In this document: positions 1-52,732 of the stretch, piece by piece | Position numbering within the stretch: the first letter of the stretch is position 1 | Layout of the letters: each line of letters begins with the position of its first letter | Assembly: GCA_021795795.1 (NCBI GenBank) | Contig: JAJYPA010000012.1 | Coordinates: forward strand, 1-52,732 | Direction: 5' to 3' | From: Pseudomonadota bacterium | GTDB lineage: Bacteria; Pseudomonadota; Gammaproteobacteria; Halothiobacillales; Halothiobacillaceae | DNA length: 52,732 nucleotides | Translations under genes and position numbers: made by a program | Notes under the pieces: model-generated | Databases searched by the model: none | Told to the model about the DNA's origin: nothing | The model's input: the letters and a program-made list of their open reading frames with translations, nothing else

Positions 1-855
1 GTACTCGCCATTATCGGCACGATCGGTACGGCCGGCGGCACGGGCTATGCCGTCGAGTTTGCCGGGTCGGCCATCGAATCGCTGTCGATCGAAGGCCGCA
101 TGAGTGTGTGCAACATGGCGATCGAGGGCGGTGCGCGTGCGGGCATGGTCGCGGTGGATGAAAAAACGGTTGAGTACTTCCGTGGTCGTCCGTTCGCACC
201 ACAGGGCGAGATGTTTGAACAGGCGGCAGCCTACTGGCGCACACTCAAATCCGATCCCGATGCCGTGTTCGACAAAGTCGTGGTGCTGGATGCCGCCGAG
301 ATTGCGCCACAAGTCAGTTGGGGGACTTCACCGGAGATGGTCGTTCCCGTGTCGGCAACCGTGCCCGATCCGGCGAACGAAACCGATCCCGTCAAGGCGG
401 ACGGCATGCGCAAAGCCTTAGCCTATATGGGTTTGATCGCCAATACCCCGATTGAACAGATCGCCATCGATAAAGTGTTCATCGGCTCGTGCACCAATGC
501 GCGGATCGAAGACTTGCGCGCGGCTGCGGCCGTGATCGGTGAGGGCAAGGTGGCTTCGAACGTCAAGCTCGCCATGGTCGTGCCGGGCTCCGGTCTCGTG
601 CGGGAGCAAGCGGAAAAAGAAGGCCTGGACAAGATTTTCCTGAACGCCGGTTTTGAATGGCGGGAACCGGGCTGTTCGATGTGCTTGGCGATGAACGCCG
701 ATCGCTTGGAACCGGGTGAGCGTTGCGCGTCCACCAGCAATCGCAACTTTGAAGGCCGTCAGGGGCAGGGTGGGCGCACGCATCTGGTCAGTCCGGCGAT
801 GGCTGCTGCCGCTGCGATAGCAGGCCATTTTGTCGACGTGCGCCAGATCAACTGA
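1..855 (+). CDS. leuC: 3-isopropylmalate dehydratase large subunit (5' end outside window)
   Basis: C-terminal 284 residues of LeuC, the aconitase-family subunit that with LeuD isomerises 2- to 3-isopropylmalate in leucine synthesis. The frame is open from base 1, so the gene begins outside the window. Cysteines of the [4Fe-4S] cluster are visible in [13 protein letters not shown] and in the GCSMCLAMN motif near the end. The C-terminus [25 protein letters not shown] is typical of the family, written here as two adjoining motifs: [14 protein letters not shown] then [11 protein letters not shown]. LeuD follows 48 bp downstream in the same direction. Confidence 0.97.
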
Positions 856-903
856 GCCGTCACCCGATCAAGTCCAAAACCTGATTTAATTCAAGGAAAT
901 ATC

Positions 904-1554
904 ATGCAAGCTTTTACCACCCATACCGGCATCGTCGCGCCGCTCGATCGGGCGAATGTCGATACCGATGCCATCATCCCCAAACAATATTTGAAATCGG
1001 TCAAACGAACCGGTTTTGGTCCGAATGCCTTCGATGACTGGCGTTATCTTGAACCGGGCGAGCCGGGCATGGACCACAGCAAGCGAACGAAAAACCCGGA
1101 TTTCATCCTGAATCAATCGCCGTATGATCAATCCACAATCCTGCTGGCGCGTAGGAACTTCGGCTGCGGTTCCTCGCGGGAGCACGCGGTGTGGGCGCTG
1201 ACAGACTTCGGTTTTCGCGTCGTGATTGCGCCGTCCTTCGCCGATATCTTCTTCAACAACAGCTTCAAGACCGGCTTGTTGCCGATCGCCCTGCCAGAAG
1301 AGGTGGTTGATGAATTGTTTCGCGACGTCGCGGCCGACAAGGGCTACCAGTTGACGGTCGATTTGGAAAAACAGCAGATCATCAAGCCCGATGGTTCGGC
1401 GATCCCGTTCGAGGTCGATGCCTTCCGTCGGCATTGCCTGCTCGAAGGGCTGGATGACATCGGTTTGACCTTGCAACACGCCGACGAAATCCGCGCTTAC
1501 GAGGCCCGCCGTCAGCAAACCGCGCCGTGGTTGTTTCTCGACAAACAGGCGTGA
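904..1554 (+). CDS. leuD: 3-isopropylmalate dehydratase small subunit
   Basis: A 216-residue LeuD, the swivelling small subunit that completes the isopropylmalate isomerase with LeuC. It opens with the typical [22 protein letters not shown] segment (read as [18 protein letters not shown] and IPKQ) and contains [15 protein letters not shown], the family signature. The length matches the usual 200-215 residues. An AAGGAAAT ribosome-binding site lies just before the ATG. It is in an operon with leuC upstream and a permease gene starting 15 bp after its stop. Confidence 0.97.
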
Positions 1555-1569
1555 TGAATCGGGCAGCTT

Positions 1570-2499
1570 GTGGACATCCCCGTCTGGATACCGGTCACGC
1601 TGGCCGCTGCGTTTTTTCAGGCGTGGCGCACGGCGTTACAGGCTAATCTGCGTCATGAACTGACGGCGAGTGGCGCGGCGTTTGTGCGCTATTTTTATGC
1701 TTTGCCGCTTGATGTGTTCATGCTCGTTCTGGCGCTTTGGTGGTTGTCTGGCTCAGGGTCTGTCGGGTTACCAGCACTTTCGCCCGAGTTTCTGTTGTAC
1801 TGTTTGGCTGGCGGTGTGGCGCAGATTTTCGGGACGTTTTTCCTGATTTCCGCCTTCGGGCATCGCAACTATCTGGTCGGCACGGCCTACGCGAAAACCG
1901 AAGCGGTACAGTTGGTGCTTATTTCGGTGTTCTTGTTCGGTATTTCCTTACCGGAATGGGCCATGATTGGCGCGGTGACGGCGATGATCGGTGTGTTGTG
2001 GCTGGCCCTGCCAAGTGAGAGATTTACGTTTCCCGGATGGCTCAAGGTGTCCATGCAACCGGCGGCCCTGTTTGGCTTGGGCGCCGGGCTGGCATTTGCG
2101 CTGACGGCGCTGGCCTTGCGTGAAGCCAGCCTCACTTTGGATGAACAGACGCCGGTGCTGATCAAGGCACTCCTCGTCCTGCTGGTGACCAACAGTATTC
2201 AGGTGCTGGTTCAGGGCGGGTACATGCTCAAGTTTGCGCGCCGCGATTTGCAACAATGTGTGGTGGTTTGGCGTCGTGCCTTACCTGTCGGTTTGCTGTC
2301 GGCCTTGGGTTCGGCGGCTTGGTTTGCCGGTTTCGCCCTCACGCAGGTGGCTCTTGTGCGCGGTTTGGGGCAAATCGAAGTGCTGTTCACCTTGTTGTTC
2401 GGCCATTTTTATTTGAAGGAACGCTTCACCCGTAATGAAGTGTTCGCCTTGTTTTTGGTGGCGGCTGGTGTGGTGATGATCGCGCTGGCCGATATGTAG
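1570..2499 (+). CDS. DMT-superfamily (EamA-like) membrane permease
   Basis: A 309-residue, very hydrophobic protein with about ten predicted membrane helices and no signal peptide. This is the pattern of drug/metabolite transporters with two EamA halves; the tail LFGHFYLKERFTRNE followed by a last helix is typical of that family. The start is GTG, because the nearby ATG overlapping the leuD stop is out of frame. It lies between leuD and leuB in one transcription unit with 15- and 26-bp gaps, so export or import of a branched-chain intermediate or amino acid is a reasonable guess. The substrate cannot be read from the sequence. Confidence 0.85.
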   Translation: MDIPVWIPVTLAAAFFQAWRTALQANLRHELTASGAAFVRYFYALPLDVFMLVLALWWLSGSGSVGLPALSPEFLLYCLAGGVAQIFGTFFLISAFGHRNYLVGTAYAKTEAVQLVLISVFLFGISLPEWAMIGAVTAMIGVLWLALPSERFTFPGWLKVSMQPAALFGLGAGLAFALTALALREASLTLDEQTPVLIKALLVLLVTNSIQVLVQGGYMLKFARRDLQQCVVVWRRALPVGLLSALGSAAWFAGFALTQVALVRGLGQIEVLFTLLFGHFYLKERFTRNEVFALFLVAAGVVMIALADM

Positions 2500-2525
2500 A
2501 CTAATAAGAAAGATTGAGGTTGATA

Positions 2526-3599
2526 ATGCAGAAAAGTATTTTGGTGTTGCCTGGCGACGGGATTGGTCCGGAGATTACAGAGCAGGCCGTGCGGGTGCTC
2601 AAGGCCGTCACAAAAGGTTCGGATTTGACGCTCAATTTCGTGGATGGCGTGATAGGTGGTGCGGCCTACGATGCAGCCGGTCATCCCTTCCCGGAAGAAA
2701 CCAGACAAGCCGCGATGGCCGCCGATGCCGTGCTGCTCGGCGCCGTGGGTGGCCCGCAGTACGATAATCTCGATCGTCCGTTGCGTCCGGAGCGCGGACT
2801 GCTCGGTATTCGTTCAGCGATGGGGTTGTTTGCCAACCTGCGTCCGGCGATCCTGTATCCGCAACTGGCCGATAGTTCGTCCCTGAAACCTGAAGTGGTT
2901 GCCGGTCTGGACATTCTCATCGTGCGCGAATTGACCGGTGGCGTGTATTTCGGTCAGCCGCGCGGTATCCGCGAAGTAGACGGCCAGCGCGAAGGCTTCA
3001 ACACCATGCATTACAACGAAGCAGAAATCGAGCGCATTGGGCGCGTCGCGTTTGAAGCGGCGATGCAGCGCAACAAGAAGGTCTGCTCCGTGGACAAGGC
3101 CAACGTGCTGGAAACCTCTGAATTGTGGCGCGAAGTCATGATTCGCGTTGCCAAGGATTACCCACAAGTTGAGCTGACCCATATGTACGTCGATAACGCC
3201 GCCATGCAGCTGGTGCGCTGGCCCAAGCAGTTTGACGTGATGGTGACCGAAAACCTGTTCGGCGATATTTTGTCCGATCAGGCCTCCATGTTGACCGGCT
3301 CGATCGGCATGTTGCCTTCGGCCTCGCTCAACGATAAAGGCCAGGGCCTGTACGAACCGAGCCATGGTTCGGCACCGGATATTGCAGGCAAGGGCATTGC
3401 CAATCCGCTGGCAACGATTCTTTCTGCCACCATGTTGCTGCGATACAGCTTCGGTCGTGGTGATCTGGCCGACAAGATCGAGACTGCGGTAAGCCGCGTG
3501 CTGGATCAAGAATTGCGCACGGCCGACATCTGCACGCCACAAGATCGCAAGGTTTCTACTGCGCAAATGGGCGATGCGGTCGTCGCTGCGTTAGACTAG
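2526..3599 (+). CDS. leuB: 3-isopropylmalate dehydrogenase
   Basis: A 357-residue NAD-dependent dehydrogenase that oxidises and decarboxylates 3-isopropylmalate, the third step of leucine synthesis. Visible motifs are LPGDGIGPE at the N-terminus, [37 protein letters not shown] and the cofactor loop [19 protein letters not shown]. The ATG at 2526 is preferred to the in-frame TTG at 2514 because a GAGG site lies 8 bases before it and family proteins begin at this residue. It is separated from leuD by the permease gene, which is unusual. Confidence 0.97.
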
Positions 3600-3671
3600 T
3601 ACACGTTCTGGCGTCCGCTTTTGAGGAGCGGGGCGCGAAATAAATACAAAACCGAGAGTGAATAAATTTTT

Positions 3672-4694
3672 ATGAGTCGTGTATTTGATGTGGCAGTTGT
3701 GGGTGCAACCGGTGCCGTGGGCGAAACCATGCTGGAAATTCTTGCCGAACGGAAATTCCCGGTTGGCAAGGTATACGCCCTGGCTTCGGAGCGTTCTGTG
3801 GGTAAGCGGGTGCCTTTTGGTGACAAGATGCTGCTGGTTGAAGATCTGGCCACGTTCGATTTCTCGAAGGTGCAGATTGGCTTGTTTTCGCCTGGGGCAT
3901 CCGTATCTGCCATTTATGCGCCAAAGGCGGCAGCGGCGGGCTGCGTGGTGATCGATAACACCTCGCAATTCCGTTACGACGACGATATCCCGCTTGTCGT
4001 GCCGGAAGTCAATCCCGAGGCGATTGCCCAGTACAAGAATCGCGGCATCATCGCCAACCCGAATTGCTCCACGATCCAGATGCTGGTCGCACTCAAGCCG
4101 ATTTACGACGCGGTGGGCATCACCCGGCTCAACATCGCTACCTATCAGGCCGTTTCCGGCACGGGCAAGGAAGCAATCGAGGAGTTAGCTGGCCAAACGG
4201 CTGCGCTTTTGAGTGGGGATCGCAAGGAGCCGGTCGTCTATCCGAAGACCATTGCGTTCAACGTGCTGCCGCAAATCGATGTGTTCATGGATAACGGCTA
4301 CACCAAGGAAGAAATGAAAATGGTGTGGGAAACCCGCAAGATCATGGGTGACGACAGCATCATGGTCAACCCGACAGCGGTACGCGTGCCCGTGTTCTAT
4401 GGCCACTCAGAAGCGCTGCACATCGAAACGCGCGACAAGATCACGGCGGCGGATGCGCGTGCTCTGCTGGAGAAGGCGCCAGGCGTCAAAGTGGTCGATG
4501 AACGTAAAGACGGCGGCTGGCCAACCGCGCAATCGGATGCGGCCGGTACAGACCCTGTCTATGTCGGGCGGATCCGCGACGATATTTCCACAGAGCGCGG
4601 CTTGAACCTCTGGGTCGTGTCGGATAATGTGCGCAAGGGCGCGGCGTTGAATAGCGTGCAGATAGCGGAGTGTCTGGCTCGCGACTATCTTTGA
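3672..4694 (+). CDS. asd: Aspartate-semialdehyde dehydrogenase
   Basis: A 340-residue Asd that makes aspartate semialdehyde from aspartyl phosphate for lysine, threonine, methionine and diaminopimelate. The NADP motif GATGAVGETM is at residues 11-20 and the catalytic cysteine is C132 in ANPNCSTIQM. Further conserved segments are QAVSGTGKEAIEEL and VPVFYGHSEALHIE. The order leuB-asd-fimV is common in gammaproteobacteria. No strong Shine-Dalgarno is visible, and no clear terminator precedes the hairpin-chain element that begins 26 bp after the stop. Confidence 0.96.
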   Translation: MSRVFDVAVVGATGAVGETMLEILAERKFPVGKVYALASERSVGKRVPFGDKMLLVEDLATFDFSKVQIGLFSPGASVSAIYAPKAAAAGCVVIDNTSQFRYDDDIPLVVPEVNPEAIAQYKNRGIIANPNCSTIQMLVALKPIYDAVGITRLNIATYQAVSGTGKEAIEELAGQTAALLSGDRKEPVVYPKTIAFNVLPQIDVFMDNGYTKEEMKMVWETRKIMGDDSIMVNPTAVRVPVFYGHSEALHIETRDKITAADARALLEKAPGVKVVDERKDGGWPTAQSDAAGTDPVYVGRIRDDISTERGLNLWVVSDNVRKGAALNSVQIAECLARDYL

Positions 4695-4720
4695 TTTGAG
4701 CCCGCTTTTGGGGCGAACGG

Positions 4721-4883
4721 TTAGCATGGTGTTGAAAAACACCCTGGTAAGGCAAGCCATGGATGGCTTGCAAGAAGATCAAGCACGCCAAGTGTTTGAT
4801 CCTCGGAGCCCGTCGCGGGCGTGTACCGCGACGAGGCGAGTTGAAAAAGGGTAGGAAGCGCCCCTATTTCAACATCTTGTTAG
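4721..4883. repeat. MITE-like element: five consecutive hairpins, inverted ends, TTAG flanks
   Basis: A non-coding 155-bp segment (4725-4879) flanked by TTAG at 4721-4724 and 4880-4883. Its ends are inverted repeats, CATGGTGTTGAAA on the left and CAAGATGTTGAAA read inwards from the right (11 of 13 identical). Inside are five adjacent stems: 4728-4743 (GGTGTT, GAAA loop), 4753-4770 (8 bp), 4777-4801 (10 bp, one wobble), 4811-4833 (8 bp) and 4840-4873 (12 bp, one mismatch). The flanking duplication and terminal repeats suggest a small non-autonomous transposon. A structured RNA in the asd-fimV transcript is the alternative. Confidence 0.7.
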
Positions 4884-5031
4884 GGCTGAATGATGACTAA
4901 GTTGACGCTGATTTGTGGCACAATCCAACCACGGTGGATACCGGACGTCAACCCTATCCCGGCCTGAGCGTGGAAGATTGTCGGATTGCACCGGGATCAC
5001 AAGAGATCTGTTTTAGAAGGAGCTGGTAGAC

Positions 5032-7164
5032 ATGCGGAAGTTGAGTTGGATTATTGCCGGTATTCTGTGTAGTGCCCCGGTTTTTGTGCATGCAGCGGAA
5101 CTGGGCGACGCTAAGATAGCCTCTCATCTGACCGAACGACTCAACGTCAAAATCCCGATTACCGGGCTCAATGGCGTTTCACTCGATCAGGTTAAGGTGT
5201 TGCTGGCACCTGAAGAATACTACCAGCAAGCGGGTTTATCTCTCGATGGGCTGGCTGGAAACATCACATTCCAACTCACTTCCGAAGGCGGGCACAATTA
5301 CGTCATCGTTCGCTCCAAAAGAGCCATCTCCAACCCGATTTTGAGCCTTTTGATCCAGATCAATGCCGGTGAGGGCAGTCAGATCAAGGAATTCGACCTC
5401 CTGCTGGATCCACCGGTTTATGCCGAACGTCGCGTCACTGCCCCGCAGAATGCCATGAGCGGCAACGCCGCACCACCGGCCACATCGAGCCGGGCCACTG
5501 GGTCGGGTTCTACCTGGACACCCGTCGCCGATGTGTTGAATGTGAAGATGGGAAGCACTTACCATGTCCAAAGTGGCAATACACTTTATAGCATTGCCAA
5601 AAGTGCCGTTGCGGATAAAGAAGCACTTGTCAGACCGATGATGCAGGCGATCATCAATGCCAACCCCAATGCCTTTATCGATGGTAACGGCAATCTGATG
5701 AAAGCTGGTTCGACGCTCAAGGTTCCAGAGCGAGTCACAACCAACGCAGCAGGTGCTGCGCCAATGGATAAATCCTCGGGTGCTGAGTCGTCGGGAACAG
5801 CGAGCATTGAAGCCAAACCCAAGCTTGAACTGCTTGCCGCAGAACCTGACAAGGGAGAAGCCGCTGCCACGCCTGAGAAACCGGTAGCTCCGGCGGCACA
5901 AACAGCCGCTGGAAAATCGAGTTTTGAGCCGCTGCCGGCTATAGATACTCCGGCTGCACCAACGGCTGATGCTCTGCAGCAGAACAATGAAGCCATTGCC
6001 TCCATTGATGCGAAAAGCGAGGTGATGAGCAAGCAGATTTCAATGTTGAATGACCAGCTCAAACAGGTGCAAGGATTGGTTTCCGACCGGAATCAAAGCA
6101 TCAAGCAGTTGCAGCAGAAGATCAATGAATCCAACGAGCAAACCCAGTTGCTCAAGAAGCAACTGGAAGCGCAGAACAATAATTTCTGGTTGCAATGGGC
6201 TCCTTATCTGATGGGGGGTGCTGGTCTGCTCATCATCGTCCTGTTGTTGTTGGCAATTTCACGAGGTCGTAAACGAGAAGCCGCTGAATCAGCCATTAAC
6301 TCGACGATGGGGGTAATGGCTGGTGCTGCAACAATGCAACCCAAAGCCGAAGTTGAGCCGCGGGTGGTCGCAGATGTTGAGCCTATGGTGCCATCTATTC
6401 CTTCTGCTAGTTCCGCTACAGATTCGAAGTCTGTTATTGATGAAGCACGGTTACTCCTTTCCTATAACCTTAATGCTCAGGCCTACGGTTTGGTTGAAGA
6501 GGCGATCGCCCGGCAGCCGAACGAGTTGTCGCTTTATCAAGAACTCGCAAGGATGTATTCAGAAGAGAATAATACTGCTGAGTTAGAAAACGTATTGTCC
6601 CGAATCGATGAGAAATTTGGTTCCGAGCATCGTCCAAACAATAGGGAACTTGAAGTTTATTCTCCAGAGCCAGCTATGCTAGAAATGGAAAGTGAGGAAG
6701 CAGGCACCGAGTTTTCTGCGCCTGCTGAATCGGATGCTCTGGACGCCATTCCAGATAGCGCTTTTTCTTTTGATACAGGTTTGAACTTGCCGAGTGAAGA
6801 GCCAGCCGACACTTCGCTGGACTTCGATGAAACGAATCAGGCATCCACCCAGGTCGAGGCCGAGAGCGCTCTGGAAACGCTTACATTGAAGGGTGCTGGA
6901 GAGCCGGCCCCCACGCTTGAAGACATTGATCTTGAGCTTGATGATAATACGCCCGAGATCACTGAGATAGCAGAGGAAGCGTTGCCTGATCTCGAACCTG
7001 TAAATGAAACAGCGGTTCAGGATGATACCCGTTTGGGTTTGGCAGAAGCCTTCCTCGGCGTGGGTGATCAGGAAAGCTACAAGATGATTGCAGAAGAAAT
7101 TGAAGCGGAAGGCAATCCCGCCATGAAAGCCGCCTTGAAGAGGATCGAACAGAAGTTCAGTTAA
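5032..7164 (+). CDS. fimV: FimV/HubP-type polar peptidoglycan-binding protein
   Basis: A 710-residue protein of the FimV family, which organises the cell pole, type IV pili and twitching. A signal peptide (to about residue 22) is followed by the conserved FimV N-terminal domain, a LysM domain at about 177-230 (YHVQSGNTLYSIAKS), a low-complexity Ala/Pro-rich stretch, a coiled coil at about 325-385 and one membrane helix at about 387-412. The acidic cytoplasmic part has a TPR-like segment near 475-520 and ends in the FimV C-terminal domain (DDTRLGLAEAFLGVGD). GAAGGAGCTGG precedes the ATG. The shape and position after asd are canonical; the usual following gene truA is absent here. Confidence 0.92.
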   Translation: MRKLSWIIAGILCSAPVFVHAAELGDAKIASHLTERLNVKIPITGLNGVSLDQVKVLLAPEEYYQQAGLSLDGLAGNITFQLTSEGGHNYVIVRSKRAISNPILSLLIQINAGEGSQIKEFDLLLDPPVYAERRVTAPQNAMSGNAAPPATSSRATGSGSTWTPVADVLNVKMGSTYHVQSGNTLYSIAKSAVADKEALVRPMMQAIINANPNAFIDGNGNLMKAGSTLKVPERVTTNAAGAAPMDKSSGAESSGTASIEAKPKLELLAAEPDKGEAAATPEKPVAPAAQTAAGKSSFEPLPAIDTPAAPTADALQQNNEAIASIDAKSEVMSKQISMLNDQLKQVQGLVSDRNQSIKQLQQKINESNEQTQLLKKQLEAQNNNFWLQWAPYLMGGAGLLIIVLLLLAISRGRKREAAESAINSTMGVMAGAATMQPKAEVEPRVVADVEPMVPSIPSASSATDSKSVIDEARLLLSYNLNAQAYGLVEEAIARQPNELSLYQELARMYSEENNTAELENVLSRIDEKFGSEHRPNNRELEVYSPEPAMLEMESEEAGTEFSAPAESDALDAIPDSAFSFDTGLNLPSEEPADTSLDFDETNQASTQVEAESALETLTLKGAGEPAPTLEDIDLELDDNTPEITEIAEEALPDLEPVNETAVQDDTRLGLAEAFLGVGDQESYKMIAEEIEAEGNPAMKAALKRIEQKFS

Positions 7165-7180
7165 GGCGGGCTTCGCGATC

Positions 7181-7210
7181 AAAAGGGGGAGAGTCATCTC
7201 CCCTTTTTTA
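7181..7210 (+). terminator. Rho-independent terminator after fimV
   Basis: The stem AAAAGGGGGAGA, GTCA loop, TCTCCCCTTTT is followed by a T-rich run, 17 bases after the fimV stop. One extra G in the left arm leaves a small bulge. It separates fimV from rlmC. Confidence 0.85.
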
Positions 7211-7312
7211 TTGTTTTTTTTCTGAGATTTCCTGAACCCCAATTGATCTCGATTAGAGTGCTTCAGGTTGATATTTGGCTAGTTCGGGGTATCCCGTCGG
7301 GATATAGGTCTC

Positions 7313-8458
7313 ATGCATTGTGCTTATTTTGAACGTGGAACCTGTCGTTCCTGTCGCTGGTTGGGTGATCCTTATGCCGATCAGTTGCAGCGTAAGCAGG
7401 CTAGCTGTCAATCAGCTTTTACAGGTCTGGGTGGCGTCTGGCTGCCCATTGTCCCCAGCGCCGAAACTGCTTTCCGGAACAAGGCAAAAATGGTCGTTTC
7501 CGGCCATGCATCCTCGCCTTGTCTGGGCATTCTGGATGACGCCGGTGACGGTGTCGATTTAGCGAATTGTCCGTTGTATCCAAATACAATTACCGAAGCC
7601 TTCGAGCCGCTCAAGCGGATGATCCGTCGACTGGGTATTCCGCCTTATGACGTCAAAAAGCGACAAGGTGAATTGAAATACCTGCTGATCACGGTTTCCG
7701 AGGACGACGGTTCACTGATGGTCCGGCTGGTTTTGCGTTCGGATATATGGATCGGGCGCCTGCGTGCAGACTTATCCACATTGATGGCCGATTTGCCCCA
7801 CCTTGCCGTGCTTTCGGTCAATATTCAGCCCGTGCATCAGGCCATCCTTGAAGGCGAGCAGGAAGTGATTCTCACGGACCGGGAAACGCTGACAGTGCAT
7901 TTGAATGGCTTGCCGTTGTACCTTCGCCCCAAGAGCTTCTTCCAGACAAACACCCGCGTGGCGGAGCGGTTATATGCCACGGCCCGTGGCTGGGTGGCCG
8001 AGGTGGCTCCTTCACATATGTGGGATTTGTTTTGCGGTGTGGGCGGCTTTGCATTGCACTGTGCCGATGTGGTTTCAGGACACGTCACGGGAATCGAGAT
8101 CAGTGCGGAAGCGATTGCCAGTGCGCAGCAGTCCGCTTCGGAACTGGGTCTGCAAAACGTATCGTTTCATGCGCTCGGAGCCAACGAGTTCATTGATCAG
8201 GCGGTAAGGCTGCCCCAGATGCCGGAGTTGGTCGTGGTCAATCCGCCTCGACGGGGGCTGGGCATCGATCTATGCGCCTTTCTGGATGAATCGGTAGTGC
8301 AGACCGCCATCTACTCCAGTTGCAATCCCGAAAGTCTGGCCCGTGATCTTGCCATGATGTCTGGCTTTGAACTGGTGAAGGCGCAGGTGTTCGATCTGTT
8401 CCCGCACACGGCGCACAGTGAGGTATTGGTTCAGTTGAAACGCAAAGAGGCGTCGTAA
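7313..8458 (+). CDS. rlmC: 23S rRNA (uracil-747-C5)-methyltransferase RlmC
   Basis: A 381-residue SAM-dependent RNA methyltransferase of the RumA/RumB family. The N-terminus MHCAYFERGTCRSCRWL places cysteines at 3, 11 and 14 exactly as in RlmC, where with a later cysteine they hold a [4Fe-4S] cluster. The SAM site is WDLFCGVGGFALH and the catalytic cysteine is in YSSCNPESLARDL. It lacks the N-terminal TRAM domain of RlmD, so RlmC fits better than RlmD. It is a single-gene unit that converges with the lipoprotein gene at 8503. Confidence 0.92.
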   Translation: MHCAYFERGTCRSCRWLGDPYADQLQRKQASCQSAFTGLGGVWLPIVPSAETAFRNKAKMVVSGHASSPCLGILDDAGDGVDLANCPLYPNTITEAFEPLKRMIRRLGIPPYDVKKRQGELKYLLITVSEDDGSLMVRLVLRSDIWIGRLRADLSTLMADLPHLAVLSVNIQPVHQAILEGEQEVILTDRETLTVHLNGLPLYLRPKSFFQTNTRVAERLYATARGWVAEVAPSHMWDLFCGVGGFALHCADVVSGHVTGIEISAEAIASAQQSASELGLQNVSFHALGANEFIDQAVRLPQMPELVVVNPPRRGLGIDLCAFLDESVVQTAIYSSCNPESLARDLAMMSGFELVKAQVFDLFPHTAHSEVLVQLKRKEAS

Positions 8459-8502
8459 CGACTCTTTGATGAACTTGGCCTCAGCATGTGGTTTGAATAC
8501 GT

Positions 8503-8907
8503 TTACGGCCGAATCTGTATTTTCGGCGGGTTGATGCCGTAGTGCTGGTTCGGCTGGGCCGCAGACAGCATCCTGCTGTTCGCAACAGCGCTCTGGATCG
8601 TCGCCAAACCGGGGTCAGGGTTCACTTTGAGCAAATACAACCGGTGTCCGATGGATGACAAGCCGACAATGGGCAAGCCGCCTAGTTCACGCTGGAGGTT
8701 CGTGTGGGTCTGCGCGTCTTCCGGCACGCCCGGCTTGAGCGTCAACAGGTATTCTCCCGCGACGGGCTGATTGGAAGGGTTCATGGTGTTGTGCTCAGTA
8801 TGGGTGTCGGCCATGGGCTTGCCAGTCATCTGGGTGCCACCGACACCCTGACAACCAGAAAACAGCAAGGCGAGCAGAAAAGCAGAGACCAGACGGCTGC
8901 ATTTCAT
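8503..8907 (-). CDS. Lipoprotein resembling a free-standing subtilase propeptide (I9-like)
   Basis: A 134-residue protein with a lipoprotein signal (MKCSRLVSAFLLALLFSGCQ; lipobox FSGC). The mature part (about residues 50-125) begins GEYLLTLKPGVPED and carries PIVGLSSIGHRLYLLKV followed by an SAAQPNQHYGI end. This matches in layout the propeptide of the protease encoded upstream (NEVLVKFGSTLSAQD, TGLTLVKLTPG, SVQPNFVYH). The ATG at 8907 overlaps the protease stop as ATGA, so the two are translationally coupled. By analogy with I9 propeptides it may act as a folding chaperone or inhibitor of that protease. This is inference from short similarity. Confidence 0.75.
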   Translation of the reverse strand: MKCSRLVSAFLLALLFSGCQGVGGTQMTGKPMADTHTEHNTMNPSNQPVAGEYLLTLKPGVPEDAQTHTNLQRELGGLPIVGLSSIGHRLYLLKVNPDPGLATIQSAVANSRMLSAAQPNQHYGINPPKIQIRP

Positions 8908-11117
8908 GATGCCAACCCTCGCCTGCGCCATTGAACGGCGGCCAGAATAACGGTGAGAACCAGCAGGAACGCCCAGTTCATGCTGCCACCGCCGCCACCA
9001 CCGGAAGATGGGACCGTCAACAAGAAGCTGCCCGTGGCCTGTTGGCCGTAGGTGTCGCTTACGGTCACATATACCGTAGAGTTGCCACCCATCGCCGGGA
9101 GGAGCTGGAGTGTGCAGTGCCCCGTCTGTGTACAACTGTTTTGACCGGTAATTGCGCTGTTGGGTAATACAGAAGTATTGCTACTGCTTGCCGAGACACT
9201 TAGCGCGTTCAAGCCGCTGATGGAGAATGTGACAGACAGCGGCTGACCCGCAGCACCCGTCTGGTCAGCGAGCCCTGCAACGCTTAAATGCAGATTGGCG
9301 AGCGCGCGCATGGCATTGGCAGCCTTGCCCGTTGTGGTGATGCCCGTGAGGGAAGGCACCGGTATGCCTGAGTTTTTGATTGCCCTGGCGATGTCGATAT
9401 CGCTGGCGGCCGGGTCGGAGGCCATCAACAAGGCGGCAATGCCGGAGACGACGGGCGCCGCCATCGATGTGCCGTTCTCAATGCCCATCTCACGGGTGTT
9501 GGCTGCAACGGTATTGAGCTTGAAAAAAGCGATCAGCGGGCCGGTGTCGCCTGGGCTGGAGGGTGTGCTGGTCAACTGGAAGCCGATCGAACACGTTTTG
9601 CCGGCACACTGATTGATCGGGTACGCAGCCGCTGGGGAGCTGAGGGTATCGGTTTCGTGTTGGAGTTGAGTGCCACTGCCTGCAAAGGGATCCGTATTAC
9701 TTCCGACGGCAATGCCAGAATTGAGATAATCACCCGAGGCCATGCGCCCTTGCAGGTAATAATTCAAAGCAATGAGTTGAGTGCCGGCTGCAAACGTAAA
9801 GTCGGTCCAGATTCGGTCGTCTGTACTTGGTACATAGCTGCTCTTGCCGTAATCAACCGGATTAACAAGTTTCGAGATACCAGATGTGGTTTTCCCATAG
9901 CCCCAGCCTGTACTGGCACCCAGGCTGGCTGTCCAGCCGCTGGAAAAATCCGTTGTCAGGGTCGGCCCTGCAAATGTGCTGAGTATGTTCGTCCCCGGCG
10001 CACCCACATCCACACTCGTGGCACCGTAATTGGAAAAGCTGGTGAGTTGGAAGGATTGGTCTAGCGCAGCCACGCAGATCAGGTTGTCTTGTGGAAAACT
10101 GCAAGGGTAAAAAGCGGTTTGATCAACGTCGAGCCCCTTTCCATTTGAGTCGCCGTTACCCGCCGCAACCACCACCAGCACGCCTTTGCTTTGGGCATAG
10201 GAGATGGCATCGGAGAATGCCTGGTCAAAACTGCCTGAACCACCCAGACTCAGGTTGATGATTCTCGCACCGTGATCGACCGCAAAATAAATACCTTGCG
10301 TGACGGTTGCGGTCGAGCCCCGGGTTGCATCCAGCGAACGTACCGCCATGATGCTGGCTTTCTGGCAGACACCGGAACCTTCAATCCCATTATTGCCCTC
10401 AGCACCGATAATGCCTGCCACATGGGTGCCATGGCGTTCATCGCCGGTTGTGGGATACGGATCGTCATCGTTTTTAACGAAATCGTAGCCATGGTGGGGG
10501 TATTGAGTCCCACCGTTCCACATGCTGTTTGCTAAATCCTGCTGGGTGTAGTTGATCCCCGTATCGACGACGGCCACAGTTACCGATGAGCAGTCTGATT
10601 GGTACTTCCATGCATTTTCAGCATCAATGTCATCACCGGGTGTGCCTGGGTTGCTGGTGGCATAGGTCGCGTCCGAGACAGTCTGCCCGGTATTTTTCAG
10701 CGCCCATTGTTGGCTGATTTGTGGATCGTTGGGTACCGCAGCGGTATGGTAGACAAAGTTCGGTTGAACTGAAATGACACCCGGCATGGCGCGGAACGTG
10801 GCCATCGCCGATGAGATCGTGTCAGTGCCGGGCGTGAGCTTGACCAAGGTCAAGCCTGTTCGGTTGATCTGTTTGACGCTGCTCGCCATGCTGTTCAGCG
10901 TGGGCGTCATGTCCTGTGCCGATAGTGTGCTACCGAATTTAACCAGAACCTCGTTGGGCACAACGGTATCGGGCTTGAATGAGCTGGCGGCAGAGGGGGC
11001 CGGGAGCACAATATTCGTTGTTGAAACGGGTAGGCCTGCCTGGGCGGGCAGGTTGATGGCCAGCGCGCACAGCAGACCAAGTGCGCATTTTGTATAGAGA
11101 GTGTGGCGTGATGTCAT
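8904..11117 (-). CDS. Secreted subtilisin-like S8 protease with GlyGly-CTERM-like sorting tail
   Basis: A 737-residue S8 serine protease. The signal peptide is MTSRHTLYTKCALGLLCALA to about residue 27, and an I9-type propeptide lies at about 54-125. The catalytic triad is Asp185 (VAVVDTGIN), His229 (DERHGTHVAGIIG) and Ser near 551 (NGTSMAAPVVSGIAAL). An Ig-like segment follows, and the C-terminus is a glycine run, one hydrophobic helix and WRRRGLAS. That last arrangement is the GlyGly-CTERM pattern processed by rhombosortase in Gram-negative bacteria. The ATG at 11117 is chosen because it starts directly at the signal peptide. No rhombosortase gene is in the window. Confidence 0.93.
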   Translation of the reverse strand: MTSRHTLYTKCALGLLCALAINLPAQAGLPVSTTNIVLPAPSAASSFKPDTVVPNEVLVKFGSTLSAQDMTPTLNSMASSVKQINRTGLTLVKLTPGTDTISSAMATFRAMPGVISVQPNFVYHTAAVPNDPQISQQWALKNTGQTVSDATYATSNPGTPGDDIDAENAWKYQSDCSSVTVAVVDTGINYTQQDLANSMWNGGTQYPHHGYDFVKNDDDPYPTTGDERHGTHVAGIIGAEGNNGIEGSGVCQKASIMAVRSLDATRGSTATVTQGIYFAVDHGARIINLSLGGSGSFDQAFSDAISYAQSKGVLVVVAAGNGDSNGKGLDVDQTAFYPCSFPQDNLICVAALDQSFQLTSFSNYGATSVDVGAPGTNILSTFAGPTLTTDFSSGWTASLGASTGWGYGKTTSGISKLVNPVDYGKSSYVPSTDDRIWTDFTFAAGTQLIALNYYLQGRMASGDYLNSGIAVGSNTDPFAGSGTQLQHETDTLSSPAAAYPINQCAGKTCSIGFQLTSTPSSPGDTGPLIAFFKLNTVAANTREMGIENGTSMAAPVVSGIAALLMASDPAASDIDIARAIKNSGIPVPSLTGITTTGKAANAMRALANLHLSVAGLADQTGAAGQPLSVTFSISGLNALSVSASSSNTSVLPNSAITGQNSCTQTGHCTLQLLPAMGGNSTVYVTVSDTYGQQATGSFLLTVPSSGGGGGGSMNWAFLLVLTVILAAVQWRRRGLAS

Positions 11118-11280
11118 GAAGCTAAAGCGTCCTGTTTGTCGGTGTCTGTTTCCGTTTGTTTTTGCTTCGCCGATATTACATAGCTTCTGCCGTTTCAAAA
11201 TGACAGTTTGCCGTTCTTCCGGAAAATAACGGATTAAGCGTGTCGATCGGTTGGCTGATGTTTCCCTGGATCTCAAAGAC

Positions 11281-11312
11281 GAAGCCCCCAATGGTTAAAT
11301 ATTGAGGGCTTC
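11281..11312 (-). terminator. Stem-loop terminator after the peroxiredoxin gene
   Basis: GAAGCCCTCAAT pairs with ATTGGGGGCTTC (minus strand, one mismatch, 8-base loop). It lies 45 bases after the peroxiredoxin stop and is followed by only a short T-rich stretch. It may also insulate the protease promoter region. Confidence 0.6.
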
Positions 11313-11356
11313 GTTGAACTCGTAATTACTGCACGTAGTGCAGAGGATGGTTTGTA

Positions 11357-11956
11357 TTACAACTTGTCAGCGTGCTCGGCCAGGTATTTGGCGACGCCTT
11401 CGGTGGTCGCATTCATGCCCGCGTCGCCTTTCTTCCAGCCTGCAGGGCACACCTCACCGTGGACTTCGGTGAATTGCAGTGCATCGATCAGACGCAGCAT
11501 TTCATCGATGTTGCGGCCAAGTGGCAGGTCGTTGACGACCTGATGGCGAACGATGCCGTCACGATCGATCAGGAAGGAACCACGCAGGGCAACACCGCCG
11601 TCGAGTTCGACGTCGTACGCTTTTGCAATACTGTGTTTGATGTCGGCAACGAGCGTGTATTTCACCTGACCGATACCGCCTTTTTCGACGGGGGTGTTTT
11701 TCCAGGCAAGGTGGGTGAATTCCGAGTCGATGGATACACCCACCACTTCCACATTGCGCGCGGTGAATTCAGCCAAACGGTGATCGAAGGCGATCAGTTC
11801 CGACGGACATACAAAGGTGAAATCCAGCGGGTAAAAAAACAGAACGGCGTATTTACCTTTGATCAGAGAAGAAAAAGTAATTTCCTGGATTTCGTTGTTG
11901 CCCATTACAGCGGTTGCAGTGAAATCCGGGGCGGGTTTGCATACGAGAACAGCCAT
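11357..11956 (-). CDS. Typical 2-Cys peroxiredoxin (AhpC/Prx1 type)
   Basis: A 199-residue thiol peroxidase that reduces hydrogen and organic peroxides. The peroxidatic cysteine is C50 in FYPLDFTFVCPSEL, and the resolving cysteine lies in EVCPAGWKKG near residue 171. The extended C-terminus marks the typical 2-Cys (Prx1/AhpC) class. The start is the ATG at 11956, with GGAG six bases upstream; the in-frame codon at 11968 has no such site. There is no ahpF or thioredoxin reductase alongside, so its reductant is encoded elsewhere. Confidence 0.94.
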   Translation of the reverse strand: MAVLVCKPAPDFTATAVMGNNEIQEITFSSLIKGKYAVLFFYPLDFTFVCPSELIAFDHRLAEFTARNVEVVGVSIDSEFTHLAWKNTPVEKGGIGQVKYTLVADIKHSIAKAYDVELDGGVALRGSFLIDRDGIVRHQVVNDLPLGRNIDEMLRLIDALQFTEVHGEVCPAGWKKGDAGMNATTEGVAKYLAEHADKL

Positions 11957-11973
11957 GAGTAGCTCCATGAAAA

Positions 11974-12006
11974 ATCAACATCCTGATGGGGACAACCCAT
12001 GTTGAT
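11974..12006 (-). promoter_or_regulatory. Leader hairpin before the peroxiredoxin gene
   Basis: A perfect 8-bp inverted repeat, ATCAACAT and ATGTTGAT with a 17-base loop, is followed on the minus strand by TTTTTC. It lies 18 bases before the start codon. It could be an attenuator or a short structured 5' leader; nothing beyond the symmetry supports a function. Confidence 0.3.
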
Positions 12007-12113
12007 GTTGTGATGTTAGAAGAAATAAAAAATATCTTGCCGGGGCAATATACCACTCGTTTATTTACCACAACTGACAGAACAATCTCAAGTCTTGCTT
12101 CCGTCCACGGAGT

Positions 12114-12163
12114 TTAGGGAATGTCTGCGCAAATGCAGACTTTCCCGCGCAGAGGCTCCCTAA
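12114..12163. repeat. 50-bp palindromic element, TTAGGGA ends
   Basis: The segment begins TTAGGGA and ends TCCCTAA. It holds an inner inverted repeat at 12117-12146 (GGGAATGTCTGC to GCAGACTTTCCC). Almost the same inner repeat occurs at 30203-30232, with matching arms and a different loop. The ends resemble terminal inverted repeats of IS5-like elements, so this may be a minimal MITE or a solo end. It lies between the alpha/beta hydrolase and the peroxiredoxin gene. Confidence 0.55.
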
Positions 12164-12166
12164 GTC

Positions 12167-13057
12167 TTAATGCGTATGATTTGTCGATAATTTTGTCGAC
12201 TCGATAAACGAGATCAGTTCGTGAATATGCTGTTCGATCTCATCGGTCGCGTCGTGTTCGCCAGGTAAAATCAGTAAGCGGTTGATTGCTTGATTGCCCT
12301 TCTCGAAAATCCGCTTCGCATCGGCCGGTGGAATGGTGTTGTCATCGCTGCCGTGCATGATCAAAACGGGGCAGGAAATGCTTTTGATTGTATGAATGGG
12401 CGCAATGGCATCAAACCGGTACCCGATGACCCACTGCACATAATTGAGCACGTACCAGCCCAAGGGAAAGTAAGGCAGTTTTTTGGATTCAAGCCAGCGG
12501 CGCATCATATCCTCAGGATGGGCGAATGCCGCGAGGCTGACAACACAGGCAATATCGTCTCTGCGTGAGGCGGCCAGCAGGGTGGCGGCGGCACCGACGG
12601 AATGCCCGATCAATGACACCGAGGCTAGGCTGAACTGTGCCTGCATTCGAATCCAGTTCAGAACGGCATCTATGTCTTCTGCAAAACGAGGCATGGAGGA
12701 GAAATTGTCGTTATCGCTGCTGCCGTGGCTGCGTGCATCAAAAAGCAATACGTGAAAACCAGCGGCCTGAAGCGGGCGTGCCAATGGCAGCATGAGTTCG
12801 CGATTGGCTCCCCAGCCATGCGTGATGACGACAACCTGCGGGTTGCGCTCCCTCTGCCCCGTCAACAACCAACCGTCCAATTGTCGTCCGCGTTGAGTCG
12901 GAATCTTGATTTCAGCACCAATGAGATGATGCTCGGCCAGCGACTGCACAATGGGTTCCTTCGCTGCCGTCAGGCTCTGTCGCAAACGTCTATTGAACAG
13001 GAGAAGTAGCCCACCGATCACGATGGCTATACCTGTACCTGTCAAGAGCACGTTCAT
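12167..13057 (-). CDS. Membrane-anchored alpha/beta hydrolase
   Basis: A 296-residue alpha/beta-hydrolase with one N-terminal membrane helix (about residues 3-23). The oxyanion motif is HGWGANREL, the nucleophile elbow is LIGHSVGAAAT, and the acid and base candidates are in MHGSDDNTIPP and LPGEHDATDE. The family includes YqkD/FrsA-like esterases; the substrate is unknown. The ATG at 13057 overlaps the stop of the histidine kinase gene (ATGA), so it is the third gene of the two-component operon and probably co-regulated. Confidence 0.85.
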   Translation of the reverse strand: MNVLLTGTGIAIVIGGLLLLFNRRLRQSLTAAKEPIVQSLAEHHLIGAEIKIPTQRGRQLDGWLLTGQRERNPQVVVITHGWGANRELMLPLARPLQAAGFHVLLFDARSHGSSDNDNFSSMPRFAEDIDAVLNWIRMQAQFSLASVSLIGHSVGAAATLLAASRRDDIACVVSLAAFAHPEDMMRRWLESKKLPYFPLGWYVLNYVQWVIGYRFDAIAPIHTIKSISCPVLIMHGSDDNTIPPADAKRIFEKGNQAINRLLILPGEHDATDEIEQHIHELISFIESTKLSTNHTH

Positions 13058-14541
13058 AGTCGTGCCTTCGACAGGGTGACGACTACGCATGTGCCGCCAT
13101 CTTTGCGGCCAAGAATGCGAATATCTCCCCCTTGAGCACGCACGGACGCGCGGGCGATGGCGAGGCCGAGACCACTGCCACCCGTATGCCTTGCACGGGA
13201 GGTTTCGAGACGCACATAGGGTTCGAATATCCGTTCCCGGTCCGCTTCGGGAATACCGGGACCTCGATCCTCAACACGAATCACCACGTCGGTAGGACGG
13301 ACTTCGACCGAAAGATCGATGGGGCCATCGCTATAGCGCCGCGCATTATCCAGTACATTCTGCAAAGCCCGTTGAAGTGCCTGGGGTCTCGCCTTGACGG
13401 GTGTTTCTGCCGCGCCATGCCGCCGGATTTGCGCACCCAGCAAGGTCATGTCTTCACACAGCAAATCAAGCAGTGCGTCGAGATTGAGTGATACAAGCGG
13501 CTCTGTTGTGGTGCCGGCTCTCAAAAAAGCCAGGGTGTGGCCGATCATCTCATCCATTTCGCTGAGGTCGTTTTCTATTTTCTGTTTGAGCTCATCGTCC
13601 GCAAGTGAGGTGAGTCGCAGCCGCATTCGAGTGATCGGTAATCGCAAATCGTGCGAGACGCCCGCCAGCGCTTGCCCACGAACTTCGATCAGTCGTTGAA
13701 TGTCGCGTTGCATCTGGTTGAATGCCTGTGCCGCCCGACTGACTTCTAAGGGGCCGGTTTCCGCCAGTGGTGCCTGATTCAGATTCTGAGGCAGACGGAC
13801 GGCCGCTTCGACCAGCGCATCGAGTGGATGTGTGAGGCGGCGCAGAATCCAGGCCACGCCTGCGATTACAATCAGACCCAGCAGCAAAAGCCATCCCATG
13901 GTTTCAAATGGCCAGCGCATGGGCGGCGGCAGGGCATGGCGCAGAGTCAGAACGCTGCCGTCATCGAGCCGAGCCTGAATCAACAGCGCATGTTCCCAGT
14001 GACCGCGCGCCGGGGGCTGCATCTGCCAATGGCGGTCGAGTGTCCACGGTGCCTGCTGAAGCAGTATGGGCGCCGTTTCGGGTTCAAGCGTTCGCTGGGC
14101 GCGCCGATCCATGTCGTCGCCGTTAATGGCCAGAACCTGGATCGGTATCGGTTGCTCCAACGCGGCTTGCAGGCGTTGTGCAAACTGCCGTGTCATCGCA
14201 TTTTCCACCGGCATTCCTGCTGCGTTGAGTGGACCCGTAGTTTGGCGCCCGGCTTGTCGCCAAGGTTGGCGAAACATCAGGTGGGTCAGTGGTGTATTCA
14301 TCCAGCGGGCAAGACGGCGCCGTTCATTTGGTGCGGTATCGTTCTGAATCTGAATGATCTGGGCAATCCGCTGTACGGCGTAGTCGCCCAGCAAACGCTC
14401 ACCTAGGCGGGCGCGATCGGCCACCAGTAAGCCGAGGCTCAACACGAGCGCCGCAACAATGCCCAGCGTGAGCATGAACAGTACCTGTCCGAACAGGCTG
14501 AGTGGCCAGATACACCATGCCCGGGTTCGCTTCTTGTTCAC
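13054..14541 (-). CDS. Sensor histidine kinase (EnvZ/CpxA class)
   Basis: A 495-residue membrane kinase. A first helix at about 15-40, a large periplasmic sensor region and a second helix near 215-232 are followed by HAMP, a HisKA segment with His near 297 (LAGVSHDLRLPITRMR) and a HATPase domain. The HATPase shows the N box LQNVLDNARRYS, the G1 box VEDRGPGIPEADRERIFEP and the G2 box GGSGLGLAIA. It overlaps the response-regulator gene upstream and the hydrolase gene downstream by 4 bp each. A CpxP/Spy-like gene is divergent from the operon, suggesting envelope-stress sensing. Confidence 0.95.
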   Translation of the reverse strand: MNKKRTRAWCIWPLSLFGQVLFMLTLGIVAALVLSLGLLVADRARLGERLLGDYAVQRIAQIIQIQNDTAPNERRRLARWMNTPLTHLMFRQPWRQAGRQTTGPLNAAGMPVENAMTRQFAQRLQAALEQPIPIQVLAINGDDMDRRAQRTLEPETAPILLQQAPWTLDRHWQMQPPARGHWEHALLIQARLDDGSVLTLRHALPPPMRWPFETMGWLLLLGLIVIAGVAWILRRLTHPLDALVEAAVRLPQNLNQAPLAETGPLEVSRAAQAFNQMQRDIQRLIEVRGQALAGVSHDLRLPITRMRLRLTSLADDELKQKIENDLSEMDEMIGHTLAFLRAGTTTEPLVSLNLDALLDLLCEDMTLLGAQIRRHGAAETPVKARPQALQRALQNVLDNARRYSDGPIDLSVEVRPTDVVIRVEDRGPGIPEADRERIFEPYVRLETSRARHTGGSGLGLAIARASVRAQGGDIRILGRKDGGTCVVVTLSKARL

Positions 14542-15248
14542 CCCGGTTGCCCGCCTTGTGGGTTTGTGAGGAGCATGTAGCCTTCGTTTCGAATGGTCTT
14601 GATAAGCGTGGGTTCGCGGGCGTCATCACTCAGTCGGCGGCGGAGGCGGCTCATCATGACATCGATCGTTCGGTCGAGCGGATCGGATTCTCTACCCGCG
14701 AGCGCGTCCATGAGTTGGTCGCGAGACAACACCGTGTTCGGGTGTTCCGCCAGTGTTTTGAGCAGGCGAAACTCTCCCGTGGACAACGGAATGACGATTT
14801 GATCTGCGCTCATCAAATGTCGGGCGGCCAGATCAAGCGTCCAACCGTTGAAGTGCAGGTGGCGGGGTGGCTGGGCATGGTTCTGCTGTTCCGAGCGACG
14901 GAAAATGCTGCGGATCCGAGCGAGCAATTCGCGCGGGTGAAATGGCTTGGGTAGATAATCATCAGCGCCCATCTCAAGACCGATGATGCGATCCATCTCA
15001 TCGCCACGGGCGGTCAGCATCAGGATTGGGGTGGTCTGGCGTGCCCGGATAGTTCTGCATAGGGACAAGCCGTCCTCACCCGGCAGCATCAGGTCAAGAA
15101 TGATCAGATCGACCGTCGAGTTCTCGAGTCGCGTCCATAACTCGTTCCCTTCCGCTGCCTCGAGCACGTGATAGCCTTGATCGGTCAAATATTTCCGCAA
15201 CAGGCTACGCAGATCGGCATCGTCATCTACCACTAGAATTGTTTTCAT
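14538..15248 (-). CDS. OmpR-family response regulator
   Basis: A 236-residue regulator with an N-terminal receiver (acidic pocket VVDDD, phosphoacceptor D52 in LIILDLMLPGEDG, conserved Lys in YLPKPFHPRELLARI) and a C-terminal winged helix (RLLKTLAEHPNTVLSRDQL, then VMMSRLRRRL and IRNEGYML). It is the first gene of the operon with the kinase and hydrolase. The 194-bp region to the divergent Spy-like gene holds two GTTTACA direct repeats that could be its operator. Confidence 0.95.
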   Translation of the reverse strand: MKTILVVDDDADLRSLLRKYLTDQGYHVLEAAEGNELWTRLENSTVDLIILDLMLPGEDGLSLCRTIRARQTTPILMLTARGDEMDRIIGLEMGADDYLPKPFHPRELLARIRSIFRRSEQQNHAQPPRHLHFNGWTLDLAARHLMSADQIVIPLSTGEFRLLKTLAEHPNTVLSRDQLMDALAGRESDPLDRTIDVMMSRLRRRLSDDAREPTLIKTIRNEGYMLLTNPQGGQPG

Positions 15249-15346
15249 GAATTTGATTCGTCTATTAATGAATAGGCGCTATCTTAGCCCAGCCATGCCG
15301 CCGGAAAGCGACATAATCTCTTTGAATTACAAAACCACTACATGCC

Positions 15347-15385
15347 GTTTACACGTGGGGGTGACCCTGAAATACCCGGTTTACA
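15347..15385 (+). promoter_or_regulatory. Two GTTTACA direct repeats in the divergent promoter region
   Basis: GTTTACA occurs at 15347-15353 and again at 15379-15385. The 32-base start-to-start distance is about three helical turns, so both copies face the same side of the DNA. OmpR-family regulators bind direct repeats, and the region lies between the regulator operon and the Spy-like gene. Assignment as the operator is inference. Confidence 0.35.
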
Positions 15386-15442
15386 GTCGCAGGGTTTAAT
15401 GATTCCCGTGAATCGTTGTTCCATTGACCCGAGGTAGAAGCT

Positions 15443-16036
15443 ATGAGCCTTCAAACATCAAACGAGATTATTTCAACCCGTCGCCCGGCACTGCGCATGG
15501 CGGCCCTCGCCACAGCACTGATGACCCTTGCCGGTGGTTTCGCTACGATCAGCATGGCCGAGACGCCGGTCGGTTCTGCCGCGCCAGTCGGCCAGAAAAT
15601 GGCGCCCGACTGCAATAACCCCGCGCAGAGAGAAAATATGCGCGTGCAGATGGCCGCCCGGATGAAGGAAAATCTCGATTCTATGGCCAATCGTCTGCAA
15701 ATTACGGCTAGTCAGCAAGCTGTTTGGGATGAGTATAAAAAAGTGCGTATGGATATGATGCCGAAGCATTTCAAACGTCCCGGCCCCGATATGAATGCAG
15801 CCCAACTGGCAGAGTTCCGTGCGGAACGAGCCGAACTGATGGCGAAAAAGATGGCGCGTCTGAGCAAGGCGACATCCGAGCTGCGTGCGGCTCTTGCGCC
15901 GAATCAGCAGCAGGTTCTGGATGAAATGGCACGTCAACATCAGCACAAGCATTTTGGTGCTCATGGTCAAAAACCCGGTATGCAACAAGGCCCCGGTGGA
16001 GCAGGGCGCCCAATGGGCGCGCCGATCCAGCCCTGA
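15443..16036 (+). CDS. Spy/CpxP-like periplasmic protein
   Basis: A 197-residue exported protein with a long signal sequence (hydrophobic core about residues 18-36, cleavage near SMAETP). The mature part is Met- and Gln-rich and helical. It contains LTxxQ-like motifs (LQITASQQAVW and LAPNQQQVL), the signature of Spy and CpxP, periplasmic chaperones and stress modulators. It ends in a His/Gly/Gln-rich tail (HQHKHFGAHGQK) that could bind metal. It is transcribed away from a two-component operon, the same geometry as cpxP-cpxRA, so mutual regulation is likely. Confidence 0.82.
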   Translation: MSLQTSNEIISTRRPALRMAALATALMTLAGGFATISMAETPVGSAAPVGQKMAPDCNNPAQRENMRVQMAARMKENLDSMANRLQITASQQAVWDEYKKVRMDMMPKHFKRPGPDMNAAQLAEFRAERAELMAKKMARLSKATSELRAALAPNQQQVLDEMARQHQHKHFGAHGQKPGMQQGPGGAGRPMGAPIQP

Positions 16037-16076
16037 TCGATCCTCTCGATCCGGCCTTTGAAGCCAAGCAAGCATG

Positions 16077-16101
16077 ACCCCGCTCCGGCGGGGTTTTTTT
16101 T
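16077..16101 (+). terminator. Rho-independent terminator after the Spy-like gene
   Basis: ACCCCGC, TCCG loop and GCGGGGT form a perfect 7-bp stem followed by eight Ts, 40 bases after the stop codon. Confidence 0.93.
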
Positions 16102-16250
16102 GTTTGTTCAATTTTGCGTTTGACGAGTCAGCGTTTGCTCAACTTATCGAGCTTCCAGCTTCGGCCACAGCAAACAAGTGGCAAACCGAAGAAGATGTGT
16201 GCAATCTTGCAGATCCTGTTGCTTGCTTCTCGTCGTGCACCCGTTCGGGC

Positions 16251-16280
16251 GGGACAAGCGTATGTTTGAAGAGGTAAAAT
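16251..16280 (+). promoter_or_regulatory. Candidate sigma70 promoter of lplT
   Basis: GGGACA (16251-16256), an 18-base spacer and TAAAAT (16275-16280) lie 50 bases before the lplT start. The -35 is only four of six to consensus, so this is a weak prediction. Confidence 0.35.
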
Positions 16281-16329
16281 TGCCCCCATTAAACCTATGT
16301 CATGTGATCGATAGGGCGGAAACCGCAGC

Positions 16330-17550
16330 ATGAATACAACACAGATTTCGGCACAAGAAACGGCAGTGAACGGACTTGCATCGCGCGGCATGATGGCCGT
16401 ACTCGTGGCGCAGTTTCTTTCGGCGATGGCCGATAACCTTCTGTTCGTGGCGGCCATCGCGCTGCTTAAAACGGCGGCTCATGGCGAGGCACTCCTGCCT
16501 CTGCTGCAGGTTGTGTTTGTTGTGGCGTTCATTGTTTTGGCGCCTTATGTGGGGCCGGTGGCGGATGCCTTTCCCAAGGGGCGTGTGATGCTGTACGCCA
16601 ATCTGGTCAAATTGCTGGGTGCGTTGATGATTCTGTTCGGTGCAAACTCGCTATTGGGTTATGCCATCGCAGGCATCGGTGCGGCAATTTACTCGCCCGC
16701 CAAATACGGCATTCTCACGCAACTTGTGCATCCCGATCGTCTGGTCAAGGCAAATGGTTTGCTGGAAGGTTCGACGATCGCCGCCATTTTGTTAGGGGTA
16801 TTGGCGGGCGGTTGGCTCACGGATCAGTCTGTGGTGCTGGCCGTGGTTGTGTCGGCGGGTATGTATCTTCTGGCTGCGCTCGCGAATCTGGGAATCCCCA
16901 GGTTGCCCGTGATCCATCGCTTTGTTCGGCATGAGCTGGCGCATTTGCTTAAGCAGTTTATTCACAACCTGGTTGTGTTGTGGCTTATTCGCGACGTGCG
17001 CTTTGCCATCATCGGCACGAGTTTGTTCTGGGGGATGGGCGCTTCCTTGCGGCTGTTGATTTTTGCCTGGGTTCCGGTTGCATTGTCATTGCTCGACAAT
17101 CAGGCGCCAGCCAACCTGATGGGGTTGGTGTCCATCGGGATCGTGGTGGGTGCCGGTCTGGCTGCCGTCAGCGTGCGTCTGGAGCAGGCCAATCGAACGA
17201 TTCTGGGTGGTTTGGCGCTGGGGCCATTGATCGTGTTGCTGGCGCCCATGCACGCATTCGCTCCCACGGCTGTCATCCTAATGCTGGTGGGCGTGGCGGG
17301 TGGTTACTTTGTGGTGCCGTTGAATGCGCTCCTGCAGGAACGGGGGCATGAGACCATCGGTGCGGGTCGTACATTGGCCGTGCAGAATTTTTTCGAAAAT
17401 CTGGCCATGTTGGGTATGGCCGGGTTGTATTTTCTAGCTATCGAAGCGGGAATGAACCCGGTGGCCGTAGCTTACGGGTTTGGAATAGTGGTGACGTCGG
17501 GGATGGCTGCGCTGGCCGTCTGGCGGCTTCGAGGAGGTCGTTCCTGCTGA
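16330..17550 (+). CDS. lplT: Lysophospholipid transporter LplT (MFS)
   Basis: A 406-residue major-facilitator protein with about twelve membrane helices. The start of the transporter core, VAQFLSAMADNLLFVAAIALL, is the LplT signature (first part FLSAMADNLLF), as are AIYSPAKYGILTQLV and KANGLLEGSTIAAILLGV. LplT flips lysophospholipids to the cytoplasmic face for re-acylation by Aas. No aas gene adjoins it here, unlike in enteric bacteria, and yceF converges with it 8 bp away. Confidence 0.88.
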   Translation: MNTTQISAQETAVNGLASRGMMAVLVAQFLSAMADNLLFVAAIALLKTAAHGEALLPLLQVVFVVAFIVLAPYVGPVADAFPKGRVMLYANLVKLLGALMILFGANSLLGYAIAGIGAAIYSPAKYGILTQLVHPDRLVKANGLLEGSTIAAILLGVLAGGWLTDQSVVLAVVVSAGMYLLAALANLGIPRLPVIHRFVRHELAHLLKQFIHNLVVLWLIRDVRFAIIGTSLFWGMGASLRLLIFAWVPVALSLLDNQAPANLMGLVSIGIVVGAGLAAVSVRLEQANRTILGGLALGPLIVLLAPMHAFAPTAVILMLVGVAGGYFVVPLNALLQERGHETIGAGRTLAVQNFFENLAMLGMAGLYFLAIEAGMNPVAVAYGFGIVVTSGMAALAVWRLRGGRSC

Positions 17551-17558
17551 TGGGGCGC

Positions 17559-18146
17559 TCAACCCAGCGGGTTGATACCGGCTGCGCGGAGTAATCGTAA
17601 GGTGGCAATCAGGGGCAGGCCGAGGATTGCCGTGGGGTCGTTCGATTGCATTGACTCGAGCAGGGCGGTGCCCAGTCCCTCTGATTTCATGCTGCCCGCC
17701 GAGTTGAATGGTTGTTCCCGAGTGAGATAATGTTGAATCTCCGAATCAGAAAGGCTTCGAAGATGTGCAGTGACGGTTTCGCTGTGTTCCTGCAGACCGC
17801 CATGAGCATCGATGACAGCGACCGATACATGGAAATAAATGGCTTTGCCGGACATGAACCGTAATTGCTCGATTGCACGTGGCCTATCGTGTGGTTTGCC
17901 CATGATGCGCTCATCGCAGGATACCAGTTGATCTGACCCGATGACGACCGAACCGGGGTGGCGTTCGGCAACCGTGCGTGCTTTTCCCCGTGCCAGACGA
18001 CGGCAGGCTGCTTCGGCCGCTTCATTCTCATGGACGCGTTCGTCGATGTCGGGTGCGTCGATTTGATAGGGCATCCCGATGCGATCAAGCAAGGCGCGAC
18101 GGGTGATGGAGGATGAAGCGAGCACAAGAGAAGGATTATTTTGCAT
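17559..18146 (-). CDS. yceF: Maf-family nucleotide pyrophosphatase, YceF type
   Basis: A 195-residue Maf protein; the YceF group hydrolyses m7GTP and similar modified nucleotides. Family marks are LVLASSSITRRALLDRIG, APDIDERV, VIGSDQLVSCDERIMGKP, FNSAGSMKSEGLG and the end GLPLIATLRLLRAAGINPLG. The ATG at 18146 (or 18152) is favoured over the in-frame TTG at 18164, because the predicted -10 at 18181 would leave the TTG only about 10 bases of leader. It is divergent from yceD, the usual neighbour in this cluster. Confidence 0.9.
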   Translation of the reverse strand: MQNNPSLVLASSSITRRALLDRIGMPYQIDAPDIDERVHENEAAEAACRRLARGKARTVAERHPGSVVIGSDQLVSCDERIMGKPHDRPRAIEQLRFMSGKAIYFHVSVAVIDAHGGLQEHSETVTAHLRSLSDSEIQHYLTREQPFNSAGSMKSEGLGTALLESMQSNDPTAILGLPLIATLRLLRAAGINPLG

Positions 18147-18180
18147 ATACATTTTGCGTGCCAAGCAATAAATCGCTAAT

Positions 18181-18210
18181 ATTATACGATTCTGGTCTGG
18201 CTAATGCCGA
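18181..18210 (-). promoter_or_regulatory. Candidate sigma70 promoter of yceF
   Basis: On the minus strand TCGGCA, an 18-base spacer and a perfect TATAAT (18181-18186) lie 35 bases before the ATG at 18146. The -35 is four of six to consensus. Confidence 0.5.
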
Positions 18211-18240
18211 GTGTGCGGTCATATTTTTGGCTCGCGCCAA

Positions 18241-18310
18241 AGTTAATTGCTTCTGGTCAATTAGCCTTGGTTAATTAGCCTGGGTTGATAGACCTGGGTT
18301 GATTTGGGGC
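18241..18310 (+). repeat. Five imperfect 14-bp tandem repeats before yceD
   Basis: Consecutive 14-base units start at 18241, 18255, 18269, 18283 and 18297. Units two to four read GGTCAATTAGCCTT, GGTTAATTAGCCTG and GGTTGATAGACCTG; the first and last are more diverged. They end 25 bases before the yceD start codon and so lie in its promoter or leader. Confidence 0.65.
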
Positions 18311-18335
18311 CGGGCCATATAAACAGGTATTCGGC

Positions 18336-18974
18336 ATGAGTTTAGACAACGGATCGCATCCTGCGGTCGGCCAATCTGGCAGCGGGGCGGGCGGGCAGCT
18401 TCAATCCGCAGCAAGTTTGCCGCGCTTGATGGTGCGCATGGCTTGCGATAGTGAGCGAGCGTTTTCTGCATCTGTTCTTTTGGCCGAGTTGCCGCGGTTG
18501 GCGCCTTTTGTACCGCGTGAAGCTCCGGAGACGTCGCTTGATTTCGATCTGCGGTTTTTTCGGGATGAAGGCCGGGCAATGCTTGCGCAGCTGGACGTGC
18601 ATACCACGGTTCAGATTGATTGTGCCCGGTGCCTTCAACCCATGAGCCAGCCCTTGACGGGTTCGTCATTGTTGCAGTTTGTCTACAATGACGACCAGGC
18701 GGAACAGGTGGGTGATGCTCGCGAACCCGTTCTGGTTGATGCTGAAGGCGGGGTGAGTATTTCGGACTTGCTCGAAGAGGAAGTGCTGATGGCTATCCCT
18801 GTGGTGGTTATGCACGAGCATCAGTGCCAACCCATTTGGCGAGAAGAAGCCGAGGATGAGGTCGTCGCCCCCATGGTTGAGCGACCGAAGCGGCTTAATC
18901 CCTTTGCTGGATTAGCCGAACAGTGGAACGCGCCGGGGTCGAAAGGGTCAGGCAAAAAGGGTGAAGATCAATAG
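18336..18974 (+). CDS. yceD: YceD family protein (DUF177), 23S rRNA accumulation
   Basis: A 212-residue YceD/DUF177 protein, needed for normal 23S rRNA accumulation in bacteria and plastids. The core shows IDCARCLQPMSQPLTG, an acidic stretch, VSISDLLEEEVLMAIPVVVMHEHQCQ (key part LLEEEVLMAIPVV) and a late KRLNPFAGLAEQWN segment. The tail is basic. It lies in the conserved order yceD-rpmF-plsX-fabH and is 91 bp before rpmF. Confidence 0.92.
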   Translation: MSLDNGSHPAVGQSGSGAGGQLQSAASLPRLMVRMACDSERAFSASVLLAELPRLAPFVPREAPETSLDFDLRFFRDEGRAMLAQLDVHTTVQIDCARCLQPMSQPLTGSSLLQFVYNDDQAEQVGDAREPVLVDAEGGVSISDLLEEEVLMAIPVVVMHEHQCQPIWREEAEDEVVAPMVERPKRLNPFAGLAEQWNAPGSKGSGKKGEDQ

Positions 18975-19065
18975 ATTTAGCCGCAACCGTGCATTGGTCA
19001 TGGTCGCGGAGTTTTAGTTTGGCGTTTTGGTGAGAAACGCGATTTTTAGTGTCAGGAGTTGAGAA

Positions 19066-19254
19066 ATGGCTGTTCAGCAAAATAAAAAGAGCCGTGCGCG
19101 TCGCGATTCACGTCGTACCCACGATGCCCTCGTTAAACCCACTCTGTCAGTGGACGCGACCAGTGGTGAAACCCATCGCCGTCACCAAGTGACTGCGGAC
19201 GGTTTCTACCGTGGCAAGCGTGTGATTGCCGAAAAAGCGACCGCCGAAGCTTAA
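19066..19254 (+). CDS. rpmF: 50S ribosomal protein L32
   Basis: A 62-residue L32 with the basic N-terminus [20 protein letters not shown] and the end GFYRGKRVI. The zinc-ribbon cysteines of some L32 forms are absent, as in the usual gammaproteobacterial type. A CAGGAG-like site precedes the ATG. It is followed by a strong terminator, so much of the transcription probably stops before plsX. Confidence 0.96.
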
Positions 19255-19284
19255 TCGACCCAAGTGGCGGTGCGGAATGATCCC

Positions 19285-19320
19285 AACCTTGCGTGCCCTG
19301 GTGCGCAAGGTTTTTGTTTT
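19285..19320 (+). terminator. Rho-independent terminator between rpmF and plsX
   Basis: AACCTTGCG pairs perfectly with CGCAAGGTT (9 bp) and is followed by TTTTTGTTTT. It lies 30 bases after the rpmF stop and 110 before plsX. Confidence 0.88.
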
Positions 19321-19431
19321 GCCCGGCATTTTTGAGTGATGCGTGCGATCAACCTGATGTGAATTCGTTCGCATCGGATTGGTCTTGGGTTTGTTTTTTG
19401 AGTCAAGATTTGGTGAGGCTGAATATTTTTC

Positions 19432-20457
19432 ATGAAGGTAAAAATTGCGATTGATGTGATGGGCGGCGATCACGGCCCCGTCGTTACGCTGGCGGCAGCG
19501 GCGCAATTCCTCAAGACACATCCCAACGTCACCGTGCTGTTGGTCGGGGATGAGACGCTGTTACGTGCCCAGATGAGCGCTCATGGGCTGGTCGAAGGCG
19601 AAAAGGTGGAAATTGTCCACGCGCCGGAAGTCGTTGAGATGGCGGAATCGCCCGCTGTGGCATTGCGTACAAAGAAAAAATCATCCATGCGAATTGCGAT
19701 CGACTGCGTGCGCAATGGATCGGCCCAGGCGGCCGTGAGCGCGGGCAATACCGGCGCGCTGATGGCTACGGCTAAATTCGTCCTCAAGACCCTGCCCGGT
19801 ATCGAGCGTCCGGCCATCTGCACGGCTTTGCCGAGTCGCAAGGGCGGGCATACCCATGTGCTGGATCTGGGAGCGAATGTCGAATGTAATGCCGACCATC
19901 TGTTCCAGTTTGCCGTAATGGGTTCGGTGCTGGTGGAAGCTTATGACGATAATCCCGCTCCCAGAGTCGGCCTGCTCAATGTCGGTGCCGAGTCCATCAA
20001 GGGCAACGATACCGTCAAGGCCGCCTCGGCACTGCTGGAAAACGGGCCGATCAACTATATCGGGTTTGTCGAAGGGGACGACATCTATAAAGGTGATGTG
20101 GACGTCGTGGTTTGCGATGGTTTCGTGGGCAATGTCGCCCTCAAGACCAGTGAAGGACTGGCCAAGATGATCACCCAGTTTCTGCGCGAAGAGTTCGGTC
20201 GTAGTCTAATGTCCAAGCTGGCCGCAGCATTTGCACTACCCGTACTCAAACGTTTGAAGAACAGACTCGATCCCGGCCGCTACAATGGCGCCAGTTTTCT
20301 GGGGCTGCAGGGTATTGTGATCAAAAGTCATGGCGGCGCCGATGTGGCGGCGTTCTCCAGTGCACTGGGCGTGGCGCTGCGCGAGATCGAAAAAGACGTA
20401 CCGCGCCGCATCGACCAGCGGCTGGGTCAGTTATTGAATGAAAAGGAAACAGCATGA
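19432..20457 (+). CDS. plsX: Phosphate acyltransferase PlsX
   Basis: A 341-residue PlsX, which makes acyl-phosphate from acyl-ACP for phospholipid synthesis. It starts [13 protein letters not shown] and contains [33 protein letters not shown] and [15 protein letters not shown], all typical of the family. Its last codons overlap the fabH start (ATGA). Because of the terminator after rpmF it may have its own promoter in the 177-bp gap, though none is obvious. Confidence 0.97.
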
Positions 20458-21425
20458 TTCATGCACGTATCACCGGTACCGGGAGTTACCTTCCTGAACG
20501 GATCCTGACAAATCAGGATCTGGAAAAGATGGTGGAAACCTCGGATACCTGGATTCGGGAACGGACGGGTATTGAGCAACGTCATATCGCCGAGAAAGGA
20601 CAACTCACTTCTGATCTGGCCGAACCGGCGGCGCGCCGTGCTTTGGAAGCAGCCGGCAGAACCCCGTCGGATGTCGACCTACTGATCGTGGCGACCACGA
20701 CGCCTGATCGTGTGTTTCCTTCAACAGCCTGCCTGCTGCAGCAAAAGCTGGGCATCCACGGCTCGCCTGCCTTCGATATTCAGGCGGTCTGCACGGGCTT
20801 CGTTTATGCGTTGAGCGTGGCAGAGAAATTCATCAATACTGGCGCGGCCCATTGCGCGCTGGTCATCGGGGCGGAAACCCTGTCTCGAATCGTCAACTGG
20901 CAGGATCGCGGTACTTGCGTGCTGTTTGCCGATGGTGCCGGTGCGGTCGTGCTCGAAGCCAGCGAAGAACCCGGAATCATCAGTACCCACATTCATGCGG
21001 ATGGGGCTTATGAATCGCTTCTGACAACCGTCAAGCCGGGGCCGGATGTTGACCCACAGATGCTGGCCGACGGCACGGCGTTCATTGAAATGCGTGGCAA
21101 CGAGGTGTTCAAGATCGCAGTGAATACGCTCGGTCGTATCGTCGATGAGACCTTGGATGCTGCCGGGATGACCAATGCCGACATCGATTGGCTGGTTCCT
21201 CATCAGGCCAACATCCGAATCATCCAGGCGACGGCACGCAAGCTCGATTTGCCGATGGAGCGCGTGGTGGTCACGGTCAACAAACACGGTAATACCTCGG
21301 CAGCTTCGGTGCCTCTGGCACTGGATACCGCCGTGCGCGATGGGCGCATCAAGCGGGGCGATATCATTCTGCTCGAAGCATTTGGTGGCGGGTTTACCTG
21401 GGGTTCGGCGCTGATCCGATTTTAA
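20454..21425 (+). CDS. fabH: 3-oxoacyl-ACP synthase III (KAS III)
   Basis: A 323-residue FabH that condenses acetyl-CoA with malonyl-ACP to start fatty acid synthesis. The catalytic triad is Cys113 ([12 protein letters not shown]), His in [10 protein letters not shown] and Asn in [13 protein letters not shown]. It overlaps plsX by 4 bp. The usual followers fabD, fabG and acpP are missing; a CYTH-domain gene and then gacA-uvrC come next. Confidence 0.97.
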
Positions 21426-21446
21426 GTTCATCCGAGAGGTTCAACG

Positions 21447-21923
21447 ATGGCACTGGAAATCGAACGCAAGTTTTTGCTCAAGGATGACACCTGGCGTGCG
21501 GCGGCGACATCCAGTCGTCGTTTGAGTCAAGGTTATTTGACCACCCTGACCGATGGCGCCAAGGCGTCGGTGCGAGTGCGAATTGGCGGCGATCAGGCTT
21601 ATCTCAATATCAAGAGCATGAGATTGGGCATGTCGCGCGACGAGTTCGAGTATCCGATTCCTAATGAGGATGCCGAGCATATGTTGGCCTATTTGTGTTC
21701 GGGTGCCGTGATTGAGAAAATCCGCCATCACGTGCATTTTGCCGGCCTGCTCTGGGAAATCGATGAGTTTCTCGGAGCCAATCAGGGCCTTGTGGTGGCT
21801 GAAGTGGAACTGAACTCTGTGGATCAGACGTTCCATAGGCCCGATTGGGTCGGGGAAGAAGTGACCGAAGACCCTCGTTACTATAATGTGTCGCTGGTTC
21901 GGAATCCCTTTGCACAATGGTGA
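21447..21923 (+). CDS. CYTH-domain protein (triphosphate tunnel metalloenzyme)
   Basis: A 158-residue single-domain CYTH protein. It starts MALEIERKFLL, the EIERKF signature, with basic tunnel residues in SVRVRIGGDQAYLNIKS and acidic metal ligands in WEIDEFLGANQGLVVAEVEL (core part WEIDEFLGAN). Small bacterial members usually hydrolyse inorganic triphosphate; the substrate here is not established. It is 21 bp after fabH with its own GAGAGG site, probably the last gene of the lipid operon. Confidence 0.9.
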   Translation: MALEIERKFLLKDDTWRAAATSSRRLSQGYLTTLTDGAKASVRVRIGGDQAYLNIKSMRLGMSRDEFEYPIPNEDAEHMLAYLCSGAVIEKIRHHVHFAGLLWEIDEFLGANQGLVVAEVELNSVDQTFHRPDWVGEEVTEDPRYYNVSLVRNPFAQW

Positions 21924-21993
21924 TTACGCAAGGGTGTTCGGGAGCTACTAAATCCATGTGTTATGTATCGGCATCGCGATCGGGAGTGGAAAC

Positions 21994-22632
21994 ATGATTC
22001 GTGTGATGCTCGTAGATGATCACACCATGGTGCGCAAGGCGCTGGCTCATTTGATTGGGAGCGAGCAGGGCATTGCTGTGACATCTGAAGCGGATAGTGG
22101 CGAAGCGGCGTTGGCGCTGCTTAAAACCGAATCTGTCGATGTCGTGCTTTGTGACATACACATGCCCGGCATGGGCGGGTTGGAAGCCATCCGGCGGATA
22201 CAGGCCCGCTATCCCGAGATCGGTTTGATTGCGGTAACGGCGGAAGCGGATGCGGCCTTGGCGCGCTCGGTTCTGGAGGCTGGTGTACATGGTTATGTGA
22301 CGAAAGACGCGCCGCCGCAGGAGCTGATCACCGCCATCGAAAACGCCAGTCATAAAATCCGTTTCATCTCATCGCGCATCGCGCAGGAAATCGCCCTGCA
22401 ATCCATGCGCAAAACCTCAGACCCCTTCGAAACCCTTTCGGGACGGGAACAGCAGGTGCTGATGATGATTTTGGAAGGAAAATCCAATCAGTTCATCTCC
22501 GATGCGCTGTGCGTGAGCCCCAAGACAGTCAGTACCTACAAAGTGCGCTTGCAGGAGAAACTCGGCGTCAACAACGACATCGAGTTATTGCGCTTGGCCG
22601 TGAAATCCGGGCGGGTCGTGATCAACGAATGA
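21994..22632 (+). CDS. gacA: Response regulator GacA/UvrY
   Basis: A 212-residue NarL/FixJ-type regulator with a receiver domain (phosphoacceptor D54 in VVLCDIHMPGMGG, Lys in YVTKDAPPQEL) and a LuxR helix-turn-helix (LSGREQQVLMMILEGKSNQ, then LCVSPKTVSTYKVRLQEKLG). Its position overlapping uvrC is the hallmark of GacA/UvrY, partner of the kinase GacS/BarA and activator of Rsm/Csr small RNAs. The ATG at 21994 is chosen over in-frame codons at 21958 because GGGAGTGG precedes it and the family starts MIRVMLVDDH. Confidence 0.92.
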   Translation: MIRVMLVDDHTMVRKALAHLIGSEQGIAVTSEADSGEAALALLKTESVDVVLCDIHMPGMGGLEAIRRIQARYPEIGLIAVTAEADAALARSVLEAGVHGYVTKDAPPQELITAIENASHKIRFISSRIAQEIALQSMRKTSDPFETLSGREQQVLMMILEGKSNQFISDALCVSPKTVSTYKVRLQEKLGVNNDIELLRLAVKSGRVVINE

Positions 22633-24536
22633 TCGACCAGCCTGCCGCCCAGCCTGTTTCCCCGCCCGACGCAGAGGCGTCATCGGTTTTCGATGCGGCG
22701 AGTTTTTTGAAATCGGTGACCGAACGCCCCGGTATCTACCGGATGTACGGTGATGATGATGTGATTCTCTATATCGGCAAGGCGCGGAATCTCAAGGCGC
22801 GCCTGTCGAGCTACTTTCGTGGTCAGCAGGCCATTAAAACGCAGGCTTTGGTGCGCCAGATCGTCCAGATCGAAATCACTGCCACCCAGACCGAAGCCGA
22901 AGCGCTGTTGCTGGAAAGCAATCTCATCAAGGCCCATCGCCCCCGATACAACATTCTGCTGCGCGACGACAAAAGCTACCCCTGGATTTATGTTTCCACC
23001 GATCAGGAATATCCGCGGCTCGCCTACCACCGGGGAGCCCGCAAGCGGCAGGGGCGCTATTTCGGGCCGTACAGTGCGCCCAGTGCGGTGCGTGAGACGC
23101 TGAATCTGCTCGAAAAGGTTTTCAAGGTGCGTCAATGTGAAGACAGCGTGTTTCGCAATCGCAGTCGCCCTTGCCTGCAATATCAGATCGGGCGGTGCAA
23201 GGCGCCATGTGTCGGCTATATCAGCCCGGAGGCTTATCGGCAGGACGTCGACGATACCATGGCCTTCCTGAGCGGTCGCAGCCAGATCCTGACCGAACAA
23301 CTGGCCGAACGCATGGAGCAGGCCGCCGCCGCGCTCGACTTCGAACAGGCAGCGCAATTGCGCGACCAGATCAGCCAGCTTCGTGTGGTAGCCCAACAGC
23401 AATCGATCACGGGCGTGAATGGTGATGCTGACGTGATTGCCCTGATCACGCTGATGAACCTGACGGTCGTGGCGGTATCGACCATTCGCGATGGCCGCCA
23501 CCTTGGTACGCGCAGCTATTTCCCCCAAGTCCCGGCGGATACGGAACCGGCGGAAACCATGGCCGGTTTCATCAGCCAGTATTACGCCGAACGCGAGGCA
23601 CCCGCGCGCGTTTTATGTTTCCCCCTGCCGCAGGATGTCGCGTTCTTGTCCGATGGCCTGTCCAATGCCGTGGGTGCGCAAACCGGGCGCCGCGTCAGCT
23701 TCACAACGCCGCAGCGCGGCAAGGCCCGGGAGTGGCTGGATCAAACGGCAGAAAATGCAAGTCTGGCAGCCCAAGAGCGCCTGGCCAGCCGTATTGGCCT
23801 TGAGACACGGTTCGCCGCCTTGCGCACTGTGACGGGGTTGAGCCAGATTCAACGCATTGAATGCTTTGATATTTCCCACACACAAGGGGAATTAACCGTG
23901 GCGTCTTGTGTGGTTTTCGGGGTGGAAGGCGCGCAGAAAGATCAGTATCGTCGCTACTCGATCGAGGGCATTACGCCCGGCGACGACTATGCCGCCATGC
24001 ATCAGGCGCTGACGCGCCGGTTCGCTCGTGCTCAGCGCGAGGGCGGTATCCTGCCGGATGTTCTGCTGATCGATGGGGGAGCCGGGCAGGTGGCGCAGGC
24101 ACAGGATGTGCTCACAGAACTGGGCATCGATTCGGTTTACATCCTCGGTGTGGCCAAAGGGGTTGAACGCCGCGCGGGTGAGGAACGACTGATCCGACCC
24201 AAGACATCGACCGGGCAGGGTGGTGAGGAAACACGGCTCGACCCGCACGATCCGGCGCTGCACCTGATTCAGCAGGTGCGCGATGAAGCGCATCGATTCG
24301 CCATTACCGGCCATCGGGCACGGCGCCAGAAAGCACGCACTCAATCGGATCTGGAAAAGATTCCCGGCGTGGGTGCGAAGCGTCGGCAGGCTCTGCTCAA
24401 GCACTTCGGTGGCATGCGCGGTTTGCGCAACGCCAGCGCTGCGGAGTTGGCCAAGGTGCCGGGTATTTCGGTGTCTTTGGCCGATGGCATTCATGCCTGG
24501 TTGCACGAAGGTGCCACATCAGAAAGCGAAACATAA
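22629..24536 (+). CDS. uvrC: Excinuclease ABC subunit C
   Basis: A 635-residue UvrC, the nuclease that makes both incisions in nucleotide excision repair. A GIY-YIG domain near residues 35-110 (RPGIYRMYGDDDVILYIGKA, then ARLSSYFR) is followed by a UVR motif near 235-260, the RNase H-like endonuclease domain (RIECFDISHTQGELTVASCV and LIDGGAGQVAQA) and paired helix-hairpin-helix motifs at the end (IPGVGAKRRQALLKHFG). The ATG at 22629 overlaps the gacA stop (ATGA); longer readings run through the gacA gene and are rejected. Confidence 0.97.
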   Translation: MIDQPAAQPVSPPDAEASSVFDAASFLKSVTERPGIYRMYGDDDVILYIGKARNLKARLSSYFRGQQAIKTQALVRQIVQIEITATQTEAEALLLESNLIKAHRPRYNILLRDDKSYPWIYVSTDQEYPRLAYHRGARKRQGRYFGPYSAPSAVRETLNLLEKVFKVRQCEDSVFRNRSRPCLQYQIGRCKAPCVGYISPEAYRQDVDDTMAFLSGRSQILTEQLAERMEQAAAALDFEQAAQLRDQISQLRVVAQQQSITGVNGDADVIALITLMNLTVVAVSTIRDGRHLGTRSYFPQVPADTEPAETMAGFISQYYAEREAPARVLCFPLPQDVAFLSDGLSNAVGAQTGRRVSFTTPQRGKAREWLDQTAENASLAAQERLASRIGLETRFAALRTVTGLSQIQRIECFDISHTQGELTVASCVVFGVEGAQKDQYRRYSIEGITPGDDYAAMHQALTRRFARAQREGGILPDVLLIDGGAGQVAQAQDVLTELGIDSVYILGVAKGVERRAGEERLIRPKTSTGQGGEETRLDPHDPALHLIQQVRDEAHRFAITGHRARRQKARTQSDLEKIPGVGAKRRQALLKHFGGMRGLRNASAAELAKVPGISVSLADGIHAWLHEGATSESET

Positions 24537-24581
24537 ATGTGCTGGCGGATCATGGCGCCGAAGAACGAAACAGGAGAGGTC

Positions 24582-26849
24582 ATGCGATTCATTTTTGAAG
24601 GACGACGATTGGTGATGCTGGGCCTGATGCTGGCGGCGCTTATCGGCTTCATGAAGGCGGCCTTGGCCGCACCCGCACAGGTGACAGGTGCGGGTGCGCA
24701 ATCCAAGGCGCAGCAGGTCAATGCGGCTCCCGATTACGCGGCCCTTGCAGCCTTGCTGGAAGATCCCAAATCCAGAGCGGTTCTGATCAAGGAGTTGCAA
24801 CGACTTGCGGCCGAGTCTCCTGGTGGGGGTGCTGGCGGAGCTTCAGGCGAAACAGCACAAAAATCTCATGCCGGGTTCGCGCTGGCCAGTGACATGGCGG
24901 TCGATACCCTGGGTGTGTTTCATGCCATTCACCAAGGGGCAATCAAGGCATGGATACAACTGAATCATTTGCTTCACATGGACCCTGCCTCCTGGGACTG
25001 GTTACGGATGGGAGACCAAGCCTGGCGTCTTGCGGTATTGTTCCTGTTCGCCTACGGTTCGTGGCTGATGTATGGCCGATTAATCCGGCCGGTGCTCTCG
25101 CGTTTGGACCGCTGGGCGGCCGTGGCCAGCCCGCGGCAGCATCTGCTGCGGCTTTCCTTATCCCTGAGCCTGATTGGTGGCATCGGCTTGCTGGTTCTGG
25201 GCCTGATCTTTTTTATGGGGAATTTCCTGTCTGCGACCCTGGCGGGGGATAGCGAGGATTTCTTGTGGCAACAAACCTTATTCCTCAATGCATTCATCAG
25301 CCTTGAGTTTGTCCGGCTGATCATCGCACTGGTGCTGACGCCTTCATACGACAACTTGGGCTTGTTCCCTATCAAATCAGATCAGGCACGCTTCTGGATG
25401 CGGCGCAGTTCGCGCTTGATTCGTTTTCTCGGTTACGGCTTGATGTGGCTGGTGCCCGTCGTGAGGCGTGCTTGGGGAGGCGACACGGCGCAGTTCGTGG
25501 TTTGGGCGCTGGCCTTGGCTGGTTTGATCTATGCGCTCCACACAGTGTTCTGTCAGCGTCGAGCCCTGCGTGCAGCCCTGTTGACAATAGCCCAGAGGCA
25601 CCCCATTGGGATGGTTTCCTGGCTGTTGAGCGCCCTGGCACATAGCTGGCACCTGCTTGCCACTTTATATATCTGCATGGTATTTCTGGTTGGATTGACG
25701 CGTCCGACCGATGCCCTGCCCTTTATCGCTCGCGCGACAGGCTATACCGCACTGGTGATTATCGGCGCTCTACTGCTTTCCGGGATCGTGGTGCAGCTGC
25801 TCGGCGGTGAGGTGCGGCTCAAGGACAGGCATCGCAAGAAGGTTCCGTTACTCGAACGGCGCCTCAATATCTATCTGCCTTGGCTGGTTCGAGCCATCCG
25901 GTTGGTCATTCTGTTGATGACCATCGCTCTGATACTCTCGGTATGGCATGTCACGAACATATTCAACTGGTTGGGAACAAATCCTGGACAACAGTTCCTC
26001 AGCACGGTTTTCGATGTGGCTTTCATTCTGCTCGGTACCTTGCTCGCATGGTTGGTGACGGCCAGTCTGATCGAAATCAAGCTCAATGGTGTGAGCGACC
26101 ACATGCCATCTGCCCGGATGCAGACCCTGCTCGCCCTGTTCCGCAATGTGGTAGCCATCGCCCTGTTGACCATGGCTGTCATGATGGTGCTGTCGGAATT
26201 GGGTGTGAACATCGGCCCCTTACTGGCGGGCGCGGGTGTCTTGGGTCTCGCCATCGGTTTTGGTGCCCAGAAACTGGTGCAGGATGTCATCACGGGCGTA
26301 TTCATCCAGCTCGAAAACGCCATCAATACCGGCGATACGATTACCGTCGGCGGAATTACCGGAACGGCCGAGCGGTTGTCGATCCGCTCGGTCGGTCTGC
26401 GTGATCTTAATGGCACCTACCACATCGTGCCGTTCTCGGCCGTGGAGGTGGTTTCCAACTACATGCGGGGCTACGCCTATCACAAGGCAGAATATGGCAT
26501 TGCCTATCGTGAAAATATCGACGATGCCATCGCACATCTGGAAGCGGCATTTGATGAGCTCAAGTCGGACCCCGCGATGCTGGGCAAAATTCTTGAGCCG
26601 ATACGCATTCCGGGTGTCACGGAACTGGGCGCCAGTTCGGTGAATATCCGCGTTCAGATCAAAACAGCTCCGGGCGAACAATGGGCTGTTGGTAGAGCAT
26701 ATAACCGCCTCGTCAAAATGCATTTTGATGCGGCGGGCATTGAAATTCCCTTTCCGCACACCACCATTTACTTCGGTGAAGATAAATCGGGCAAAGCACC
26801 GCCGGTCTATGTCCAGAATTTGGGCTGCAAGCCGGAGGCGGCAGGCTGA
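24582..26849 (+). CDS. Large MscS-family mechanosensitive channel (YbiO-like)
   Basis: A 755-residue channel. A signal peptide (to about AALAAPA) is followed by a periplasmic segment, about eleven membrane helices and the MscS core: a pore-helix region LGVNIGPLLAGAGVLGLAIG, then FGAQKLVQDVITGVFIQLEN, the beta domain (GDTITVGGITGTAERLSIRS) and a C-terminal domain ending IPFPHTTIYF. Length and layout fit the YbiO group, which open under hypo-osmotic stress. AGGAGAGGTC before the ATG at 24582 decides the start. It follows uvrC by 45 bp. Confidence 0.9.
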   Translation: MRFIFEGRRLVMLGLMLAALIGFMKAALAAPAQVTGAGAQSKAQQVNAAPDYAALAALLEDPKSRAVLIKELQRLAAESPGGGAGGASGETAQKSHAGFALASDMAVDTLGVFHAIHQGAIKAWIQLNHLLHMDPASWDWLRMGDQAWRLAVLFLFAYGSWLMYGRLIRPVLSRLDRWAAVASPRQHLLRLSLSLSLIGGIGLLVLGLIFFMGNFLSATLAGDSEDFLWQQTLFLNAFISLEFVRLIIALVLTPSYDNLGLFPIKSDQARFWMRRSSRLIRFLGYGLMWLVPVVRRAWGGDTAQFVVWALALAGLIYALHTVFCQRRALRAALLTIAQRHPIGMVSWLLSALAHSWHLLATLYICMVFLVGLTRPTDALPFIARATGYTALVIIGALLLSGIVVQLLGGEVRLKDRHRKKVPLLERRLNIYLPWLVRAIRLVILLMTIALILSVWHVTNIFNWLGTNPGQQFLSTVFDVAFILLGTLLAWLVTASLIEIKLNGVSDHMPSARMQTLLALFRNVVAIALLTMAVMMVLSELGVNIGPLLAGAGVLGLAIGFGAQKLVQDVITGVFIQLENAINTGDTITVGGITGTAERLSIRSVGLRDLNGTYHIVPFSAVEVVSNYMRGYAYHKAEYGIAYRENIDDAIAHLEAAFDELKSDPAMLGKILEPIRIPGVTELGASSVNIRVQIKTAPGEQWAVGRAYNRLVKMHFDAAGIEIPFPHTTIYFGEDKSGKAPPVYVQNLGCKPEAAG

Positions 26850-26889
26850 TCTCGTCTGTGATTACGATCCTGTCACCTCAAAAGCCAGA

Positions 26890-27336
26890 TCAACGTTTTC
26901 TTCTCCATAGGACATGACCCAGCAGGATCAGGGGGAGCAGACCGCCGAACGCAGCATGCGCGGTGGCAATCCATGTGAGACTGTTTTCATGGCTGACGTA
27001 GAGCAGGAGCGGGGCCGTGATCGTGAGTATCCCAACGGTCAGCAGCAATCCGGTGCCGGAGATATGACGCTCTTGCCTCAGCCATCCGGCGCGTGCGTGC
27101 ACCGTCCAAACCGCACCGATCAACGCCAGCACCAGAAAACCACTGAATACATGGCTTGCGGTAAGCACGATGCGGGTCAAGCCGGAGGGCTTCCAGGGAA
27201 AGTCCCACCAATCCCATTGAAAGACCAGCAACAACGGCACCAGTGCCAGTCCGGTTGCGAGCACCAGGGCCAGGCCAGCCATCAGTAAGGGCGCAAACGG
27301 GGCCGGGTAGCCTTGTTGTTTGAATTTAGGCAGCAT
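26890..27336 (-). CDS. Four-helix membrane protein with paired histidines (b561/DUF4405-like)
   Basis: A 148-residue integral membrane protein with four predicted helices (about 14-36, 53-77, 94-112 and 122-142). Histidines sit in or beside helices: TASHVFSG, WTVHARAGW, YVSHENS, TAHAAFGG and LLGHVLW. This spacing recalls small b-type cytochromes that pass electrons through the inner membrane, but no family is certain. It is the last gene of the FMN-binding/ApbE operon, 3 bp after apbE, and is the likely membrane electron donor or acceptor of that module. Confidence 0.72.
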   Translation of the reverse strand: MLPKFKQQGYPAPFAPLLMAGLALVLATGLALVPLLLVFQWDWWDFPWKPSGLTRIVLTASHVFSGFLVLALIGAVWTVHARAGWLRQERHISGTGLLLTVGILTITAPLLLYVSHENSLTWIATAHAAFGGLLPLILLGHVLWRRKR

Positions 27337-27339
27337 GAC

Positions 27340-28179
27340 TCAGATATCGTCCAAAAGGATGGGTTGGCGCGGGGCGATCGGTTCGAGCAGCTGACCGCCG
27401 AGCCGCCGGATAACTTCGGGCGCCTCGTCGTTTGCGGTGGCAGCGGCGACTTTGGTCAACGCATCCGCCAGCCAGGCATATCGGGCGATCACAGTCCATT
27501 GCCCGTAGCGAACGGGCTCGCTTCCCGCGATCAATTGAGCGGGAAAGTCCTGTGCGTTTCGGCCCGCTGCTGAAGTGGCGCAGGCACCGTTCGTCAGTTG
27601 ACCCAAGGCGATGCAACCGGCGTTCGAGTCAAGTCGAATCACCCGGGGTGTGCCGAAGCAGCGCCAGTCGCCGCCGGCATTGACAACGGCATCCGTCACG
27701 CCACAGGCTCTCAAGCGAGCAATGGCGCGGTCAACCGCCCAGCCCTTGGCAATGCCATCGAGCGTAATCAGCACGGGGCGAAGGCGTTGCAGGCGCGTGC
27801 CCTCAAGCCGGATGTCGTCGGCGTGGCCCGTTGGTATGAACGGTGTCGCCGGATCAGGGAGTCGTCCGCGCGCAACCAGTTCACCGCCTACGGTGGGATT
27901 GAATCGATGCGCGCTGGTTTGCGCCAATCGCAACGCCAGACGCAGCACGTGGGCAGTCCAGGGATGAATCTCAATCGCACCGTGACTGCGGTTGATTCGA
28001 CCGATATCACTCTCAGGCCGATGAAAACTCATCAATTGTTCCACGTGCTCGATGTCGGCGAACGCCCGATCAATGGCCGCTGTGAGCTGATCCGGTGGTC
28101 GGCCCGCTGCCGAAATCTCGACAAAGGTACCCAGAGCCGGGCGCATGCGTTGAATCGGTGGTGTGCCGCTCGGACTCAT
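27340..28179 (-). CDS. apbE: FAD:protein FMN transferase
   Basis: A 279-residue ApbE, which attaches FMN covalently to threonine in target proteins using FAD. Recognised segments are RPALGTFVEISA, MSFHRPESDIGRINR, FNPTVGGELV, LDGIAKGWAVDRAIARL, NAGGDWRCFG and ADALTKVAAATA. The ATG overlaps the stop of the FMN-binding gene (ATGA). Unlike most ApbE proteins it shows neither a signal peptide nor a lipobox: the N-terminus is MSPSGTPPIQRM. Confidence 0.92.
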   Translation of the reverse strand: MSPSGTPPIQRMRPALGTFVEISAAGRPPDQLTAAIDRAFADIEHVEQLMSFHRPESDIGRINRSHGAIEIHPWTAHVLRLALRLAQTSAHRFNPTVGGELVARGRLPDPATPFIPTGHADDIRLEGTRLQRLRPVLITLDGIAKGWAVDRAIARLRACGVTDAVVNAGGDWRCFGTPRVIRLDSNAGCIALGQLTNGACATSAAGRNAQDFPAQLIAGSEPVRYGQWTVIARYAWLADALTKVAAATANDEAPEVIRRLGGQLLEPIAPRQPILLDDI

Positions 28180-28730
28180 TTTGGCTTCGATCTCGAATCA
28201 GGTGTGGTCAGCGCCACTTGTTGCAACGCCAACAGACGCTTGACCCCATTGGTGACATTGCGGCAGGAGAGCGTCGCGCCGCTGATGTTGCGAATATCCT
28301 CGCCGAGTTTGAAGCCACTTTGGGTGGTCCGCCCCAGAAACTGACCGCGCCAGTCGGCCTGCCGGACTTGATCACCGTAGGTTTCGAGGTATTCCATGAT
28401 CTCGATACCCAAAACACGGCCTTCCGGCGAGAGCGCGACGGCATAACGAATGAATTCGTGTTTACCGATCACACGATCCTCGATATACCAACCCTGAAAT
28501 GCGCCATCTTTTTCTGCGCGCCAGACGGGTTGCTCCTTCCAGCGCTGGCGCACATCGCTCAGTTCTTCTATCTGCGATCGTTGATCGCTGCTGAGTTTGA
28601 CCGGTGTTGCAAGAAATTGAGTTGCCGAAGGGAACAATGCCTTTTGTGCCTGTTCGGTTGTGAAGTATTGATTGGCTTGAACCGCGGACACCATGAACGG
28701 CGCCAGCGCGATGATGGGGGCATAGCGCAT
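28176..28730 (-). CDS. Exported FMN-binding domain protein, probable ApbE substrate
   Basis: A 184-residue exported protein; the signal peptide ends near SAVQANQ. The C-terminal half is an FMN-binding domain like those of RnfG, NqrC and NosR, with the flavinylation motif ISGATLSC, whose threonine would carry FMN. Other segments are GWYIEDRVIGKHEFIRYAV and GIEIMEYLETYG. GAGG precedes the ATG, and apbE follows with a 4-bp overlap, strongly implying an enzyme-substrate pair. It has no transmembrane anchor beyond the signal, so it is likely a soluble periplasmic flavoprotein. Confidence 0.9.
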   Translation of the reverse strand: MRYAPIIALAPFMVSAVQANQYFTTEQAQKALFPSATQFLATPVKLSSDQRSQIEELSDVRQRWKEQPVWRAEKDGAFQGWYIEDRVIGKHEFIRYAVALSPEGRVLGIEIMEYLETYGDQVRQADWRGQFLGRTTQSGFKLGEDIRNISGATLSCRNVTNGVKRLLALQQVALTTPDSRSKPK

Positions 28731-28738
28731 GGTAAACC

Positions 28739-29662
28739 TCAGAAGTTGTAACCCACTTTCAGGCGGAGTTCGTTACGTTCGTGATCGGCTAAGTGCAAAT
28801 CGGTCCGGTTCTGCGCACCAGATTCCTCACTGGAACCGGCGAACTGATGCGCCCATGTAAGGGTGGCCCACCAGCGCTTCCCGCCGTAATGAATGCTGGG
28901 TCCGGCGAAGAAATCCCAGTGATCGAACTCCCAGCCGCCACTGCCCGGTTCTGCCGGATCGGCTGCGGCATTGAGCATTTCCATATCCACCCAACCCTCC
29001 GCACCGATGTACCAGTTCGGTATAAAACGATAGGAGATACCTGAGCGCAGCCTGGGCGCGATGGCACTCTCAACGGCGCCGGATTCATTATCCTTCGCTG
29101 TTTCGGCCTCGAATTCGATATTGGTCAGCCACTGAAACTGACCATCGAGATAGGGTTTTTGGAAAATGACCTTGGTCTCCAGCTCCCAGCCACGAATGGC
29201 CGCACCGGTGATGCTGTCGACCGTGTCATAGGTGAGCTCACCATATAAGGCCACACCAAGATCATCCTTGTAGGGCGACAAGATATTCTTTTTGAGCTCG
29301 ACGGAGAAACCGCTGAATTTGGTTTGGCTTAATGAACCATCTATTTCTCCAGGTACCGGACTGCCACTGTATTTATGCCGATAGCCATTGAGATAAATTG
29401 AACCGGACAGGGTGTCCGTGAGGCCACGTTCGTACTCCAGCCGGAAATAGTCGGCGGTATAGCTGCCTTGGCGTTTGCCTGAGTGAATCGTGTTCCACAG
29501 ATACAGTTCGTTGCCTCCCTTTGGTGTCGTCTCGGCCCCGGTGGTGTACCCCAGAAGGTTCTCATCCGCCTCGGCGCGATCAATGAAAGGTGGTGCGAAA
29601 GCACCCGTTAGGCTCAGAGCAACCACACCGGCCAGTGAAGAACGTTTTGCTGCAAAAATCAT
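28739..29662 (-). CDS. Outer-membrane beta-barrel-like protein (DUF6662 type)
   Basis: A 307-residue exported protein; signal peptide to about DRAEADE. The mature chain is rich in alternating aromatic and polar strands (GGNELYLWNTIHSG, YFRLEYERGLTDTLSGSIYL, GISYRFIPNWYIGAEGWVD, GKRWWATLTWAHQFAG) and ends in KVGYNF, with the terminal phenylalanine of outer-membrane barrels. It resembles the DUF6662 family by recall. The ATG at 29662 has GAGGAAAC upstream. It is the first gene of the FMN/ApbE operon, 8 bp before the FMN-binding gene. Confidence 0.8.
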   Translation of the reverse strand: MIFAAKRSSLAGVVALSLTGAFAPPFIDRAEADENLLGYTTGAETTPKGGNELYLWNTIHSGKRQGSYTADYFRLEYERGLTDTLSGSIYLNGYRHKYSGSPVPGEIDGSLSQTKFSGFSVELKKNILSPYKDDLGVALYGELTYDTVDSITGAAIRGWELETKVIFQKPYLDGQFQWLTNIEFEAETAKDNESGAVESAIAPRLRSGISYRFIPNWYIGAEGWVDMEMLNAAADPAEPGSGGWEFDHWDFFAGPSIHYGGKRWWATLTWAHQFAGSSEESGAQNRTDLHLADHERNELRLKVGYNF

Positions 29663-29707
29663 ATCAGTTTCCTCAATAGGTATCCAAAGGCAAACGCGAA
29701 CCGTTCG

Positions 29708-29736
29708 CATTATGATTAGATTTGAATTGAAGTCAA
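29708..29736 (-). promoter_or_regulatory. Strong sigma70-like promoter with overlapping Fur-box-like sequence
   Basis: On the minus strand TTGACT (29731-29736), a 16-base spacer and CATAAT (29709-29714) lie about 50 bases before the DUF6662 start; each hexamer is five of six to consensus. A sequence with about 10-11 of 19 matches to the Fur consensus overlaps the spacer and -10 (29708-29726). The promoter is well supported; the Fur site is tentative. Confidence 0.6.
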
Positions 29737-30258
29737 CACGCGATCCTGTTTTTTTGGTTAGGTATGAAAGCCAGGAGCCTGTCGGATATAGTGGAACCCG
29801 AATTTGAGACAGTAGATTAAGCTGTTATCCGAAGCGAAAAGGAAGCGGGCGATGGGTGGAATGAAACGAAATGTATTTGGGGCGAAATTCAAGGCGAATG
29901 AACTTGTTGGTTTGTGGGCATAAGTGTTTTCAAACTGGCCTGGCGGTGATCATTGTGATAGTTCCTTATGTTGTAGAGCCTGACTTAATGGCATTGGGGC
30001 AGGGGGAGGGTTTACCGGTTTGTAACCGGTGCTTTAAGGAATCTCTGCACGAATCCATCCATGGCTTCATGCAGACACGGGCTTGCGCCAGCTTCGCGTT
30101 CACAAGCCGGTGGGCTTACGCCAGCTACGCGTTCACGCCCGTCTTGTGCTTTGCATATCAATGATTTGCGTCATTCAGTGGCAGGGCATCCATGCCCTGC
30201 ACGGGAATGTCTGCATTTGTGCAGACCTTCCCTAAGAATTCTTGGCATTCGTGCTCCC
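29737..30258. other. Non-coding region downstream of glgP
   Basis: No convincing gene lies between the DUF6662 promoter and the end of glgP. The left half (29737-30030) shows no structure I can assign. The right half holds the repeat element described at 30038-30236. An open frame from 29871 has no ribosome-binding site and crosses the repeats, so it is not treated as coding. Confidence 0.6.
30038..30236. repeat. Composite repeat element: 25-bp direct repeats, two hairpins, inverted ends
   Basis: The left end reads GGAATCTCTGCACGAAT after TTAA. The right end, read inwards, is GGAAGGTCTGCACAAAT after CTAA (14 of 17 identical). Inside are two 25-base direct copies at 30079-30103 and 30112-30136 that differ at two positions, a perfect 9-bp hairpin at 30181-30200 (GCAGGGCAT) and the 30-base palindrome 30203-30232 that is nearly repeated at 12117-12146. 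The flanks resemble IS5-type target sites (YTAR). Confidence 0.6.
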
Positions 30259-32835
30259 TTATATCCACTTCATCAAACCCAACTCATACGGGTGAAGTTG
30301 GGCGCTGTGATTGGGAACGAGCCGAAATCTGAATTTTTGTAAACCGACGAGTTGAATATTCAGTATGAAGCTGTATACCTGCGTCCCGGCCGGGGTGGTG
30401 GGTTCGGTGCCTGTTAAGGTGGCGGTTGTACTGAACCGCTCGACAGTTGTCCAGTCTCCGCTCGGCGTATCCTGTCCGAACAGGCACTCAACGGCAATGT
30501 CCTGTGGATTCAGGCCATTGAGTGTGACCGCAACGTTCAGGGTGAGCGTGTCGCCGCTATGTATTTGTGCAGGAACATCAGAAACCAATGCTCCCGTCAC
30601 GTCTGGCCATGCGGCACGAACACGGCGTTTGAAGTCTTCGAGGGAGAGTGCTTCGGCACCATTATTTTGTCTCAAGCGACGCCCGTAAACCGTTGCGGGT
30701 AAATAATGCTGGGTAAGATAATCACAAACCATACGGGCGGAGTTGAATTGCGGCAGGATCGTGCGGATGGCCATCTTGGCGTATTTGATCCACTCGTTTG
30801 GCATGCCATTGTGGTCACGTCGATAAAACAGCGGCTTGACCTCACTTTCCAGCAGCGTCAGCAAATCGCTGGCTTCTTCCGTGTCGCAATAGTCATGGTT
30901 GAAGCTGCGGTTATAGGGTTTGATGGACCAGCCATTCGCAATTTGTCCTTCCTTTTTGTAACCCTCTCCCCACCAGCCATCGGCCACAGACAGGTTCAAT
31001 ATACCGTTCAAACCCGCCTTCTGCCCCGAAGTACCCGATGCTTCAAGAGGATATTCGGGATTGTTCAGCCATACATCGCAGCCGGTGACCAGTTTCCGCG
31101 CGAGTGCCATGTCGTAGCCTTCCAACAGCAAAATACGACCCTGGAATTCGGGTTCATTGGCCATTTGCCAGATTTCCCGGATCAAAGCCTTGCCCGGTTC
31201 GTCTGCTGGATGAGCTTTGCCCGCGAATACGAATACGATTGGGCGCTCTTCGTCAGCCAGCAGTTCCGCCAACCGTGCACGATCGCGGAAGAGCAGATTC
31301 GCTCGTTTATAGGTGGCAAAGCGACGGGCAAAACCGACGAGTAGAACATCGGACACCGGGCGATCCAGATACCGTAAGGTGCGTTCTGTTCGGATGTCGC
31401 TCAGACCGTCTTGCGAGAGCTGTTGGGTGAGGCGCTGACGGATTTCCCGGATCAGCTCGGCCTTGAGTGAACAACGCACCGACCAGAACCGATCTTCCGC
31501 GATGGCATCGACAAATCGCCAGAATTCCGGGTCCTGCATATTCCATCGCCAGTCTCGATGCAGGCTGCTGAATAGCTGGGAAAGTTCGCGAGCGAGAAAC
31601 GTGTCGACATGAACACCATTGGTAACATGCGAGACTGGGTTTTCACTGGCCGGTACTTCAGGCCAGAAATCACGGCTCATTTCTGCCGCGACTCGACCGT
31701 GAATGGCTGAAACCCCATTGTGCTGACGCGAGCCATGCAGTGCCAATGCGGTCATGTTGAAACCCGGTTCCTGGGGCTCATGACCCAGTGCGAGAAATGA
31801 TTCCCGATCGAGGTTGATCTCCGGCCAGAATGAACTGAAATATTCTGTTATCAGTTCATCCGTGAACACATCGTGCCCAGCGGGTACGGGCGTATGCGTG
31901 GTGAACACAGTGGTTGAGGCAACCATTTCCAATGCAACCGTTTGTGTTTCGCCCGATGACACGTGTTCGCGCAGACGCTCAAGAATCTGGAATGCCGCGT
32001 GACCTTCATTAATATGCCATGCAGTGGGCGCCAACCCGAGTGCGCGCAACGCACGTACGCCGCCAATGCCCAGTACAATTTCCTGCTCGATTCGCGTACG
32101 GCGATCACCACCATACAGCCGGTAGGTGATTTGTCGGTCATCAGTCGAATTGCCGGGCAAGTCCGTATCCAGCAGAAACAAGCGGATGCGCCCGATCATG
32201 GCAAGCCAGACCTTGACTTCGATAACACGGCCAGGAAAGTTGAGGCTGATGGTTACGGCATTGCCTTTGGAGTCGGTGGCAGGTGCGATGGGTAGTGTGG
32301 TGAAATCAATGTCCTGATAGGTGGCTATCTGGTTGCCTTGGGCATCGATGGTCTGCTTGAAATAGCCTTGTCGGTACAACAAGCCGACCGCTACAAACGG
32401 GATGCCAATATCTGATGCCGCCTTGCAGTGATCACCCGCCAAAATCCCCAGCCCGCCGGAATAAATGGGCAGTGATTCGTGAAAGCCATACTCGGCACAG
32501 AAGTACGCGATCAGGTCATTGGGTTGAATGCTCTTAGCTATTGACTCAGGTATGGGCTGAGCAAGGTAGTCATCGAAATGCCGACAAGCGTCATCATAAT
32601 CGGCCAGAAATACCGGATCAGCCATCGCGGCGTCCATTTTTGCCTGCGATACCCTTTTCAGAAACAGTTTCGGATTGTCATCGGTCTGCTGCCAGCACAC
32701 CGGGTCAATCTGGCTGAACAGGTGCCGTATGGATCGAGTCCAGCTGTAGTAAAGATTATTGGCCAGATCATCCATACGCTTGATGCGTTCTGGCAGGCGC
32801 GGGGTGATTTCTAAGACATAAATCTGGGCGGTCAT
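30259..32835 (-). CDS. glgP: Alpha-glucan (glycogen/maltodextrin) phosphorylase
   Basis: An 858-residue GT35 phosphorylase of the long-domain bacterial/archaeal type, releasing glucose-1-phosphate from alpha-1,4-glucans. The N-terminal domain starts PRLPERIKRMDDLANNLYYS, and the catalytic region includes CAEYGFHESLPIYSGGLGIL, WHINEGHAAFQILER and EASGTSGQKAGLNGILNLSV (PLP-lysine region). The ATG is at 32835. No glycogen synthase or branching gene adjoins it, and its 3' side runs into the composite repeat element. Confidence 0.95.
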   Translation of the reverse strand: MTAQIYVLEITPRLPERIKRMDDLANNLYYSWTRSIRHLFSQIDPVCWQQTDDNPKLFLKRVSQAKMDAAMADPVFLADYDDACRHFDDYLAQPIPESIAKSIQPNDLIAYFCAEYGFHESLPIYSGGLGILAGDHCKAASDIGIPFVAVGLLYRQGYFKQTIDAQGNQIATYQDIDFTTLPIAPATDSKGNAVTISLNFPGRVIEVKVWLAMIGRIRLFLLDTDLPGNSTDDRQITYRLYGGDRRTRIEQEIVLGIGGVRALRALGLAPTAWHINEGHAAFQILERLREHVSSGETQTVALEMVASTTVFTTHTPVPAGHDVFTDELITEYFSSFWPEINLDRESFLALGHEPQEPGFNMTALALHGSRQHNGVSAIHGRVAAEMSRDFWPEVPASENPVSHVTNGVHVDTFLARELSQLFSSLHRDWRWNMQDPEFWRFVDAIAEDRFWSVRCSLKAELIREIRQRLTQQLSQDGLSDIRTERTLRYLDRPVSDVLLVGFARRFATYKRANLLFRDRARLAELLADEERPIVFVFAGKAHPADEPGKALIREIWQMANEPEFQGRILLLEGYDMALARKLVTGCDVWLNNPEYPLEASGTSGQKAGLNGILNLSVADGWWGEGYKKEGQIANGWSIKPYNRSFNHDYCDTEEASDLLTLLESEVKPLFYRRDHNGMPNEWIKYAKMAIRTILPQFNSARMVCDYLTQHYLPATVYGRRLRQNNGAEALSLEDFKRRVRAAWPDVTGALVSDVPAQIHSGDTLTLNVAVTLNGLNPQDIAVECLFGQDTPSGDWTTVERFSTTATLTGTEPTTPAGTQVYSFILNIQLVGLQKFRFRLVPNHSAQLHPYELGLMKWI

Positions 32836-33087
32836 GGGTTTACGTATCCCTTGCTCGGTGATGGTTGCGAGAACAATGCCTTCGTATCAAGGTTGGCTAT
32901 TAGGGTTATACCGTTTTCATTTGAAGCTGTCATGTTCATGCGAACTATTTCTGAGCACTACGATTTCTGACCTGGATTGTGGATCGGGGCTCAAGTTTCT
33001 CACCCCATTGCCGATAAGCAGTTTGCGGACGAATTGATGGCATGTGAAACCGGTACATCAAGGGTCGAAAAATTTTTTTGAAAAATT
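32836..33087. other. Non-coding region carrying an upstream FliA promoter
   Basis: This 252-bp stretch between glgP and the MITE-like element has no supported gene. It holds the near-perfect FliA promoter at 32991-33017. A 14-codon open frame begins at 33038 after that promoter but lacks a ribosome-binding site. Confidence 0.55.
32991..33017 (+). promoter_or_regulatory. Near-perfect FliA (sigma28) promoter, upstream copy
   Basis: TCAAGTTT, 11 bases and GCCGATAA match the FliA consensus TAAAGTTT-N11-GCCGATAA at 15 of 16 positions with the exact spacer. It points towards the flagellin relic but is separated from it by the MITE-like element. Confidence 0.75.
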
Positions 33088-33246
33088 CTAAGGAACCTCT
33101 GAATAATTCAGAGGTTCCGCGCGGCACAAGGACGTGCCGCCATTTTCAATCACGTATGTGATTGAAAATGAAGCAAAGCAAAAGTCACATCTTTTGCTTT
33201 GCGTGCTCTGAGAATTCCAGGATGGAATTATTCAGAGCTTCCCTAA
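33088..33246. repeat. MITE-like element of five hairpins with CTAA target duplication
   Basis: A 151-bp segment (33092-33242) is flanked by CTAA at 33088-33091 and 33243-33246. The ends are GGAACCTCTGAATAATTC and, read inwards from the right, GGAAGCTCTGAATAATTC (17 of 18). Inside are five successive stems: 33092-33118 (13 bp), 33121-33140 (7 bp), 33141-33170 (13 bp, GTAT loop), 33173-33202 (12 bp) and 33205-33238 (about 14 bp, one bulge). Ends and 4-bp YTAR duplication fit an IS5-like non-autonomous element. Confidence 0.8.
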
Positions 33247-33270
33247 AGTTTTTTCCGAGGCCGCCGATAA
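33244..33270 (+). promoter_or_regulatory. Perfect FliA (sigma28) promoter of the flagellin relic
   Basis: TAAAGTTT (33244-33251), exactly 11 bases and GCCGATAA (33263-33270) match the enteric sigma28 consensus at all 16 positions. It lies 63 bases before the flagellin ATG. The first three bases are shared with the CTAA flank of the adjacent MITE-like element. Confidence 0.92.
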
Positions 33271-33333
33271 AGCAACCACAGTCCGAATTCTTTGGCATGT
33301 TGCCAAGCAAAAACCCACGAGAGGATTAAGATC

Positions 33334-33975
33334 ATGGCTAACGTAATCAATACCAACATTCTTTCACTGCAATCCCAAAATACCCTGCGAATGACCGAGA
33401 ATACAATGCAGACTGCAATGCTGCGCTTGTCCACCGGTTTGCGTATCAATAGCGCCAAGGACGATGCGGCTGGCTTGGGGATTGCTGATCGGATGACAAC
33501 CCAGATCAACGGTTCAACCGTGGCCGCGCGCAACGCGCAGGATGGTGTTTCCATGGCGCAGACCGCCGAAGGCGCAATGGGTGCGTTGACTTCTACCCTG
33601 CAACGGATGCGTGATCTGGCTGTTCAATCTGCCAATGCCACCAATAGCACGACTGGCCAGCAAAACCTGCAGACTGAATTTGGTCAACTGCAAAGTGAAT
33701 TAAGCCGCATCATCAGTAACACCCAATTTAACGGCAAGAACGTGTTGGCTGGTGGCTTGAGCGGCTCTGCCAATGCCAGATATCAGGTCGGTGCTTGCTA
33801 CCTGTCCCGTTGCTTCGTTGCAGCAACCGGGTCGGGGCGACAGATTTTATTTCAAGTTCTGGCTGACCCAGTCGAGAACCTGATCGGCGGGGACGCTCTT
33901 ATTCTCACTTTCCCACCGCAGGCGGGTCTCAAATTCACCCGCCGCAAGGCCGCGCTCGCTCACCACGATGCGTAA
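33334..33975 (+). pseudogene. fliC: Flagellin 5' fragment fused to sequence antisense to proS
   Basis: The first 154 codons are a good flagellin N-terminus: MANVINTNILSLQSQNTL, LSTGLRINSAKDDAAGLGIA and IISNTQFNGKNVLAGG, i.e. domains D0 and D1 with a GAGAGG ribosome-binding site and a perfect FliA promoter. Homology stops near 33796. The frame then runs on for 59 codons, the last 43 antisense to the 3' end of proS. The central and C-terminal D0/D1 halves needed for filament assembly are missing, so it is a relic. No other flagellar gene is in the window. Confidence 0.88.
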
Positions 33976-35553
33976 GGGGATGCCGATGAGTTCCATGTCG
34001 GCAAACGCAACGCCGGGGCGCAGGCCGCGATCTTCGAGCAGCACGCTGAAGCCTTGGGCGGTGAGTTCGGCCTCCAGCCGCTCGGCTTCGGCTTGAACTG
34101 CGGGCGCGCGGTGGCCGTTGATGGGGACGATGGCGATTTCGAATGGGGCAAGGGGGACGGGCCAGACAATGCCGTTTTCATCGTGATTCTGTTCGATGGC
34201 GGCAGCCACGATGCGGGAAACACCAATGCCGTAGCAGCCCATGATGGCGGTGGCGGGTTTGCCCGCTTCGTCCAGGAATTCGCAGTGCATTTTCTCGCTG
34301 TAGGTGGTGCCCAACTGGAATACATGACCGACTTCGATGCCTCGGGCGATGGCAAGAACGCTCTGACCATCGGGTGCCGGATCGCCTTCGACGGCATTGC
34401 GCAGATCAGCGGTTTGTGGCTCGGGCAGGTCGCGTCCCCAGTTTACGCCGGTCAGATGCCAGCCATCTTCGTTGGCGCCGCAGACAAAATCCGCGCAGTC
34501 AGCCGCCGCAAAGTCGGCGATGACGGGCATTTTCAAATCGATCGGGCCGATGGAACCGACGTTCGCCCCCGTGTGTGTGAACGCTTCCGCTGGCGGGATG
34601 AACTCAAACGGATCGGCGATCAGCGGATGCTTGGCTGCCTTGATGTCGTTCAATTCGTGGTCGCCGCGCAGTACAACGGCTACGACAGGCGTTTCTCGCC
34701 CACGCACAAGCAAGGTTTTGAGAATCCGGTTGCTGGGCACGCCCAAGAAGGAGGCCACTTCGTCGATGGTTTTGGCGCCGGGTGTGGCGACACGCGTCAA
34801 ACTGGCTGTAGCCAGGGCACGGCCCGATTTTGCGGGGAAGGTGGGCGCCATTTCGATGTTGGCGGCGTAATCGCCATTGACCGCATAGGCAATGGCATCT
34901 TCGCCCGAATCGGCCAGAACGTGAAACTCTTGGGAGCCTTTGCCGCCAATCGAGCCGGTATCGGCTTCCACCGCGCGGAATTTCAAACCCAGGCGGGTGA
35001 AAATGCGTGAGTAGGCGTCATACATGGCCTGGTAGGTGACACGCAGTGATGCCACATCGGCATGAAACGAGTAGGCATCCTTCATGATGAATTCGCGGGC
35101 ACGCATGACACCGAAGCGCGGACGAATCTCATCGCGGAATTTGGTTTGAATCTGGTAGTAGCAGATCGGAAGCTGACGGTAGCTTTTGAGCTCTCGACGG
35201 GCGTAGTCGGTGATGACCTCTTCATGCGTGGGGCCAACGCAGAACTCGCGATCATGGCGATCTTTGACGCGCAGCAATTCCGGTCCGTATTTCTGCCAGC
35301 GGCCGGATTCCTGCCACAGCTCGGCAGGTTGAATGGCGGGCATCAGCAGTTCCAGCGCGCCAATGCGCTCCATTTCCTCGCGAACGACCGCTTCCACTTT
35401 GCGCAAGACACGCAGCCCAAGCGGGCTCCAAGTGTATAGCCCCGAGGACAGTCGTCGGATCATGCCAGAGCGCAGCATCAATTGATGGCTGACGATCTCG
35501 GCTTCGGTCGGGGTTTCTTTCAGGGTGTTTAGCGGGAATTGCGAACTGCGCAT
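33847..35553 (-). CDS. proS: Prolyl-tRNA synthetase
   Basis: A 568-residue bacterial-type ProS (class II). Motif 1 region is [20 protein letters not shown], motif 2 [19 protein letters not shown], motif 3 [19 protein letters not shown], with the YbaK-like editing insertion in the middle (about 220-390) and an anticodon-binding domain at the end (IVPINGH, [13 protein letters not shown] [13 protein letters not shown]). The length equals the family norm. Its 3' end overlaps the flagellin relic's frame by 129 bp on the other strand, and I see no T-run terminator after it. Confidence 0.96.
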
Positions 35554-35812
35554 GTGGGCTTGGTCTCAAAAGGTTCGGGGGCGTGCCGCTTGTGCCTATC
35601 GGGTGCGAGAGACTTCGGCGTTATGTAGGTTGTAAACGGAGTATTTTGACATGATTTGGCGAATATTGCCGAGCGTGTTCGCGTGTGGAGATCACGCCCG
35701 TCCGGTGGCTAATAGGCCCAAGCCGGTGCGCTCATGGGCTCATGCCATTTATCCCTGTTTTTGAGCGGCTGTGAGAACGGAAGGGGAGCGGCCCGGAAGA
35801 GCCAGCCTGGTA

Positions 35813-36280
35813 TTACTGGACACAGGCCTTGTTGGCCACATCCTGCGCCTGCTTCAGGCGGCCAGCAATTTCTTCTGAAGTCAGTGGGCGGTACTTGCCG
35901 TCGGCATCCTGAGTCATCAGTTGGTTTTGCGTATTCTGCAGCATCTTGATCTGGGCTTTGGCCGCTTCGCAGGCTTTGGCTGCTTCTTTTTTATTTATTG
36001 CCAAAACGGGTTGGTCTGGTGCCAAGGGTTTCTTGGTTTCGTCTTTGTTTTTTTCTGCAGGTGCCGCCATGCTATCTTCGTTAGAGTCTGGATTGGCGTA
36101 GTCCGGGTTGATGATCTGGGCCTCACCATGTTTAGGAGGGAGCTGGCTGAAATGCGTTTCACCATTTTTGTCGACCCATTTATATATCTGGGTAGAGCCA
36201 TCAGCCTGACTGGCTGCGGAAAACATAAATGTTGCAGCGGCTGTTAAAGCAATCAATGCTATTTTCCTTGAGCCTCGCAT
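35813..36280 (-). CDS. Exported DUF4124-domain protein
   Basis: A 155-residue exported protein. The signal peptide runs to about SQADGS, followed by the DUF4124 motif QIYKWVDKNGETHFSQLPP, a charged linker (PAEKNKDETKKPLAPD) and a helical C-terminal part (KACEAAKAQIKMLQNTQNQL, EEIAGRLKQAQDVANKAC). Such proteins are common in gammaproteobacteria, with no settled function. The ATG at 36280 directly starts the signal peptide; the longer in-frame reading from 36361 has no site. Confidence 0.85.
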   Translation of the reverse strand: MRGSRKIALIALTAAATFMFSAASQADGSTQIYKWVDKNGETHFSQLPPKHGEAQIINPDYANPDSNEDSMAAPAEKNKDETKKPLAPDQPVLAINKKEAAKACEAAKAQIKMLQNTQNQLMTQDADGKYRPLTSEEIAGRLKQAQDVANKACVQ

Positions 36281-36488
36281 AATATCGCGTCCTTTTGATG
36301 TGTGAGAGTGCAAGCATAACGTTTTGAACCGATTGTTCAACAGCTCTGAGTGTGCACGCAAATTGTGGGAGAATTAGCGAAAAATATAAGCATTAGTCTT
36401 TTCGTTGCGTACTTGGGAATACCTATGGGCCAAATGCAGTAAAACGCTTGGTTTCACGCAGTAATGTCGCAAATGATAAATAGGCTTG

Positions 36489-36503
36489 ATACACTATCTG
36501 TAT
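36489..36503. promoter_or_regulatory. LysR-type operator candidate
   Basis: ATACACTATCTGTAT is a perfect 5-bp inverted repeat with a 5-base centre and fits the T-N11-A rule of LysR-type regulators. It lies 26 bases before the start codon of the LysR gene, as expected for autoregulation. Confidence 0.5.
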
Positions 36504-36529
36504 TCACAAAACTAAGGTGAGTTTTCTTC

Positions 36530-37468
36530 ATGGCAGATCGACGTCTTAAGGTGTTCAACACCGTCGCCCGCTTGTTGAGTTTTACCAAGGCGGCCGATGC
36601 CTTGCATATGACCCAGCCTGCAGTCACGTTTCAGGTTCGTCAGTTAGAGGAGCATTTTGATACACGCCTGTTTGACCGGACACATAACCGGGTCACGCTG
36701 ACGGATGTAGGTCATGTGGTGTACGAAATTTCCGAGCGTATGTTCGAGCTCTATGATGAGATGGATCGCCGTGTCAAAGAGATGACGGGTGAGGTCGGCG
36801 GTTCACTGAATATCGGCGCGAGTATGACGGTTGCTGAGAACATGCTACCCGCCCTGTTGGGTAAATTCCGCTTGAAGCATCGAGACCTCGCCGTGCGATT
36901 GAAAGTGGGTAACACCGAGTCAGTCGTATCCATGGTTGAGCATAATGTGGTTGATCTGGCGATTGTGGAGGGTACGGTGGGGAACAAGAACCTACTGGTT
37001 GAAACCTGTCGCCGTGATGAGCTGGTCGTCATTCTTCCGCCGGACCATAAACTGGCTGGTTTGGAGTCGGTTTCCCTTGAACAGCTCATGTCTTATGACT
37101 TCATCTGCCGCGAAGAAGGGTCGGGTACGCGGGAAATGGTACTGAACTATCTGGTTGAGCATGGTTATTCAGATGGCTGGGATGTCTGTATGGAACTGGG
37201 TAGCCCGGAAGCGATCAAGGGGGCGGTTCAAGCTGGTATGGGTCTGTCGATCATGTCCTCATCCGGCATTACCAAAGAACTCAAGCTCGGTCTGCTCAAG
37301 GCCGTGCCACTGAGCCCTCGTTTGTTCCGTGATTTTTCTTTTGTCCGTCAGCGGCACAAGTTCCGTCTGCCGGCGATGGAAGATTTGCTTGAGTTTTCGC
37401 GGGATTACTGTAGCAACAGCTCGCCGATGCAAGATCTGGAAAGCATCCGGGGGGGTAACATCGGTTAA
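36530..37468 (+). CDS. LysR-family transcriptional regulator
   Basis: A 312-residue LysR regulator. The N-terminal winged helix (residues 1-60) contains FTKAADALHMTQPAVTFQVRQLEEHFDTRLFDR, recognised in pieces as LHMTQPAVTFQVRQLE and TRLFDRTHNRVTLTD. The effector domain includes REEGSGTREMVLNYL and MELGSPEAIKGAVQAGMGLS, features of the YeiE/CbbR-like branch rather than CysB. The target is not evident: the convergent neighbour is a DUF302 lipoprotein and the divergent neighbour a DUF4124 protein. A LysR box precedes it and a terminator follows. Confidence 0.9.
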   Translation: MADRRLKVFNTVARLLSFTKAADALHMTQPAVTFQVRQLEEHFDTRLFDRTHNRVTLTDVGHVVYEISERMFELYDEMDRRVKEMTGEVGGSLNIGASMTVAENMLPALLGKFRLKHRDLAVRLKVGNTESVVSMVEHNVVDLAIVEGTVGNKNLLVETCRRDELVVILPPDHKLAGLESVSLEQLMSYDFICREEGSGTREMVLNYLVEHGYSDGWDVCMELGSPEAIKGAVQAGMGLSIMSSSGITKELKLGLLKAVPLSPRLFRDFSFVRQRHKFRLPAMEDLLEFSRDYCSNSSPMQDLESIRGGNIG

Positions 37469-37518
37469 ATCTGGCAGGCGCCCCGATCAGGCAATGGTGA
37501 TTTGTGCCGGTTCAATCT

Positions 37519-37550
37519 GAAAACCTCCCTGATTAGGGTGGTTTTTTATT
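37519..37550 (+). terminator. Rho-independent terminator after the LysR gene
   Basis: AAACCTCCCT, GATT loop and AGGGTGGTTT (one T-T mismatch) are followed by a T run, 50 bases after the stop. Confidence 0.85.
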
Positions 37551-37586
37551 TGGGGTGTTCAACCCCGTTCAAGCCGCAGAGAATAA

Positions 37587-37612
37587 AAAACCCCGGATTA
37601 CACCGGGGTTTT
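37587..37612. terminator. Bidirectional terminator between convergent genes
   Basis: AAAACCCCGG and CCGGGGTTTT form a perfect 10-bp stem with a 6-base loop and A/T runs on both sides. It serves the DUF302 gene on the minus strand and backs up the LysR terminator. Confidence 0.9.
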
Positions 37613-37649
37613 CTCGTGGTGGCCGGTGCAGGCCACCGGCCAAGTCGGA

Positions 37650-38219
37650 TCAGAAACCGCCGTGCGCGCCGGCTTCCATCATCTTGTGCATGGAGTCGCG
37701 TACATGCTGAGCATTGCTCTTGAATGGCTCGGGCATATTTTTGCCACCATGAACGAACATGTCCATATTCAGGCCATACAGCCAGTAACGGCCTTCCTTG
37801 TCTTCAACTACAGCGATACGGCAAGGCAGGTAGGCTGAAAAATAGGGGCTGAAATCGACAGCCTGACGTGCAATGGATGGGCTGCAATACTGATAGATCA
37901 TCAGGTAGCGTTGTTTTTCACCCGTTTCCAGTTCAAGCTGCTTGGACAAAGGCATTTCACCTACGTTTTTCAGACCGGTACCGACAGAAGCCGATTCGAT
38001 ACTGTTTTTGATATCGTCAGGGCTTAAGCCTTTATCTACTTCCATGCGCCAAACGGTGGCCGCGCCCAGGTCGCCGCCACTGCTAACAAAGCGGTCATAC
38101 ATGCCGCTGTAGATGTCCATTGCTTGCGGGTCGAGTTTGTCTTTGATCGACAAAAAGCCGCAGCCAGAAAGTGAAATGATCGCCACACCCAGTACAGATG
38201 CTTTCAAGAGATTACGCAT
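37650..38219 (-). CDS. DUF302-domain lipoprotein
   Basis: A 189-residue lipoprotein; signal MRNLLKASVLGVAIISLSGC with lipobox LSGC. The mature part includes a DUF302-type segment (LMIYQYCSPSIARQAV, AYLPCRIAVVEDKEGRYWLYG and LNMDMFVHGGK). DUF302 proteins are frequent in sulfur oxidisers, but their role is unknown. A helical stretch precedes the domain (LSPDDIKNSIESASVGTGLK). It is a single-gene unit that shares a terminator with the convergent LysR gene. Confidence 0.85.
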   Translation of the reverse strand: MRNLLKASVLGVAIISLSGCGFLSIKDKLDPQAMDIYSGMYDRFVSSGGDLGAATVWRMEVDKGLSPDDIKNSIESASVGTGLKNVGEMPLSKQLELETGEKQRYLMIYQYCSPSIARQAVDFSPYFSAYLPCRIAVVEDKEGRYWLYGLNMDMFVHGGKNMPEPFKSNAQHVRDSMHKMMEAGAHGGF

Positions 38220-38465
38220 TGACTCACCCCGTTTGTTTGTTTCTATCTATGTAGCCTGTTCATTGTTACTGCATTAGTAAACGCTGACAAACTGATTTAG
38301 TTCATCAAGAATAAACACGGTTAATATAGCGAACTGCTAATAAACCCAGTTCAGCACCTGGATTCTACACTTTTATGAAATCTGATGGGGTTGGTTTTTA
38401 GATCCCCCTGTTCGAGGATAAATCCTCTAGAATCGAACCCATCGATACATTCACGCGAAGGCCAT

Positions 38466-38999
38466 ATGCAAACCCAGCTGATCGTAAATCTGTTCGGTCC
38501 GATGGACGCATCCCATCTGGCCGATCTTCTGGCCTTGATTCAACAGCAGCAATGTCGCGCCCAGGATAGCCACATGTTGTCGTTCGAGCAGTGCATGGCG
38601 GTGGCCCTGCGTATTTGCGGCAACTGGGATCGTGTGAGCCGTGTCGACTCGGCCTTGCGCGAGTTCGCCGAGCGGGGCGGTATCGATATCCAGATTCAGC
38701 ACGAGCAAGCCGAACCCCGACGCGAGCCTGTACTGCCTTATGTCGTCGATGCCATCGGGTTGGAATCCGCTGATCTTGCTGCCGTGATCACCCGATTTCT
38801 CGCCCGACAGGAGGCAGGTATTCGTGAACTGTCCACGCGGGCTTATCGGCCCGCCCGCAGTAGCGAGCGATTGATCGAATTGCGCGCGCAGATTGAAATT
38901 CCCGCCCGCTGCCATCTGGGTCAATTAAAGTCGGATTTTTTTGATCTATGCGATACCCTAAATCTTGATGCGGCTATCGAGCCGGAACGGCGTCCTTGA
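38466..38999 (+). CDS. gcvR: GcvR-like ACT-domain protein
   Basis: A 177-residue protein with two ACT-like halves: the first from MQTQLIVNLFGPMDASHL, the second from EPVLPYVVDAIGLESADLAAV (short form YVVDAIGLESADL) to FDLCDTLNLDAAIEPE. This two-ACT architecture directly before bcp is the gcvR-bcp arrangement of gammaproteobacteria, where GcvR restrains the glycine-cleavage activator GcvA. Sequence similarity is modest, so the role is inferred from context. The ATG at 38466 has GAAGG upstream. bcp starts 29 bp later. Confidence 0.7.
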   Translation: MQTQLIVNLFGPMDASHLADLLALIQQQQCRAQDSHMLSFEQCMAVALRICGNWDRVSRVDSALREFAERGGIDIQIQHEQAEPRREPVLPYVVDAIGLESADLAAVITRFLARQEAGIRELSTRAYRPARSSERLIELRAQIEIPARCHLGQLKSDFFDLCDTLNLDAAIEPERRP

Positions 39000-39028
39000 T
39001 CAGATTTTGTTGATGAACGGAGAAAAAA

Positions 39029-39499
39029 ATGGCTGAGTTGACTGTGGGTTCCGCCGTGCCTTCATTTGCTGGTATCACGACGAAGGGAGAACAAATAACC
39101 AAGCAGACCTATTCGGGCAAGTGGGTGGTGCTCTACTTCTATCCTCGCGACAATACACCGGGTTGTACGACTGAGGCGCAGGATTTCCAACGCTTGTTGC
39201 CGGAGTTCGAACAGGCTGATGCCGTCATCGTTGGCGTGTCGAACGATAATGCCGAGAGTCACGCCCGATTCTGTGCAAAGCAGGGGCTGACATTCCCGTT
39301 GATTGCCGATACGGAGCAAACGGTCTCACGGGTGTTTGACGTGATTCGTGAAAAGAAAATGTATGGCAAGACCTTTGAGGGCATCGAGCGCAGTACTTTT
39401 TTGATCTCCCCGGATGGACAGGTTCATGCCGTATGGCGCAAAGTGAAGGTGCCCGGCCATGCCGAGGCGGTTCTGGCGACCATTCGGGACGCCCGATGA
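39029..39499 (+). CDS. bcp: Thioredoxin-dependent thiol peroxidase Bcp/PrxQ
   Basis: A 156-residue PrxQ-type peroxiredoxin. The peroxidatic cysteine lies in YFYPRDNTPGCTTEAQDF, where many Bcp proteins have a second cysteine five residues on; here that position is Gln/Asp, so it looks like a 1-Cys or partner-resolved form. GKTFEGIERSTFLI and VWRKVKVPGHAEAVL are typical. GGAG precedes the ATG. It is the second gene in the gcvR-like-bcp-phoH run. Confidence 0.94.
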   Translation: MAELTVGSAVPSFAGITTKGEQITKQTYSGKWVVLYFYPRDNTPGCTTEAQDFQRLLPEFEQADAVIVGVSNDNAESHARFCAKQGLTFPLIADTEQTVSRVFDVIREKKMYGKTFEGIERSTFLISPDGQVHAVWRKVKVPGHAEAVLATIRDAR

Positions 39500-39551
39500 G
39501 AGGTGCCCGAGGATTTTATTTTTGCAATCAGCCTGGGAGGCCGAGTATTCG

Positions 39552-40982
39552 ATGATTAATAACACGCGCCAGAGAAAGTGCCTGTTTGTACTGGATACAA
39601 ATGTATTGATGCACGATCCGACGTCGATTTTCCGTTTCATGGAGCATGATATTTATCTGCCAATGATGGTGATTGAAGAGCTGGATAACGGCAAGAAAGG
39701 CACCAGCGAAACTGCGCGTAATGTGCGTCAGGTCAGTCGTTTTCTGGACGATTTGTTGCGGGACGCGGATCTGGGAAATATCAACCAGGGATTGCCGATT
39801 CAAAGCCCCTTGCTGTCGAAAAACAATGAGCGGTCCCCGGAAGTCGGGCGCCTGTTCCTGCAAACCGAGAGTGAGTCGATTGAGCTGCCCGCAAACATGC
39901 CGGGTGGCCGCCCGGACAATCAAATTCTGGGCGTCACCTTGGCATTGCGTCATCGGATCACCGATCGGGATGTCATCCTGGTGTCCAAAGACATCAACCT
40001 GCGCATCAAGGCGACCGCCTTGGGCCTCAAGGCCGAGGATTACCATAACGATCAGGTGCTGGATGACGTATCGCTGCTGCATAGCGGGATCGTGCAGTTG
40101 ACCGATGATTTCTGGGATAACCACGGCAAGGCGCTGGAATCCTGGCAGGAAGAAGGGCGGGCATTCTATCGGGTGCATGGTCCGCAGACGTCCGAATGGT
40201 ATGTGAATCTGTGCGTGTTCATCGAGGGTGCAACGCCTTTTTCCGGCATCGTGCGCGAGATTGCCGCCGATGGATCGGCGGTGGTCGAGAGTGCGATTAA
40301 TTTTCAGCACGAACGGCAATCCGTCTGGGGCATCACGGCACGCAATCGCGAGCAGAGTTTTGCCCTGAATCATCTGATGGACCCCGAAGTGGATTTCGTC
40401 ACCTTGCTGGGGCAGGCGGGTACCGGGAAGACGCTTTTGACACTGGCAGCCGCGTTGGCGCTCACATTGGAAAAGAACCGGTACAGCGAGATCATCATGA
40501 CGCGGGTCACGATTCCGGTAGGTGAAGACATCGGTTTTCTCCCGGGCACTGAAGAGGAAAAAATGACGCCGTGGATGGGGGCATTGATGGATAACCTCGA
40601 GGTGCTCTCCAAAACCGATTCCAGTAGTGATGGTGGTGGTTGGGAGCGGGCAGCGACGAATGACCTGCTGCGTTCACGAATCAAGATCCGCTCACTCAAT
40701 TTCATGCGCGGGCGCACCTTTCAGAACAAGTTTGTCATTATCGACGAAGCGCAGAACCTCACCGCCAAGCAGATGCGTACCTTGATCACGCGGGCGGGCC
40801 CGGGCACGAAAATGGTTTGTCTGGGCAACGTGGCGCAAATCGATACGCCGTATTTGACCGAAACCTCGTCCGGTTTGACCTTTGTGGTTGATCGCTTCAA
40901 AGGCTGGCCGCACGGTGCTCACATCACGCTGGCGCGCGGCGAGCGTTCACGTCTGGCGGAACACGCGGCTGAGGTACTGTAA
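39552..40982 (+). CDS. PIN-PhoH ATPase (PhoH2 type)
   Basis: A 476-residue protein with an N-terminal PIN nuclease domain (FVLDTNVLMHDPTSIFRF, VIEELDNGKKG, ILVSKDINLRIKA) and a C-terminal PhoH ATPase domain (Walker A LGQAGTGKTLLTLAAALAL near 285-295, Walker B FVIIDEAQNLT, then KMVCLGNVAQIDTPYL). This fusion is known as PhoH2 or YlaK and acts on RNA as an ATP-dependent helicase-nuclease. The ATG at 39552 is chosen as it starts at the PIN domain; earlier in-frame codons overlap bcp. A strong terminator follows. Confidence 0.92.
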   Translation: MINNTRQRKCLFVLDTNVLMHDPTSIFRFMEHDIYLPMMVIEELDNGKKGTSETARNVRQVSRFLDDLLRDADLGNINQGLPIQSPLLSKNNERSPEVGRLFLQTESESIELPANMPGGRPDNQILGVTLALRHRITDRDVILVSKDINLRIKATALGLKAEDYHNDQVLDDVSLLHSGIVQLTDDFWDNHGKALESWQEEGRAFYRVHGPQTSEWYVNLCVFIEGATPFSGIVREIAADGSAVVESAINFQHERQSVWGITARNREQSFALNHLMDPEVDFVTLLGQAGTGKTLLTLAAALALTLEKNRYSEIIMTRVTIPVGEDIGFLPGTEEEKMTPWMGALMDNLEVLSKTDSSSDGGGWERAATNDLLRSRIKIRSLNFMRGRTFQNKFVIIDEAQNLTAKQMRTLITRAGPGTKMVCLGNVAQIDTPYLTETSSGLTFVVDRFKGWPHGAHITLARGERSRLAEHAAEVL

Positions 40983-41027
40983 ATTGCCAAGCTGATTCCA
41001 GATTCCTATTTGGATTCAGGGTGTTAA

Positions 41028-41062
41028 AAAGCCCCCGTCGATGTTTGGCGGGGGCTTTTGTT
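41028..41062 (+). terminator. Rho-independent terminator after the PIN-PhoH gene
   Basis: AAAAGCCCCCG and CGGGGGCTTTT form a perfect 11-bp stem with an 11-base loop, followed by TTGTTTG. It also lies 90 bases past the end of the convergent MsrAB gene. Confidence 0.93.
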
Positions 41063-41152
41063 TGTACGTTCCTTAGGTGGCATGACCGCACATCATCCCG
41101 GCAAACTCAGGCTGACCGGCCAACCAACTGAAGTGTGTCACTTTCCGCTCAA

Positions 41153-42523
41153 TCAGGATGATTGCTTGTCCGGTACAAACTTCAGTACATTGCCGTTAAT
41201 GCAGTAGCGCTTTCCGGTTGGTGGCGGTCCATCGTCGAACACGTGTCCGAGATGAATGCCCGAACTGGTACTGATCACTTCGACGCGATGCATGCCGTAG
41301 GCATTGTCTTCCTTGAGTGTGATGGCGCCGGGTACCGGGTTGAAAAAACTCGGCCAGCCGGTGCCACTGTCAAATTTGGCATCGCTGCGGAATAACGGGG
41401 CACCGGTGATCGGGTCCACGAACATGCCGGGACGTTTTTCATCCAGATGCGAGCCTGTGAACGGACGTTCCGTACCATCTTCAAAGGCGATTCTGCGCTG
41501 CTCTGGCGTGAGCAGCTGGTAGCCCAGCCACTTCCAGAATCGATCCTTTTCACCGTTATAGCCGGTGTAGCGGGATATTTCCTTGCCTTGCTCGAACAGC
41601 ACGATCGTCGGGGTGGCGAAAAGTGCCTTGCTCAATGTCCAGCCCTCGGGCGGGTGTGGGTTGAGTGTGGTGATGATTGGTACTTCGGAGCGCCAGCCAT
41701 TGAGCACATCTGCCTTGAATTGTTTGCAGAATGGGCAATCTTCCGCCTCGAATACGATCAGTTGCCGAGTGAAATTCAGTGTATTGGCCGAAAGCTGAGG
41801 CGGTTGTGGATGCGTTGCCTGTCCTGATTGGGTGCCCCGAAAAACCCCATCCTTGGGATTTTTCGAGGTGCCCAATTGTGGGTAGGCCACACTGGTGCCG
41901 CCCAGTCCACAATAACCATTGGGATTCTTTTTCAGATAGTTCTGATGGTATTCCTCGGCGGTATTGTAGTTGCGTAGTGGGGCGATCTCGGTGGTTATAG
42001 ATGGATGGCCCGCCTTGGTGAGCGCGGCTTGATACGCATCACGCGTGGACAGTGCCACCGCCTTCTGATCTTCCGTCGTGTAATAAATCGCGCTGCGGTA
42101 GTTGCTGCCGACATCATTGCCTTGACGGTCGCCTTGGGTCGGGTCGTGATTCTCCCAAAATTTGATGAGTATAGTTTTAAGGTCCACCCGTGCCGGATCG
42201 AAACTGACCTTTACGACTTCGGCGTGATTACGTGCCGTATTGGCCCCTCGTCGGCTTGCACGTTCCTCATTGAGTATGTCGTTGTAGCCGACTTTTGGTG
42301 CATCGCCGCCGGCATAACCCACCTCAACATGGACGACACCGGGAATTTCAGACATCCGCTTTTCGGCGCCCCAGAAACACCCCATCCCGAGTACGATGGA
42401 TTCCGTGGTGGCCCTGGTTGCCGTGGTATCCGCAGTGGACGCCGCGAAGGGGATACCCAGCATCAATATCCCCAACAACACCAGTAACTTCTGTTTGATC
42501 TTAATCAGAGGGTTCTTAAACAT
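41153..42523 (-). CDS. msrAB: Periplasmic MsrA-thioredoxin-MsrB fusion
   Basis: A 456-residue exported enzyme repairing methionine sulfoxide. After a signal peptide (about 1-30) come MsrA (catalytic C49 in VLGMGCFWGAE, resolving C205 in NPNGYCGLGG), a thioredoxin-like domain (C263 and C266 in EDCPFCKQF, cis-Pro in LFATPTIVLF) and MsrB (C441 in KRYCINGN). The two zinc CxxC pairs of MsrB are absent (ITGAPLF, ISTSSGIHLGHVF). Neisserial PilB has the thioredoxin part first; here it sits between the reductases. GAGGAAACG precedes the ATG. It follows the ECF sigma/anti-sigma pair by 128 bp. Confidence 0.93.
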   Translation of the reverse strand: MFKNPLIKIKQKLLVLLGILMLGIPFAASTADTTATRATTESIVLGMGCFWGAEKRMSEIPGVVHVEVGYAGGDAPKVGYNDILNEERASRRGANTARNHAEVVKVSFDPARVDLKTILIKFWENHDPTQGDRQGNDVGSNYRSAIYYTTEDQKAVALSTRDAYQAALTKAGHPSITTEIAPLRNYNTAEEYHQNYLKKNPNGYCGLGGTSVAYPQLGTSKNPKDGVFRGTQSGQATHPQPPQLSANTLNFTRQLIVFEAEDCPFCKQFKADVLNGWRSEVPIITTLNPHPPEGWTLSKALFATPTIVLFEQGKEISRYTGYNGEKDRFWKWLGYQLLTPEQRRIAFEDGTERPFTGSHLDEKRPGMFVDPITGAPLFRSDAKFDSGTGWPSFFNPVPGAITLKEDNAYGMHRVEVISTSSGIHLGHVFDDGPPPTGKRYCINGNVLKFVPDKQSS

Positions 42524-42651
42524 ATCGTTTCCTCAGTTCTGTGAAGGTTGGGCCGTTCTTTTGTTCGGACTGAGCCGGGATGATTTCTCGGGCAGTCAGC
42601 GGCTTGCTCATCGGTGGTTTTTCCGGTCGGTGTTTTCTGGAAACCAGCGCA

Positions 42652-43467
42652 TTATTGCGGGGAGATCTGGTTGTAAACTGCGAGCGCCACTCGCGCCAGT
42701 TCGTTGCGGTTCGTACCTGCGGAAATGGCATAGCCCATGCCGTTGTCAATCCAGTAGAACACGCCGATCGGTCCTTCTTCTGCGAAGTGGAAAGCCGTGT
42801 CCTGTTTGTCCTGCCGCTCACTTGAGACATACAGCGTCAGGCGTTGACCTTTTGTGTCGTGGTACATGAACTGAGCGACGGGACCTTTAGCTCCCGGCAG
42901 CAAGCGCCCCCCGATCAACTCATACCCCTGTGCCTGAAGGCTTGGGGGCTTGAGCTTGACACCCAGCCGTTTGGAGAGCCAGCTCACCAGTTGGGCTTCC
43001 TGATCGGCGCCAATTTCGACTGGTCGACGGGTATCCGGGCTGTAAACGGCATGCGCTACGGCCGCTCGCCTAGCCAACCGTTGGCCTACAGTGGCCCGAG
43101 GTGTGTCGGGTGTCTCGGTCATCTGAGGTATCTGAGCCACCATCGGTGGGCCGCCGCGCAGTTCCCAGCCCAGCATTGTGCCCAAGAGCCCACCCAGGCC
43201 GATCCAGATCACCATGGCGGCAGCTCGCCACCGCAATCCGTGTAGCGATGTCCGGGGTGATCGGCGCAGCTGTGTGGGGATCGGCTCGTTCAAAGCGGGT
43301 TTGAGTAGCGCGCGCAGTTGCTCGTTCTGGCGGCGATACTCGGCCAAACGGGCGGCTTCCGCCGGATGCATGGCAAGGTAGGCATCGATCTCAGCACGGC
43401 GGGAAGGGGTCAACCGATCATCCACATAGGCTTGCAGATCGGTCTCGGAAATGGGAGGTCTGCTCAT
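42652..43467 (-). CDS. Membrane anti-sigma factor
   Basis: A 271-residue protein with a cytoplasmic N-terminus (SETDLQAYVDDRLTPSRRAE, then YLAMHPAEAARLAEYRRQN), a single membrane helix at about 83-101 (MVIWIGLGGLLGTMLGW) and a periplasmic C-terminal domain (YHDTKGQRLTLYVSSER, GVFYWIDNGMGYAI). The N-terminal part is the anti-sigma fold without the zinc His-Cys ligands. It overlaps the sigma gene by 4 bp (ATGA), so the two are a regulatory pair. The periplasmic domain presumably senses envelope oxidation. Confidence 0.9.
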   Translation of the reverse strand: MSRPPISETDLQAYVDDRLTPSRRAEIDAYLAMHPAEAARLAEYRRQNEQLRALLKPALNEPIPTQLRRSPRTSLHGLRWRAAAMVIWIGLGGLLGTMLGWELRGGPPMVAQIPQMTETPDTPRATVGQRLARRAAVAHAVYSPDTRRPVEIGADQEAQLVSWLSKRLGVKLKPPSLQAQGYELIGGRLLPGAKGPVAQFMYHDTKGQRLTLYVSSERQDKQDTAFHFAEEGPIGVFYWIDNGMGYAISAGTNRNELARVALAVYNQISPQ

Positions 43468-44021
43468 TTGATTATCTTCATTGGCGCCGTTAAAGAAGCA
43501 CTGTGGCCCGATGTGCGGCAGGGAACGGAGGAGGAGGTAAGTGGCATATCGCCATCCATGAGTTCGCGTAGCCGCGCCCGGGCACGCGACAGGCGAGACA
43601 TCACCGTCCCGAGCGGGACGCCCAAGGTGCGGGACACATCCTGATAGGATAATTGCTCTACCGCCACCAGCAGTAACACCGAGCGTTGGTCTTCAGTTAG
43701 ATGCAACAAAGCATCCTGTAGATTTTGCATGACGAGCATATCTTCCTGTCTGGGCGCTATGCCTACCTCGAAATCCACGTCGTCCAGCGATTGGGTCTGG
43801 ATTTGGCCCCGGCGGGCCTGATCCACATGCAGGTTGTGCATGATGCCGAACAGCCAGGGACGCAGATCGCTGCCCCAGCGCCAGAAATGAATCTTGCGCC
43901 AGGCCCGCTCAAGGGTGTCTTGCACCAAGTCATCTGCCGCAGCGTGATGACCGCCAAGCAGCACCCGTGCATAACGGCGTAATCGCGGGATGCAGGCTTC
44001 AATTTCCGCATCCAGGTTCAT
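43464..44021 (-). CDS. ECF-family RNA polymerase sigma factor
   Basis: A 185-residue ECF sigma factor. Region 2 is ADDLVQDTLERAWRKIHFW with LRPWLFGIMHNLHVDQARR, and region 4 is LTEDQRSVLLLVAVEQLSYQ with GVPLGTVMSRLSRARARLRE. AGAGG eight bases before 44021 favours that ATG over the one at 44027. It lies after a small cytochrome gene and before the anti-sigma gene. Genes of the cluster, particularly msrAB, are its likely targets. Confidence 0.94.
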   Translation of the reverse strand: MNLDAEIEACIPRLRRYARVLLGGHHAAADDLVQDTLERAWRKIHFWRWGSDLRPWLFGIMHNLHVDQARRGQIQTQSLDDVDFEVGIAPRQEDMLVMQNLQDALLHLTEDQRSVLLLVAVEQLSYQDVSRTLGVPLGTVMSRLSRARARLRELMDGDMPLTSSSVPCRTSGHSASLTAPMKIIK

Positions 44022-44049
44022 GCACATGCCTCTATTGATTCTTGGATCA

Positions 44050-44361
44050 TCAGGAGTTCCCTTGTACGGCGCCCCAGAAGGGGAATGCGCCCACTGCAAT
44101 CTTCTTTTCAAGTGTCAATGTGCGTGCGTTGACAATCGCCAGGGCATTGTCTTTTGTCAGTGCGACATAAAGCCAACGGCTGTCTTTGCTGGTGCGAATG
44201 CCATGCGGGCCATTGCCGCTGCCGTCGCTACCATGACAACCGGCACAGGTCTCCAATTTCTCCTTGCAGAGATTGAGATTGCCTTTGTTTGATTCACCAG
44301 CGTTAGCGGTGTTGCTCGTCGTGATGAGCGATAAACTGAGTGCCAGTTTGGATAGCTTCAC
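44050..44361 (-). pseudogene. Cytochrome c N-terminus joined to a YVTN beta-propeller C-terminus
   Basis: A 103-residue frame. The start is GTG at 44361, with AAGGAG upstream. A signal peptide ends near NTANA and is followed by one haem site, CAGCH (C39, C42, H43), then GSDGSG. The chain passes at once into GPHGIRTSKDSRWLYVALTK and NALAIVNARTLTLEKKIAVG, the end of a YVTN/YncE-type propeller. An in-frame internal deletion of a larger cytochrome-propeller protein explains this best. It could still be a short functional cytochrome. It is 28 bp before the ECF sigma gene. Confidence 0.65.
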
Positions 44362-44475
44362 TGAGGGCTCCTTATTCGTGTGGATCAATGAATGCGATCG
44401 TCATGAGAGTGCTGCCTCTTGGGTCTGCATGGAGGCATTGTTGCGGATCGATAGCGTCAATGGCGTATCGCGCTA

Positions 44476-44925
44476 TCAGTACGCACTTCCCGTTGCCAGT
44501 TTGGGTGCGATTTGCCAGGTTTCGGCAATCAGCTTGTCTCCACGGTAGGTGAGAACGTAACGCACTTTGATCGTTGCCTTACCAGAGAACACTACGTTGG
44601 CTGTTACGGTTGTACCTTTCGGGTTGCCCGCTTCCTCAATGTGTTCGACCTTCACTTTCATTGCACCTTGAGCCTTGGTGAATTTTTCCCAGACGTCGCG
44701 GATCGCCTGCGCGCCAGTGTAATCACCATCCAGCGGACCGCCGATCCAGTAGAAACGACTATCTGCGGTATAGTCTTGAGCAATTAAATTGACATTACTC
44801 GCGCCAATCGCATCGAAATGCTCCTTGGCATTATCGACTGGCCCGGCGAAAGCAGTTGTGGCAGCCATCAGGCCGGCAACCAAAGCCGAAGAGACGTAAT
44901 AGGATTGTGTAAAAATCGATTTCAT
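44476..44925 (-). CDS. Secreted SnoaL/NTF2-like protein
   Basis: A 149-residue exported protein; signal peptide to about TAFAGPV. The mature chain has the NTF2-like cone-fold pattern: a helix KEHFDAIGASNVNLIAQDY, then DSRFYWIGGPLDGDYTGAQA, IRDVWEKFTKAQG, VTANVVFSGKATIKVRYVLT and GDKLIAETWQI. SnoaL-like proteins bind small ligands or act as isomerases; the role here is unknown. It is the first gene of the ECF/MsrAB cluster, with a candidate ECF-type promoter about 70 bases upstream. Confidence 0.8.
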   Translation of the reverse strand: MKSIFTQSYYVSSALVAGLMAATTAFAGPVDNAKEHFDAIGASNVNLIAQDYTADSRFYWIGGPLDGDYTGAQAIRDVWEKFTKAQGAMKVKVEHIEEAGNPKGTTVTANVVFSGKATIKVRYVLTYRGDKLIAETWQIAPKLATGSAY

Positions 44926-44994
44926 TTCATAACTTCCCAATCAAAAAATAAACCCAAGTCGGGCGACTTCGACGTCCAACACGTCACATCAAGG

Positions 44995-45022
44995 TATACG
45001 GGAGGCAGTTGGTGGTTATTCC
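44995..45022 (-). promoter_or_regulatory. Candidate ECF-type promoter of the SnoaL-ECF-MsrAB cluster
   Basis: On the minus strand GGAATAACC (45014-45022), 13 bases and CGTATA (44995-45000) resemble the GGAA...CGTA layout of ECF promoters. The -35 part lies in a near-perfect inverted repeat, GGTGGGAATAACCACC (45011-45026). Assignment to the local sigma factor is inference. Confidence 0.4.
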
Positions 45023-45026
45023 CACC

Positions 45027-45445
<419 letters not shown>

Positions 45446-47731
45446 TCAGTCCAGTTCCTGACGTAATTTGTGGGCGACGGCAACCATGGCTTCCAACGAG
45501 GGAATGACTTCGGCCCAGCCACGGGTTTTCAGGCCGCAATCGGGGTTGATCCATAAACGTTCGGCCGGGATTTTTTCCAGTGCGAGTCGAACGCGCGGTT
45601 CGATCTCTTCCACGGTCGGAATCTGCGGCGCATGAATATCGTAGATGCCGGGCCCGATGGCGTTGGGATAGTGGAAGTCTGAAAAGGCATCCAGCAGTTT
45701 CATGTTCGAACGCGTGGTTTCGATGGTGATGACATCGGCATCCAGCGCAGCGATCGATTCGATGATGTCATTGAATTCGCTGTAACACATGTGGGTATGG
45801 ATCTGGACGTCTTTCGGCGCATCGGCCACGGCGTGCTTGAAGGACCGGACGGCCCAGGCGAGGTAGGCGCTCCAATCTTTTTTTCGCAGCGGCAAGCCTT
45901 CGCGGAACGCGGGTTCATCGACTTGAATCATGCCGATGCCGGCAGCGGCGAGATCGTTTATCTCTTGTCGTAACGCCTCGGCAATCTGGTAGCACACGGC
46001 CTCGCGGGAAAGATCATCGCGCACGAACGACCAGAACAGAATCGTCACCGGGCCGGTCAACATGCCCTTGACCGGGTGCTGGCTCAGCGATTGTGCATAG
46101 CGTGCCCACGCTACCGTCATCGGGTGACTGCGTTGCACATCGCCCCAGATAATGGGCGGTTTGACGCAACGCGAACCGTAGGACTGCACCCAGCCTTCCT
46201 GGGTGAAGGCAAAGCCATCGAGCTGCTCGCCGAAGTATTCGACCATGTCGTTGCGCTCGGCTTCGCCATGCACCAGCACATCCAGACCAATCTTTTCCTG
46301 AATCTCGATCACATGGCGGATTTCCGCCTTCATGCTGGACTCGTATTGTTCCTCGGAGCGTTCCCGGTTTTTGAATGCCTTGCGTGCCGCACGGATTTCA
46401 TGCGTCTGCGGGAAAGAACCGATGGTCGTGGTCGGCAGCAGCGGCAGGTTGAAACGTGCCTGCTGTGCCGCTGCCCGTGCTGCGAACGCTTCGCTGCGGT
46501 TAGGCTCGGTTGCGGCAATCGCCTCTGTCTTGGCCCGTACGGTGGATGAATTGCGATCCGGCTGGCGGTCGAGTTCGGCGCGTGCCGAAGCCGCCTGATT
46601 GAGTTCCAGGGCGATACTGTCCCAACCGTCGCTCAGTCCTCGGGCCAGCAGATTCAGTTCGGTGAGTTTTTGGCGGGCATAGCTTAAGTTATTGCGCAGA
46701 AACTCCGGGAGTTTTGTCTCGAAGGTGGCGTCCAGCGGAAGATGCAGCAAGGAGCAGGACGGGGCGAGCCACAGGCGTTCCTTCAGACGGGCATACACGG
46801 GCGCCAATCGCTGCAACATAGGCGCCAGATCGGCGCGCCAGATCGAGCGCCCATCGAGAATGCCGACGGAAAGCACTTTGTAATCCGGCAGGCGGTCGGC
46901 CACGGCAATCAGATCGCGTGTCATCGTCGCGTCAATGTGCAGACCATCCACCGGAAGATTGGCGGCGAGCGCCACATTGCCGTTCAAATCGCCGAAATAG
47001 GTGGTCAGCAGGAGCTTGATTCCGGGTACTTTGAGACGATGATAGGTCGGTTCGAAGGCTTGCAGCCAGTCAGCGGGCAGATCAAGCGTCAAAATGGGCT
47101 CGTCGATCTGCACCCAGGCAACACCGAGGGTTTTGAGCTCGTTCAACAACAACTGATACCCGGCGGCCAGCGCTTCGGCCTTGGCGAGCCTGTCGGCTTC
47201 ATCCAGACCACGGCACAGATAGAGGAAGGTCAGCGGACCGACCAGAACGGGCTTGGCCGCCGGATTCGCCGCCAACGCCTCGCGCACGAGATCAAGATAG
47301 CGTGCGGCATCCAGCGTAATGGGTTGATCCGCTTCCAGTTCCGGCACGAGGTAGTGATAGTTGCTGTTGAACCATTTTTTCATCGCCAGTGGGGCGATGT
47401 TCTGCCCAGCGACATTTTTGCCGCGGCCGAGTGTGAACAGGTTGTCCAGCGTGTTGGCCGTGCTGCCGAAGCGGTGTGGCACTTGCCCGAACAACAGGGC
47501 GGTGTCGGCCATGTGGTCGTAAAACGAAAAGTCGCCGACGGGCGGATGGGTGATACCAGCCTCTTTGTGGGCGTAGAATGTTTGCGCGCGCACGCTTTTT
47601 GCGGTCGCTTGCAGCGCTTGGGCAGACGATTCGCCCCGCCAGTGCGATTCCAGTGCCCACTTGAGTGCGCGGCGTTCGCCAATACGGGGGAACCCCAAGG
47701 TATGCGTGATGATGTTTGATGAAGTACTCAT
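45446..47731 (-). CDS. metE: Cobalamin-independent methionine synthase
   Basis: A 761-residue MetE that transfers a methyl group from methyltetrahydropteroyltriglutamate to homocysteine. It begins with the family motif THTLGFPRIGERRALKWALE (after MSTSSNII). The catalytic half contains LPTTTIGSFPQT, VLVHGEAERNDMVEYFGEQL, QVDEPAFREGLPL, and zinc ligands in HMCYSEFND and NPDCGLKTRGW. Length equals the family norm. No cobalamin riboswitch or metR gene is visible upstream; the 177-bp gap to the DUF3147 gene shows no clear MetR box. Confidence 0.97.
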   Translation of the reverse strand: MSTSSNIITHTLGFPRIGERRALKWALESHWRGESSAQALQATAKSVRAQTFYAHKEAGITHPPVGDFSFYDHMADTALLFGQVPHRFGSTANTLDNLFTLGRGKNVAGQNIAPLAMKKWFNSNYHYLVPELEADQPITLDAARYLDLVREALAANPAAKPVLVGPLTFLYLCRGLDEADRLAKAEALAAGYQLLLNELKTLGVAWVQIDEPILTLDLPADWLQAFEPTYHRLKVPGIKLLLTTYFGDLNGNVALAANLPVDGLHIDATMTRDLIAVADRLPDYKVLSVGILDGRSIWRADLAPMLQRLAPVYARLKERLWLAPSCSLLHLPLDATFETKLPEFLRNNLSYARQKLTELNLLARGLSDGWDSIALELNQAASARAELDRQPDRNSSTVRAKTEAIAATEPNRSEAFAARAAAQQARFNLPLLPTTTIGSFPQTHEIRAARKAFKNRERSEEQYESSMKAEIRHVIEIQEKIGLDVLVHGEAERNDMVEYFGEQLDGFAFTQEGWVQSYGSRCVKPPIIWGDVQRSHPMTVAWARYAQSLSQHPVKGMLTGPVTILFWSFVRDDLSREAVCYQIAEALRQEINDLAAAGIGMIQVDEPAFREGLPLRKKDWSAYLAWAVRSFKHAVADAPKDVQIHTHMCYSEFNDIIESIAALDADVITIETTRSNMKLLDAFSDFHYPNAIGPGIYDIHAPQIPTVEEIEPRVRLALEKIPAERLWINPDCGLKTRGWAEVIPSLEAMVAVAHKLRQELD

Positions 47732-47908
47732 GTCATTAATTCCGTAAAGTGGCGTGTATGATTAACAACATTCACGATACGCGAACTAAACATGATTTTG
47801 GTTGATGATATTTGTATGAAATGATGAGCTCAAAGCATGAAGTCTGCGAGCCAGACGATCGGACTGTTTGTCTTCGGGCCATTCACAAAAGTTTATGGAG
47901 TGTTTGAA

Positions 47909-48259
47909 ATGGGTTGGTTGATAACGAAGTATCTGGTCACGGCCGGTGTGATCATCCTTGTATCCGAAATGGCCAAACGCAGTGACAAGCTCGGTGGCTT
48001 GCTCGGCGCGTTACCGCTGGTGACCATTATGGCCTTGATCTGGCTGCATGTCGGGCAGCAGTCGGAGGAAAAAATCGCGAATCACGCCTGGTATACCTTC
48101 TGGTATGTGATTCCGACCTTGCCGATGTTCCTGGTTTTTCCAGCCTTGTTGCAGCGCATCGGTTTCTGGCCGACGCTCATCGTCTGCATTGTTCTGACCA
48201 TGGTGATTTTCGGCGCATTCGCGCTCGTTATGCGGCGTTTCGGGGTGGACCTGCTTTGA
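47909..48259 (+). CDS. DUF3147 membrane protein
   Basis: A 116-residue membrane protein with four predicted helices: ITKYLVTAGVIILVSEMAKR, GGLLGALPLVTIMALIWLHV, AWYTFWYVIPTLPMFLVFPA and TLIVCIVLTMVIFGAFALVM. The motif SDKLGGLLGALPLVTI is typical of DUF3147. Function is unknown. The ATG at 47909 has GGAG upstream; the longer frame from 47837 adds residues unlike the family. It is divergent from metE. Confidence 0.85.
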   Translation: MGWLITKYLVTAGVIILVSEMAKRSDKLGGLLGALPLVTIMALIWLHVGQQSEEKIANHAWYTFWYVIPTLPMFLVFPALLQRIGFWPTLIVCIVLTMVIFGAFALVMRRFGVDLL

Positions 48260-48668
48260 CATAGTTAGGTCGTTATCGCGCCAACAAAACTTCGTACCCC
48301 GGAAAAGACAAAGCCTTCAGGTTGTCGGTGGCTTTTCGGCTGGGGATGATCACGGCATCCACAGAAAACCATCATCACAACGCGATCCCGACCCATACAT
48401 ACCGCTGGGGCAGTAGGCGCCACTCTTATGAAAACAGTCGGGTATATTTATCAACTCAACTGCGTCACCTGCGCTTGAGTTGTCTGGCCAAAGGTGAGGC
48501 AGAGAACGGCCCATTAAAGGTTCTGTGTACAGCGCAAGACTCGTACTGCGCCCCTTTACAACCCATCGCCGGAAGGGCGATACCGACCATTTCGCCCATT
48601 GAGTGATGCGTCAAATCAGACTGGTTGCAATATACTGATAAATCAATGTACTTACTCAAGGATCGTTT
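48260..48668. other. Intergenic region without recognisable gene
   Basis: This 409-bp stretch lies between the DUF3147 and NHL genes. A weak 6-bp stem (AAAGCC, GGCTTT) near 48311-48335 might terminate the upstream gene. Short frames on both strands show no ribosome-binding site or family motif. It marks the left edge of the AT-rich NHL gene. Confidence 0.5.
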
Positions 48669-49694
48669 ATGTTTCTTTCCAAAAACACAGTCAATATTTT
48701 CCAAGTAATTGTTGTTTCCCTGATGTCAGTTTTTGGCGGTTCAGTCGCGTTGGTTTATGCCGACAGCTCAAACACTCATTACGTTGCGACAAGGCTTGCT
48801 GGCGCGAATCAAGATGGATTTAAGGATGGAATTGGTACGTCCGCCTTATTTGCGAGACCTGAAGGCTTGGCAGTTGACGCCAATGGCGGTATCTATGTTG
48901 CCGACTCTGATAACAACAGAATACGCAAGATTACCCCATCCGGTGTGGTAACGACTCTGGCTGGATCTGGCGAGATGGGCGATAAAAATGGTATTCGAAG
49001 AGTAGCCTCATTTAGCAATCCGGGAGATGTGGCCATAGATGCTCACGGTGATATTTATGTTGCTGATTTCGGCAATATAGAAATTCGCAAAATCACCGCG
49101 GATGGAAGTGTGTCGACTCTCACTGGTGCAGGTAAGAACGTTCCATTTGGAGGTGTTGGCAGCCTAGCTGTCGGCCCCAGGGGGAATATTTATTTTTCAG
49201 ATACAAACAATAATAAGATTTGGAAATTATCTACTTCTGGAGTAGTTACTGTCTTTGCAGGTTCTGGCGCAATGGGTGATAGAAATGGACCTGCGAACGT
49301 GGCTACATTTAAGACGGTCGCGGGTTTAACGGTTGACAATAAAGGAAATGTCTATGTCGCAGATTTAATAGGCAACCAGATTCGTAAGATCAGTCCCTCC
49401 GGAATGGTCTCGACTCTTGCTGGTTCAGGTCTTAAGGGTGATGCTGATGGCATCGGCAAATCAGCATCATTTTATCAACCGAGCGACGTTGCAGTTGATG
49501 CAAAAGGAAACATCTATGTGTCAGATGTTGGGAACAATAAAATCCGCAAAATAACTCCATCAGGGGATGTTTCGACACTAGTTATCTCTGGTGCTGATTC
49601 GATGATTTGTGCAGGGATAGCTGTTGACAGTCACGGGAATGTTTATGTGTCTGACTTCAATAACAATAATATTTATAAGCTAAAGCAGAAATGA
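48669..49694 (+). CDS. Exported NHL-repeat beta-propeller protein
   Basis: A 341-residue exported protein with a signal peptide to about ALVYADS. The rest is five to six NHL repeats of about 50 residues, each with the pattern GLAVDANGGIYVADSDNNRI, RKITPSGVVTTLAGSGEMGD. The repeat ends GNVYVSDFNNNNIYKLKQK close the propeller. AAGGATC precedes the ATG. The gene is clearly richer in A and T than its neighbours (many AAT, ATA and AAA codons), suggesting recent acquisition. Function is unknown; such propellers usually bind proteins or polysaccharide, and some act as lactonases. Confidence 0.88.
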   Translation: MFLSKNTVNIFQVIVVSLMSVFGGSVALVYADSSNTHYVATRLAGANQDGFKDGIGTSALFARPEGLAVDANGGIYVADSDNNRIRKITPSGVVTTLAGSGEMGDKNGIRRVASFSNPGDVAIDAHGDIYVADFGNIEIRKITADGSVSTLTGAGKNVPFGGVGSLAVGPRGNIYFSDTNNNKIWKLSTSGVVTVFAGSGAMGDRNGPANVATFKTVAGLTVDNKGNVYVADLIGNQIRKISPSGMVSTLAGSGLKGDADGIGKSASFYQPSDVAVDAKGNIYVSDVGNNKIRKITPSGDVSTLVISGADSMICAGIAVDSHGNVYVSDFNNNNIYKLKQK

Positions 49695-49865
49695 TGTTTT
49701 TCGGGCTTATTTAACTCTCCAGTGATTCCTTAAAGTGTACCTCGAAAAACCTACTTTGCTGCCCGATTGCGGTGTTTCGCAAAACTGACGGCTGCGATGT
49801 GTGTGTTCCCTGCGATAATCGGGCCCCAATCAAACCACAGAAATCCGGTTCAGGTCCGGTCGGGT

Positions 49866-50783
49866 TCAGGGACGATTCGGGAGAGCCAGCGAGTCGGCTG
49901 ATTCTTCGTCTTGGCGCACTTGTTTTTCCGATGTCACGCGATCTGCAAACGACACGATTTTTTGCAGGATGGGTGATTGAGACGACAGCACATTGGAAAC
50001 CACCCCGATCAGCATGGGATGGCTCAAATCATCCACCATGAATTTCTCGACCGGCCCACCGTTCTCTTTGATTTTGGCATACAGATTACGGGTGTTTTTC
50101 GGGTAGACGATCGTGTCGGCACGGCTCTCGATCAACAGCATGGGCGGGTTGCTGCCATCGGCCCAATGAATGGGCTGGGTGACGGGGTATTGGCTGGGCG
50201 GGCCGAAAATGGCTTTGAGGTCGGGCTCGACCAAGGGCAGGAAATCATACGGGCCGCCCAGGCCGATCATGCCGCGAATCCATTGACGCGAACCACCCAC
50301 GGCTTTTAAGTAGGCAGGATTCAAGGCCAGCATCGCCGCATTGTAGGCGCCGGCGGAATGCCCCATCAGCACGATTTTGTTGGTACTGCCGCCGTACTGG
50401 CTGATGTGTTCGTGGGTCCACGCCACGGCCTTGGCCGAGTCGTTCACAAAGGCCGGGAAAGTGACATCGGGATACAGTCGATAGTTGGGGATGACCACGA
50501 CAAAGCCTTTACTGGCAAGCTCTGCGCCCACGAAGCGATACATGGATTTATCACCATCTTCCCACCGACCGCCCCAGAAAAAGACGATCACGGGGGCTGC
50601 ATACGCATTCGCTGGTTGGTACACATCCAGCTTTAATTCATGCTGGCGAACAAACACGATCGAGCGGGTCACCTGCACACCATCGCGCGGCGATAAGGTG
50701 TTCAGTATGGTCACTCCGGAGCAACCCTGCAGACCAAATGAGATCGATAGAATAATTAGTACAGACCACCAAGGTTTTTTCAT
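49866..50783 (-). CDS. Lipoprotein alpha/beta hydrolase (BD-FAE-like esterase)
   Basis: A 305-residue lipoprotein; signal MKKPWWSVLIILSISFGLQG with lipobox LQGC. The hydrolase domain has the oxyanion motif VFFWGGRWEDGDK (GG in place of the usual HGG), the nucleophile in VLMGHSAGAYNAAML, Asp in LIESRADTIVYP and His in VDDLSHPMLIG. PNYRLYPDVTFPAFVNDSAK is typical of carbohydrate and feruloyl esterase relatives. It is a single-gene unit with the ATG at 50783. The substrate is unknown. Confidence 0.87.
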   Translation of the reverse strand: MKKPWWSVLIILSISFGLQGCSGVTILNTLSPRDGVQVTRSIVFVRQHELKLDVYQPANAYAAPVIVFFWGGRWEDGDKSMYRFVGAELASKGFVVVIPNYRLYPDVTFPAFVNDSAKAVAWTHEHISQYGGSTNKIVLMGHSAGAYNAAMLALNPAYLKAVGGSRQWIRGMIGLGGPYDFLPLVEPDLKAIFGPPSQYPVTQPIHWADGSNPPMLLIESRADTIVYPKNTRNLYAKIKENGGPVEKFMVDDLSHPMLIGVVSNVLSSQSPILQKIVSFADRVTSEKQVRQDEESADSLALPNRP

Positions 50784-50911
50784 CAAAACAATCCACAACA
50801 ATAAAGCGAACGCAATAAGAGACGGGTATTGACGCTTTTGTGTACGAAGGACGGCGCCCTTTGGATGCAGACACACCCAGATAAGAGCTTAGTCCATCGA
50901 TCGTGTGGTGG

Positions 50912-51652
50912 TTATTTTGCGGGATTGACCGGGTTCGGCACGCGCATGGCCGCGCGGCCACTGCTGGTGGAGAAGTTGTTGACGATGCGGCAGAACAGCT
51001 CGGCGGTTTGTTCGGCATCGTAGAGTGCGCCGTGGGCCTGTTGACTGTCCCACTCAAGGCCGATGGCCTCCAGCGCCTTGGCGAGTACAGTTTCACCGAC
51101 GGCCAGTGCTGATAGGGTCACGGTGTCGAAGGTCGAGAAGGGGTGGAATGGATTCTTTTTATTTCCCGTGCGTTCACAGGCGGCGTTGATGACCGCGAGG
51201 TCGAATGCTGCATTGTGGCCGACTAGTACCGCCCGCCGTGCGCCGTTGAGTTTGACGCGCTGACGAATCGGCTGGAAAAATTCTTTGAGCGCTTCGGTTT
51301 CGACCACCGCGCCGCGAAACGGATGATCGATATCGATGCCGTTTATTTTCATCGACGTGGGGTTGAGGTTGGCCCCTGCAAACGGTTGCACATGAATCTG
51401 GATTCGATCGACGGGAATGATCTTGCCGTTGGCATCGACATCCAGCAGCACGGCGGCCAGTTCGAGCAGGGCATCGGTTTGTGGATTCAAACCACCGGTT
51501 TCGACATCGACCACCACCGGCATAAAGCCGCGAAAGCGCCGTGCGATGTTCCAGTCGTTTTTTTTGGATGTGGTGAGCGCCGTGGCAATCTCGGTGAAGT
51601 CGGGCGTGTCCTGTTGCACAGGGTTCGGGCCACTCAAGCTTTGATTACTCAA
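50912..51652 (-). CDS. rnt: Ribonuclease T
   Basis: A 246-residue DEDDh exoribonuclease that trims the 3' ends of tRNA and other stable RNAs. Exo I is [19 protein letters not shown], Exo [18 protein letters not shown], Exo [19 protein letters not shown], with RNase T-specific [20 protein letters not shown]. The core starts near [10 protein letters not shown], so the N-terminus is about 20 residues longer than in E. coli. A TTG at 51652 overlaps the folD stop (TTGA) and is proposed as the start; a GTG at 51619 is the alternative. It is co-transcribed with folD. Confidence 0.92.
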
Positions 51653-52509
51653 GAGCAGGCCACTCGCTCGCGCCAGGATTGCACGGTGTTGTGCATCAGC
51701 ATGGCGATGGTCATGGGGCCGACACCACCGGGCACCGGCGTGATCCACGCAGCGCGTTCGGCGGCAGCGGCAAAATCGACATCACCGCACAGGCTGCCGT
51801 CTTCTTGTCGGTGAATGCCGACATCGACGACGATCGCGCCGGGCTTGATCCAGTCGCCACGCACCAAGCCGGGCTTGCCTGCCGCGACGACGAGCAGATC
51901 GGCCCGGCGCACATGCGCCTCAAGATCACGGGTGAAGCGGTGGGTCACGGTGACGGTCGCGCCTGCCAGCAGCAATTCGAGCGCCATGGGGCGGCCAACG
52001 ATGTTCGATGCGCCCACGACGACCGCTTCCATGCCATATAAATCCACCTTTGCTGTTTCGAGCAGCTTCATCACACCAAAGGGCGTGCAGGGGCGCAACG
52101 CCGGTTGGCGAATCGCGAGTTTGCCGATGTTCTCCGGGTGAAAGCCGTCCACATCCTTGCTGGGATGAATGCGCTCGATGATTTCTGCTGCACTGAGATG
52201 GGCGGGCAGGGGGAGCTGAACCAGAATGCCATCAATGGATGGGTCGGCGTTGTATTGATCGACCAGTGCGTTCAGTTCGGCCTGGGAAATATCCGCCGCA
52301 AGATCCTTGGAAACGGAATACATGCCGATCTTTTCGCAGGTTTTGCGCTTGTTCGCCACATAAACGCTGGAGGCCGGGTCATCGCCCACCTGAATCACGG
52401 CAAGCCCCGGCGGACGAATACCCTTGGATGCCGCGGCGGTGATTTCTTCTGCGAATGCGGTTTGCAGCGAGGCCGATAATGCTCGACCATCCAGTATGTG
52501 TGCCGTCAT
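51649..52509 (-). CDS. folD: Methylene-THF dehydrogenase/cyclohydrolase
   Basis: A 286-residue bifunctional FolD of one-carbon metabolism. It shows [20 protein letters not shown] with the catalytic lysine, [24 protein letters not shown], the NADP motif [18 protein letters not shown] and the final [14 protein letters not shown]. The ATG at 52509 begins [11 protein letters not shown] as in the family; the longer reading from 52590 is not supported. It overlaps rnt by 4 bp. Confidence 0.96.
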
Positions 52510-52623
52510 GTAGTTTGTGCCCTGTGGGTTGGCTGGATGCCATGGGAAAACGGGGGCTGAATTGTCGCATGAAGCCACCGGTATACTCAATTTTGTGTAT
52601 GAGCTTGTTAGCCCAAAGCCGTA

Positions 52624-52664
52624 ATGTCCCCTTTGTCCAATTCTAAAATGTCCCCTTTTGGTTT
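52624..52664. repeat. Left end of an insertion sequence (two TGTCCCCTTT copies)
   Basis: TGTCCCCTTTGT and TGTCCCCTTTTG occur in direct repetition at about 52625 and 52650, just before the transposase start. Ends with TGTCCCC motifs are common in ISNCY-type elements. The right end lies outside the window. Confidence 0.55.
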
Positions 52665-52675
52665 CGGGAGGGGTG

Positions 52676-52732
52676 ATGGCAGAGGAGCATATTACGATGA
52701 GCTACCAAGAGGTCGACCGACTGGGGGTGATC
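52676..52732 (+). CDS. Transposase N-terminus, ISNCY-like (cut by window edge)
   Basis: The last 19 codons read [19 protein letters not shown], the usual beginning of ISNCY-family transposases (an ITMS-x-x-E-x-x-RL-x-VI pattern before the helix-turn-helix). GGGAGGGG precedes the ATG. The rest of the gene is outside the window, so intactness cannot be judged. Confidence 0.65.

Follow-up and report, generated by a model that had tools for sequence, protein, structure and literature searches.

The window (the whole stretch of DNA analysed, 52,732 nucleotides) contains four contiguous genes on the minus strand (26890-29662), transcribed in the order DUF6662 barrel, FMN-binding protein, ApbE and four-helix protein, with intergenic gaps of 8, -4 and 3 bases. 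An earlier note, made from the sequence alone, had described a tight operon of a barrel, an SGAT-bearing FMN protein, ApbE and a four-helix protein, and all four are indeed present. The features are the following.

28739..29662, minus strand: predicted DUF6662 outer-membrane 12-strand beta-barrel channel; signal peptide by eye, C-terminal GYNF, PF20367
28176..28730, minus strand: exported FMN-binding protein with an RnfG-like FMN_bind domain; PF04205, E 9.7e-10, Sec-like N-terminus by eye
28272..28283, minus strand: codons of the SGAT flavinylation motif, residues 150-153, read from the sequence
27340..28179, minus strand: ApbE, FAD:protein FMN transferase, without visible signal peptide; PF02424, E 2e-32, domain from about residue 10
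27451..27465, minus strand: codons of DALTK in ApbE; D-x-L-T-K is invariant in an alignment of 24
26890..27336, minus strand: four-helix membrane protein of 148 residues with His 62, 80, 127 and 141; predicted two-haem b-type cytochrome
29696..29714, minus strand: degenerate counterpart (11/19) of the Fur-like box of relatives, by eye at the same position as the boxes of loci L001, L002, L004, L090 and L093

The longest open reading frame of the barrel gene spans 28739-29710; a start at 29662, which has a GAGGAA ribosome site, is likelier and gives a barrel of 307 residues, equal to that of L002. The family assignments are clear for three of the proteins: DUF6662 scores 172.2 bits (cut-off 27), FMN_bind 39.4 bits (cut-off 22) and ApbE 113.2 bits (cut-off 25.6), and no Pfam family lies above its cut-off for the four-helix protein. 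The window FMN protein is 93% identical to its nearest named relatives, from Halothiobacillus MAGs, and the source of the window is accordingly Halothiobacillus-like.

Conservation of the gene set

The earlier note had proposed a survey of co-occurrence, and this survey supports the module: in three genome surveys, 24 of the 25 distinct DUF6662 genes examined head the complete four-gene set in the same order, the one miss being an orphan barrel (L049), with a further match at a contig end (G682) standing outside the 25. Across the phylum, 11 of the 398 genomes surveyed have DUF6662; the survey of one family gave 13 in 147 genomes and that of one order 3 in 150. One match of the family survey (G682) and one from each of two further surveys (G988, G1026) are outside the locus set. 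The set occurs in several families of the phylum and in one MAG labelled Spartobacteria. Moreover, a search of close relatives with the FMN protein gave 12 loci, all with the full set in order. The four-helix gene of L011 was picked up by its profile alone.

A survey of the class with the FMN-protein alignment gave matches in 8 of 274 genomes, seven of which hold true members. All seven have ApbE and the four-helix gene (7/7), and four have DUF6662 (4/7); the remaining match (L042), a distant FMN_bind protein, lacks the module and is left out of the counts below. Among the 57 loci with the FMN-protein family, a table that takes in the window and in which 24 loci were found through DUF6662, ApbE is present at 57, the four-helix protein at 56 and DUF6662 at 50. 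Four loci (L084, L086, L091, L092) were dropped from this table, being on the same contigs as L003, L002, L004 and L005, respectively. The loci without DUF6662 are L037, L038, L039 and L075-L078. The only locus without a four-helix gene is L083, where the contig ends soon after ApbE, and L081 is a decayed copy of the module. The four genes thus occur together far beyond chance. The module is patchy, since 13 of 27 genomes from the order of the window's nearest genome have the FMN protein.

The FMN-binding protein and ApbE

The G-A-T of the flavinylation motif is invariant in the 19 rows of alignment A1, and [ST]GA[ST] is found in 52 of the 56 members listed, the others having GGAT (3) or TGVT (1, the fragmentary gene of L082). 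With an FMN_bind score above cut-off, the motif and, by eye, a signal-like N-terminus, the window protein is by its sequence of the flavinylated FMN_bind type, and it would carry covalent FMN on the threonine of the motif. Its nearest solved relatives found are RnfG chains in the PDB (E 6e-5). Like RnfG and NqrC of the Rnf and Nqr complexes it has an FMN_bind domain with a flavinylation motif, but no further Rnf or Nqr subunit was seen in the operon and the rnfG model (TIGR01947) gives 34.8 bits, far under its cut-off of 102. A true Rnf or Nqr remnant was rejected on these cut-offs and on the neighbours, with no rnf gene adjoining by eye, which agrees with the earlier note in setting the module apart from Rnf, Nqr and NosR.

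Of the 56 FMN proteins, 8 have a twin-arginine motif at the N-terminus, for instance RRRFLK (L047, L063-L068 and L070, all also checked by eye); flags at L075, L077 and L078 were discounted, the open reading frame starting too far upstream. The remaining FMN proteins with a readable start, including the window copy, appear Sec-type by eye.

The window ApbE aligns with solved FMN transferases. KG and D-x-L-T-K are invariant across 24 aligned ApbEs (L007 reads DGLTK), and the three solved ApbE chains compared (1vrm, 6nxi, 6nxj) are without the Lys of D-x-L-T-K. By eye, none of the 24 aligned members has a signal peptide or a lipobox, either of which would mark an extracytosolic ApbE, and the enzyme is apparently cytoplasmic as predicted from sequence, a point that the earlier note does not make. 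In 19 of the 24 the domain starts at most 15 residues from the start used; at L007, L009, L011, L041 and L077 the open reading frame as taken begins further upstream. The ApbE frame of L009 has a short hydrophobic stretch upstream, inside the overlap with the FMN gene. For comparison, the one usable locus with a DUF2271-linked ApbE (L101) has an open reading frame that is likewise without a signal peptide by eye. According to the accessible part of a review (PMC12052999), the majority of ApbEs appear to be secreted, and Klebsiella has a cytosolic ApbE that acts on a soluble fumarate reductase.

In 5 of the 12 genomes scanned (G641, G412, G263, G638, G615), no ApbE or FMN_bind protein was found besides those of the module. 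The module ApbE should therefore serve the module carrier, if this carrier is flavinylated, a pairing judged among FMN_bind substrates. Each of the four Halothiobacillus genomes in the scan also encodes another ApbE, whose N-terminus is twin-arginine-like and lipoprotein-like, and another FMN_bind protein of larger size.

An ApbE without visible signal peptide and an apparent partner that is exported, in 8 of 56 cases by a Tat-type signal, together suggest that the carrier is flavinylated before export. Such a reading would reverse the usual sequence of events, with export of the target first and flavinylation outside afterwards. Loading in the cytoplasm agrees with Tat export, by which a protein crosses folded and with its cofactor, but this does not account for the Sec-type carriers.

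The four-helix protein and the barrel

The four histidines of the four-helix protein, noticed earlier as paired, are invariant in 54 of 54 sequences, His 62 and 80 being on helix 2 and His 127 and 141 on helix 4. The predicted model has four long membrane helices and is cytochrome-b-like, and a Foldseek search with it gave no match at E<=0.001. Profile matches stay under the cut-offs: for prokaryotic cytochrome b561 (PF01292) the best member reaches 30.0 bits against 30.1, with E<0.1 in 7 of the 10 members scanned and no match for the window copy; for DUF4405 (PF14358) the best member reaches 20.6 bits against 26.7, and the window copy has no match at E up to 10. From the model, the protein is probably a two-haem b-type cytochrome with four axial histidines on two helices, and we infer that it binds haem.

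The barrel is modelled as a 12-strand channel resembling COG4313, and in the model it shows the 12-strand fold of that group. At L077, the open reading frame preceding the FMN gene matches Porin_O_P and stands in the place of DUF6662, and L040 has both a DUF6662 and a Porin_O_P barrel. The open reading frames before the FMN gene at L039 and L078 have N-termini that resemble that of the L077 Porin_O_P frame.

Fur-like boxes and genomic neighbours

Upstream regions were scored against a 19-base Fur consensus with a threshold of 14/19; L042, L049, L081, L082, L087 and all loci without DUF6662 had been left out beforehand. Sites of at least 14/19 are present in 18 of 47 module upstream regions. 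Among other genes at the same loci, promoter-bearing or not, 4 of 351 have such a site upstream (Fisher p 3.7e-15), or 2 of 153 when a gap of 60 bases or more is required before each control gene (p 3.4e-11), p-values that overstate independence because the loci are kin. Counted by lineage (n=18), 8 have a member at 14 or above and 10 have a median of at least 13. These data may point to Fur-type control of the module in many lineages. The possible Fur site of the earlier note stood differently: the best site upstream of the window operon reaches 11/19, a score matched by 76% of shuffles, and was rejected on its own merit (shuffle share 0.76), whereas relatives have a far better site.

Genes related to iron uptake adjoin the module at some loci and, with the boxes of relatives, uphold the proposed link to iron. 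Two imelysins, DHOR and DUF1513 form a single upstream run at L036, and ExbB, ExbD and TonB are downstream at L009. L065 has a Rieske protein, a TonB receptor and PepSY_TM downstream, a layout shared by L063-L068 as judged from length and N-terminus (the family scan was on L065). Upstream at L063 are HmuY, a TonB receptor barrel, a CobN-type chelatase, DUF2149 and an ExbB-like protein; HmuS, which is CobN-type, takes iron out of haem in an NADH-dependent manner, and the electron's path to HmuS is said to be unknown in the accessible part of that paper (PMC12583661). L077 has CCP_MauG upstream and a TonB receptor downstream on the other strand, TonB faces the module at L085, and upstream of it at L074 lies the gene of a P-type ATPase that has a heavy-metal-binding domain. 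At many loci, including the window, no iron-type neighbour was seen by eye.

The tally covers 133 neighbours at 26 loci, six genes of L038 and the 1380-residue CobN-type gene of L063 having been left out of an initial 140 genes at 27 loci. The TonB receptor is the commonest family with 4 of 133; Rieske accounts for 3 of 133 and PepSY_TM, as an extra gene, for 2 of 133. Since the commonest family accounts for so few and the tally shows the 25 commonest families among neighbours of the module alone, this context is suggestive and is not a test.

Comparison with known systems

The literature searched gave no paper naming DUF6662, supplementary files, where the cluster might have been listed earlier, being outside its reach. 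The earlier statement that no characterised system is known with this set holds to that extent, but close relatives in kind have been published: Fur-linked PepSY/DUF2271 systems and DUF4405 cytochromes. The PepSY-like flavinylation systems (ApbE, DUF2271, DUF4198), as described in the part of PMC8238504 available to us, have in common with the module an ApbE, a flavinylated exported carrier and a small membrane protein, and for some of these clusters Fur control or repression and TonB receptors are reported there. A Caulobacter cluster with apbE and DUF2271 is cited among the Fur-repressed flavinylation clusters (PMC3751524, accessible part). In the module, by contrast, the carrier is FMN_bind instead of DUF2271, a barrel belongs to the set, and the membrane protein has four helices and four histidines and no PepSY match; none of the four window proteins matches PF03929 or PF16357.

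DUF4405 was shown to bind haem b, and the cytochromes of this family, in the portion of PMC11334425 at hand, are likewise small membrane proteins with four central histidines encoded beside apbE; they differ in having six helices against four here, where the Pfam matches are below cut-off. In FoxB-type ferrisiderophore reductases (PMC13038864, accessible part), two b haems bring electrons to the periplasm and ferric complexes are reduced, as would be the case here, but by the membrane protein itself, while in the module a separate flavoprotein would do this. COG4313 channels such as Pput2725 (PMC4493636, as far as available) share 11% identity with the window barrel, which is DUF6662 in Pfam. 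The module might resemble PepSY/DUF2271 systems and FoxB-type ferric reductases in its working; it is a member of neither by the tests made.

Proposed function

Our reading is that the operon encodes a compact metal reductase that works in the periplasm by means of a flavin and most likely serves the supply of iron; we give it a probability of about 0.55. It starts from the gene set and its conservation, the four histidines, SGAT, the Fur-like boxes of relatives and the absence of a recognisable signal peptide from ApbE; from these sequence data we infer haem binding, flavinylation, the direction of electrons and iron as substrate. In this scheme the four-helix protein would bind two b haems placed towards opposite faces of the inner membrane, with His62 and His127 as putative ligands on the periplasmic side and His80 and His141 on the cytoplasmic side. 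Electrons would pass from quinol or a cytoplasmic donor through this protein to the covalent FMN of the exported carrier, which ApbE would have loaded, apparently in the cytoplasm, ahead of export. The carrier flavin might then reduce periplasmic ferric complexes and free Fe(II) for uptake, and the DUF6662 barrel might be a passive outer-membrane channel for substrate or chelator, in or out. We take the module to be a new form of electron transfer across the membrane by flavinylated proteins, with periplasmic ferric reduction as its likeliest use.

An alternative, which we consider rather unlikely, is that the module supplies electrons generically to a peroxidase, a Rieske protein or another periplasmic oxidoreductase, its link with iron being only regulatory: it would be induced by iron starvation and replace carriers rich in haem or Fe-S. 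Genes of the di-haem peroxidase type adjoin at L036 (DHOR) and L077 (CCP_MauG), the Rieske neighbours noted above, at L065 among others, agree with it, and the flavin carrier is itself iron-free, though the membrane protein would use haem. The TonB, TonB-receptor, imelysin and Hmu-type neighbours nevertheless favour uptake over substitution.

Nothing in the sequence fixes the direction of electrons, and the relatives of the window FMN protein come from Halothiobacillus and Thiomicrorhabdus, which are sulfur oxidisers. A flow in reverse, in which a periplasmic substrate is oxidised and electrons go to quinone, might be envisaged; it is improbable, as Fur-type control and the uptake neighbours agree better with reduction. 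That the periplasmic reductase acts on copper or some other metal in place of iron seems quite improbable too: CrpH, a PepSY_TM protein, is proposed as a copper reductase in the accessible part of PMC13038864, and the ATPase with a heavy-metal-binding domain before the module in L074 would suit such a role, but that ATPase is found at one locus only, Fur-like boxes recur before the module and several lineages have iron-uptake neighbours. Lastly, the earlier idea of the barrel as the end of the electron route, an extracellular electron-transfer conduit across the outer membrane, was rejected as extremely unlikely: the barrel gene is first in the operon at 50 of 57 loci (24 of them found through the barrel), but the barrel is hardly an electron wire given its channel-type model, no conserved flavinylation motif ([ST]GA[ST] in just 2 of 51 barrels, in differing sequence contexts), no CxxCH haem motif (0/51) and the absence of DUF6662 from 7 of 57 loci, where at least L077 has a Porin_O_P barrel in its place.

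Within the preferred reading of a periplasmic metal reductase, a bolder version can be put forward tentatively, as somewhat short of probable: cytoplasmic ApbE would load FMN, the holo-flavoprotein would cross the membrane, by Tat in some lineages, and the module would form a new, Fur-linked class of such reductases, flavinylated and equipped with a minimal two-haem cytochrome of its own.

To conclude, our analysis offers a testable role for DUF6662 and for an unnamed membrane protein with four histidines, and a compact, mostly barrel-linked class may join the known flavinylation systems. The combination of a seemingly signal-less ApbE and an exported, sometimes Tat-type substrate makes the side of flavin attachment, a neglected question, directly testable, and the five genomes with a sole ApbE/FMN_bind pair found would be clean test organisms.

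Genes upstream of the module

The gene run preceding the four-gene operon was compared between the window and its Halothiobacillus-type relatives (loci L001-L005, L090 and L093). In these relatives the operon is preceded by a run of phosphate-transport-like genes, whereas an alpha-glucan-phosphorylase-like gene takes that place in the window (relatives' run assigned by eye); the upstream neighbour of the operon is thus not conserved.

At another locus, L063, whose host genome belongs to the same class as the window, the module is immediately preceded by the following run:

L063:9152-16943, minus strand, run of Hmu-type genes of the haem-iron kind (HmuY, TonB receptor barrel, CobN-type chelatase, DUF2149, ExbB-like)

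This is a gammaproteobacterial occurrence, although the published description of hmu places it primarily in Bacteroidota (PMC12583661).

Copies in other genomes

Genome G641 carries a complete copy of the module (L050) and also, at a separate locus, an orphan barrel that lacks the remaining module genes beside it:

L049:7895-8809, minus strand, orphan DUF6662 barrel

At L081 the entire four-gene set has decayed, with its ORFs in pieces. A complete set (L012) is held by a contig labelled Spartobacteria, a group outside Pseudomonadota, the phylum surveyed for DUF6662; this could reflect transfer or mis-binning.

Other ORFs of the window

33292-33975, plus strand, flagellin ORF (PF00669 match)
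41153-42523, minus strand, putative MsrA-like, thioredoxin-like and MsrB-like ORF (translation, by eye)

The first looks like a truncated flagellin: its sole domain match is to PF00669, the flagellin N-terminus, over residues 19-154, and past it the ORF overlaps a prolyl-tRNA-synthetase-like gene (function by eye) on the opposite strand. In the second, the three parts seem, from the translation, to be joined in a single ORF.
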